DNA of 36,962 nt from a virus: the IMG/VR virus record IMGVR_UViG_3300004097_000020, positions 1 through 36,962 of that record; one strand, 5' to 3'. A program made the position numbers and the translations under genes. Below are positions 1 through 36,962 of the stretch, piece after piece (the first letter of the stretch is position 1; each line of letters starts with the position of its first letter). The notes below the pieces were generated by a model. The model was not told the DNA's origin. It searched no databases and saw only the letters and a list, made by a program, of their open reading frames with translations.

Positions 1-513
1 AACAACCCGCTGGCATGGGTAGCAACGGCCAGTGACCCCAAGTGTGATAGTAATCGATTTGATAAATTGGTTGTCGGTAAAGGCTACGCTATGGGCTGCG
101 ACGGTTACCGGGTCCATGCGTACAAATTGCCGGAAAGCCAAGCGGCCGCGCTGGACGGCAAGTATATTGACGCAAGCGGCAACGTTCTAGCGATTGAAAC
201 GTCTAGCAACAAGAGATTACCGGTTGATCAGATATTAAAAATGGCTGTTGAAGCTGAGTACGCTTTAAGCGATACATTTGACGTTTCAAAATGCGTCATT
301 GCCAAAGCAGACCATGGCCCGGTTGAGTTCTTTGACGTTGAACTATTCGGCCAGAAGTGCCGCTTTAATAAAAAAAAGATTGAACAAGCGTTGAACGGCC
401 GGCAATCCGTCAAGGTATGTGCGCCAACCGGTTTTACCGGCCAAGAACCGGCCCGGTTCCTGTTAAGCGATACAGAAACTGCTATAGTTATGCCGGTGCG
501 TTTTGTTCGTTAA
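1..513 (+). CDS. Sliding-clamp-like (DnaN-like) protein, 3' part only
   Basis: The frame is open from base 1, so the gene starts upstream and only about 170 C-terminal residues are visible. Two features recall bacterial beta clamps: a GCDGYRVHAY segment at the place of the clamp ATDGHRL motif, and a C-terminus with LLSDTETAIVMPVRF resembling the clamp ending YVVMPMRL. A full clamp has about 370 residues, which fits a missing N-terminal half. Beside the primase-helicase and DNA polymerase genes of this arm, it would act as the processivity factor encircling DNA. A TTG at 67 could start a shorter product, but residues before it continue the same motif block, so I treat it as internal. The next gene starts 16 bases after the stop. 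The assignment rests on short motifs; a different phage protein with the clamp fold is possible. Confidence 0.5.
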   Translation, partial: NNPLAWVATASDPKCDSNRFDKLVVGKGYAMGCDGYRVHAYKLPESQAAALDGKYIDASGNVLAIETSSNKRLPVDQILKMAVEAEYALSDTFDVSKCVIAKADHGPVEFFDVELFGQKCRFNKKKIEQALNGRQSVKVCAPTGFTGQEPARFLLSDTETAIVMPVRFVR

Positions 514-529
514 ACAGGGAATTAAAAAG

Positions 530-688
530 ATGATATTAAATAAAACAGCTAATGGGTACCTATCAATCTCAGAGTTTGTCGGGGAGTCCGACCACTTCTT
601 CACAAGACTGTACATTGATTACACTGAAGCCCAGGCTAAAAACCTATTCAAAAAGGATTTAAAAGATTTTCGTAAGGGATTAAAATAA
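530..688 (+). CDS. Small hypothetical protein (52 aa)
   Basis: I do not recognise this short protein, which begins MILNKTANGYLSI. I chose the ATG at 530 because AGGGA lies eight bases upstream; a TTG at 503 in the same frame would overlap the previous gene and has no ribosome site. The C-terminus is basic (repeated KDL/KDF and KGLK), and the middle holds aromatic residues (HFFTRLYIDY). Its stop codon shares bases with the next ATG (TAATG), so translation of the two is probably coupled. It belongs to the plus-strand replication operon; no function can be inferred. Confidence 0.55.
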   Translation: MILNKTANGYLSISEFVGESDHFFTRLYIDYTEAQAKNLFKKDLKDFRKGLK

Positions 689-1047
689 TGATAAATAAAA
701 AAAGTAAAAAACAAAAAGCGATTGAAAATTCAAAAGTACCCAAGGCCGTGCAAACGGCCATTGAGGATTTGTTTGCTAAAGAGTTTCATTTAGGTTTTGA
801 CTTTGAAACGGAAATACAAGCCAGTAAATTGAGGCCCGTACCTATTGCGGAGAGTTTAGAAAACGGCAGCGTAATGCCGGTGGCTATTAAGGATAGGCTC
901 GACAAGGGGCCCTACTATTGCCATGACATTTTTCTGGGCCCCCCAGTTACGGTTAAAGGCATAAACTATGCGCCCGCATCGTTCATTGAAGTGAGCCCCA
1001 AGGGCGACATGGCAAAATTTACAAAACAGGAGAAAAAAAATGACTAA
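688..1047 (+). CDS. Hypothetical protein (119 aa), MINKKS N-terminus
   Basis: A soluble protein of 119 residues with a very lysine-rich first dozen residues (MINKKSKKQKA) and a mixed C-terminal part containing GPYYCHDIFLGPPVTVKG. No family recognised. The start is fixed by a TAATG overlap with the upstream gene, and the end overlaps the next gene by eight bases, so it is clearly part of the operon. The first codons (ATGATAAATAAA) are the same as those of the DUF4116 gene at 4091 and the resolvase gene at 12096, an unusual sharing of a start region among unrelated proteins. Confidence 0.6.
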   Translation: MINKKSKKQKAIENSKVPKAVQTAIEDLFAKEFHLGFDFETEIQASKLRPVPIAESLENGSVMPVAIKDRLDKGPYYCHDIFLGPPVTVKGINYAPASFIEVSPKGDMAKFTKQEKKND

Positions 1048-1306
1048 AAAAAGTAATACAACACACATGGTGACGTTTAGAACGGAGGAGCCAATAGCTA
1101 AACTATTTAAAGCCTATTGTAGAGACAAAGGCGTGAGTGTCACGTGGGCTTTATCGATGTTTATGGCAATGGCGGTGTCACACGCTTTTGACGATGCAGT
1201 AGACCCTATATTATCGGAAAAGCTAGAGGGGGCTACGTGCTACCAGCAAGAGTTTTTAGTTTTAATTAGGCAATATATGAGCCAGTTGCTGAAGGAGATG
1301 AACTAA
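1040..1306 (+). CDS. Possible ribbon-helix-helix DNA-binding protein (88 aa)
   Basis: The N-terminal half reads as a short strand (HMVTFRTEE) followed by a helix, a turn (RDKGVSVTWA) and a second helix (LSMFMAMAVSHAF), the arrangement of a small ribbon-helix-helix regulator of the Arc/MetJ or CopG kind. The C-terminal half (about residues 50 to 88) looks helical and may serve for oligomerisation. Start: ATG at 1040 with AGGAG at 1028-1032. It overlaps the preceding gene by eight bases, and its stop shares bases with the next ATG (TAATG). If the reading is right it could autoregulate this cluster; the fold is inferred from pattern only and the DNA target is unknown. Confidence 0.5.
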   Translation: MTKKSNTTHMVTFRTEEPIAKLFKAYCRDKGVSVTWALSMFMAMAVSHAFDDAVDPILSEKLEGATCYQQEFLVLIRQYMSQLLKEMN

Positions 1307-1602
1307 TGGCGCCGAACACAGGAGCGATAACAATATCCACGCTGATAAAGCAGTTAACCCGCCTTCAGAATACACATGGTGACTTATCAATCATGATCGG
1401 CGATCATTTTTCAGGCTACAACAAAGTAACCAAAGATAGCCTATCTTTACGGCGATTGAGCGGGGAGAAAGTCAATAGAGTGCACCCGCCATGCTTCACT
1501 GGCAGTGGCGATATCTATTTAACGTTAAACCAAACCGTTCTACTGTTTGGCCAGGAGGAGCCGAGCGCAACCAAAGGGAAATACAAACGTAAAAAAAAAT
1601 AG
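1306..1602 (+). CDS. Hypothetical phage protein with GDIYLTLN motif (98 aa)
   Basis: The N-terminal part (STLIKQLTRLQNTHGDLSI) has the layout of small phage proteins that begin 'LI..L..L...GD..V', and the C-terminal part has a strand GDIYLTLN followed by a lysine-rich tail (KGKYKRKKK). No function is known to me. The same GDIYLTLN octapeptide, with largely synonymous codon differences, opens the protein encoded at 3829. Start ATG overlaps the previous stop, and a GGAG lies at 1292-1295. This is the last gene before a 70-base gap holding a promoter-like sequence. Confidence 0.55.
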   Translation: MAPNTGAITISTLIKQLTRLQNTHGDLSIMIGDHFSGYNKVTKDSLSLRRLSGEKVNRVHPPCFTGSGDIYLTLNQTVLLFGQEEPSATKGKYKRKKK

Positions 1603-1621
1603 ACTTTACAACCCCCGGCAA

Positions 1622-1649
1622 TTAAGATATAGTTAGGTTAGTTTATAAT
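1622..1649 (+). promoter_or_regulatory. Candidate sigma-70 promoter before the PrimPol gene
   Basis: A perfect -10 box TATAAT (1644-1649) lies 16 bases after TTAAGA (1622-1627, 4 of 6 matches to TTGACA). It sits in the only gap in this part of the operon, 24 bases before the primase-helicase ATG, and a GGAG Shine-Dalgarno follows. The weak -35 limits confidence. Confidence 0.4.
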
Positions 1650-1672
1650 TAAAAAATCAGGAGAACAGCCAA

Positions 1673-3832
1673 ATGACCCGATTGCAGCCGAGCAAGGCAC
1701 TATTAAAGATAGCCAGAGTTTTTCATTCCCACGGGCTCGTGACTATGCCATTAAACGGCAAAGCCCCAATTTTAAAAAACTGGACTAAACTAACCTTGCC
1801 AGAAGTTTTTGACGAGGGGTACTACACAACAAAATCTGTGGGGTGGGTAATACGCCCACCTTACATGGTTATAGACGTCGATATCCGGCCGGAGCGCAAC
1901 GGCATGGTGGGGTTAGATCGTTTGGCTGCCGACACAGGTTTTGATTACCTAGAAAATGCAGGCGTGGTAGTCCACACACCATCAGGAGGCTTGCATTTGT
2001 ATTACAAGACCTTTCAAAGCGATGCGGATTACAAAAAGAATCTAGACGAGCGATACGAGGGGTTGGACTTTTTGAGAGGAAGCCACCAAGTCTTGATACC
2101 AAACAGTGAGACCGAAGCCGGTACGTACAAACTAGACGGCGCGCCGAATAAGTTTTCTAACATTGGGGTAATCCCGGAAACGTTACACGATTTATTGGTG
2201 CGCCCAGAAGTAGCAGCTGAATGTAGCGGGGACCCGGGGTATTTTACCGACACGAAGACAGATCGGTTGTTATTTCTTGGGTTCGTAAAGCAGTTAGGGG
2301 TTGTCTCTGAGGGTGGGCGAAACGAAACCTTGTATAAAATAGCGTGCCGGGGCTATGATCTCGGCATACCGCCCGAGAAAGTCCTTAGTATAGTCATGGA
2401 TGCTGATTGTTTTTCGCCCCCGCTATCCAAAGAGGAGACAGTTACCACACTGGTATCCGCGCTCGCTACTCGGAAAAACAAAATAGGTTCGCATTCTGTT
2501 GAGGAAGCACTGAAAGCTCTTGGCCCCATAGATTCTGGCTGTTCTCAAAGCCAAGGGCTTAATAATGTGCTTCCCCAAGAGAGTGCGGACGCTCAATTTT
2601 CTGAGGTGTGCCCGTGGCACGATAAGTTGCACAAAACCAAACAAGGCACAGTAAGCGGTCAAAACTTTTGTGTGCGCAATTGCGCTATTTTCTTAAAAAA
2701 TATGAAAGAGTTTAAAGGAAAGATTGGGTACAATGAGTGGAGCCGAGAGACGGTATGGCTTGAGCCCTGTAGTTGGCACGGGTTTGACAAGTCCGATTGC
2801 GTGCCTAATGGGGTAGCGGTCACTGATGATGACTTGCTATCGATTAAAACGGTATTTAACGATATGGAATTTGACCCGTTAGTTAACCAGATTTACCAAG
2901 CCGCGCGAACCGTGGGGTTTGAGCGGAGTTTTCACCCAGTAAAACAATGGTTTAGTGGGTTGCCTAAGTGGGACGGCCAAGAGCGGTTGCATGAATTGTT
3001 CCCTAAGCATTGTAATGCGGAAGACACCGCATTTAATCGTGAGGTGGGGGAGCTTTTACTGTGCGCGATTGTTAAACGTATATACGAGCCGGGGTGTAAG
3101 TATGATCACATGGTTGTTTTAGTGGGGCCAGAAGCGCAAGGCAAGTCAACGGCCATCAAAGCGTTGTCTGTATTTAACAGTTGGTTCACGGATTCTTTGG
3201 GTGATATTAATAAAACCGGAGACGCAATCCAGCAGATTAAAGGCAAGCTGGTGGTTGAAGATTCGGAGCTTAACGCTTTGTTGAGCCGGTCAACTACGGC
3301 AGCGAGCGTTAAGGCTTTTATATCTAGGGAGGTTGACCGAGCGCGATTGGCTTACGCGAAGTTAACCGAAGACGTACCCAGACAGTGTGTTTTTATGGGC
3401 ACCACGAACGAAAGCCAGTTTTTAAATAGCGTTACAGGAAACCGGCGAATTTGGCCAATTGAAGTTTACGATATTGACGTGCCAACGCTTACGGTTGAGA
3501 TGCCGCAGCTGTATGCCGAAGCGCTATTAGTTTATAAAAAGCGGTATGTTGGTTTAAAAAACGGCCTAGTCTTGCAGTCGCCCGCGGCTATTGAGCAAGC
3601 CAAGAAAGCACAAGCTAGCCATATTGAAGTCGATGAACTTGAAAGAGTGGTGCACGAGTGGTTAAATAGTGGTGTGCAAGAAGGGTTTCAGTTAAGTGAT
3701 GTTTGGGACGGTTTAGGTCGAGACATAATACATTTAAGCATTCGGGAGCAAAAGCGGCTGGAGCGTGCGTTGTTAAAGTTGCAGTATAAACGGAGTGATA
3801 AGGGTTTTGTGAGATTTGGAGGTAAAAAATGA
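1673..3832 (+). CDS. PrimPol (AEP) - VirE/SF3-type helicase fusion, 719 aa
   Basis: This is a primase-helicase for phage DNA replication. Residues about 10 to 170 resemble the bifunctional primase/polymerase (AEP PrimPol) domain: catalytic aspartates in VIDVDIR (D68, D70), then SGGLHLYYK with H108. The C-terminal half matches the virulence-associated E (VirE) ATPase family: a lead-in WDGQERL, Walker A GPEAQGKST (residues 485-493), Walker B-like KLVVEDSEL, and GNRRIWPI with a probable arginine finger. In other phages such fusions make primers and unwind DNA at the fork. A GGAG precedes the ATG. The stop overlaps the next start (ATGA). The length is normal and all key residues are present. Substrate preference cannot be read from sequence. 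Confidence 0.9.
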   Translation: MTRLQPSKALLKIARVFHSHGLVTMPLNGKAPILKNWTKLTLPEVFDEGYYTTKSVGWVIRPPYMVIDVDIRPERNGMVGLDRLAADTGFDYLENAGVVVHTPSGGLHLYYKTFQSDADYKKNLDERYEGLDFLRGSHQVLIPNSETEAGTYKLDGAPNKFSNIGVIPETLHDLLVRPEVAAECSGDPGYFTDTKTDRLLFLGFVKQLGVVSEGGRNETLYKIACRGYDLGIPPEKVLSIVMDADCFSPPLSKEETVTTLVSALATRKNKIGSHSVEEALKALGPIDSGCSQSQGLNNVLPQESADAQFSEVCPWHDKLHKTKQGTVSGQNFCVRNCAIFLKNMKEFKGKIGYNEWSRETVWLEPCSWHGFDKSDCVPNGVAVTDDDLLSIKTVFNDMEFDPLVNQIYQAARTVGFERSFHPVKQWFSGLPKWDGQERLHELFPKHCNAEDTAFNREVGELLLCAIVKRIYEPGCKYDHMVVLVGPEAQGKSTAIKALSVFNSWFTDSLGDINKTGDAIQQIKGKLVVEDSELNALLSRSTTAASVKAFISREVDRARLAYAKLTEDVPRQCVFMGTTNESQFLNSVTGNRRIWPIEVYDIDVPTLTVEMPQLYAEALLVYKKRYVGLKNGLVLQSPAAIEQAKKAQASHIEVDELERVVHEWLNSGVQEGFQLSDVWDGLGRDIIHLSIREQKRLERALLKLQYKRSDKGFVRFGGKK

Positions 3833-4101
3833 TCGGCGATATTTATCTAACATTAAACAAATGCGACACATTTGTTTTAGGAAGTGGTTTAAAAAAATAT
3901 AAAATTTCCACAATCGGCCTGATGAGGGATCATGGGGTGTTTCGCAGTCGAATAAGACCTTTAATATTCGAGACAATGGTCTTCAGTGACGACAAAGACT
4001 GGGACTTATACCAAGAAATATACACTTCACTAGAAAAAGCAAAAAAAGGACATGATGAAATTATTTTAAAAATATTGCAAGAGGTAAAAAATGATAAATA
4101 A
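3829..4101 (+). CDS. Hypothetical protein (90 aa) opening with GDIYLTLN
   Basis: Not recognised. The protein begins MIGDIYLTLN, the same strand seen near the C-terminus of the product at 1306, then has a central beta-like part and a lysine/glutamate-rich helical C-terminus (EKAKKGHDEIILKILQEVKND). It is coupled to the primase-helicase by an ATGA overlap, with GGAGGT eight or so bases upstream, and it overlaps the start of the DUF4116 gene by 11 bases. The 15 bases around its start (3817-3831) recur exactly at the start of the gene at 5199, which may reflect cassette-like gain of these small genes. Confidence 0.55.
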   Translation: MIGDIYLTLNKCDTFVLGSGLKKYKISTIGLMRDHGVFRSRIRPLIFETMVFSDDKDWDLYQEIYTSLEKAKKGHDEIILKILQEVKNDK

Positions 4102-5212
4102 AAATAGTACAAAAAAGGAAGTGTTAGTAGCTGTAAAAGCAGAGGGGTATAATTTGTGTTATGCAAGTGAGGAATTGCGGAAGGATCGTGAGGTGGTGAT
4201 GGAGGCGGTGAAGCAGGATGGGTATGCTTTGCGGCACGCCAGTGAGGAATTGAGGCGTGATCGTGAGGTGGTGCTGGAAGCTGGGAAAGAGACTGGGGAT
4301 GCTTTTCGGTATGCAAGTAAGGAATTACGTGGTGATCGCGAGGTTGTTATGGAAGCGGTGAAGCAGAAGGGGTATGCTTTGCAGCACGCCAGTGAGAAAT
4401 TGAGGCGTGATCGTGAGGTGGTAATGGAAGCGGTGAATCAGTATGGGTATCTGTTGCGGTTTGCTAGTAAGGAATTGCGGAAGGATCGTGAGGTGGTTCT
4501 GACAGCTGTGCAGCAGGAGGGCTGGGCGTTGGAGTATGCAAGTAAGGAATTACGTGGTGATCGTGATGTGGTGCTGGAAGCGGTGCATCAGAGTGGGCAG
4601 GCTTTGGATTATGCGAGTGCGGAATTGAGGCGTGATCGTGAGGTGGTTCTGACAGCGGTGAAGAAGAATGGGAATGCGTTGCAGTATGCGAGTGAGGCAT
4701 TGAAGGGTGATCGTGAGGTGGTTCTGACAGCGGTGAGAAAAGATGCCAGGGCGTTGCAGTATGTGAGTGCGGAATTGCGGAAGGATCGCGATGTGGTAAT
4801 GGAAGCGTTTAAGCAGAATGGGCATGCGTTGCAGCATGCGAATGAGGAATTGAAGGGTGATCGTGATGCGGTAATGGAAGCGGTGAAACAGAAGGGGCTT
4901 GCGTTGCGGTTTGCCAGTGATGAATTGAGGCGTGATCGTGAGGTGGTGTTGGAAGCCGTGAAGCGGAATGGGTATGCGCTGGAGTTTGCTAGTGATGAAT
5001 TGCGTAATGAGCGTGAGGTGGTACTGGTAGCGGTGAATAACGATTGGCATGCTTTAAAGTATGCTAGTGAGGCATTACAGGCTGATCATGAGGTGGTACT
5101 GGTAGCGATAAAGAAAAACGGCTGGGCGTTCGAGTATGTTAATGAGAAGTTGCTATTTGAAATGGGGCAGTACTGGCTTGCTTGTATGGAGGTAAAAAAT
5201 GGGATTAGTTAA
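4091..5212 (+). CDS. DUF4116 tandem-repeat protein (373 aa, about 14 units)
   Basis: The protein is almost entirely a 25-residue repeat with consensus DREVVLEAVKQNGYALxYAS followed by (E/K)ELR(K/G/R). The first unit is residues 1-31 and thirteen more follow from residue 32. This pattern is the DUF4116 repeat, known from bacterial and large-virus proteins of unknown function; a stacked helical solenoid used for protein binding is likely, but this is inference. No signal peptide, membrane segment or enzymatic motif is visible. The start is ATG at 4091 after GAGGT, overlapping the upstream gene by 11 bases; the following gene overlaps its end by 14 bases. The coding strand is strikingly G-rich and C-poor compared with neighbours. 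A short paralogue with the same N-terminus lies at 35764. Confidence 0.85.
   Translation: MINKNSTKKEVLVAVKAEGYNLCYASEELRKDREVVMEAVKQDGYALRHASEELRRDREVVLEAGKETGDAFRYASKELRGDREVVMEAVKQKGYALQHASEKLRRDREVVMEAVNQYGYLLRFASKELRKDREVVLTAVQQEGWALEYASKELRGDRDVVLEAVHQSGQALDYASAELRRDREVVLTAVKKNGNALQYASEALKGDREVVLTAVRKDARALQYVSAELRKDRDVVMEAFKQNGHALQHANEELKGDRDAVMEAVKQKGLALRFASDELRRDREVVLEAVKRNGYALEFASDELRNEREVVLVAVNNDWHALKYASEALQADHEVVLVAIKKNGWAFEYVNEKLLFEMGQYWLACMEVKNGIS
4184..5158 (+). repeat. 75-bp tandem repeat array inside the DUF4116 gene
   Basis: Thirteen consecutive 75-base units, each starting at a codon for D/E in (D/E)(R/H)(E/D), encode the 25-residue protein repeats. Units are diverged, but many share GATCGTGAGGTGGT. 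Units starting near 4184 and 4334 are closer to each other than to the unit between them, which indicates duplication in blocks of about 150 bases as well as single units. The array keeps the reading frame throughout, so gain or loss of units would preserve the protein. Confidence 0.85.
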
Positions 5213-5429
5213 AGTGTGTTTATTTACTGTTGTTTTTTGGGTTGGGGTGGTCCGTGCGGTGTGGTGGGTTTTCAAGGGCCCGGACTTTGACAGCAACGAT
5301 AAGTCGCTGGGTGGATATTGCTATAATATACTCGCCCGTTTGTGTATTGCGGTGCCGACGACGGCAGTTTGTTATTTTGTATTTATATTTATATTTTTTT
5401 TATTTACTGAAACCTTGGAGTTGTTATAA
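5199..5429 (+). CDS. Small membrane protein (76 aa)
   Basis: Two hydrophobic stretches are visible: residues about 5-25 (VCLFTVVFWVGVVRAVWWVF) and about 46-70 (an ILARLCIAVP start followed by a phenylalanine/isoleucine-rich segment), separated by a polar loop. This predicts a two-span inner-membrane protein. Strong GGAGGT precedes the ATG, and the end overlaps the next gene at TAATG. Function unknown; it lies among replication genes rather than in the lysis block, so a holin role is not favoured. A longer ORF in another frame over the same bases (5230-5511) lacks a ribosome site and is not preferred. Confidence 0.55.
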   Translation: MGLVKVCLFTVVFWVGVVRAVWWVFKGPDFDSNDKSLGGYCYNILARLCIAVPTTAVCYFVFIFIFFLFTETLELL

Positions 5430-5677
5430 TGAAAGATCTTACCCGAAACCACAACATTGGGTCCTCGGACTACGCAAAACGAAAAATCCAGCCATGGGAT
5501 ATATGGCTTGAGTACGACTTGAACCCGTTTGACGCCGACATTATTAAACGGGTGTTGCGGCGTAAGCCTGGCGAAGCGCGATTAGACTACGAGAAAATAA
5601 TACATATTTGCCAGGAGCGTATCCGCCAACTAGACAAGCCGCGATGCGAGGGAGGTAGCTGTGACTTTATCGACTAA
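5429..5677 (+). CDS. DUF3310-like small protein (82 aa)
   Basis: The core SDYAKRKIQPWDIWLEYDL, then NPFDADIIKRVLRRK and a helix DYEKIIHICQERIRQL, follows the pattern of DUF3310 (SaV-like) phage proteins, in which 'YA..iqP.D' is followed by 'gdiiKYvlR.k' and a helix 'eDL.KA..yl'. The family is common next to phage replication genes; its biochemical role is unsettled. The gene is linked upstream by TAATG and overlaps the SNF2 helicase gene by 17 bases. Near the C-terminus is CEGGSC, a short cysteine pair that could bind metal, though this is weak. Confidence 0.65.
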   Translation: MKDLTRNHNIGSSDYAKRKIQPWDIWLEYDLNPFDADIIKRVLRRKPGEARLDYEKIIHICQERIRQLDKPRCEGGSCDFID

Positions 5678-7175
5678 ACCAACACTAACCTACAACACCA
5701 TTACGGCTGAGTATGTTTACACGTGTACGCGTGAGGGGAAAGAGATACCGAGCCGGTGTCGATTGAAGTGGTCCAAGCGAGACCAAGCGTGGAAAACTAA
5801 AGACTGGGCTATGGCTATGAGGGCGGCTGAGTTAGCGGGTTTAAGCACTCAGATGTTTGAAGACAAACTCATTAAGCCGCCCGCTACCCTAGTCCTACCT
5901 GACTTTTTATATGACTATCAGAAGAGTGGGGTGTGCACTATAGTATCCAACCCTAACTTGCTGCTGGCCGATGAACAGGGCCTTGGGAAGACCGTACAAG
6001 CTATTGAAGCGCTACGGCATTTACCGGTTCGGCGAATCTTAGTGCTTTGCCCGGCGTCATTAAAATACGTGTGGCAAGATCAAATTGATCTGTGGTCCGA
6101 TCACTTAATAAGCCAAGTTGTGGCCTCCGGGAAGTCGGACGTTTTAACGACTAACAATGTAGTAGTGAGTAATTACGATTTAGTTTCAAAAAGGTATATC
6201 TATGACCAACTAAAAGCGTGGGACCCCGATATGGTGATTTACGATGAAGCTCATTATTTAAAAAACCCGACGTCTAAGCGGGCAAAAGCGTCGTTTCTTT
6301 TAGGGGCCAACGCAAAACGGCGCTTGATGCTTACGGGCACACCAATGCTTAATAGACCTATGGAACTGTACAGCATCTTACGATTTCTGAAGCGGGAAAC
6401 AGTTCAGCCCTATGATAGTTTTAAAAAATATGGGTATAAATTCTGCAACGGCAAGGAAGGACCGTTTGGGTTTGATGTTAAAGGCGCTAGCTGCACTGAC
6501 GAGCTGAACTATAGACTCAAACGCACGGTGATGCTAAGACGTTTAAAAAAAGATGTATTAACTGAGTTGCCAAAAAAAACAGTGCAGATTATACCTATGC
6601 AGCAAACGCCAGAGACGAAAAAGATCATAAAGCAAGAGGGGTTGTTTGACATTAACAAAATTTTAGAGAAACCGGACGCCGTCATAAGCGGCGAGATGGC
6701 TACCGTGCGTCGTGAGCTTGGAGAGGCTAAACTGTCCCAAAGCATTAGCCACATTAAAGACCTTATGGCTGGTGGGGTTGAAAAGATTGTTGTCTTCGCT
6801 TACCACAAAGCGGTGTGTGAAGGGCTACACCAGGCGTTTGAAGAGGAGGGCGCGGTTTTGGTTTATGGAGGCACCTCCACTATAAACCGAAAAGAACACG
6901 TGGACCGTTTCCAAACGGACGATAAAACAAGAGTGTTTGTGGGACAGCTACAGGCTGCCGGAACGGGGCTAACCTTAACTGCGGCCAGTACGGTCGTGTT
7001 TGTAGAAAACAGTTGGGTACCCGGAGAGATGGACCAAGCGGTGGACCGCTGCCACCGGATTGGGCAAGACAATAAAGTAACTGCCCAAGTATTGGTTGTG
7101 AAGGATAGCATCGACCATGTCATAATGAGGTCAATGTTCTTTAAGAAAAGACGAATACAGGAGGTTTTAAAATGA
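5661..7175 (+). CDS. SNF2-family (HARP/SMARCAL1-like) DNA helicase/translocase, 504 aa
   Basis: All SF2/SNF2 landmarks are present: Walker A in DEQGLGKT (residues 104-111), DEAH box at 195-198, LTGTP motif III, and in the second lobe QAAGTGLTLTAAS and DQAVDRCHRIGQ (motif VI). The N-terminal 60 residues with KWSKRDQAWKT resemble the short HARP-like leader of compact phage and bacterial SNF2 proteins. Such enzymes translocate on double-stranded DNA and remodel forks or displace bound proteins. Translation starts at GTG 5661 behind GGAGG, and ATGA couples it to the next gene. Its place beside DUF2800, DUF2815 and the polymerase is a conserved replication set in many phages. Confidence 0.92.
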   Translation: MTLSTKPTLTYNTITAEYVYTCTREGKEIPSRCRLKWSKRDQAWKTKDWAMAMRAAELAGLSTQMFEDKLIKPPATLVLPDFLYDYQKSGVCTIVSNPNLLLADEQGLGKTVQAIEALRHLPVRRILVLCPASLKYVWQDQIDLWSDHLISQVVASGKSDVLTTNNVVVSNYDLVSKRYIYDQLKAWDPDMVIYDEAHYLKNPTSKRAKASFLLGANAKRRLMLTGTPMLNRPMELYSILRFLKRETVQPYDSFKKYGYKFCNGKEGPFGFDVKGASCTDELNYRLKRTVMLRRLKKDVLTELPKKTVQIIPMQQTPETKKIIKQEGLFDINKILEKPDAVISGEMATVRRELGEAKLSQSISHIKDLMAGGVEKIVVFAYHKAVCEGLHQAFEEEGAVLVYGGTSTINRKEHVDRFQTDDKTRVFVGQLQAAGTGLTLTAASTVVFVENSWVPGEMDQAVDRCHRIGQDNKVTAQVLVVKDSIDHVIMRSMFFKKRRIQEVLK

Positions 7176-7522
7176 ATGTAATTGACCATAGAAAGAGTAG
7201 CCTTACTCAGATTTTAGGCATGGAGCCAGACGAGACTTTAGCCGCGCACTATGGCCCGAGGTTAAGACAACGGTTAGGTTTTGGAAAAGAGCGGGCGTTC
7301 CCCAGTTGTTATAATTTTGTTGCTACCTATGGTCATTTTTTAGTCAAGGACGGAAGTAAACTGCCGGGGGCTAGAGTAGAAATCCAACACGAGATATTAA
7401 ACTTAGCTATAAACGAGAACTGGACGTTGCACTACATTGACGAGTTACTTGACCAAAAAGACAAGGCTTTAGACGACTTAGTAAAACGCGCGGCTAACTC
7501 ATTTCGGGCGAGCGTACTGTGA
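7172..7522 (+). CDS. Hypothetical protein (116 aa) between helicase and nuclease
   Basis: Not recognised. The sequence is mostly helical, with LTQILGMEPDETLAAHYG at the start and a charged C-terminal helix (LLDQKDKALDDLVKRAAN). No membrane segment or metal-binding motif is seen. It is tied to the SNF2 helicase by ATGA and to the nuclease gene by GTGA, so it is co-translated with the recombination enzymes and may be an accessory subunit; this is inferred from position only. Confidence 0.6.
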   Translation: MNVIDHRKSSLTQILGMEPDETLAAHYGPRLRQRLGFGKERAFPSCYNFVATYGHFLVKDGSKLPGARVEIQHEILNLAINENWTLHYIDELLDQKDKALDDLVKRAANSFRASVL

Positions 7523-8634
7523 CGGCTCACTCGCTATTTGGAGCGTCAAGCGCTACAATTTGGACAAACTGTACGGCCCAACCTTGTCTTGCCTCGCAAG
7601 CGAAAACGTTTGAAGAAAGCAAACCCTACGCAGACGAGGGAACTAAGGCACATAACCTTGCGGCTGAGATTTTAGCGGGCACAATACCGCTAGAAACACT
7701 TTGTAATGTAGACGACGAGATGGGTGCAGCTATAACTATGTATGTGCGGTACGTTCGGCGGCATGTGAAAAAAACGTGTCGGTTGCGCGTGGAGCAACGC
7801 ATCAGTCTTGATATAGATCGCGAACGTTTTTTTGGGACGGCAGACGCCATTGTTTCCGCTAAAACGTCCATCACTGTTATTGACTTTAAATATGGGAAAG
7901 GGATTAGCGTGCAGCCAGAGAACAACCCACAACTGTTGTATTATTTGTTGGGCGCAATCGAGCTAGAGGGCTTGGATATTGTGTGCGGTAAAAAGTTTTA
8001 TGTAGCTATTGTACAACCGCGCATGGAGAGCGACCCGATACGCAAGGTTCAAGTACCCGCTCGATCGCTGATTGCGTTTCAAGCGTTTCTCGAAGGGCGC
8101 TACGAAAAAGTAAAAGAAAACCCAGAGTACAACCAAGGTACCTGGTGCCAGTTTTGTAAAGTCAAAGGCGTTTGCCCAGAGCTTAATCAGCTAAGTAACG
8201 CAGTGACGGCAACGGATTCTGACGGCGACGTAACCGAACTCCCACAAGTGGAGCAGCTAACCCCGGCGGATATCGGTACGGTTTTAGAAAAAGCTAAGGC
8301 TTTAAAGAGTTGGTTGACAGCAGTGGAAACCTACGGTTATAATCTAGCCTTAGAAGGTTGTGAGATTCCGAGACATAAATTAGTGTTAGGTGGCCGAGCC
8401 ACCCGAAAATGGATTAATGAGCAAGCGGTCGCTAACGAATTACAAAGCGAATACGGGCTAGATATTTTCGACATTAAACTCAAGTCGCCAGCCAAGATGG
8501 AAAAGTTAGTCGATGACAAGGAGGTTGTAGAAAAACATGTGATGGTCCCAGAGAAAAAGCCAGTTTTGGTTTTGGCCACAGATAAAAGAGATGCCTATAG
8601 TTTAGGACAAGAGTTAACAAGTTTAGTAGATTAG
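7519..8634 (+). CDS. DUF2800 protein, Cas4/RecB-like nuclease (371 aa)
   Basis: The protein has the DUF2800 layout: an N-terminal Trp-Cys region (WTNCTAQPC, residues 15-23), a nuclease core with the D-x-K element in VIDFKYGKG (D122, K124), then QLLYYLLGA and a cysteine cluster WCQFCKVKGVC (C210, C213, C219). In Cas4- and AddB-type nucleases four cysteines hold an iron-sulphur cluster; C18 or C23 with the later three could do so here. It probably processes DNA ends during recombination-dependent replication. GTG start overlaps the previous stop. Length and motifs are normal for the family. The cluster and polarity are inferred. Confidence 0.85.
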   Translation: MTAHSLFGASSATIWTNCTAQPCLASQAKTFEESKPYADEGTKAHNLAAEILAGTIPLETLCNVDDEMGAAITMYVRYVRRHVKKTCRLRVEQRISLDIDRERFFGTADAIVSAKTSITVIDFKYGKGISVQPENNPQLLYYLLGAIELEGLDIVCGKKFYVAIVQPRMESDPIRKVQVPARSLIAFQAFLEGRYEKVKENPEYNQGTWCQFCKVKGVCPELNQLSNAVTATDSDGDVTELPQVEQLTPADIGTVLEKAKALKSWLTAVETYGYNLALEGCEIPRHKLVLGGRATRKWINEQAVANELQSEYGLDIFDIKLKSPAKMEKLVDDKEVVEKHVMVPEKKPVLVLATDKRDAYSLGQELTSLVD

Positions 8635-8644
8635 GAGAATAGAC

Positions 8645-9241
8645 ATGACAAAGAAGCAAAGTTACAAAAATAATGTAATCACACCCGTAGGGAGACTATC
8701 CTACCCATACTTAGTAGATAAACTAAGTACAACGTTAGATGGGCGCCTGGTTGAGAAGTGGTGCGTGGATGTGTTGTTTGATAAAAACGCAGATTTAAGT
8801 GCCCTAAAAACAATTTATAAAGAGTTAGTCGCTGATAAGTTTGGAGCGCAAACAAAGAATGTACGTTCGCCATTTAAAGACGGCGACGACAACCTTAACA
8901 AAGAAGGAGAGATCAAACCCGGATACGCAGGGACCATTTACTTATCTTTAGATACTAAGACCCAAGCGCCTGTTTTAAAACACGCAACCGGTGAGCTCAT
9001 GACGCCAGAGGAAGGAAGAAATGAATTATATGGGGGGTGTTATGGCCGTGCGTTAACTAACGCCGGGACGTATGACCATTTAGGAAACAAGGGCGTTAAG
9101 TTTTACTTAGTAGCTGTGCAAAAGCACCGTGATGGAGAGCCCATGGGCGATGGTAAAACTACTACTTCACAAGTTGACCAGCTTATGCAAGCGTTTGACG
9201 CTCAAGAAGACACAACAGACAATTCAGACTTGTTGAGCTAG
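8645..9241 (+). CDS. DUF2815 protein, probable ssDNA-binding protein (198 aa)
   Basis: The N-terminus VITPVGRLSYPYL and the block VEKWCVDVLFDK, followed by SPFKDGDDN, fit the DUF2815 family, always found beside DUF2800 and family A polymerases in phages and regarded as a single-strand-binding (OB-fold) protein. The acidic, flexible C-terminal tail (QEDTTDNSDLLS) resembles the protein-interaction tail of SSBs. A GGAG lies upstream of the ATG at 8645. It would coat single-stranded DNA at the fork and during recombination. Family call is firm; the biochemical role is taken from the family and is less certain. Confidence 0.8.
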   Translation: MTKKQSYKNNVITPVGRLSYPYLVDKLSTTLDGRLVEKWCVDVLFDKNADLSALKTIYKELVADKFGAQTKNVRSPFKDGDDNLNKEGEIKPGYAGTIYLSLDTKTQAPVLKHATGELMTPEEGRNELYGGCYGRALTNAGTYDHLGNKGVKFYLVAVQKHRDGEPMGDGKTTTSQVDQLMQAFDAQEDTTDNSDLLS

Positions 9242-9245
9242 GCTC

Positions 9246-11171
9246 ATGCTATATATCGACTTCGAAACAAGGTCTTATTGCGACCTAACAGCCAGTGGTT
9301 CGTGGCGATACGCACAAGACCCAACAACGGAAATCTTGTGCATGGCCTACGCCTTCTCAGATACTGAGCCTAAAATAGTAATAGGCTCAGAGCTGCCAGA
9401 TATAGTGGCCTTGCATATTGATATGGGCGGGATCGTTGAGGCGCACAATGCTATGTTTGAGCGAGCACTTTGGGAGTCTATAGGCGTAAAGAAATATGGA
9501 TGGCCAGAGATAAAACCAGAACAATGGAGATGCTCCGCAGCCTTGTGCGCCCGATGGGGCGTACCTAGAGATTTAAAAACGGCGCCAGGTGCGTTAGGCT
9601 TAGACCAAAGCAAAGACGCTGAGGGCCGCGCGATCATGTTGCAATTGTGTAAGCCCAGAAAAACAAAAGACGGGTTAGCGTACGTCGAAGATGCCAATAA
9701 GTTTGAGCGCCTGTATGAATATTGCCTACAGGATGTACAAACAGAGAAGGCCATTAGTAAATGTTTTCAGCAGGATTTTGCGTTTGAGCAACAAGTGTGG
9801 GCACTGGACCAAAGAATTAACTACAGAGGAGTACCCATCGACCGAACCGCAGTAGAGAATGCGTTAGAGCTTTTAGCGCTATACACGGACGAGCTCGATA
9901 AGGAAGCTAGAAAAATAACCGGTGGGTTAGCTATCAGCCAACGCGACAAGATACTAGCATGGGCGAGCGACAAGGGCGTGAGTTTACCTTCTCTCACTAA
10001 AGAAGCAGTAGCTGATTGCTTAACTTGGGTGCAAGACAAAGAGGTAAAAAGGATTCTTGAGATTCGGGCGCAGTACAAAACTTCTACGGCTAAGTACGAG
10101 CGGTTACAATCTAGCATGTCAGAAGGTGACCGTATCCGGGACGCCTTTGTTTACTACGGAGCCCTAACCGGTAGGTGGTCCGGGCGCTTGGCTCAATTCC
10201 AAAATCTACCTAAAGGCTCAGTGGGGGCTAAAGATATAGACGCTGTTGTGGATTCTGTTGTAAAAAAAGATGTTGACGCTATAAACGCCCATAAGACACC
10301 CCCGATGGAGCAATTATCTAGTTGCCTTAGGGGTATGGTAGCCGCCGGCCCCAAGACGTCCCTGTATGTGGCGGATTTTGCCGCTATTGAAGCCAGGGCC
10401 ATAGCTTGGTTAGCAAATTGCGATTTAGCGTTAAATCAGTTTAAAAAAGGAGAAGACTTATATGTTACAATGGCCGCCAAGATATATAAAATTAATGCGG
10501 GGGAAGTTACCAAAGACCAACGCCAGCTGGGTAAAGCGGCTGTGTTGGGTGCTGGTTATGGGATGGGGCATAAAACATTCTATAAGACTTGCGCGTCGTG
10601 GGGGATGCAGGTATCAGAACAATTAGCAAAGTCGGCAATCACTACGTACCGTTCGGTGTATTGCGAGATAAGAGACTTGTGGCGCTACACCGAGTTAGCC
10701 GCTACTAACGCTATTAGGTATGGATTGCCAGTTAACGCCGGGCTTGTAACTTGGTTCACCCACAACGGCAATCTACATTGTAAGCTACCGAGTGGTAGGA
10801 GCTTGACGTACCGCAACGCAAAGCTACGGGCAGTAGAGACGTTGTGGGGCGGGGAAGGTTACGAGATTACTTATATGGGCTCGAAAGAGAAGGGGGCTAA
10901 GTGGGTGCCTATATCCACCTACGGGGGTAAGTTGGTAGAAAACATAACGCAAGCGATTGCGCGCGATTTATTAGCTGAGTCGATGTTGCGGTTAGAGGCT
11001 GCCGGGTACGATATAGTCATGCACATACACGACGAGGTGGTGTGTGAGGTGCCCGACAATGCTAATAAATCCTTGGGGGAGTATGAGCTAATTATGTCGC
11101 AAATACCGGCGTGGGCCGAAGGTATGCCGATATCAGTAGAGGGTTGGGTCGGGAAGAGATTTAAAAAATAG
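9246..11171 (+). CDS. Family A DNA polymerase with 3'-5' exonuclease domain (641 aa)
   Basis: This is the replicative polymerase. The N-terminal exonuclease has LYIDFETRS (D5, E7) and AHNAMFERALWE. The polymerase palm shows motif A VADFAAIEARAIAW (D377), motif B RQLGKAAVLGAGYGMG, and motif C HIHDEVVCEV (H595, D596). There is no N-terminal 5'-nuclease domain, as usual in phage enzymes of about 650 residues. ATG 9246 has no good Shine-Dalgarno, so expression may depend on the gene ending four bases earlier. The last 35 or so bases, including the stop, are duplicated at 11658-11693 behind the next gene. Confidence 0.93.
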   Translation: MLYIDFETRSYCDLTASGSWRYAQDPTTEILCMAYAFSDTEPKIVIGSELPDIVALHIDMGGIVEAHNAMFERALWESIGVKKYGWPEIKPEQWRCSAALCARWGVPRDLKTAPGALGLDQSKDAEGRAIMLQLCKPRKTKDGLAYVEDANKFERLYEYCLQDVQTEKAISKCFQQDFAFEQQVWALDQRINYRGVPIDRTAVENALELLALYTDELDKEARKITGGLAISQRDKILAWASDKGVSLPSLTKEAVADCLTWVQDKEVKRILEIRAQYKTSTAKYERLQSSMSEGDRIRDAFVYYGALTGRWSGRLAQFQNLPKGSVGAKDIDAVVDSVVKKDVDAINAHKTPPMEQLSSCLRGMVAAGPKTSLYVADFAAIEARAIAWLANCDLALNQFKKGEDLYVTMAAKIYKINAGEVTKDQRQLGKAAVLGAGYGMGHKTFYKTCASWGMQVSEQLAKSAITTYRSVYCEIRDLWRYTELAATNAIRYGLPVNAGLVTWFTHNGNLHCKLPSGRSLTYRNAKLRAVETLWGGEGYEITYMGSKEKGAKWVPISTYGGKLVENITQAIARDLLAESMLRLEAAGYDIVMHIHDEVVCEVPDNANKSLGEYELIMSQIPAWAEGMPISVEGWVGKRFKK

Positions 11172-11178
11172 GAGAGTA
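11143..11178 (+). repeat. Direct repeat copy 1 (end of polymerase gene)
   Basis: 36 bases spanning the last codons and stop of the polymerase gene plus its downstream GGAG site. They match 11658-11693 at 35 of 36 positions. The two copies bound the gene at 11182. Confidence 0.9.
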
Positions 11179-11181
11179 GGA

Positions 11182-11670
11182 ATGACTATATTTTATGACA
11201 AGGAAAAAACACGACGAGTAAGAGATTTAAGAGTTACGGAAGACGGACAAGTTCTTATCCATAGCAGTGAAAAATGGCAGGAATTTTTTGTTTTTGGCGG
11301 GTCAAGGATTCTAATGACCGAGCCGGCCTGTGTTTATGCGAGTGGTAGTTCAAGGGTTTATGTGAAAAACAGTGCAAAAGTGTATGGCCACGATCAATCA
11401 ACTGTTTTTCAGCGCGGTAACTCAGAGATTTACGAAGGCGAGCCATACCTTCACACCGGCCATCCCAGATGGGGTAGGGAATTTGATAAAGAATTTATGG
11501 GAAAGCACTGGAACCTGCCGCTCGTTTGGCTATTCGATAATTCGGATTTTCTCACTTACGGGCTTACATCAGCATTTTTACGAAACTTCTCAAGAATTTA
11601 TCTTTATTCCGATGCGGCGGTTTGGAGGGATGACCCTGATTTACCGTTATCAGTAAAGTTGGGTCGGTAA
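11182..11670 (+). CDS. Hypothetical beta-solenoid-like protein (162 aa), cassette gene
   Basis: Not recognised by family. The central region about residues 45-85 has a regular strand-turn pattern with a step of roughly 8-10 residues (CVYASGSSRVYVKNSAKVYG, then STVF and SEIY), as in small right-handed beta-solenoids, and a weaker echo (SRIYLYSDAAVW) near the C-terminus. No signal peptide or membrane span. The gene is bounded by a 36-base direct repeat. In the second copy, one G-to-T difference supplies this gene's own TAA stop, so the coding end lies inside the repeat. This suggests a mobile or recently inserted accessory gene. It sits downstream of the polymerase and upstream of a small membrane-protein gene. 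Confidence 0.6.
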   Translation: MTIFYDKEKTRRVRDLRVTEDGQVLIHSSEKWQEFFVFGGSRILMTEPACVYASGSSRVYVKNSAKVYGHDQSTVFQRGNSEIYEGEPYLHTGHPRWGREFDKEFMGKHWNLPLVWLFDNSDFLTYGLTSAFLRNFSRIYLYSDAAVWRDDPDLPLSVKLGR

Positions 11671-11693
11671 GAGATTTAAAAAATAGGAGAGTA
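11658..11693 (+). repeat. Direct repeat copy 2 (behind the cassette gene)
   Basis: Second copy of the polymerase 3'-end sequence. The single mismatch to copy 1 creates the TAA at 11668-11670 that ends the gene at 11182. The copied GGAGAGTA also serves as ribosome site for the gene at 11699. Confidence 0.9.
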
Positions 11694-11698
11694 AAGAT

Positions 11699-11911
11699 AT
11701 GGATTTTGAGTATTTTATTTTAGTGGCTTTTATGTTTGTATTTGCATTGCCTTTTAATCTTTCGGTCGTTATGTTTTTTCTTAGGGCTAGAGCTAACGGT
11801 GATTTTGCCAGCTATTTGGTCGTCTTTTGTTATGCTCTTTTTATAGTTGTGTTTGATGTTATCTTAGTTTCTATGCTGGTCGAACACACAAAAACGTACA
11901 TACCGTCCTAA
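11699..11911 (+). CDS. Small two-span membrane protein (70 aa)
   Basis: Two hydrophobic segments, residues about 4-28 (ending VVMFFLRAR) and about 39-62 (YLVVFCYALFIVVFDVILVS), joined by a short positively charged loop, predict a small inner-membrane protein. GGAG eight bases before the ATG is part of the 36-base repeat that bounds the upstream cassette. Function unknown. The gene ends just before a promoter-like element. Confidence 0.55.
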   Translation: MDFEYFILVAFMFVFALPFNLSVVMFFLRARANGDFASYLVVFCYALFIVVFDVILVSMLVEHTKTYIPS

Positions 11912-11915
11912 ACGC

Positions 11916-11944
11916 TTTAAAAAATAGACAAGGTGTGTTATACT
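11916..11944 (+). promoter_or_regulatory. Extended -10 promoter for a structured RNA/leader
   Basis: TGTTATACT (11936-11944) is an extended -10 element (TGn plus TATACT). Seventeen bases upstream is TTTAAA (11916-11921), 4 of 6 matches to the -35 consensus. The predicted start point near 11951 falls at the 5' strand of the long stem described in the next entry. Confidence 0.5.
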
Positions 11945-11947
11945 ACT

Positions 11948-12091
11948 AGTATGTGTTCGGGCTTTATTCGTGGCCTTATCAACATCTGTTAAGCGCCGTC
12001 GCTTTATAGAAACCTGCCGAATACATACTTGCGGCCCAATACCAGGAATTACTTTTACTAAACCTTTACTCCTTTGATTGGGCCTTTAATA
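11948..12091 (+). ncRNA. Candidate structured small RNA or structured leader of the resolvase gene
   Basis: No protein is encoded in this gap. The plus-strand transcript can fold into three stems: P1, 13 pairs with one G-U (11948-11960 with 12017-12029); P2 inside it (11986-11995 with 12000-12009, loop CCGU, one U-U mismatch and one G-U); and P3, GGCCCAAT with ATTGGGCC (12033-12040 with 12077-12084), followed by a T-rich run. A promoter lies exactly at the 5' edge. The arrangement promoter, compact fold, terminator-like hairpin suggests a small RNA of about 140 nt. Alternatively it is a 5' leader controlling the RuvC-like gene that begins at 12096. I do not recognise the fold as a known RNA class. 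Confidence 0.42.
12033..12091 (+). terminator. Terminator- or attenuator-like hairpin before the resolvase gene
   Basis: An 8-bp perfect stem (12033-12040 with 12077-12084), with a possible inner AGGA/TCCT pairing, is followed by TTTAATAAAA. The loop is long (36 bases) and the T-run is interrupted, so termination would be weak or partial; attenuation is possible. It ends 11 bases before the next ATG. Confidence 0.35.
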
Positions 12092-12095
12092 AAAC

Positions 12096-12587
12096 ATGAT
12101 AAATAAACAATCAGTTATAGCATTAGATTTAGGGACAACCTGCGGGTGGGCGCTTAAGCACAACAATCGGACGTATTCGGGTGTATTTAAATTAGCCCCT
12201 ACGCGGTTTGATTCGTATGATCAGCGCTTCATAACGTTTCGTAAAAACCTACAGGAGCTTTTAGCTAAGCGTTTCAAAGACGTGGATTTAAATACGGTTC
12301 AAGTTTTTTATGAAGAGGTCCGCCAATCGCAAGCCCCGGACGCGGCCCACATGTACGGCGGATATAAAACAGTGCTTACTAGCTTTTGCCTTGACCGTAA
12401 GCTGTCCTATAAGGGCGTGGGGGTTACTACAATTAAAAAATTTATAACAGGCACGGGAAGCGCGGGCAAGGATAAAGTCATTGCAAGTGTTCGCAAGCTC
12501 GGCCATTATCCCGAAGATGATAACGAAGCCGACGCACTAGCGCTATTATATTATGGGCTCGCTTACCTACCCGAAAACGTGGTATAA
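12096..12587 (+). CDS. RuvC-like Holliday junction resolvase (163 aa)
   Basis: The fold is RNase H/RuvC-like: first strand VIALDLGTTCGWA with catalytic D11, the second acidic site in VFYEEV (E73/E74), and the C-terminal DNEADALALLYYG with D146. This is the four-acid pattern of RuvC-type resolvases. In phages they cut branched DNA before packaging, which fits the recombination genes upstream. No Shine-Dalgarno precedes ATG 12096, but D11 in the first strand excludes a much later start. TTTAAT lies five bases before the ATG, so a leaderless mRNA or control by the preceding RNA structure is possible. The N-terminus MINKQS shares its codons with the starts at 688 and 4091. Confidence 0.85.
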   Translation: MINKQSVIALDLGTTCGWALKHNNRTYSGVFKLAPTRFDSYDQRFITFRKNLQELLAKRFKDVDLNTVQVFYEEVRQSQAPDAAHMYGGYKTVLTSFCLDRKLSYKGVGVTTIKKFITGTGSAGKDKVIASVRKLGHYPEDDNEADALALLYYGLAYLPENVV

Positions 12588-12588
12588 T
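12580..12588 (+). promoter_or_regulatory. Extended -10 promoter element
   Basis: TGGTATAAT is a perfect extended -10 at the very end of the resolvase gene, six bases before the next ATG. Transcription would begin at or next to the A of that ATG, giving a leaderless message. No clear -35 is seen. Confidence 0.4.
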
Positions 12589-12594
12589 AAAGGC

Positions 12595-12876
12595 ATGATA
12601 AAAAGCCCAAAACTAAACAACACCAAACCGGGAATAGCTAAGTACACTCGTTTAAACCCCACCCGATTTCCTAAACGCCAAGGGCAGCAGGCTAGCTCAA
12701 GCGTAAATTTTCTAGCAACAATACCTAAAATCCCTTTTGCCCCCGATTTTCAGACGATAAATATACCAAAAGCGTCGCAAGTCCCAATGCCCCAAAAGCT
12801 GTTAAGCGAATTACAAATTCGGCGGGTGTTCGGTGAGCGGCCGATGTATATCTGTTGTGCAAACTACCCCAATTAA
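12595..12876 (+). CDS. Hypothetical basic, proline-rich protein (93 aa)
   Basis: Not recognised. The product begins MIKSPKLNNTKPGIAKYTR, is rich in lysine, arginine and proline, and has a C-terminal ELQIRRVFGERPMYICC. I chose ATG 12595 over the in-frame ATG at 12553, which lies inside the resolvase gene without a ribosome site. A spacing of one base between AAAGG and the ATG is too short for a normal Shine-Dalgarno. It is the last plus-strand gene of the left arm; its stop overlaps the stop of the convergent minus-strand gene. Confidence 0.45.
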   Translation: MIKSPKLNNTKPGIAKYTRLNPTRFPKRQGQQASSSVNFLATIPKIPFAPDFQTINIPKASQVPMPQKLLSELQIRRVFGERPMYICCANYPN

Positions 12877-13397
12877 AGCCTCGAGTTTAGCACCTCATAA
12901 AAATTAAATTTCGTTGCGGATCGGTAGGCGTTTTTTATCGTTTCCGAAAACAACTGGCCTTTCGTTAAAAAATAGTCAAGGTTAAAGGCTCGGGACAAAA
13001 CGGGGCCTTTAACCGAACTACCCTCGTGGGGTTCAAGCAATACGTATTTGTCTGATTGGTTGGTAAAAAAACCCAACGTATCTAGCGGCCCTCGCGCTAT
13101 AGTAAAAACTGTTTGAGCGCCTTCTTCGCCGAGTACTTTACTTAGCCCCGGGGTGGGGGGATCAACCGTTAGTAGCGCGGGGGCTTCGTCTTCTTTTCTT
13201 GCCAGCTCTTTGATAAAGAAAAAAGGCGCAATTGGCTCGGAAATAAAGGGGCCATGTAAGCAATCCAAATGTCGTGTTTCTAAGGCGATTATAGGTAAAG
13301 ACTCTGTCTGCGTTTCTTGATCTTTGCTTTTAGGTTTTCTACCTAATGTAGCCGGTTCCCCTTTAAATGTAATATTTAACTTTAAAGATATTTCCAT
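12873..13397 (-). CDS. Hypothetical protein (174 aa), last gene of the late arm
   Basis: Not recognised. A soluble protein starting MEISLKLNITFKGEP with mixed strand and helix character and no cysteine cluster or membrane span. It follows the DUF5675 gene in the minus-strand operon, ending the late transcription unit, and its stop overlaps the stop of the plus-strand gene at 12595. There is no Shine-Dalgarno in front of ATG; a run of seven C residues on the coding strand lies there instead. A part in lysis or in a virion-associated role is possible from position, but nothing in the sequence shows it. Confidence 0.55.
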   Translation of the reverse strand: MEISLKLNITFKGEPATLGRKPKSKDQETQTESLPIIALETRHLDCLHGPFISEPIAPFFFIKELARKEDEAPALLTVDPPTPGLSKVLGEEGAQTVFTIARGPLDTLGFFTNQSDKYVLLEPHEGSSVKGPVLSRAFNLDYFLTKGQLFSETIKNAYRSATKFNFYEVLNSRL

Positions 13398-13416
13398 AGT
13401 AGGGGGGTTTTATTGT

Positions 13417-13815
13417 TTAGTAAATAGTTAACCTAAACCCAGCGGGGTACTGCTCCAAAATACTACGCAAGGCTTTTCGGGAATCGGCAACCGCCAGCTG
13501 TTTCGGACACCCCATAATCTGCCACGACTCCCCAACTAAAATACAACCTTGGCTATGCTCCACATAGTTACCCGCGTGGATAAGGACGTTGGATCGCCCC
13601 GGAACCTCAGTTACATGAAAGGCGTGCGGGTGCTTATCGCTTGTATAAGGTATCAGAGTGTACGTGCCTGGTACAATACAAGACACGTTGGGTAGATTAT
13701 TACGCCACGGAAGCTCTAACGTTTTACAAACTTCTTGGCCTTCGGCAGTAGCTAACGTTCCGAGTACCCCCCTGTCGCTATTTATCTCGCGATTAAGAGT
13801 TAATGATGCCGTCAT
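13417..13815 (-). CDS. DUF5675-family protein, probable lysis-module enzyme (132 aa)
   Basis: The protein shows the DUF5675 sequence pattern: LGTLATAEGQEVCKTLELPW, then NVSCIVPGTYTL, and VPGRSNVLIHAGNYVEHSQG with CIL. The IHAGN...SQGCI arrangement recalls the His and Cys of YkuD-type L,D-transpeptidase folds, so a peptidoglycan-acting role is plausible but not shown. It lies just after two holin-like genes, where an endolysin is expected; no other endolysin is visible in the window. I prefer ATG at 13815 over TTG at 13830; neither has a strong ribosome site, and the gene overlaps the preceding holin-like gene by 23 bases, which suggests coupled translation. Confidence 0.65.
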   Translation of the reverse strand: MTASLTLNREINSDRGVLGTLATAEGQEVCKTLELPWRNNLPNVSCIVPGTYTLIPYTSDKHPHAFHVTEVPGRSNVLIHAGNYVEHSQGCILVGESWQIMGCPKQLAVADSRKALRSILEQYPAGFRLTIY

Positions 13816-14041
13816 TTTTTGCTTTATCAAAATTACATGCGATAATATTTATTAGTCGCATAAACAGTTTTAGGTTGTTATCTTTAACCGCTGATGATAT
13901 CGTGGAGGCTATGGCTGCCCCGCCCGTAAGGGCTAACGCAACCCCTTGGGGATCGCTTAGGTATTTTACACTAAACCCCAACGATCCCGCGCCGGATGCG
14001 GCCAGTAAAACTTTATATAATGTTTTTAAAAATGTAGTCAT
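13793..14041 (-). CDS. Holin-like small protein (82 aa)
   Basis: Two moderately hydrophobic stretches, about residues 9-27 (YKVLLAASGAGSLGFSVKYL) and 31-51 (QGVALALTGGAAIASTISSAV), are followed by INIIACNFDKAKND, a tail seen on small lysis-cassette proteins of other phages. AGGAG stands eight bases before the ATG. It overlaps the DUF5675 gene downstream. A holin that opens the inner membrane for the lysis enzyme is the likely role, inferred from size, hydrophobicity and place. Confidence 0.55.
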   Translation of the reverse strand: MTTFLKTLYKVLLAASGAGSLGFSVKYLSDPQGVALALTGGAAIASTISSAVKDNNLKLFMRLINIIACNFDKAKNDGIINS

Positions 14042-14055
14042 TTTTTTTCTCCTGT

Positions 14056-14277
14056 TTATTTATAAAATAAAGCGCTTACTAGCGCTGCAATAACGCTGAA
14101 TAAGCCTGTAATAAAAAGCGCATTAATACGCATCATTATGGTTTTTACGTTTTTTCGGTGCTCGTCTAAAACCTGGCTCTTGTGTGACAATTCACTTAGC
14201 ATCTCAGCTACCCGAACCTCAACGGTTCGAAGCCTTTCGGATAGTTTATCCAGCATTTGTTTATCGTACGAGTCCAC
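14056..14277 (-). CDS. Holin-like protein with coiled coil and C-terminal membrane span (73 aa)
   Basis: Residues 1-45 form a charged heptad-like helix (LDKLSERLRTVEVRVAEML), and residues about 50-71 form one transmembrane helix (INALFITGLFSVIAALVSAL) ending FYK. This is the layout of XhlA-type haemolysin/holin accessory proteins. Start is GTG at 14277 with AGGA just upstream. Together with the gene at 13793 it may form a two-component membrane-lysis unit. Confidence 0.55.
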   Translation of the reverse strand: MDSYDKQMLDKLSERLRTVEVRVAEMLSELSHKSQVLDEHRKNVKTIMMRINALFITGLFSVIAALVSALFYK

Positions 14278-14298
14278 ACATCCTACATTGTTTCATTT

Positions 14299-14352
14299 GC
14301 GTAGCTGTAACGTCAATAGGTAAGCGGGTGTTTTTGTGCCACAAAACTACGC
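14299..14352 (-). promoter_or_regulatory. Small inverted repeats between two lysis/tail genes
   Basis: In the 69-base gap, GCGTAG (14299-14304) is inverted at 14347-14352, and TTTTGT/ACAAAA with loop GCC lies at 14333-14346 beside the stop codon of the gene at 14347. A weak terminator or processing site is possible; the A/T-only hairpin is not a convincing terminator. Confidence 0.2.
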
Positions 14353-14634
14353 CTCCTCTTTCATTTCTTCGCGCAGGTTTGTTAATAACTCTACTAACGC
14401 GTCCATTTCCCCTACGGACGCCGTAGTTTCAAACTGAGAACAAGTAGTTAACTCTTCAATCGCCTGTTTTAATTCCTGTTTGTTTTGCTTAATTTCTGCT
14501 TTTTGGCTTTTGGTAAGAGTCGCGCGTTCCGACTCGTGTTTTGCGGCCAGGGTGTTATAAAGCTCTACCTGAGCTAAGTATAAATTGTATTTGTTTACTA
14601 GCTCCGAATTGTTTTTTATTTTTTCTAACGTCAT
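14347..14634 (-). CDS. Hypothetical coiled-coil protein (95 aa)
   Basis: Almost entirely charged and helical (LTKSQKAEIKQNKQELKQAI), with a short break around FETTASVGEM and a second helix. No family recognised. GGAG precedes the ATG, which overlaps the stop of the fibre gene upstream (ATGA). It lies between the tail fibre and lysis genes; a small fibre-associated or lysis-accessory role is possible, without direct evidence. Confidence 0.55.
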   Translation of the reverse strand: MTLEKIKNNSELVNKYNLYLAQVELYNTLAAKHESERATLTKSQKAEIKQNKQELKQAIEELTTCSQFETTASVGEMDALVELLTNLREEMKEEA

Positions 14635-16307
14635 GTTTTCTCCTTTTGTGTTTGGTTTTTCACTTTATATTCTACTCCGTATGTGTTAAAGTCTTTCATC
14701 GCCACTTCGTCTTTGCGGTCGCCAAAGATTAAAATGTTATAAGTTCCCTTTTGTTCAGTTACGATTTTTACCTGTTTATTGTCGGGCTCGACTTCCCCCC
14801 AAGCCCTTCCAAAATGCTTTACCGGATTTACCCAAACTAAACTATCTTTATTAAGGTATTGGTAATAATCTGGTAAATCAATATAATTATCCCCTGCCAC
14901 ACATTCTATTTGGTACTTATATATATTACCTCCAGCACTTGGTGTTTCCACGAAATAATGACGCAATCGGTGCGTGTCTTTTTTGGCCGGATCGGGATGT
15001 TCAATGTCAAATGACCCAGAACCTTTAGATACTGATCCTGTTACACTCAAATTTCCATAGATATAAGCGGTTTTATTGCCATAGCCCTGATTGTCAAAAC
15101 GCATAACATTACTATCATTGTTCCAACCTTGCGCCACATGAATATCTAGTCTACCGTGAACAGTATTATAATTAGCAGTATTATTATAAGCATATTGCGT
15201 ATAAGTCAGCATTGGATGATCGCCATTTCTAAATCCAACTCGTCTGATTTGTACATTAGCAAGCGTGACTCCCTCAAGTTGAGATTGACTAGAGGCATCA
15301 ATATATCTATTTGTGTTATTGTTATCTACAAACCTATTCCCTCGAATATCATTAGCGGTATAAATAACTTTATTATTATAAGCTCTAATATATGTGGTGT
15401 CTTGCATAAACCAACCACCGCCGTAGTTTTGCCAATATATGCCATTGTTTCCATTAACTCTAAACCAATCGCCGGTCATAAGAAGACCATTGCTTGCTTG
15501 GACTTGTCCTGAATCCGTAACTAGCAACCCAGCATTTGCGGCATCATTATATAGCTTTAACCCATTCCCATCCCGCGCTCTAATTTCAGAACTAGCAATA
15601 TACTTGCCTGAGTTTTGTGACCAGTCGTTTTTTACGTTGATGTTTTGAACCGCGGATAAACCAACATTGCCTTTCGTAATGTTCAGCGCTGTTTTTAATG
15701 ATGCAATTGTTATATCTTCTACATCACCTGTGCCGGAGGATACCCTACCCTTGACCACTCCAGTAGCCACGTCGGCCATCTTGGAGTTATCGACTGCGCC
15801 GTTGGCAATTGTTAAAGCCGTTGAACCGGTAACATCCCCTGTGTGATCGGCATTAGTGATTTTTAAGTTATTCAGAGCTACATTAAATAAAACTGCATTT
15901 AAATCTATGGCTTGATTTAACGTGATATTATTTACTTTTGCTTTTTGAACGTCATTAAAGGCATTTGTATTTGCGTTATTCTCATATCCCGTTTTTATTT
16001 CTGCATCCGTCATGCTTGAAATCTGGCCAGCGGCGAGCTCGTCTAAAGCCGCCTTTACATCACTTCCGGTTAGGGAGGAGTCCGCGTTATTATATATTAC
16101 CTTGTTGGCTTCTATGCCATTCGCTAGAACCCAAGCGGTGCCCGCCCACCGGTATAATCCTTTTACTTTTCGGTTTATGCCTATAACGCCCGTGGTGGTA
16201 GCTACCACAAACAGATCGCCCAAAACCCCCGAGGTGGGTAACTCCGCAAAGGTGTTTACTTGGCCTTTGATTAAAGACACTGGGCCAACTAATACGTTTT
16301 GTAACAT
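14631..16307 (-). CDS. Second tail fibre/spike protein (558 aa)
   Basis: The N-terminal 80 residues (ELPTSGVLGDLFVVATTTGV, then LYRWAGTAWV) and SSLTGSDVKAALDELA are typical of fibre proteins. A long asparagine-, serine- and glycine-rich middle with 'ADHTGDVTGSTALTIANGAV' repeats suggests a trimeric fibrous shaft. The C-terminal 130 residues, opening SKGSGSFDIEHPDP, resemble a globular end domain found on fibre-like proteins of other viruses. No S74 autochaperone motif is visible. GGAGG precedes the ATG, which overlaps the upstream stop at TAATG. It probably binds the host surface or attaches to the main fibre; receptor unknown. Confidence 0.7.
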   Translation of the reverse strand: MLQNVLVGPVSLIKGQVNTFAELPTSGVLGDLFVVATTTGVIGINRKVKGLYRWAGTAWVLANGIEANKVIYNNADSSLTGSDVKAALDELAAGQISSMTDAEIKTGYENNANTNAFNDVQKAKVNNITLNQAIDLNAVLFNVALNNLKITNADHTGDVTGSTALTIANGAVDNSKMADVATGVVKGRVSSGTGDVEDITIASLKTALNITKGNVGLSAVQNINVKNDWSQNSGKYIASSEIRARDGNGLKLYNDAANAGLLVTDSGQVQASNGLLMTGDWFRVNGNNGIYWQNYGGGWFMQDTTYIRAYNNKVIYTANDIRGNRFVDNNNTNRYIDASSQSQLEGVTLANVQIRRVGFRNGDHPMLTYTQYAYNNTANYNTVHGRLDIHVAQGWNNDSNVMRFDNQGYGNKTAYIYGNLSVTGSVSKGSGSFDIEHPDPAKKDTHRLRHYFVETPSAGGNIYKYQIECVAGDNYIDLPDYYQYLNKDSLVWVNPVKHFGRAWGEVEPDNKQVKIVTEQKGTYNILIFGDRKDEVAMKDFNTYGVEYKVKNQTQKEKT

Positions 16308-16627
16308 TAAGCCCCCTCCGATATTCTTACGCTTAACTTAATACTATTAGATACGTTAGCGACTATGTCTATTGATACCGCAACCAAGGGGGCGTTAGTA
16401 GCCTGCACCCAAACATTGCCTGTTACGCTTGACAAAATATTTACCGCTAGTGTGTCTCTTACCGGCGGGTCGGTCAAAACAACGACGGCTTGCAAATTTA
16501 TGTTATCAGAACTAGAACCCCCTTCAACCCTTATGGTTGCGCGCGCGTTGCCTTGAAGGTAAATCAATTCTTGAGGCCCTGTCTCTGTTGTGTAAAATTG
16601 GTGTATATCTCTTGAGTAATGAGCCAT
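16307..16627 (-). CDS. Hypothetical beta-rich tail-associated protein (106 aa)
   Basis: The whole sequence reads as strands rich in V, I, T and S (LAVNILSSVTGNVWVQA) with no helix-forming charge pattern and no membrane span, as expected for a small structural or fibre-attachment domain. It lies between the tail-fibre-assembly-like gene and the second fibre, with a one-base gap upstream and a TAATG overlap downstream. A connector between fibres is a reasonable guess; no family was recognised. Confidence 0.5.
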   Translation of the reverse strand: MAHYSRDIHQFYTTETGPQELIYLQGNARATIRVEGGSSSDNINLQAVVVLTDPPVRDTLAVNILSSVTGNVWVQATNAPLVAVSIDIVANVSNSIKLSVRISEGA

Positions 16628-16628
16628 A

Positions 16629-17108
16629 CTACCCCCAGTGCTTATCGTCGCAGCAATTAAAGGTTTCTAACTGCTTAATGGTATATCTCGCTATTTTCAA
16701 CTCTAACGCATTAGATTTAATACGTATGCTTTCAATGAAAGACACCATAGCGCTATAGGCATCTTGCTCAAACGATTGATCATAAATCAAATTCAGCTGC
16801 TTCGTGATTGGGTAATCGGCAGTGATTCTTCGATAAGCCTCTTTCTTAATACATGCAACCTGAGTCTCTCGAATCGCCGAAATAAAAAATTGTTTTTCAA
16901 GATCAACCGAAAAATCAGTAATTGGGTTCAGTGCATACAGCTCTTGCTTCAACTCGTCTGTCAACTCTAACAGCTCGACAGCGTCGTCACCTCCAATATC
17001 TTGACTAGCTGAAACAACGTATTGGTTTTGTATATAAAAATAAGTCTTTTCCCCAGTCGTTGCTGGCTCAATAATGTTTTGTAAATTAAGTATTTTGTAA
17101 GCGTACAT
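16629..17108 (-). CDS. Tail-fibre-assembly-like protein (159 aa)
   Basis: The second half contains KKEAYRRITADYPITKQLNL followed by SAMVSFIESIRIKSNALE, the 'A..RI....P..kQ.N' then helix pattern found in chaperones encoded behind phage fibre genes. The first half (YFYIQNQYVVSASQDIGG) is strand-like. AGGAG is nine to ten bases before the ATG. It follows the RCC1 fibre gene directly, so it may help fold or trimerise that fibre. The call rests on a loose pattern and gene order. Confidence 0.45.
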   Translation of the reverse strand: MYAYKILNLQNIIEPATTGEKTYFYIQNQYVVSASQDIGGDDAVELLELTDELKQELYALNPITDFSVDLEKQFFISAIRETQVACIKKEAYRRITADYPITKQLNLIYDQSFEQDAYSAMVSFIESIRIKSNALELKIARYTIKQLETFNCCDDKHWG

Positions 17109-17122
17109 AGTTATCTGATCTC

Positions 17123-19315
17123 CTAGCTAAAATAAAAGGGTTGCATGGTTGACCTGCTTCGATTAGCTCCCTCTCGATAAGTTGGCAACTGGTAAGCACC
17201 CCCATAGCCCGATTGATAATACACCCCTTCTTCAGTTAACACCCCTAAAGATGCTTCTGAGCCTCGGCCTATCGAACACAGTTTAACAGGTTTGTGCTTC
17301 ATAAAGCCAAGAACTGGCTGCAAGCTGGTATTGATTGCATTATTGGTGCCAATACCATAGTTTCCGTAAAGATTATAGCCACACGCTTGAATGTAGCCAT
17401 CGTCATACAAGATCACCGTAGAGGTGACACTACCTGACCCTAAAGCTTTTAACTGTGTGATAGTACGGCCAGATCGCAAACTATTCGGAATTGTTTGGTG
17501 AGTTGTTTTTTGCGTAGTCGTCCCATCCCCTAATTGACCGTACCCATTATACCCACTAGCAACGATGCTGTGATCGTCTTTAATGACGTACGAAATTTCA
17601 TAGACTCCATAAGCCATCAATATGTCTTGATTATCTGTTCCTAACCCACTTAGATGCTGCGGAGTAGTGTATTGAGTAGTGTTCCCCGTTCCTAACCCCC
17701 CACTTCCGTTATACCCCCAAGTATAAACAGCACCGGTTGATAATAAACACATGGACGTTCCGTATTCAGCAGTTAAACCAATGCTCCATCCATGTGCCCC
17801 CGAAAACTTAGAAACCGCCACACCCCCAAACGCATTGACTAATTGAGGCGTTGATTGACTTGTTGTACTTCCAATTCCTAACTGGCCACGGGCATTATAG
17901 CCCCACGTATATAAATTTCCTGACGTATCAATTCCGGCTGAAAACCCCCCAGATACCCCCATGGCGTAAATCTTAACCCAATCGCTTTTTGACAACAACT
18001 GCGGGGTGGATTGATTGGTAGTATTTCCTATGCCGAGCTGACCTGACCCGTTAAACCCACAAGCATACAAACTGCCGTCGTCGGCTAAAAATAAGGTGTG
18101 GTACCTACCAATATTATAATACGCCTTAGACAACTGAATATCAACTATATTTACGCCATTTAAAGCAGCCACTTTTGTTGGCACTAAAACGTTGGATGTA
18201 TTGCCCACGCCTAGCTCGCCATAAGCATTGCGCCCCCACACCCATACCTCGCCATTATCCATAAGCACGATATTGTCCGCGCCCTGGCGTTCCCATTTAA
18301 TCGGCGTTCCGGTTGTGTTTGCTGGAAACGCTGGCTGAATCATAAATGTAGAATCGTGAAGCTGAGTGCCTGCGCCAAGCGAACCATAAGTTCCCTGACC
18401 CCAGCATCGCAATGTTCCATCATCTAAAAGAACACCGCCAGATCGGTACCCACCATCATGAGCTGCACCATCGGTATTTGGCAGGTCAATCACTCGCCGT
18501 TGTGGGTTTTGCTCCCAACCAACCACTGAGCTTGCTCCAACGCCCAGCATGTCGTATTGATTACCAACCGGTAATCGAGTTGCCGAGGATCCGTTGTTGT
18601 ATAATAAATCCCCCTTAGCGCTTAATGCGGCGGTAGATAGTGCGCCTAACGTGAGTAACGCCGTTGCAGCGTCCGCATCGTCTAAAAGCGTTTTTGCAAA
18701 CGCACTAACCCCCAACGTAGTTAAAGCTGTAGCAGCATCGGCATCGTCAATAAGTGCTTGCCCAAATTCTGATACTGCGTAATCGCCTATCGAAGCTCCG
18801 GGGCCAGCCTCTGGCACCCCCGTTTCATTATTGAAAAACATGTATTTGCCTTTTCGCGCATCAAGCGAAGGTAGCTCAATCGGGGAGGCCCCCGTATCAG
18901 ATGGCGACTGGCGAATTGTCCGCTCGCCATCTCTTTGAACTTGCTGTATAAGCGCAATAATTTTATTGAATTCCAAATTCATAGCAGCCGCTCGGAATCC
19001 CCCCGACGTTGCAAAACCAGTGGTTCGCTCCGCCGGTATATCTCGATACAACGTGACGTTGTCGTTTAACGCTAAGCCGGAGTTAAATACTACTTTACCC
19101 CCAGATAACCCATCCGCCAAGTCCGTCCCTGTTACGGCAGCCCCGTTAGACTTTTTAAGTTGGTAGTCCGTAACCTCTATTTTTAAAACATCATTTAAAA
19201 ACACTTGAATATCGGACGTTTCATAAATTACATAAGTAAATACAAAGTCTGTTTGACTTGCGGTTGCTATATATTGGTGGATCGGTGTGATATCGTTTAC
19301 GGGTACATTAGCCAT
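17123..19315 (-). CDS. T7-type tail fibre with C-terminal RCC1 beta-propeller (730 aa)
   Basis: Residues 1-140 match the T7 tail-fibre N-terminal domain that docks to the tail: DFVFTYVIYETSDIQVFLND, then VTLYRDIPAERTTGF and FRAAAMNLEFNKI. A linker with two copies of DDADAATAL.TLG follows. From about residue 295 to 665 there are seven RCC1-type blades, each with a core such as WGRNAYGELGVGN, YTWGYNARGQLGIG or ASGYNGYGQLGDG, a complete seven-bladed propeller by count. The propeller replaces the pyramid or tip domains of T7 and is probably the receptor-binding head. AGGAG precedes the ATG. It is followed by a candidate assembly chaperone. Confidence 0.88.
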   Translation of the reverse strand: MANVPVNDITPIHQYIATASQTDFVFTYVIYETSDIQVFLNDVLKIEVTDYQLKKSNGAAVTGTDLADGLSGGKVVFNSGLALNDNVTLYRDIPAERTTGFATSGGFRAAAMNLEFNKIIALIQQVQRDGERTIRQSPSDTGASPIELPSLDARKGKYMFFNNETGVPEAGPGASIGDYAVSEFGQALIDDADAATALTTLGVSAFAKTLLDDADAATALLTLGALSTAALSAKGDLLYNNGSSATRLPVGNQYDMLGVGASSVVGWEQNPQRRVIDLPNTDGAAHDGGYRSGGVLLDDGTLRCWGQGTYGSLGAGTQLHDSTFMIQPAFPANTTGTPIKWERQGADNIVLMDNGEVWVWGRNAYGELGVGNTSNVLVPTKVAALNGVNIVDIQLSKAYYNIGRYHTLFLADDGSLYACGFNGSGQLGIGNTTNQSTPQLLSKSDWVKIYAMGVSGGFSAGIDTSGNLYTWGYNARGQLGIGSTTSQSTPQLVNAFGGVAVSKFSGAHGWSIGLTAEYGTSMCLLSTGAVYTWGYNGSGGLGTGNTTQYTTPQHLSGLGTDNQDILMAYGVYEISYVIKDDHSIVASGYNGYGQLGDGTTTQKTTHQTIPNSLRSGRTITQLKALGSGSVTSTVILYDDGYIQACGYNLYGNYGIGTNNAINTSLQPVLGFMKHKPVKLCSIGRGSEASLGVLTEEGVYYQSGYGGAYQLPTYREGANRSRSTMQPFYFS

Positions 19316-19334
19316 TTCTTTCTCCTATATTGTG

Positions 19335-22300
19335 TTATTGTTCAGCTTGTGGGGCAAACCTAGTGACCGGTGCCTTTTTTCCTTCTGTGAAATATTCTTT
19401 TTTATCGGCAAAAGCTCGCCCTGTAATCTCTGGGTACTCTAACAGTAGCCTCTCTTGTGCCAGCTTCAGATCGTCTTGATACAAGCTCCTCAAGGCTCCC
19501 CCGCGAGTAGCCTTTACCGGGCCTATCTTTTCTAGCTCTTTGGCTGGAATGGCTGGCATCGACAAGTATATGTCTGATTTAGAAAAGGCTAACAGCTTAT
19601 CATACGTTTTCAATTGGCCCATGAACTCTAACAAGCGGTTATATTCCTCTGGCTTTAACCGAGTTGTCCCAACGTCTGTTGATATCCGTCTGCTGGGCTT
19701 ACTAATAATCGTTCCGTTGTTTAACTCCTCAATGGCTAATTTATCGTTAGCGCCGTATTGCGTCAAAGATAACGGCAAAATATTGCCTGCTGCCGTTGAG
19801 CGCCGAGGAATAGGCCGCCCAAATTTATCAAGTTTATCCTCGCCTACATTTAACCTTGCTAACACGCTTTGCCAAACAGTATCTGTTTGTTTCTTGTTAT
19901 CCTCAAAAAACCGCGTCGACCAAGCTACCGCCCCCGGGACAGTCAAGCCAGTAACTAAGCTCTTACCAACGCGCTTTAAACCATACTCGTCTTGTTCCGT
20001 CACTATGTTAAACAGATCCCCAAGCTGGCCCGTAAAGTTTGAACTCATAATCTGATCCGCCGTACCAAGAAGGGCAGCTGATAGATAGTTAGTAATGTCT
20101 TCGGCAATGCTGTCTTCGATAGTGTCGCCGTCCATGTAGTGAAACAACTCCACCACATTTGCTGCGCGAATGAACGGCGCGCTTAAAGGGCTGAAATCAT
20201 TTAACCCTATAACAGTATTGCCAACCCGCATAGAGTTTTCAAACATTCCCGCATTGTTCAAGGTGTTGCGCTGCCCTGGATCTTTTATAACGGACCCGCG
20301 AACTAAGCCCTCATGCGCCAGCTTAAAGGCCAAAACATGAACTCCAGTAGCTACAGCCATGCGACCAATCGCTAAATCCTTCTCACGCCCCGATCCGCCG
20401 CGTAACGCCTTTTGAGTTAGTGAATCGCCCCGAATATTTAACAAACTTAAAGGCGACTTCGATACTTCGTATTTCGTCAAGTTGTACGTAGTCTTTACGA
20501 ACGGGAACAGGAAATCCCCCCCAGGGATATTTCGCACTAATGACTCGGCCGCTTTCCCGACACCAGTTAAATCTTCGGTTAGGCTTACGCGCTTAGCTTC
20601 CCCTCGGGCTTGTCGGCCTGCGGCCATCTGTTGGGCTAATGTTTTATTCTGTAACGAACTTAACTTTTTAGTATCTAAAAACTTTTGTAAATCTTCTTGC
20701 TCCCAAATATCAGTGGTTAGCTCTTTCACCCGATTGTTAAAAGCTGCCCCCTCTAACCCCTCGTTAGTAGCTCGTGATATTGCGCGCGCTTGAAGCTCTG
20801 CACGAAACACAATCGCTTGGCCAACGTGATCTTTGTTTCTATAAAACCCAAGTACAGGCTCCATAGCGGAGGTGGCGTAGTCGAGTCCGCGTAAAACAAC
20901 GTTATCTGGCCTGCCCGCTAACTCAGCGATTTTAAGATCAGTTTCTTGAACGTTTAATTTTGTACTCGAATCTAACCGAACCGATTTTGCTTTTTCCGCC
21001 ATGTTGTCGAAAAATGAGCCCACGCCCGTTTTTACCCCTTTAACGACACCCTCTGCCTTTGCGACGTCTGCGCCTTTTTTGGCATTTAACTTAGCTATTT
21101 TACCCGTTCCAATAACCACTTGTTTCCAGTAATGAGCGTACCCTTCCGCCAACGCTTTAGCTTCAGTAAATGTAATATCGGTAGGGGCCGTCGCTTGACT
21201 AAACACACCTTTGCGGTATGCCCCATCCACAAAACCCGCCCAGCCTTTTTTTTCTATAACGGTTCCCGCCGCTTTAGCGCCACGCCGAGCCGAACCTACT
21301 GTGGCCGCCGAAAAACGATCGGCAACCTCCCAAGTATGCCTATATAGATCGGAGCTAACGTCACGGGCCAACGATACTGGCGACGACAACAAAAAACTTT
21401 TAAATCGGCGGGCTATTAAATCATTTATGTTTTTAACGTTTTTAAGCCGTTGTTTACTAGTGCCCGCCATAAAACCAGCAACGTCACCGTCCAGCTCGTG
21501 TAGTTTAATAATCGCTTTAGCCAACGTTAGCTCATCGTCTACACTAATTGACCCGTCCGCAACACCGTCTTGCAACGCGTTAAAGAACTGGACACTGGGC
21601 TTATTTGCTCGAATTTGCATAGCTCGGGCGTGTTCTCCCGCGGTATCTTGCGCCGCCCGCGCAATCTGGGAGTAATCGTCCGCTAACTCTCTTACTGCTC
21701 GGGCCGCTTTAATATCCCCGGCGTCAACGAGCGGCGATAAAGACAAAAACGGTTGCGCTAATTTTTCGTGCTGAACATCTTGAACAACCATAACCGCCGC
21801 CGAATGTTCATCGACTTTTAATTTTTTTACAGCTTTATACGCATCTCGCGACCGTAAGTCTTCCACCGTTATGCCAAGGGCTTTCGAAGCGTTAATTAAC
21901 TCTTTTTGCGTCCTCTTTTCTTTTGCGGGCTCGGTAATAGCCTCTTTTAGCTTATTACCTAAAGAAGGTAACTGCGCCTCCCCCTGCATTATTTGTTTAA
22001 CGCGCTTCATGTCTGCTTGCGCCGGTTTGACAGTTTTTTCAACTACCGTGCGTGCTTTCTGTATTCTGTGCATGTCGCGCATTGCTCTTACGCCTTTGAG
22101 TAAAAAGTCGCCAGCAAGGCCGACACCAGCGCCTTCAATGGCGTTCAAGAATCTTGTTTCAAACGGCGAATCCTCAGCGTCTTCTTTTAAGTACGCCGGA
22201 AGTTTTTTAGCAAGCTCGGGATCTAGCGCTTTGACTAACCCCTCAGTTAAGCCCATTCGCTCTTCAAAAGAGATAAACTCAGCTACCGCGCCTTGAGCCG

Positions 22301-22808
22301 CGGCCTTAGCTATTTTAGGGGCCTTTCCTGCAACGTTAGCTATTTTAGGGATCCTCTTAGTAAGCATAAAACCGGCAGCAAACTGCGTAATAGATTCAAC
22401 TACCTCGCCCGCCGCTGTTTCTGTTTTGGGGGTAAGGCCCTTAACGCTGAACTTGTCTCGCATCAGATCGAAAACATCTTGCTTAATCTCATCCCCCGTC
22501 GACGCTTCTACTAAGTCAATCGATAAGTTTTTCATAGACTCAACTGTATTTAACACGCCCGCGACCGCCCCCTTTGGCAAGTCCATAACCCGCGCAACTG
22601 CTTCCGGGTCTGACATAAACGAAGGCACTCCGCTTATTTCTTGCCTTTGCTCTGCTTGTTGTTTCCGACGCAACCGCTCTTGGATCTGGTCCCGTTTAGC
22701 TACGCGAGCTGCTCGCGCCTCTGCCCCACTCGTAGTGTTCTCTAAACTCGTTGCAATAGCCTCTTGGCTATCAAGATCCTGCTGTTCTTCCTGCCTACTT
22801 ATCTGCAC
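19335..22808 (-). CDS. Large internal virion / ejection protein (T7 gp16-like position), 1157 aa
   Basis: A long, mainly helical protein rich in A, K, E and R, with many coiled-coil-like stretches. By size and order (after two smaller internal proteins and before the fibre) it corresponds to gp16 of T7, which leaves the head and forms the channel across the cell envelope. T7 gp16 has about 1318 residues and an N-terminal lytic transglycosylase; I see no such enzymatic motif here. The start is GTG 22808 with GAGGAG upstream, overlapping the previous gene by 14 bases. Sequence similarity to T7 itself is not obvious, so the call is mostly positional. Confidence 0.65.
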   Translation of the reverse strand: MQISRQEEQQDLDSQEAIATSLENTTSGAEARAARVAKRDQIQERLRRKQQAEQRQEISGVPSFMSDPEAVARVMDLPKGAVAGVLNTVESMKNLSIDLVEASTGDEIKQDVFDLMRDKFSVKGLTPKTETAAGEVVESITQFAAGFMLTKRIPKIANVAGKAPKIAKAAAQGAVAEFISFEERMGLTEGLVKALDPELAKKLPAYLKEDAEDSPFETRFLNAIEGAGVGLAGDFLLKGVRAMRDMHRIQKARTVVEKTVKPAQADMKRVKQIMQGEAQLPSLGNKLKEAITEPAKEKRTQKELINASKALGITVEDLRSRDAYKAVKKLKVDEHSAAVMVVQDVQHEKLAQPFLSLSPLVDAGDIKAARAVRELADDYSQIARAAQDTAGEHARAMQIRANKPSVQFFNALQDGVADGSISVDDELTLAKAIIKLHELDGDVAGFMAGTSKQRLKNVKNINDLIARRFKSFLLSSPVSLARDVSSDLYRHTWEVADRFSAATVGSARRGAKAAGTVIEKKGWAGFVDGAYRKGVFSQATAPTDITFTEAKALAEGYAHYWKQVVIGTGKIAKLNAKKGADVAKAEGVVKGVKTGVGSFFDNMAEKAKSVRLDSSTKLNVQETDLKIAELAGRPDNVVLRGLDYATSAMEPVLGFYRNKDHVGQAIVFRAELQARAISRATNEGLEGAAFNNRVKELTTDIWEQEDLQKFLDTKKLSSLQNKTLAQQMAAGRQARGEAKRVSLTEDLTGVGKAAESLVRNIPGGDFLFPFVKTTYNLTKYEVSKSPLSLLNIRGDSLTQKALRGGSGREKDLAIGRMAVATGVHVLAFKLAHEGLVRGSVIKDPGQRNTLNNAGMFENSMRVGNTVIGLNDFSPLSAPFIRAANVVELFHYMDGDTIEDSIAEDITNYLSAALLGTADQIMSSNFTGQLGDLFNIVTEQDEYGLKRVGKSLVTGLTVPGAVAWSTRFFEDNKKQTDTVWQSVLARLNVGEDKLDKFGRPIPRRSTAAGNILPLSLTQYGANDKLAIEELNNGTIISKPSRRISTDVGTTRLKPEEYNRLLEFMGQLKTYDKLLAFSKSDIYLSMPAIPAKELEKIGPVKATRGGALRSLYQDDLKLAQERLLLEYPEITGRAFADKKEYFTEGKKAPVTRFAPQAEQ

Positions 22809-24357
22809 TGTTTAGCTCCTCTAATAATGACTCGTATTCCGTTTCCGATATATCCCCACTGTCAAAAGCCTCATTTAATCCCTCTACGGTTTTATACGTT
22901 TTTGGCTCTGACTCCCCCATAGCTTCTCTAAGCGCCGGGTACACGTGCTGCTCTGCGTATTGAGATAGGTCCATGGCTGTTTTTATCTCGCCTCGGTCGT
23001 AAACATCCCCTATTAACTTTAGTTGGTCCGCGACTAGCGAGTCGGCATTAACTGATTTATCTGAAGTTTGCCCATTAGCCGCCGCAAACAAAGCGTAAAT
23101 ATTTTGCGTCTTCCCGCCCACAATTGTATACATTCTTTCTTTTACAGATTTCATAGTTGGCGATTTAAAAAACTCGTTCTCCTGTTGTTTTATTAGGTTC
23201 ATAAGATTAGTAACATCCCCCGCGCTTAGCCCGGCAGGGTACTCGCCTTTCAAAATATCTTTTTTTATATTAGGCCCTTCGCCGTCGTAAATCTGAATTG
23301 TCAAGTCTTGTAACAGCAATGGGTCGGTTTTAGTTGTTTTGTTTTGTAGGTCCCGGATAAACCCCCTCAAATTTTCTCTTTTCTGATACGTCGCACCAGT
23401 TGCCACCAACGCCTCTGCTACCGCTCCGTAAGCTGAGTCCTCTGGGTTAAGGCCTACTAACTGCTCCCCTAATGCTAGTTGTTTCTCTTCCAATTTTTCC
23501 TTTTGTTGTTTTTCCTCATAATTCTCAGCTTGTAATTGCGTGTTATACGCTTGTTTAACTCTCTCAGCGGCTTTTAGTTTTACTTCGTTCGGTAAGTTAT
23601 CAAGCGCTTCTACTCCTGTAGTGCCGGTTTGTACTGCGGCCATAAAACCAATCATGTTGTTTTGCCCAATCGCATAGGAGGTAAGCTGAGAAACTTGAAT
23701 GCTCTGAATTTCCGCCGCGTGCTCCACCGCATACTTCTGATCAAGTAGCTGAAGCTGTTCTGGGGTTTGGTAGCCCTTCCGTAGCGCTTCACTCTGCAGC
23801 CGCCGTTCGCTACTATCTGCGAGATTGGCGAAAAAAATTTCTGATAGCGTCTGCCCCTCGGGGGTAGATATGTCTACATTCTTTAAGTTTTCAATAATCT
23901 GATCGTGGGACCCTTGGTTGGCTTTTTGTTGGTCCAGTTGTAAGTTTTTACTAAAAGAAGATCGGGACTTCGCCAACAAAGTATTATTAAGCGCGCTACC
24001 CATAACACCTAACTGCTCTTTGTACTGCTCCGGCGCGTTCGTTTGGGTCGTTTCTATGTACGCCACCCCCAATTTATTTGCGGTGTCTGGGTTGGGGTTT
24101 TGGTCATATATTCGTGAAAGATTAGCCGTTAGATCAGAACTGGCCCCCGCATAGTATATGTCGTCCGTTGCTTGTTTGGCTATTATATTCTGCCGCTGAA
24201 ACTCAACAAGCGTTGAGCTAGCCAACCCTAAAACCCGTTGCTTAGATTGTTCCGCACTAATAATCCCCGTTGGCGAAGCCAAAGGTGCGCGCACCGGCGC
24301 TGCGCGTAAAGACACAGTTTGCCCTTGGTATCGGGGCGTACGGGAGCCTAAGCTCAC
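22795..24357 (-). CDS. Internal virion protein (T7 gp15-like position), 520 aa
   Basis: A glutamine- and lysine-rich helical protein with long charged segments (NYEEKQQKEKLEEKQLALGE) and no membrane span, placed second of three ejection-protein genes. T7 gp15 has about 747 residues, so this is shorter. It starts at GTG overlapping the stop of the upstream gene (GTGA). It likely forms part of the conduit assembled in the periplasm during DNA entry. Confidence 0.6.
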   Translation of the reverse strand: MSLGSRTPRYQGQTVSLRAAPVRAPLASPTGIISAEQSKQRVLGLASSTLVEFQRQNIIAKQATDDIYYAGASSDLTANLSRIYDQNPNPDTANKLGVAYIETTQTNAPEQYKEQLGVMGSALNNTLLAKSRSSFSKNLQLDQQKANQGSHDQIIENLKNVDISTPEGQTLSEIFFANLADSSERRLQSEALRKGYQTPEQLQLLDQKYAVEHAAEIQSIQVSQLTSYAIGQNNMIGFMAAVQTGTTGVEALDNLPNEVKLKAAERVKQAYNTQLQAENYEEKQQKEKLEEKQLALGEQLVGLNPEDSAYGAVAEALVATGATYQKRENLRGFIRDLQNKTTKTDPLLLQDLTIQIYDGEGPNIKKDILKGEYPAGLSAGDVTNLMNLIKQQENEFFKSPTMKSVKERMYTIVGGKTQNIYALFAAANGQTSDKSVNADSLVADQLKLIGDVYDRGEIKTAMDLSQYAEQHVYPALREAMGESEPKTYKTVEGLNEAFDSGDISETEYESLLEELNSADK

Positions 24358-24833
24358 CGGCCCATACTCCGCATACTGTAATAAGACGTTAAGCCCGACA
24401 ACGGAGCGCCCAATAGCCCACTAGTCCTGGCCGCCCCCGCAGCGTACCCGGCTTGTTTAGCTTGTGCCTTTTGTTGTGCAATTCCCGTACGTAAACCTAA
24501 CTCGCGCGTAGACGTAAATAAACTACCAAGCCGATCAGCCCTTGCGACTTTCCCAGCGTCCGCCGTTTGAATAGCCTCGAACGACCGACCATAGGCGCCT
24601 GATGCCCCAAACGCCGCTGCTTGTGCTGACATAACCTCGCGTAACTGTTGCTGACGTTGCAATTCATCCTCAGCCGCTTGTGCTTTTTCCGCCTGTAACT
24701 GTAACCCTAACTGTTTAGCTTGAAGCTCTGATTGTTTTTTTTGAAAATCCGCCGCGCCTGCTTGGGCTTGTGACTGACTATACGCCGAATACGCGGCCAC
24801 TACTGCCATAATTGCTACAAAAGGAACTGCCAT
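24354..24833 (-). CDS. Internal virion protein (T7 gp14-like), 159 aa
   Basis: The N-terminus has one hydrophobic helix (VPFVAIMAVVAAYSAYSQ), then a long glutamine- and alanine-rich helix (LQAKQLGLQLQAEKAQAAED), and a glycine-rich end. This matches the small gp14 proteins of T7-like phages, which insert in the outer membrane during ejection. AGGAG precedes the ATG. First of the three consecutive ejection genes. The call rests on composition, the N-terminal span and gene order. Confidence 0.7.
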   Translation of the reverse strand: MAVPFVAIMAVVAAYSAYSQSQAQAGAADFQKKQSELQAKQLGLQLQAEKAQAAEDELQRQQQLREVMSAQAAAFGASGAYGRSFEAIQTADAGKVARADRLGSLFTSTRELGLRTGIAQQKAQAKQAGYAAGAARTSGLLGAPLSGLTSYYSMRSMGR

Positions 24834-24841
24834 AATTACTC

Positions 24842-26800
24842 CTATTTTACCTCAACCAAGGTGCCTAACACAATAAACTCTAACGGTTCTGTTTGAGTTA
24901 TAGTAATTGTGGGCTCCTTGCCGACTCCATTCAAATACACTTTTTTATACCCAGTAAACGTTTTTATAGGGGAATCTAAGAAATCCCCAAACTGACGAAA
25001 CGCTGGCTTATACGTGTTCTTACCAAAACGCACTTCAATATTTCTCGATTGATCTAATCGAATCTGGGCACTAACTAGCCGTCGAAACTGCCCAGCCATT
25101 GAATACCCTCCCAAGTCAACGTCGATCGGTAGCGTCTCAATACTTGCTGAAAAGTTTAAACCAGCTTCGATATTTAGAACGGCTTGTGAACTTGTGAACC
25201 CACCCCCCGACACAACCACGTCTTGTAATATATAATCGTCTCCACGCACTTTGACTGTCTCGCCGTTTAAATGGCCGTACCCAGTCCAAGTATCTGTAGC
25301 CGATGCGCTCGTTGCCAACGTAGAAGCGTCCATATAGGCGTTTTCATTAAGTTTCTCGATTGACCGTACGGAGCTTCCGCTAATGGTCCGTTTTACTACA
25401 ACATAAACGGTATCTGCTACAACTGCAATGTCTTCAAACTCCCCTTCGGTTGTAAACGAACTCCATGCTGCTAGCCCAACCGAGCGTAAGGCGCTAAACA
25501 CTGCCAGTGTCCCGTCTGAGTTTAATAGATATAAAAAATCCGCAGGCACTGTATCGGTGGCTTTCCTAACCACCAACCGCCGAGAAGCCTTAATAAGGTG
25601 TGCGCTGTATAGCGAAACATTTGAAGCGTTATAACTTTTCTCAACGTCATTGTATAGAAACTCCCGAACCACGCGGCCTTTGTGCTGAACGAATATCGTA
25701 GCGCCGTCTACTGAGACTGGGGTAATTGCGCTGCTGCCGTGACGCGTAGCTTGAAGCACCGACACATTCTCCGGCGTGATCGGTTCTGTATCCCTGTTTG
25801 GTATATAGTATTCGCTTGCTGACGTAAAAATCTGAAACGTCCGCCCCGGATAAATCCTCTGGATAGCATTAAGCCCGTCGCTGTCTATCGTAATATCAAT
25901 CGCATCTGCCGCGCTACCGCTGGCTACATCAAAATCAAAAAAATAGTTAACTTTTGACGCCCATACTGTTTGTGGGCGCGATTTGCTCCCGCCAAACCAC
26001 AAACGTGTTTGATAGAAAGTTACGCTAGTCGGCCATCCTCGGGTAGCGCTCCATACAGGCTCGTACCCTGTTTCATACTCCCAATCGCCAGCGTCTATAG
26101 TTAACGCGGGGAAATCCACTTGCACGTCGCCAGTGATAATTTTTGCGCTGGTGTACCCAGTGATAAATAAGATACCCCCTTTTTTACCAATGATAAACTG
26201 CCCCACACTCGCCGCTGAGAATATATTCTGAGTTGCGGTCGCCGTAACGTCCCTGCCCGTGGGGGAGGAAAGCGTTAAGTGATTACTTGCAGGTTCTGTA
26301 ACCGTAACGCCACTAAACGCATGAGCAGGGATTGAGTCAAAAGTAATATAGGCCGCTGTCCAGGCTGTATGCGCCGTTCTTTGAATTTTGATCGGTTGAA
26401 CATCCGGGTGGACTAACAGTAACGTATCCGCCGATTGAGTAACGTCCATGTCTTGTATTTGATCTAAGGTTAAGGTTGAGATAGGCGAGCTAGTAACTGT
26501 GGCCTGTACTACGTCATCTTTATAGACTTTGAACTCGCCCGCCGTAAACACGAGTAGATACGTTTGAATGTTGTTAAATTCAAAGTTAACTAATCGCGCC
26601 TCCTGGTTGCTGGTTGTAGCCCCAATATGCTCTAGCCCCTCTCTACGAAAAGCATACCCTTCTGGGCTTACATATACGTTTTTTAACTGAGTAGCCGAGT
26701 CGGCGTACCGCTCTCGCCGAATATCCATTATTGCCGTTCGGTTAATCTCGCCCCCCAAAAAAGAACGCTGCGCCGCAATCAGTTTAGTTTTTTTAGCCAT
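24842..26800 (-). CDS. Tail tubular protein B / nozzle-like (652 aa)
   Basis: The first 70 residues follow the pattern of podovirus tail nozzle proteins: SFLGGEINRTAIMDIRRERYADSATQLKNVYVSPEGYAFRRE can be read in short blocks as 'F.GGE', 'R.ERYADS', 'LKNVYVSPEG' and 'RREG'. The remainder is beta-rich with segments such as TRLWFGGSKSRPQTVWAS and LNAIQRIYPGRTFQIFT. Length fits T7 gp12-type proteins (about 790) and their shorter relatives. The protein forms the hexameric tip of the short tail through which DNA leaves. It overlaps the adaptor gene at TAATG. Confidence 0.85.
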   Translation of the reverse strand: MAKKTKLIAAQRSFLGGEINRTAIMDIRRERYADSATQLKNVYVSPEGYAFRREGLEHIGATTSNQEARLVNFEFNNIQTYLLVFTAGEFKVYKDDVVQATVTSSPISTLTLDQIQDMDVTQSADTLLLVHPDVQPIKIQRTAHTAWTAAYITFDSIPAHAFSGVTVTEPASNHLTLSSPTGRDVTATATQNIFSAASVGQFIIGKKGGILFITGYTSAKIITGDVQVDFPALTIDAGDWEYETGYEPVWSATRGWPTSVTFYQTRLWFGGSKSRPQTVWASKVNYFFDFDVASGSAADAIDITIDSDGLNAIQRIYPGRTFQIFTSASEYYIPNRDTEPITPENVSVLQATRHGSSAITPVSVDGATIFVQHKGRVVREFLYNDVEKSYNASNVSLYSAHLIKASRRLVVRKATDTVPADFLYLLNSDGTLAVFSALRSVGLAAWSSFTTEGEFEDIAVVADTVYVVVKRTISGSSVRSIEKLNENAYMDASTLATSASATDTWTGYGHLNGETVKVRGDDYILQDVVVSGGGFTSSQAVLNIEAGLNFSASIETLPIDVDLGGYSMAGQFRRLVSAQIRLDQSRNIEVRFGKNTYKPAFRQFGDFLDSPIKTFTGYKKVYLNGVGKEPTITITQTEPLEFIVLGTLVEVK

Positions 26801-27363
26801 TACCCTCTAACCGCAAGGTAGCTTTTAGTATGGGGTGCCGTTGTCGTACCCCCCGAGTTTTGAGAATCAATTACCCGCGCGAGGCGCAATTGATTCTCAA
26901 GCAAACGATCATAAACCCTGGCCTTTTCCGAGTCCTCTAACACCGCGGTGGCAAGTAGCCGAGCAAGGTCAAACTCAAGCGCACGTACAAAGTAGGCAGG
27001 CATTCTATGCTCCGGGGGAGAAAAAGCGTACGTAATTTTTAACTCATTTACGTTACTGTAGATTTTGTCTTCGAAAATCCTATAATCAGGCGCTGCTGGA
27101 AAGCGATCAATAAGCCGCAAGTAATCCGCCGGTAACTGGAATGCCGCAGTAAAGCCAAATAAAGGAACTGCCGCTAATTTATTTAGCTCTACTTGATTTA
27201 CAGCAAACCGCCAAGGGTGGCTTTGAAGTAGCCCACCCTTGGTTGTCTCATACACAGCTTTACAGATTTTTGCTTCACGCGTTGCGTCTGAAAACGTACT
27301 GATTTCGTCCGCTCCAATTAGCAACAGCGCGGTAGTGCAAATGTCGACGTCTGTAAGCGCCAT
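26800..27363 (-). CDS. Tail tubular protein A / head-tail adaptor (187 aa)
   Basis: The start DVDICTTALLLIGADEISTF, the helix AKICKAVYETTKGGLLQSHP, the motif WRFAVNQVEL and the later LPADYLRLIDRF are the usual features of T7 gp11-like adaptors (gp11 has about 196 residues). Twelve copies would sit under the portal and connect it with the nozzle. The gene lies between the small structural gene at 27372 and the nozzle gene, as expected. Confidence 0.85.
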   Translation of the reverse strand: MALTDVDICTTALLLIGADEISTFSDATREAKICKAVYETTKGGLLQSHPWRFAVNQVELNKLAAVPLFGFTAAFQLPADYLRLIDRFPAAPDYRIFEDKIYSNVNELKITYAFSPPEHRMPAYFVRALEFDLARLLATAVLEDSEKARVYDRLLENQLRLARVIDSQNSGGTTTAPHTKSYLAVRG

Positions 27364-27371
27364 GCTGAGAC

Positions 27372-27647
27372 CTAGTCTGAGTCGGTTGCCGTTACAACCA
27401 AACCGTTAGTGACGTCCACGACGCCGCCAGTGTTACTATTTACATAGTTGATAGTAATGGCTGGCGTTCCGCCGGTCGAAGATATAACGAAAATAATATC
27501 GTTTACCTTGACGTCAACAGACAACTCATTAAAGTAACCTACGCCGTCGATAGTACCAATAGCGTCGGCTGAACTGTATATAAATATGTCGGGTGTTTCT
27601 TGCCCAGATTGGGAAACTGCTTTAAATGAATTAATATCAAATGCCAT
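27372..27647 (-). CDS. Small probable structural protein (91 aa)
   Basis: A beta-rich, acidic protein beginning MAFDINSFKAVSQSGQETPD with segments IDGVGYFNELS and AITINYVNSNTGGVVDV. It follows the major capsid gene after a 19-base gap and has GAGG before its ATG. Size, composition and position suit a capsid decoration or minor head protein, but no family is recognised and the role is inferred. Confidence 0.5.
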   Translation of the reverse strand: MAFDINSFKAVSQSGQETPDIFIYSSADAIGTIDGVGYFNELSVDVKVNDIIFVISSTGGTPAITINYVNSNTGGVVDVTNGLVVTATDSD

Positions 27648-27666
27648 CTATTTATCCTCTTTATCT

Positions 27667-28518
27667 TTACGATTCATCTGTGGTGATTTTTACAACACCG
27701 GTTGGGTCAATAACTACCGCTTCGGAAGAGAAAGCAACGACGATCACTGTCGATACGCTTGAGACTAAGAAATCCGTAAACATCATAAAGTCTTTTCCAA
27801 TAGCGTAGCCAACAGCGTCTTTCTGATACGCAAAGTTTGTCCGGTCGTTAGTCGCCAAAGGCAACCCGCCTTCTTGTCCGTTAGCTCCGATAAATTTGAA
27901 ATCGAACCCGTAGAAACTCCCAATACTGCCGTTTACTAACGGTTTAATTGAGTTAGTGTCAATGCTTTTTACGTCGGTTTCGTTTGTTAAATGATGCTTA
28001 CCACTAACGGAAGCTACAATAGTCCGGTTCTCGTCTGGGACTCCTACGTTGTCTAGTAAAAATGAGCTTTTAGAAATCATTTTAACGTTTAGGTTGTCGT
28101 TTGATCCGCTTTCGTTTTTTGGAACCGAGTTAGCCGCCGGTAAACTGGCTGCAGTTAAAGCATCAATAATAATCTGATCCTCTTTTCGTCGGCACGCGGC
28201 TAGCATACCTGGCTTTAAAGCAGCCAATGCGTCATAGTTAACCTCGCCTTGGAGGAACATATCTGTATCAACCCGGGCAGTGTATCGCTCGGTAGTAACA
28301 GTAACCTTAGTTGCTGCAGGGTTACTAGATATAATCTCACTACCAACCGAATGTTTCGTTGCCCGAATAGATCCGTAAATCGGAAATTGGTGCTGGTTTC
28401 CGGGTATGTTTTTTACTCGAACAGTAGGGCGTAATTTTCCACCGGCTTCAATAAATTCGTCGTGAACCTCTGATTCAAACGATTTAAACTCTAAAGTGTT
28501 TAATATACTTTGGGACAT
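27667..28518 (-). CDS. Major capsid protein (283 aa)
   Basis: By position after the scaffold gene and before the tail adaptor, and by content, this is the coat protein with the HK97-type fold expected in this phage group. It has an N-terminal helical arm (MSQSILNTLEFKSFESEVHDEF), then RYTARVDTDMFLQGEVNYDA, RRKEDQIIIDAL and a C-terminal strand region ending VVIDPTGVVKI. I prefer ATG 28518, since GAGGT lies seven bases before it; an in-frame start at 28542 lacks a ribosome site. A near-consensus promoter 140 bases upstream would give this gene high expression. At 283 residues it is somewhat shorter than T7 gp10A (about 345). Confidence 0.8.
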   Translation of the reverse strand: MSQSILNTLEFKSFESEVHDEFIEAGGKLRPTVRVKNIPGNQHQFPIYGSIRATKHSVGSEIISSNPAATKVTVTTERYTARVDTDMFLQGEVNYDALAALKPGMLAACRRKEDQIIIDALTAASLPAANSVPKNESGSNDNLNVKMISKSSFLLDNVGVPDENRTIVASVSGKHHLTNETDVKSIDTNSIKPLVNGSIGSFYGFDFKFIGANGQEGGLPLATNDRTNFAYQKDAVGYAIGKDFMMFTDFLVSSVSTVIVVAFSSEAVVIDPTGVVKITTDES

Positions 28519-28661
28519 AAGTTTAACCTCAATTCTTAACAATCATTACAATAGTCGAATTGGGTTATCGCTACTTAGCGGGCCTCATCTGCCGTTTATA
28601 GTTCGAGTCAACTTTGTTTTTTTGCGGGCTTTAAAAAAGGTTACCGTAAAAAACTATAGGT
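28519..28661 (-). promoter_or_regulatory. Untranslated leader of the capsid gene
   Basis: A gene-free stretch of about 140 bases lies between the capsid promoter and the capsid start. I find no ORF. It holds A/T runs and a short dyad CGCT-ACTT-AGCG around 28569-28580 near the 5' half, none strong enough to call a terminator. Confidence 0.4.
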
Positions 28662-28690
28662 AGTATACTTTATTTTACTCTAGTTGTCAA
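28662..28690 (-). promoter_or_regulatory. Strong sigma-70 promoter for the major capsid gene
   Basis: On the minus strand, TTGACA (28690-28685) is separated by exactly 17 bases from TATACT (28667-28662). The -35 is a perfect consensus and the -10 matches 5 of 6. The -35 lies over the last codons of the scaffold gene and the start point falls in the gap before the capsid gene. Confidence 0.75.
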
Positions 28691-29429
28691 GGGATACGCC
28701 CGCAGCTCGGAACGCTTTACGTTGTAAACCAAGGTAATGGTTTCGCTTTCCTTCATCCGCGTCAAACAAGTGGCCGTGTTCTTTTCTATACGTTGACGCT
28801 TCGTCTTTAAGTTCTTGGGTAGATTTTCCCGGTGCCGGGGTTGTATTAGTTGGTATAGTTAGCTTTTCTGATACAAGCGCACGGTGTAAAAAATCTAACG
28901 ACTCTCCAGTAGTAGCTAATTTGTCCAATAGCTGTTGGTCCTGTTCACTTAATCCAGCTTTATATTGATTTAACTCACCTAGTACTTTCTCTTTTCGGTG
29001 TCCTAGTTTTGCCAGCTCGTCCTCTGGTTTTGGTTTAGCCGCTTCAATAGACTCTAAATAGCTCTCTAACACCCCTGTTGCTTGCTCGTTAGTTAAATTG
29101 TTCTTTTTAAAAACTTCGCCGAGCTGTTCAATATCTATCTGATCCTCTAACGCTTTGTACTTTTCAAAATCCCCTCCCTCCCCAAACTTAAACTCGTAAG
29201 CGTCCGGTACTTTGTACTTCTCTTCATACTCTTTAATAGACTCCCTAAGCTCACCCACGTGCTTGCTTTGGCTCTTATACCCTTTTTCTAAATCCCCAGC
29301 AGTTTTATATTTCCCACCAAGCAACTCTTCAGTTGAAGTATCTGGTGTTAACTCTGAAACTTCTGAAGTTTCAATACCTTCTGTTTGTGGCTCTGTAGTT
29401 TCGGTTGGTTGGGTCTCAAGTAATGACAT
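28680..29429 (-). CDS. Scaffolding protein (249 aa)
   Basis: The protein is highly charged and acidic at the N-terminus (TQPTETTEPQTEGIETSEV), then mainly helical with heptad-like segments (GELRESIKEYEEKYKVP), and its C-terminus has TYRKEHGHLFDADEGKRNHYL. Composition, size and place between portal and capsid match the internal scaffolds of T7-like phages (gp9, about 307 residues). It directs procapsid assembly and then leaves. AAGGAGG precedes the ATG; TAATG couples it to the upstream gene. Confidence 0.8.
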   Translation of the reverse strand: MSLLETQPTETTEPQTEGIETSEVSELTPDTSTEELLGGKYKTAGDLEKGYKSQSKHVGELRESIKEYEEKYKVPDAYEFKFGEGGDFEKYKALEDQIDIEQLGEVFKKNNLTNEQATGVLESYLESIEAAKPKPEDELAKLGHRKEKVLGELNQYKAGLSEQDQQLLDKLATTGESLDFLHRALVSEKLTIPTNTTPAPGKSTQELKDEASTYRKEHGHLFDADEGKRNHYLGLQRKAFRAAGVSLDN

Positions 29430-29677
29430 TAATTAGCCTCCTTAGCTTTTTTAGTAAGATCCTCAGTTAGTCTTAAGATTTGCCTGATCACACTGTTTTG
29501 CCCCTCTCGTTGTGCCGCCACCATTAGGGTGTTCCCGCTATCGGGGTGAACCATCTGTATTACCGGCTTTTTAACTGTCTTGTCTTCTAGTATGCTTAAT
29601 ACCGCCTTTCCCTCCGGCGTACTAAAAAGCCTAATTATTGCGCGTTTTTCGTCTTCTAGAAGCGGTAACTGTATCAT
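29429..29677 (-). CDS. Hypothetical protein (82 aa) between portal and scaffold
   Basis: Not recognised. It begins MIQLPLLEDEKRAIIRLFSTPEG with two or three helices and ends in a lysine-rich tail (LTEDLTKKAKEAN). It is joined by ATGA to the portal stop and by TAATG to the scaffold start, so it is translated with the head genes. Small proteins at this position are frequent in podoviruses, and their roles are mostly unknown. Confidence 0.6.
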   Translation of the reverse strand: MIQLPLLEDEKRAIIRLFSTPEGKAVLSILEDKTVKKPVIQMVHPDSGNTLMVAAQREGQNSVIRQILRLTEDLTKKAKEAN

Positions 29678-31266
29678 TGCTGCCCCATAGCCTCTGGCGA
29701 CGCTAACTGCTGTTGCGCTAACCCCAGCATGTTTTGTTGTATTTGCGCTGATTGCTCCTCCGTTGGCACGACTCCTTCCGGCAAATTTAAGTGCTGTGCT
29801 ATTTTTCTAGCATATTCCGCTGTGTTTAACACCGTATCCAGCATTTCCGGGCCTTTTATCTCCATCATGTGGCGCGCATAGCGCATTAAATTTAAAATTT
29901 CCTCTTCTTCCTGTAGGGTTGCTAAGGGTGAAAGGCTTTGTACGTCTAACTCTAGCCCGTTAACTCGTAAACCGCTAAGGTCAACTAGCGGGGACCCGTC
30001 GGGGTACATTACTTTTTCTAGTGTTTTTAACGACACGTCAATACTTTTAGCCACCAACTCCCTAAACAACCGCCCAAAAGAAGAACCTGAACGGTTGGCG
30101 TACTCTTGTTGTCGGATTGTTTGTTCTGTGGCCGTCTTTACTGGAGCATCAATCGGCCCTAATGGGTCGGTGAATAACATCTCATTAATGTTTTTTCGCA
30201 ATTCCTCAACAATGATTCGGTTCTGGTTAGAATACGGCGGTGGATCTAAGTATTTAATTTTAGGCCCGCCCATATCCCAATGGACCGGCAGTGCAATACT
30301 GGGTTCTAGTTTCATATTCTCTAGGCTCATAATGCCATCGTCGCCAACTAAAAGCGGCGGCTGACAAGTCATAGCTGCGGCGGTTAAATCCGATTGGATT
30401 GACTTGTTTAACGTTTTAATATCCGGTAGCGCATACAACAAAGGCCCCCGCCCGTACCATTCGCCGGAAATTACGGACCAACGGAATACAACCCACGGTA
30501 AAAACTCCTCTTCACGTTCTACAAGTAAATGGTGTCCCTTTGTCGTGACAATACAGTATTTAAACCCCATTGCTTTCTCGGTACGCAGTTTTCCCTCTAC
30601 GCGATACTGGATAGTAATCTCTTCAGGAAACATACCCTCAATAACTTCGCACTCCTGCATAGGCTTATCTGCGTATTGCTCTTTCATCTCTGCCGGTATC
30701 TTTGCATCTGGCCACGTTGTTATTAGGTTACGGTACTGCATCCGTAGCTTTCTGAAAACCGTATCAACTGCCCCGTCCGCGCCTGTGGCAATATATAACT
30801 GACTTATGGGCACCGACTCAACAAACAGCGGTTGCTTTAGTGTGCCTGGTCGAATTAATAAAGCGCCGGTTCCAGCAGCCAAGTCATATAAAGATTCCGC
30901 TACGGCTTGATCGTAATACGACGCGTGCAAGCATTTAAACAACGTGTCTTCTATTTTCTCTAATTTTTTTGATAAATCACTATCCCCCTCCTCTTGTAAA
31001 AACAACCCCGGCTTAAGCCTAGCCCATTTTTTCATCGGCGGCACTAATACGTTTTGTATGTTCGATACAAATTTCTGCGTGCCATTTACCGCCGTGGAGT
31101 CAACTACCAGTTGAGCATTGTTGTTTTTGGCGCCTTTAGTCGGCTCGTCAAACAACTGTCGTTGGGGCATACAATACTCGTACACTTCTTTGTACGTAGT
31201 CTCCCATTGTTGCCTTCGCTCCTCTAATGTCTTAAACGTTTGTAGGAATTTTTCTTTAAGCTCCAT
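29674..31266 (-). CDS. Portal (head-tail connector) protein (530 aa)
   Basis: The sequence fits the 'head-to-tail connecting protein' family of podovirus portals: the start LQTFKTLEERRQQWETTYKE, then EYCMPQ, the block VVDSTAVNGTQKFVSNIQN, the middle VISGEWYGRGPLLYALPDIK and a Q-rich C-terminus (QIQQNMLGLAQQQLASPEAM). Length agrees with T7 gp8 (536). I prefer ATG 31266, since GAGG precedes it and the family begins there; an in-frame start at 31311 would add 15 atypical residues. Twelve subunits form the ring through which DNA is packaged. It overlaps the upstream gene by 11 bases. Confidence 0.88.
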   Translation of the reverse strand: MELKEKFLQTFKTLEERRQQWETTYKEVYEYCMPQRQLFDEPTKGAKNNNAQLVVDSTAVNGTQKFVSNIQNVLVPPMKKWARLKPGLFLQEEGDSDLSKKLEKIEDTLFKCLHASYYDQAVAESLYDLAAGTGALLIRPGTLKQPLFVESVPISQLYIATGADGAVDTVFRKLRMQYRNLITTWPDAKIPAEMKEQYADKPMQECEVIEGMFPEEITIQYRVEGKLRTEKAMGFKYCIVTTKGHHLLVEREEEFLPWVVFRWSVISGEWYGRGPLLYALPDIKTLNKSIQSDLTAAAMTCQPPLLVGDDGIMSLENMKLEPSIALPVHWDMGGPKIKYLDPPPYSNQNRIIVEELRKNINEMLFTDPLGPIDAPVKTATEQTIRQQEYANRSGSSFGRLFRELVAKSIDVSLKTLEKVMYPDGSPLVDLSGLRVNGLELDVQSLSPLATLQEEEEILNLMRYARHMMEIKGPEMLDTVLNTAEYARKIAQHLNLPEGVVPTEEQSAQIQQNMLGLAQQQLASPEAMGQQ

Positions 31267-31468
31267 AAATGCCTCGCTCAGAAGTAGCCAATAGTGAAGT
31301 GCGGCCCACATTCCCTCGCCTAAAAGCTAGTAGTTTCTGCGTGTTTTCCAGGGCGATCTTTTCTTTTTGCGCTTGGCTCTCGCGTTCTTGTTTTTTTAAT
31401 TGGTTTTCTTGCATAGCAAGCTGTTTTTCTTGCACGCTGTTGTCTATTTCTGGTTTTCCACCGGTCAT
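31256..31468 (-). CDS. Small protein before the portal (70 aa)
   Basis: A glutamine/lysine-rich coiled coil (NSVQEKQLAMQENQLKKQER) is followed by LLAFRRGNVGRTSLLATSERG, a short motif that occurs in small podovirus proteins encoded next to the portal. I prefer ATG 31468, with GGAGG just before it and an ATGA overlap with the upstream stop; the longer start at 31495 is less likely. A role in head assembly is likely from position; none is demonstrated by motif. Confidence 0.6.
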   Translation of the reverse strand: MTGGKPEIDNSVQEKQLAMQENQLKKQERESQAQKEKIALENTQKLLAFRRGNVGRTSLLATSERGIYGA

Positions 31469-31869
31469 TTGTATCCTCCATTTAACACTAACCATCGGTA
31501 TAATTGGTAGGGAGTTATCGCATAGTTTGATATTCCTAACGCCATTTTTACTATACTAACACACCCCGGTACTACATTACCAATATGAAAACCCGAAACG
31601 CACTTTGTTTCGTCCGTTTCGTATTTGACTACTAAAAACTTCGGGTGCGTAAAGTAACATTTAACCACCTCGTCCGCTGTTTGGTTATCATAGATTTTAG
31701 TGTTAATATTAAACCCCGTATAGTCTATCTGCACAGTGTGTGGGTGTACTGTCCTCAGCGCAAACACGTGTTGTAGATTATGGTGTAATACTTTTTTTAA
31801 AAACCGCATGGTTGGGTGCTTCGTTGGTGAAATTCTTCGAAACACAACATACCACACGGTTGTTTTCAT
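31465..31869 (-). CDS. Hypothetical protein (134 aa) with His and Cys in a possible papain-like layout
   Basis: The N-terminal half has WYVVFRRIS and HHNLQHVFALRT; the C-terminal half has GCVSIVKMALGI and ITPYQLYRWL. Similar small podovirus proteins near the terminase show the same 'HVFAL ... CVS.VK..LGI ... TPYQLY' order. A conserved His followed later by a Cys at the start of a helix could be a permuted NlpC/P60 (papain-like) fold, but this is speculation. AGGA precedes the ATG. It lies between terminase and portal genes. Confidence 0.5.
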   Translation of the reverse strand: MKTTVWYVVFRRISPTKHPTMRFLKKVLHHNLQHVFALRTVHPHTVQIDYTGFNINTKIYDNQTADEVVKCYFTHPKFLVVKYETDETKCVSGFHIGNVVPGCVSIVKMALGISNYAITPYQLYRWLVLNGGYK

Positions 31870-31881
31870 TTTGTCCTTGTC

Positions 31882-33618
31882 CTAAAAAAGTTTAAAGCCC
31901 GGTAACACTTTGGGCTTTTGCATCCGACCGTCTCTACCTAACATGCTTTTATGCTCCCCACCGCCAAGTAAAGCATACTGCAACGCATCGTGTGGGTGGC
32001 TAAACCTATTCTTATCAGGCTCTAGCTTATACTTCGCCTCGCCACCAACGTTTAACCGCTTATAGTGGTACCCGCCATTAAAACCTCGACGAATCATAGG
32101 GGCCTTTTTACGGCTTATCAAGATACCTGGTAATCCATTGCTTGAGCGCAACAGTGGCGACAATACCGCTTCCCTGCGAACCTCAAATTTATTTGACGGC
32201 GCCGGGCGAATATATAACTTTTCTGTTTTAAACAGATCAAACGCTGTAATACCTTGCTGATCCCTAAAACCTCCAGACGGATCACCCCAAAACTCAATTT
32301 GAGATTGACTGTACTCTTTGGTTACGTATTTATTTATATTGCGGGCAAAATCTTGTATCGGCCAGGTTTCCCCATCTGGCGTTAAATACTCGTCAATAAT
32401 ACGCCAACGCCCAAAAGCGTCTTTTTGCGCGAATACCGCCGACGGTGTGAGCCCAAAATCAACCCCAACAATAAGCGGGAGTCGTTGGTCATACTTAACG
32501 TCCGCACTAGAATGCGTGGCGTCCACATAATTGTCGCCATATACCGGCTTTCCTTCCTGTATAAACCCATAATCGCCATGCACATACACGTCAATCCACT
32601 CTTGGGGCTTCCCGTGTTCCATCTTTTCATAGTAGCCCGCCGGTAAATTTTCTACATTTTCCGCCCCTAAAAATACCGGTACTTGTTTTGCCCCACAAAA
32701 CGAACAATCCCCCACAATAACCGCATCCGGCCACCGGTGTCCCGACCACCCCTTAGGGTTCTTACTGCCGCACGTCTCGCATCCCTCCTCTTGCGCCTTC
32801 CCCGACGGTTGGTTTAAAAACCGATACCTCTCATCTGGGGTCTCTTCCGCTAACTTATACCACCAGTTGGTATCATCCGGTGGGTTAGTATCTGCTATGA
32901 TTCCGCTTCGGGTGGGCCATGCTATTCCTAATTGTGTCATTTTCTTTTCAAACCCGTATTCCCACGCCGCCTTCACGTCATCTGGTCCTTGCGCTAAGAA
33001 CTTATCAAAAGATTTTCCTAGCTTCTCTCTCGCAAGGTCAAACAAATTCCGTAACGCTGCCGATAAATACGCAACTTCTGTCTCAACGATATAGTCCGCC
33101 AAGGCCTCCCCCTGCGCCAATAGCACAGCATCTGGCATATTTTTTTTCGACGGATACCTCCCTACACGCCCTGTTGCCCCATTTAAAATGTCCCGATTCG
33201 TATACCGAGCTTCATTAAACCAAAGCATCGTAGTCTCTAACGACAATAATTTTGATAAATCTTCCGGGCGGTCTAAAGCTAAAAATATAACTTCGGCTTC
33301 GATATCGTCTAACTCAATATGATGCGAAATAGGGGGCTTTCTGTTCACCCTACCAAACACCTCTTCAGGGAACCAGTCCAGCCAAGTCTTTAACGTTGTG
33401 GTTTCCAGCTCCGGGGCCGTATTTCTCACCACAACATGGCGCGTCCGACGCTTCCCATTCTTCGATGGTTTTTGCAAACTCATGTTAGTAAACAACTCAA
33501 AACACATCCCTACAGACTTTCCCGAGCCAATCGGGCCTTTCACGCCTCGGTAAAAAGCATCCGAATTATGAAACTTTGAAAGCGTTGGGGTTGCCTTATA
33601 ATTTAGCTCAAATTTCAC
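31882..33618 (-). CDS. Terminase large subunit with inserted zinc ribbon (578 aa)
   Basis: The packaging motor and nuclease. ATPase: Walker A GPIGSGKS (residues 28-35) and Walker B TMLWFNEAR with N135-E136, a known variant that has Asn before the catalytic Glu. The nuclease domain starts at VGVDFGLTPSAVF with D387. Between the two domains is a two-pair cysteine module, C280-x2-C283 and C305-x2-C308, that should bind zinc. The GTG start overlaps the upstream stop (GTGA) behind GAGG. The gene lies in front of the portal gene, not at the far end of the late genes as in T7. Confidence 0.92.
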   Translation of the reverse strand: MKFELNYKATPTLSKFHNSDAFYRGVKGPIGSGKSVGMCFELFTNMSLQKPSKNGKRRTRHVVVRNTAPELETTTLKTWLDWFPEEVFGRVNRKPPISHHIELDDIEAEVIFLALDRPEDLSKLLSLETTMLWFNEARYTNRDILNGATGRVGRYPSKKNMPDAVLLAQGEALADYIVETEVAYLSAALRNLFDLAREKLGKSFDKFLAQGPDDVKAAWEYGFEKKMTQLGIAWPTRSGIIADTNPPDDTNWWYKLAEETPDERYRFLNQPSGKAQEEGCETCGSKNPKGWSGHRWPDAVIVGDCSFCGAKQVPVFLGAENVENLPAGYYEKMEHGKPQEWIDVYVHGDYGFIQEGKPVYGDNYVDATHSSADVKYDQRLPLIVGVDFGLTPSAVFAQKDAFGRWRIIDEYLTPDGETWPIQDFARNINKYVTKEYSQSQIEFWGDPSGGFRDQQGITAFDLFKTEKLYIRPAPSNKFEVRREAVLSPLLRSSNGLPGILISRKKAPMIRRGFNGGYHYKRLNVGGEAKYKLEPDKNRFSHPHDALQYALLGGGEHKSMLGRDGRMQKPKVLPGFKLF

Positions 33619-33872
33619 TTTTCCTCAGAAATATTTTCGCTGTTAAGGTCCGCTTTTTTTGCTCGTTGGCGTTTAGGCGTTGCACTCTTTGCCCGATACT
33701 CTTCAACAGCATACTCATTTAAATTATCCCACGCGTAGATTATCGATAACGGTTTGGGCTGGCCGCATACGTCACAAGCCCCCAATGTTAACGCCGACTT
33801 AAAATAAAGGGGACTCAAAACTCCCCCGTTACTTACGGCGCAATCAATACAAATATGCTCAATGTTAGACAT
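33615..33872 (-). CDS. Small zinc-finger-like protein (85 aa)
   Basis: Two CxxC pairs, ICIDC at residues 8-11 and CDVC at about 34-37, suggest one bound zinc; the C-terminus is basic (KSATPKRQRAKKADL). It is encoded between the terminase subunits, overlaps the small subunit by eight bases and the large subunit by GTGA. GGAG precedes the ATG. It may bind DNA or assist the terminase, which also carries a zinc module; this link is conjecture. Confidence 0.6.
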   Translation of the reverse strand: MSNIEHICIDCAVSNGGVLSPLYFKSALTLGACDVCGQPKPLSIIYAWDNLNEYAVEEYRAKSATPKRQRAKKADLNSENISEEK

Positions 33873-34371
33873 CTATTATCTCTCCTTGTTGTTGTGTTAC
33901 AGCTCCTAAATCAATATTAATATTTATCTGTGTTTTATCTCCTGTTGTGTCTGCGCCGCCATGGCCTGTAAACTTCATCTTATTACTCACCATGCTGGCC
34001 AAAGCTCCCGACACCCTAGAATCCCCTTCGTCAAACCGATCCTTAAACGCTTGTAACACTTCCTCAAACTGACCAGCCGCAATCGTAGAGTCTAACATAA
34101 CCGCCTTGACATACGTCTTGTGAATACTAACCACGACTTCTTCAATCTGGGGCTTCTTTAACCAAGTTGCCGCCACACGCCGATCAACTCCTGCGGCTTT
34201 TGCCGCTTTGTCTGGGTCCAAAGTCTTTTTGTACTCTTCCAAAAAAGCAATTTGAGCCATTGTATAGGCGTAATGCTCCGGTATTTGTATCGGGTCGTCC
34301 TTAGTAGCCACCATCTCCACTGGGGGTGTGCCTTTGTCTGCTTCCTTAAATTTTTTCTTCACTCTATCCAT
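33865..34371 (-). CDS. Terminase small subunit (168 aa)
   Basis: A helix-turn-helix AAKAAGVDRRVAATWLKKPQ near residue 50-70 is the usual DNA-binding part of small terminases, followed by a helical oligomerisation region (FEEVLQAFKDRF) and a C-terminal strand (KTQININIDLGAV). It recognises the packaging site and recruits the large subunit encoded just downstream. I chose ATG 34371, behind AAGG; an in-frame GTG at 34407 lacks a ribosome site. A promoter-like sequence lies about 190 bases upstream. Confidence 0.75.
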   Translation of the reverse strand: MDRVKKKFKEADKGTPPVEMVATKDDPIQIPEHYAYTMAQIAFLEEYKKTLDPDKAAKAAGVDRRVAATWLKKPQIEEVVVSIHKTYVKAVMLDSTIAAGQFEEVLQAFKDRFDEGDSRVSGALASMVSNKMKFTGHGGADTTGDKTQININIDLGAVTQQQGEIIDV

Positions 34372-34555
34372 AACGCCTTTATCAATCCGTTTATTACATT
34401 TTTTCACTTTTTAGTTATGGTAGCAGCGGTTCGGGTGTTTTAGCTTCATTTTGTGAGAGAAAAGATTTGATTTATTAGAGGGTTTAAGAATTTAGGCTTA
34501 GCAGTAGCGGAATACTGACCTAAAAACGTGTCTAACTACTACCATAACAAAAACC

Positions 34556-34584
34556 AGAATACCACGTTGCTTCGGTATTGTCAA
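34556..34584 (-). promoter_or_regulatory. Sigma-70 promoter for the late (terminase) operon
   Basis: On the minus strand, TTGACA (34584-34579) and, after exactly 17 bases, TATTCT (34561-34556) preceded by TGG, an extended -10. A second TTGAC lies 20 bases further upstream. The predicted leader is about 180 bases before the terminase small-subunit ATG. Confidence 0.6.
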
Positions 34585-34673
34585 TCTAGTATCAACGTCA
34601 ACTACTATTTAATCCTTTTTAAACCTTACTTCGTTTTTGAAGCGGTTAAAAAATTCAGAGGCTCTTTAGATAA

Positions 34674-34745
34674 CGCTATAGCGAAAGCGCACTCGGCGGG
34701 TACCCCCCCAAATTTTCACCCCCCGGGGGCCTTTTTTAGCTAAAA
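34674..34745 (+). other. Dyad cluster with C/G tracts, candidate packaging site
   Basis: Four symmetric elements follow each other: CGCTATAGCG (34674-34683), GCGAAAGCGC (34681-34690), GGGTACCC (34698-34705), and C6/G5 (34719-34729). Between the C tracts lies AAATTTTCA, and TTTTTT follows. The composition is unlike the surrounding AT-rich gap. Its place just upstream of the terminase genes suits a cos or pac site; a plus-strand terminator (CCCCC/GGGGG then T6) is an alternative. Confidence 0.35.
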
Positions 34746-34765
34746 AGTATGTCGCATAACCTATA

Positions 34766-34912
34766 TTATGTAACAACTTCAACGATATCGGTAGTTGCGC
34801 CGCTACTATGAGCAGCCAAGGCCTCACGGCTAGGGTAGACGTCTTTCAACCGCTTTAAACGATCAAAAAGCCTACACAACCACAATTTGTACCCATTTTG
34901 ATAGTTTAACAC
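34766..34912 (-). CDS. Possible very small protein (48 aa)
   Basis: A minus-strand frame runs from GTG 34912 (or TTG 34939) to TAA 34766. The product reads like a real small protein: NGYKLWLCRLFDRLKRLKD, then VYPSREALAAHSSGATTD and IVEVVT. The 'WL....  ypSreAlaA' layout resembles other tiny phage proteins, including the one encoded at 36819. No strong Shine-Dalgarno is visible, which lowers confidence. It would be divergent from the gene at 35016 and share its operator-like dyads. Confidence 0.4.
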   Translation of the reverse strand: MLNYQNGYKLWLCRLFDRLKRLKDVYPSREALAAHSSGATTDIVEVVT

Positions 34913-34951
34913 TGGCTGGCTATAGGTAGCAAGGGCCAAAGTCTATATGTT

Positions 34952-34985
34952 GCGTATTAAGGCTAATACGCCCCTTAATTAGGCG
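34952..34985 (+). promoter_or_regulatory. Two overlapping inverted repeats, candidate operator
   Basis: GCGTATTA and TAATACGC (34952-34959, 34964-34971) form a perfect 8-bp dyad with four-base spacer. The next dyad CGCC/GGCG (34969-34972, 34982-34985) overlaps it and contains TTAATTA. They lie between the divergent frames at 34912 and 35016, as expected for a repressor site. Confidence 0.4.
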
Positions 34986-35000
34986 GCATATAACAATTCA

Positions 35001-35009
35001 TGCTACACT
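35001..35009 (+). promoter_or_regulatory. Extended -10 element before the gene at 35016
   Basis: TGCTACACT is an extended -10 that ends six bases before ATG 35016, so the start point would coincide with the ATG. No -35 is visible. The same six-base spacing is seen at 12580-12588. Confidence 0.35.
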
Positions 35010-35015
35010 GAGCTC

Positions 35016-35282
35016 ATGGCTGAATATAGATACCTAATACGAATTAACTATAAAAACGCTGATCGCGTCCAAATTTGGAAGCCGGCACGCTCAGCGGCCG
35101 CAGCCATGGTTAAAGCCATTGAAGCGTCCAAAGCCAAGATCAGCCATGTCACTAATGTTTGTTTAGTCGGGGAACCTGTGCCAGTGTGCAAAAAGCGGCG
35201 GCGGCGTTTAGAAATTCAACAGTTCCCTGAACGGGCCAAGCGTACACCGCGGCCAAAGCAACCAAGCGTGTTTGACATTTAG
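35016..35282 (+). CDS. Hypothetical basic protein (88 aa)
   Basis: The first 45 residues have a strand YRYLIRINYKN, an alanine-rich helix (SAAAAMVKAIEASKAKI) and another strand; the C-terminal half is strongly basic (CKKRRRRLEIQQFPERAKR). Nucleic-acid binding is possible from charge, but no family is recognised. There is no Shine-Dalgarno before the ATG; an extended -10 six bases upstream suggests a leaderless message. It is the first plus-strand gene after the divergent region and stands alone, followed by 480 bases without a gene. Confidence 0.55.
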   Translation: MAEYRYLIRINYKNADRVQIWKPARSAAAAMVKAIEASKAKISHVTNVCLVGEPVPVCKKRRRRLEIQQFPERAKRTPRPKQPSVFDI

Positions 35283-35316
35283 TACCCAGCAAAAAACAAA
35301 GCTACTACACATAATA

Positions 35317-35366
35317 AGTAGTATAATATATATAATATATAAATATATAATATATATTATACTACT
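35317..35366. repeat. Perfect 17-bp inverted repeat with AT-only core
   Basis: Arms AGTAGTATAATATATAT (35317-35333) and its exact complement (35350-35366) flank 16 bases that contain only A and T. DNA could extrude as a cruciform, or RNA could fold as a long hairpin. Confidence 0.85.
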
Positions 35367-35689
35367 GGTATACGTTACTGTAAGTTTTTGAAAGTGTTTT
35401 TAGTAGTTAGTTTATGTTGGTTTTACAATGGTTTTAGTATTTAGGGGTTTTAGGCCTTTTTTGGCATACAGCACGGTTTACGCTCAAACGTGTACATCAA
35501 GAATTTTAAATATATATTTAACGTATTGGAAATATATATAAGGTTACGCCTAGCTTTATATATATTTTTTAAAAAAGAAAGTATGCTTTTAGGTGTAAAA
35601 CGATATATATATATATATGTAGGGCTTATATATCCATAATACTTGTAATACACCTTTGAGCGTAAAACGATACATCATGAAATTTCGAT

Positions 35690-35718
35690 TAGACAAACTG
35701 ATTGGTGGTTGGTATGCT
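35690..35718 (+). promoter_or_regulatory. Sigma-70 promoter for the small early operon
   Basis: TAGACA (35690-35695, 5 of 6) and TATGCT (35713-35718, 4 of 6) are separated by 17 bases, and TGG precedes the -10. The start point near 35725 leaves a leader of about 40 bases with GGAG before ATG 35764. Confidence 0.5.
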
Positions 35719-35763
35719 TGGTTTTGTTGAGAGTTTTAGCGGTTTTAAAAGGAGTTAGAGAAA

Positions 35764-36081
35764 ATGATTAATGAAAAAAGCACAAAAGGAGAAGTTTTAG
35801 ACGCCGTGCAATTGGAGGGGTATGTACTGAAGTATGCTAGTAAGGAATTAAGGGGCGATCGTGAGGTGGTGTTGGAAGCCGTGAAGCGAAACGGCTGGGC
35901 GTTGTGTTGGGCAAGTGCAGCCCTAAAGGCTGATCGGGCTATTGTACTGGCAGCTGTCACTCAAAATGGCTGCGTTGTGAGATTTGTGCATGAGTCATTA
36001 AAGAATGATCGTGAGGTAGTCCGGGCAGCGTTGAAGAATAATGGGGATGCACTGCTGTATGAAGTTTCACAACAAAAATAG
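35764..36081 (+). CDS. Short DUF4116 repeat protein (105 aa, four units)
   Basis: The N-terminus MINEKSTKGEVLDAVQLEGY aligns with MINKNSTKKEVLVAVKAEGY of the product at 4091, and three 25-residue DUF4116 units follow (DREVVLEAVKRNGWAL, DRAIVLAAVTQNGCVV, DREVVRAALKNNGDAL). It is therefore a short paralogue with four units instead of about fourteen. A 32-base stretch at 35857-35888 is identical to 4934-4965. GGAGTTAG precedes the ATG, and the same 21 bases stand before the next gene. No membrane or signal segment. Function unknown; a binding or decoy role in the infected cell is possible. Confidence 0.8.
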   Translation: MINEKSTKGEVLDAVQLEGYVLKYASKELRGDREVVLEAVKRNGWALCWASAALKADRAIVLAAVTQNGCVVRFVHESLKNDREVVRAALKNNGDALLYEVSQQK

Positions 36082-36108
36082 TATTAAATAAAAAAGGAGT
36101 TAGAGAAA

Positions 36109-36384
36109 ATGAATGTACAAGTAGAAAACATGGTTAGTCGGAAGGGCAATGTTGTCCCTAATCAATTTAAGGTTTTTACCAAGAATGCGGTTTTGTTCCA
36201 ATCATATAGCCGCGTCATCGTAAAAAAAAGATTAAAGGACGGGCAAATTTACCTTGATAAGCAATACTGGGATTATAGCCGCACCACTGGCGAATACAGA
36301 CGCCGATTTTTAGGTGAGGGCATCGCTACGACAAGACAGAAGATTGAAGCTGGCGAATATAAATTAGTTAACCTAAATAAATAG
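36109..36384 (+). CDS. Small conserved phage-type protein with FQSY and WDYSRTT motifs (91 aa)
   Basis: The sequence NQFKVFTKNAVLFQSYSRVI followed by IYLDKQYWDYSRTTGEYRR and FLGEGIATTRQKIEAGEYKL matches a pattern I have seen in many phage and plasmid proteins ('FQSY.S.I', 'L....WDYS.TT..YR..FL', 'T...I..G'). The role of this group is unknown to me. GGAGTTAG nine bases upstream gives a good start, and the gene lies between the short DUF4116 gene and the next small gene in one operon. Confidence 0.65.
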   Translation: MNVQVENMVSRKGNVVPNQFKVFTKNAVLFQSYSRVIVKKRLKDGQIYLDKQYWDYSRTTGEYRRRFLGEGIATTRQKIEAGEYKLVNLNK

Positions 36385-36396
36385 GAGTAAATAAAA

Positions 36397-36819
36397 ATGA
36401 GTAACAGTTTTGATGCCCAAGCTAAAAAGTTTACGGATTTAACGGACACGACTATACATAACGTGTGGATTGATCACGATTACCATTTTCAAGATGATAC
36501 CCAAACTCGGGATATCTATTACGTCAAATTGACAAGTAAAGGACGCGGTTGCATGAAATCATATTCCTTTAAATTTGGCCAAAGTGTAAGGGATAGTTCT
36601 ACTAATCCACAACGGCGGGTACGTCCGACAGATTATGATATTTTTTGTTGTCTTTCTGCAACGGACCCCGGAACCTTTGAAGATTGGTGTTCCGGTTGCG
36701 GTTATGATACGGACTCGATCAAAGCTTTTGAGCTTTATAGAGGGGTTTGTAAAGAATTTGAAGGCTTGAACCGGCTTTACAATGACGCTGAGTTAGCGAT
36801 GCTAAGTGAGATTTGTTAG
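36397..36819 (+). CDS. Conserved phage-type protein (140 aa), function unknown
   Basis: The central FKFGQSVRDSS and the C-terminal blocks PTDYDIFCCLSATDPGTFED, WCSGCGYDTDSIKAFELYRG and NDAELAMLSEI form a pattern common in small early-region phage proteins: 'F.FGqS ... PT.YDvL.C....dp.tF.dfC..yGYd.DS.kA...Y'. Five cysteines are present, but their spacing does not suggest a classic zinc finger. GGAG precedes the ATG. The stop overlaps the next start (TAGTG). No function can be assigned. Confidence 0.65.
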   Translation: MSNSFDAQAKKFTDLTDTTIHNVWIDHDYHFQDDTQTRDIYYVKLTSKGRGCMKSYSFKFGQSVRDSSTNPQRRVRPTDYDIFCCLSATDPGTFEDWCSGCGYDTDSIKAFELYRGVCKEFEGLNRLYNDAELAMLSEIC

Positions 36820-36950
36820 TGATAAAAGTATCTAAAATCAATGGTTTTGTATGGCTTAAAGTCTTTAATGAAAATGGGTTGCTTTATAGTGACGGCCATT
36901 TCCAATCCATTGGTGAAGCAATGGCCGCCGCTGCGTATTATTTAAATTAG
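36819..36950 (+). CDS. Very small protein (43 aa)
   Basis: A GTG start overlaps the previous stop (TAGTG), and the frame runs 43 codons to TAG 36950. The product has strand-like KVSKINGFVWLKVFNENGL and then GHFQSIGEAMAAAAYYLN. The layout, aromatic strand, F-x-S-I then alanine-rich helix, resembles several tiny phage proteins of unknown role. Translational coupling makes it likely that it is expressed. The 12 remaining bases of the window contain AAAAAAAGGA, probably the ribosome site of the next gene. Confidence 0.5.
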   Translation: MIKVSKINGFVWLKVFNENGLLYSDGHFQSIGEAMAAAAYYLN

Positions 36951-36962
36951 AAAAAAAGGAAT

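Follow-up and report, generated by a model that had tools for sequence, protein, structure and literature searches.

The window analysed here, the 36,962-base viral record IMGVR_UViG_3300004097_000020 (positions 1 to 36,962), carries a podovirus-type genome, as shown by PHROG matches. By these matches, the plus strand encodes a primase/helicase, a helicase, an exonuclease, a gp2.5-like SSB and a PolA-type polymerase (polA, 9246-11171), and the minus strand contains the genes for head, tail and internal virion proteins. Family searches detected no RNA polymerase gene among the window proteins searched. The capsid protein has its nearest named relatives in Dunaliella viridis virus SI2 (40.6%) and in Vibrio and Pelagibacter phages. 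Close to the end of the plus-strand gene block, a structured noncoding stretch leads into a resolvase gene (12096-12587, plus strand). The GC skew reaches its maximum at this leader locus and its minimum near 34.5 kb. Approximately 1 kb from the minimum, an AT-rich noncoding region (35283-35763) contains a long AT palindrome (near 35317-35366) and TATATA runs and may serve as an origin of replication or as an early control region. Elsewhere, a gene of ∼12.6 tandem 75-bp units within the replication gene block (4091-5212) encodes DUF4116 repeats (Pfam E 3.5e-228, 12 stretches), and a tail-fibre-like protein on the minus strand (17123-19315) matches regulator-of-chromosome-condensation (RCC1-type) repeats (PHROG 4219).

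The product of 12096-12587 is a predicted RuvC-like Holliday junction resolvase of 163 amino acids. It matches the RuvC-like family profiles of PHROG 159 (E 6e-18) and Pfam PF02075 (23.3 bits, cutoff 22.2) and the structure of PDB 1hjr (E 0.004), and RuvC is its sole Pfam match up to E 0.1. The acidic residues D11, E73/E74, D141/D142 and D146 are invariant in eight resolvase sequences and occupy the usual RuvC-like places.

The leader upstream of the resolvase gene (11947-12095) is predicted to fold with a minimum free energy of -45.6 kcal/mol (z = -5.8), and none of 200 shuffled sequences is equally stable. In a scan of both strands with 140-nt segments (1,056 window/strand positions), this stretch has the lowest z of all positions, with -5.8 on the plus strand versus -3.6 on the minus strand. 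Another very stable predicted fold (z -4.8) is located at 2451-2590 on the plus strand, within the primase/helicase coding sequence. Every element that the first-pass annotation had named in the leader is present. Its 13-pair stem corresponds to P1, a 5'-terminal hairpin (11948-12029) in which the arms 11948-11960 and 12017-12029 form 12-13 base pairs. P1 encloses a small hairpin (11960-11975) and an inner stem (11985-12010) of 5+5 base pairs, with a U-U mismatch between the two halves and a CCGU cap. The inner stem was also described earlier and is found in the window, but the relatives have a shorter, different inner loop, UCU[A/G]UGCCUUGAU[A/G]AAAUA. P1 is followed by P2 (12033-12084), an 8-bp stem of GGCCCAAU (12033-12040) and AUUGGGCC (12077-12084) that closes a 36-nt AU-rich loop. 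P2 matches the 8-bp hairpin noted previously, but the T-rich tail ascribed to it is only TTTAATAA, with four T in eight bases. An 11-nt spacer (12085-12095) connects P2 to the AUG codon.

A consensus scan places a candidate promoter directly before P1 (11916-11944, plus strand). It consists of TTTAAA (11916-11921), a 17-bp spacer and the extended -10 element TGT-TATACT (11936-11944) that had already been recognized in the first pass, and the predicted +1 lies near 11951, 7 nt past the -10. The promoter scan alone performs at chance level (5 found versus 3.9 expected), and the call is strengthened only by the preservation of the -10 region across all aligned relatives, as TATACT, TATAAT or TACACT. 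The promoter segment also contains TTTAAAAAATAG, a copy of the 3' end of polA, and the AT-rich box upstream of the -10 is partly explained as this polA end. For promoters of the one kind scanned, the only candidates in the leader are located at or before the base of P1, where transcription presumably starts. The exact register proposed between promoter and stem holds to within about 3 nt, as the outer two to three P1 pairs lie just upstream of the expected start at ∼11951.

A resolvase search gave 17 IMG/VR contigs, and with the window this makes 18 viral records in which the RNA precedes the same resolvase. One contig (L002) is near-identical to the window, and the others encode resolvases with 79-88% identity. 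The 18 records represent nine distinct RNA sequences, all of which can be aligned over the whole stretch between the -10 region and the resolvase AUG and yield fold z-scores of -3.8 to -6.5. The conserved plan consists of the two helices P1 and P2, and the three-stem plan is confined to the window and the near-identical contig. With a covariance model, each record yields a single match to the RNA on the expected strand, invariably just in front of the resolvase gene. Weaker minus-strand matches of the model at the same place were rejected as reverse-complement shadows of inverted repeats.

The gene upstream of the RNA varies. In L187, the contig that carries the L015 sequence, the polA stop codon is positioned 20 nt upstream of the RNA. 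The other contigs contain one to four accessory genes in between, which differ among relatives and are often accompanied by polA-tail copies of TTTAAAAAATAG. In the window, three exact copies (11160-11171, at the polA end, 11675-11686 and 11916-11927) flank the accessory genes before the RNA. These repeats suggest that the 3' end of polA is a recombination hot spot for gene gain. Because the upstream neighbors are remodeled while the RNA-resolvase order is fixed, the RNA and the resolvase gene appear to travel as a unit.

Wider searches restrict the RNA, as far as they reach, to one clade of uncultured podovirus-like phages. The covariance model does not detect it before the homologous resolvases of L036 and L037 (44% and 41% identity), and model R1 does not find it in distant polA relatives (28-38% identity). 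A P2 hairpin pattern run against 2.9 million viral contigs returned, beyond the known contigs, only sequences that proved unrelated on inspection. The P1 inner-loop motif recovered 16 known contigs as well as five others, amounting to four unrelated sequences, that lack the helices. A DNA search of named phages gave a single match, judged to be due to chance, and one scan of a genome collection yielded a single distant resolvase. In agreement with the earlier remark that no named RNA has this plan, Rfam 15 shows no match at gathering scores across the whole window and none up to E 10 for 11850-12150.

Comparison of the nine sequences supports the predicted helices. In the 12-pair core of P1, every one of the 108 cells holds a standard pair, Watson-Crick in 91 cases and G-U in 17, and none is broken. 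Six of the 12 pairs vary, and three of these have changed on both sides. Every one-sided change produces a G-U pair on the plus strand. Since such changes would be A-C mismatches on the opposite strand, the selected molecule is evidently the plus-strand RNA. When one arm is slid by one to three columns, pairing falls to 27-40%. The chance of keeping all 12 pairs under random transitions is 0.04 for window-L003, 0.09 for window-L015 and 0.08 for L003-L015; these three figures are each modest and mutually non-independent. Independent events are few, since the nine related sequences form three main groups. P2 behaves differently in that its stem, GGCCC[A/G]AU/AUUGGGCC, is almost invariant, with a single A-U to G-U change in L016. 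Between L015 and L016, one of 16 stem positions has changed versus 22 of 35 loop positions, and the loop is free in sequence with its length held at 34-36 nt. Thus, a check of the stems in relatives reveals compensatory changes in P1 but only uncompensated near-invariance in P2, which could also reflect a DNA or protein site. The L015 RNA (L015:4872-4989) is a mosaic in which the P1 arms are identical to those of L016 and the P2 loop resembles that of L003, suggesting recombination between the two helices. Judged from the alignment, P1-P2 is a real conserved structured RNA that is supported by covariation and has no Rfam entry.

The resolvase start region lacks a Shine-Dalgarno sequence. In all nine versions, the anti-SD duplex before the AUG reaches only -2.4 to -3.2 kcal/mol (-2.4 kcal/mol in the window), compared with -4.7 kcal/mol or better for 34 of the 41 other window genes, some of whose start codons are mechanical picks. 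L036 and L037 lack the RNA, and their related resolvase genes are preceded by strong Shine-Dalgarno sequences (-10.6 and -10.8). The usual Shine-Dalgarno place is occupied by the P2 stem. In the window, 11 nt separate the end of P2 from the AUG; the distance is 2 nt in L016/L017 and 12-13 nt in most relatives. The AUG is predicted to lie mostly outside P2 and to be accessible in several relatives: the start region is open in most L003-type relatives, closed in L015 and, around the AUG, partly paired in the window. Because the AUG is mostly outside P2 and often accessible, P2 need not repress; based on these fold predictions, it may either repress or organize initiation. Unstructured RNA is known to permit translation from Shine-Dalgarno-free starts (PMC3121790).

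Most probably, the resolvase mRNA begins with this RNA as a promoter-proximal, structured 5' leader by which translation of the enzyme is limited or timed. The promoter just past the replication genes would drive transcription from the base of P1, and the transcript would fold into the 5'-terminal hairpin P1, which probably protects the RNA 5' end, and then into P2, where a Shine-Dalgarno sequence would otherwise lie, 2-13 nt before the AUG. Acting in cis, the leader would replace normal ribosome recruitment for the resolvase. With a GC stem next to the start site and no Shine-Dalgarno sequence, the ribosome would have to initiate on a short unpaired segment, or initiation would be delayed until P2 is unfolded or occupied by a factor, and resolvase translation would likely be kept low or late. 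Candidate P2 factors are the resolvase itself and the phage SSB, which might bind the 34-36-nt AU-rich P2 loop. As nucleases, resolvases are best made sparingly or late by a phage, and their action has to be delayed, since cutting branched replication intermediates too early would destroy the phage's DNA.

The main rival is a stand-alone small RNA of ∼140 nt, which would have its own promoter, end at P2 and act in trans on host or phage targets while the resolvase is translated from longer transcripts. The promoter adjoining a compact fold, the GC-rich hairpin at the 3' end and the resolvase start without a Shine-Dalgarno sequence are all compatible with this proposal, which the first-pass annotation had raised beside a leader. 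However, no intrinsic terminator is found at its 3' end. The hairpin had been called terminator-like, but a terminator scan does not call P2, whose 34-36-nt loop and weak or absent U-tract depart from an intrinsic terminator. The U-tract is weak in most versions; the longest U run after P2 is three in the window and two in L015 and L016, where CC replaces UU past P2. Without a U-tract in these two relatives, the transcript should run into the resolvase gene. Moreover, the RNA never occurs apart from the resolvase start codon, and against the remainder of the phage genome it shows no more complementarity than shuffled sequences do. The absence of a terminator, the tie to the start codon and the lack of a Shine-Dalgarno sequence favor the regulatory leader, and we consider the small RNA unlikely, though it ranks ahead of the other alternatives. 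The same features of P2 bear on a reading of this hairpin as a terminator or attenuator of transcription, which would curb read-through of polA-operon transcripts into the resolvase gene and the convergent late genes. A GC-rich stem where the plus-strand operon ends would suit such a role, as would the overlap in relatives between the resolvase end and a convergent minus-strand gene, but the long loop, the weak or missing U-tract and the negative scan make it improbable.

Marginally less credible still is that a DNA feature is conserved close to where the replication genes end, be it a cruciform, paired binding sites or a replication origin. The near-invariant sequence of the P2 arms would be expected of a DNA site, but the changes in P1 and P2 give G-U pairs that are valid in plus-strand RNA only (P1: 17 G-U, 0 broken). 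A replication origin is further disfavored, in addition to this strand polarity, by the GC-skew maximum at the leader, which is terminus-like rather than origin-like, although gene orientation confounds the skew. The least plausible alternative concerns a short AUG frame in P1 (MCSGFIRGLINIC, 11951-11992) that might serve as a leaderless upstream ORF controlling the resolvase. In the window as well as in L015 and L016, its AUG coincides with the predicted +1, but L003-type relatives have ACG in its place and the peptide is unconserved. We dropped this candidate because of the missing AUG in the L003 type.

Structured RNAs adjoin or control nuclease genes in several known systems. In IscB-type RuvC nucleases, a structured omega-RNA is encoded alongside a RuvC-fold nuclease, similar to the arrangement of the present RNA and resolvase gene. 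An omega-RNA/IscB-like system was rejected, as the RNA has no Rfam match and shows no sign of a guide, and RuvC, the sole Pfam match of the 163-residue protein, is matched by its models over most of the length, so that the additional IscB domains could not be accommodated. Leader control reportedly regulates expression of a phage Holliday junction resolvase in T4 gene 49 (endonuclease VII; Barth et al. 1988), but the resolvase family, the promoter plan and the RNA all differ from those observed here. In T4-like phages, RNA hairpins control several nuclease genes (I-TevI, segB and mobE) as well as soc, e and 25 (PMC2988022), so hairpin control of phage nuclease genes, as proposed here by analogy, has precedent. 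Both arrangements position an RNA structure directly before a potentially harmful nuclease gene and downstream of early or replication genes. However, the T4-like hairpins sequester a consensus Shine-Dalgarno sequence, and a late promoter generates transcripts without the full hairpin. In the present leader, no paired Shine-Dalgarno sequence is found in any of the nine versions and no internal late promoter among the types scanned. Because it has no Shine-Dalgarno sequence to sequester and its promoter precedes both helices, we do not file the RNA in the T4-type class. A further case is seg43(25) of Aeromonas phage 25 (PMC2988022), whose stable hairpin lies immediately ahead of the start region and likewise leaves the AUG uncovered. 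Below that stem, seg43(25) retains a Shine-Dalgarno sequence, in contrast to the present leader with its two helices and covariation.

A more specific version of the leader model, which we regard as doubtful, is that the resolvase binds its own folded leader, either as stacked P1-P2 or at the three-way junction of the window, and thereby halts its own production. If true, this would be an autoregulation in which a DNA-junction enzyme uses an RNA mimic of its substrate as the operator. More broadly, the leader adds a small, covariation-supported RNA that is absent from Rfam, and its conservation in the Shine-Dalgarno place before a resolvase points to RNA-level timing of junction cutting in podoviruses for which family searches revealed no RNA polymerase gene.
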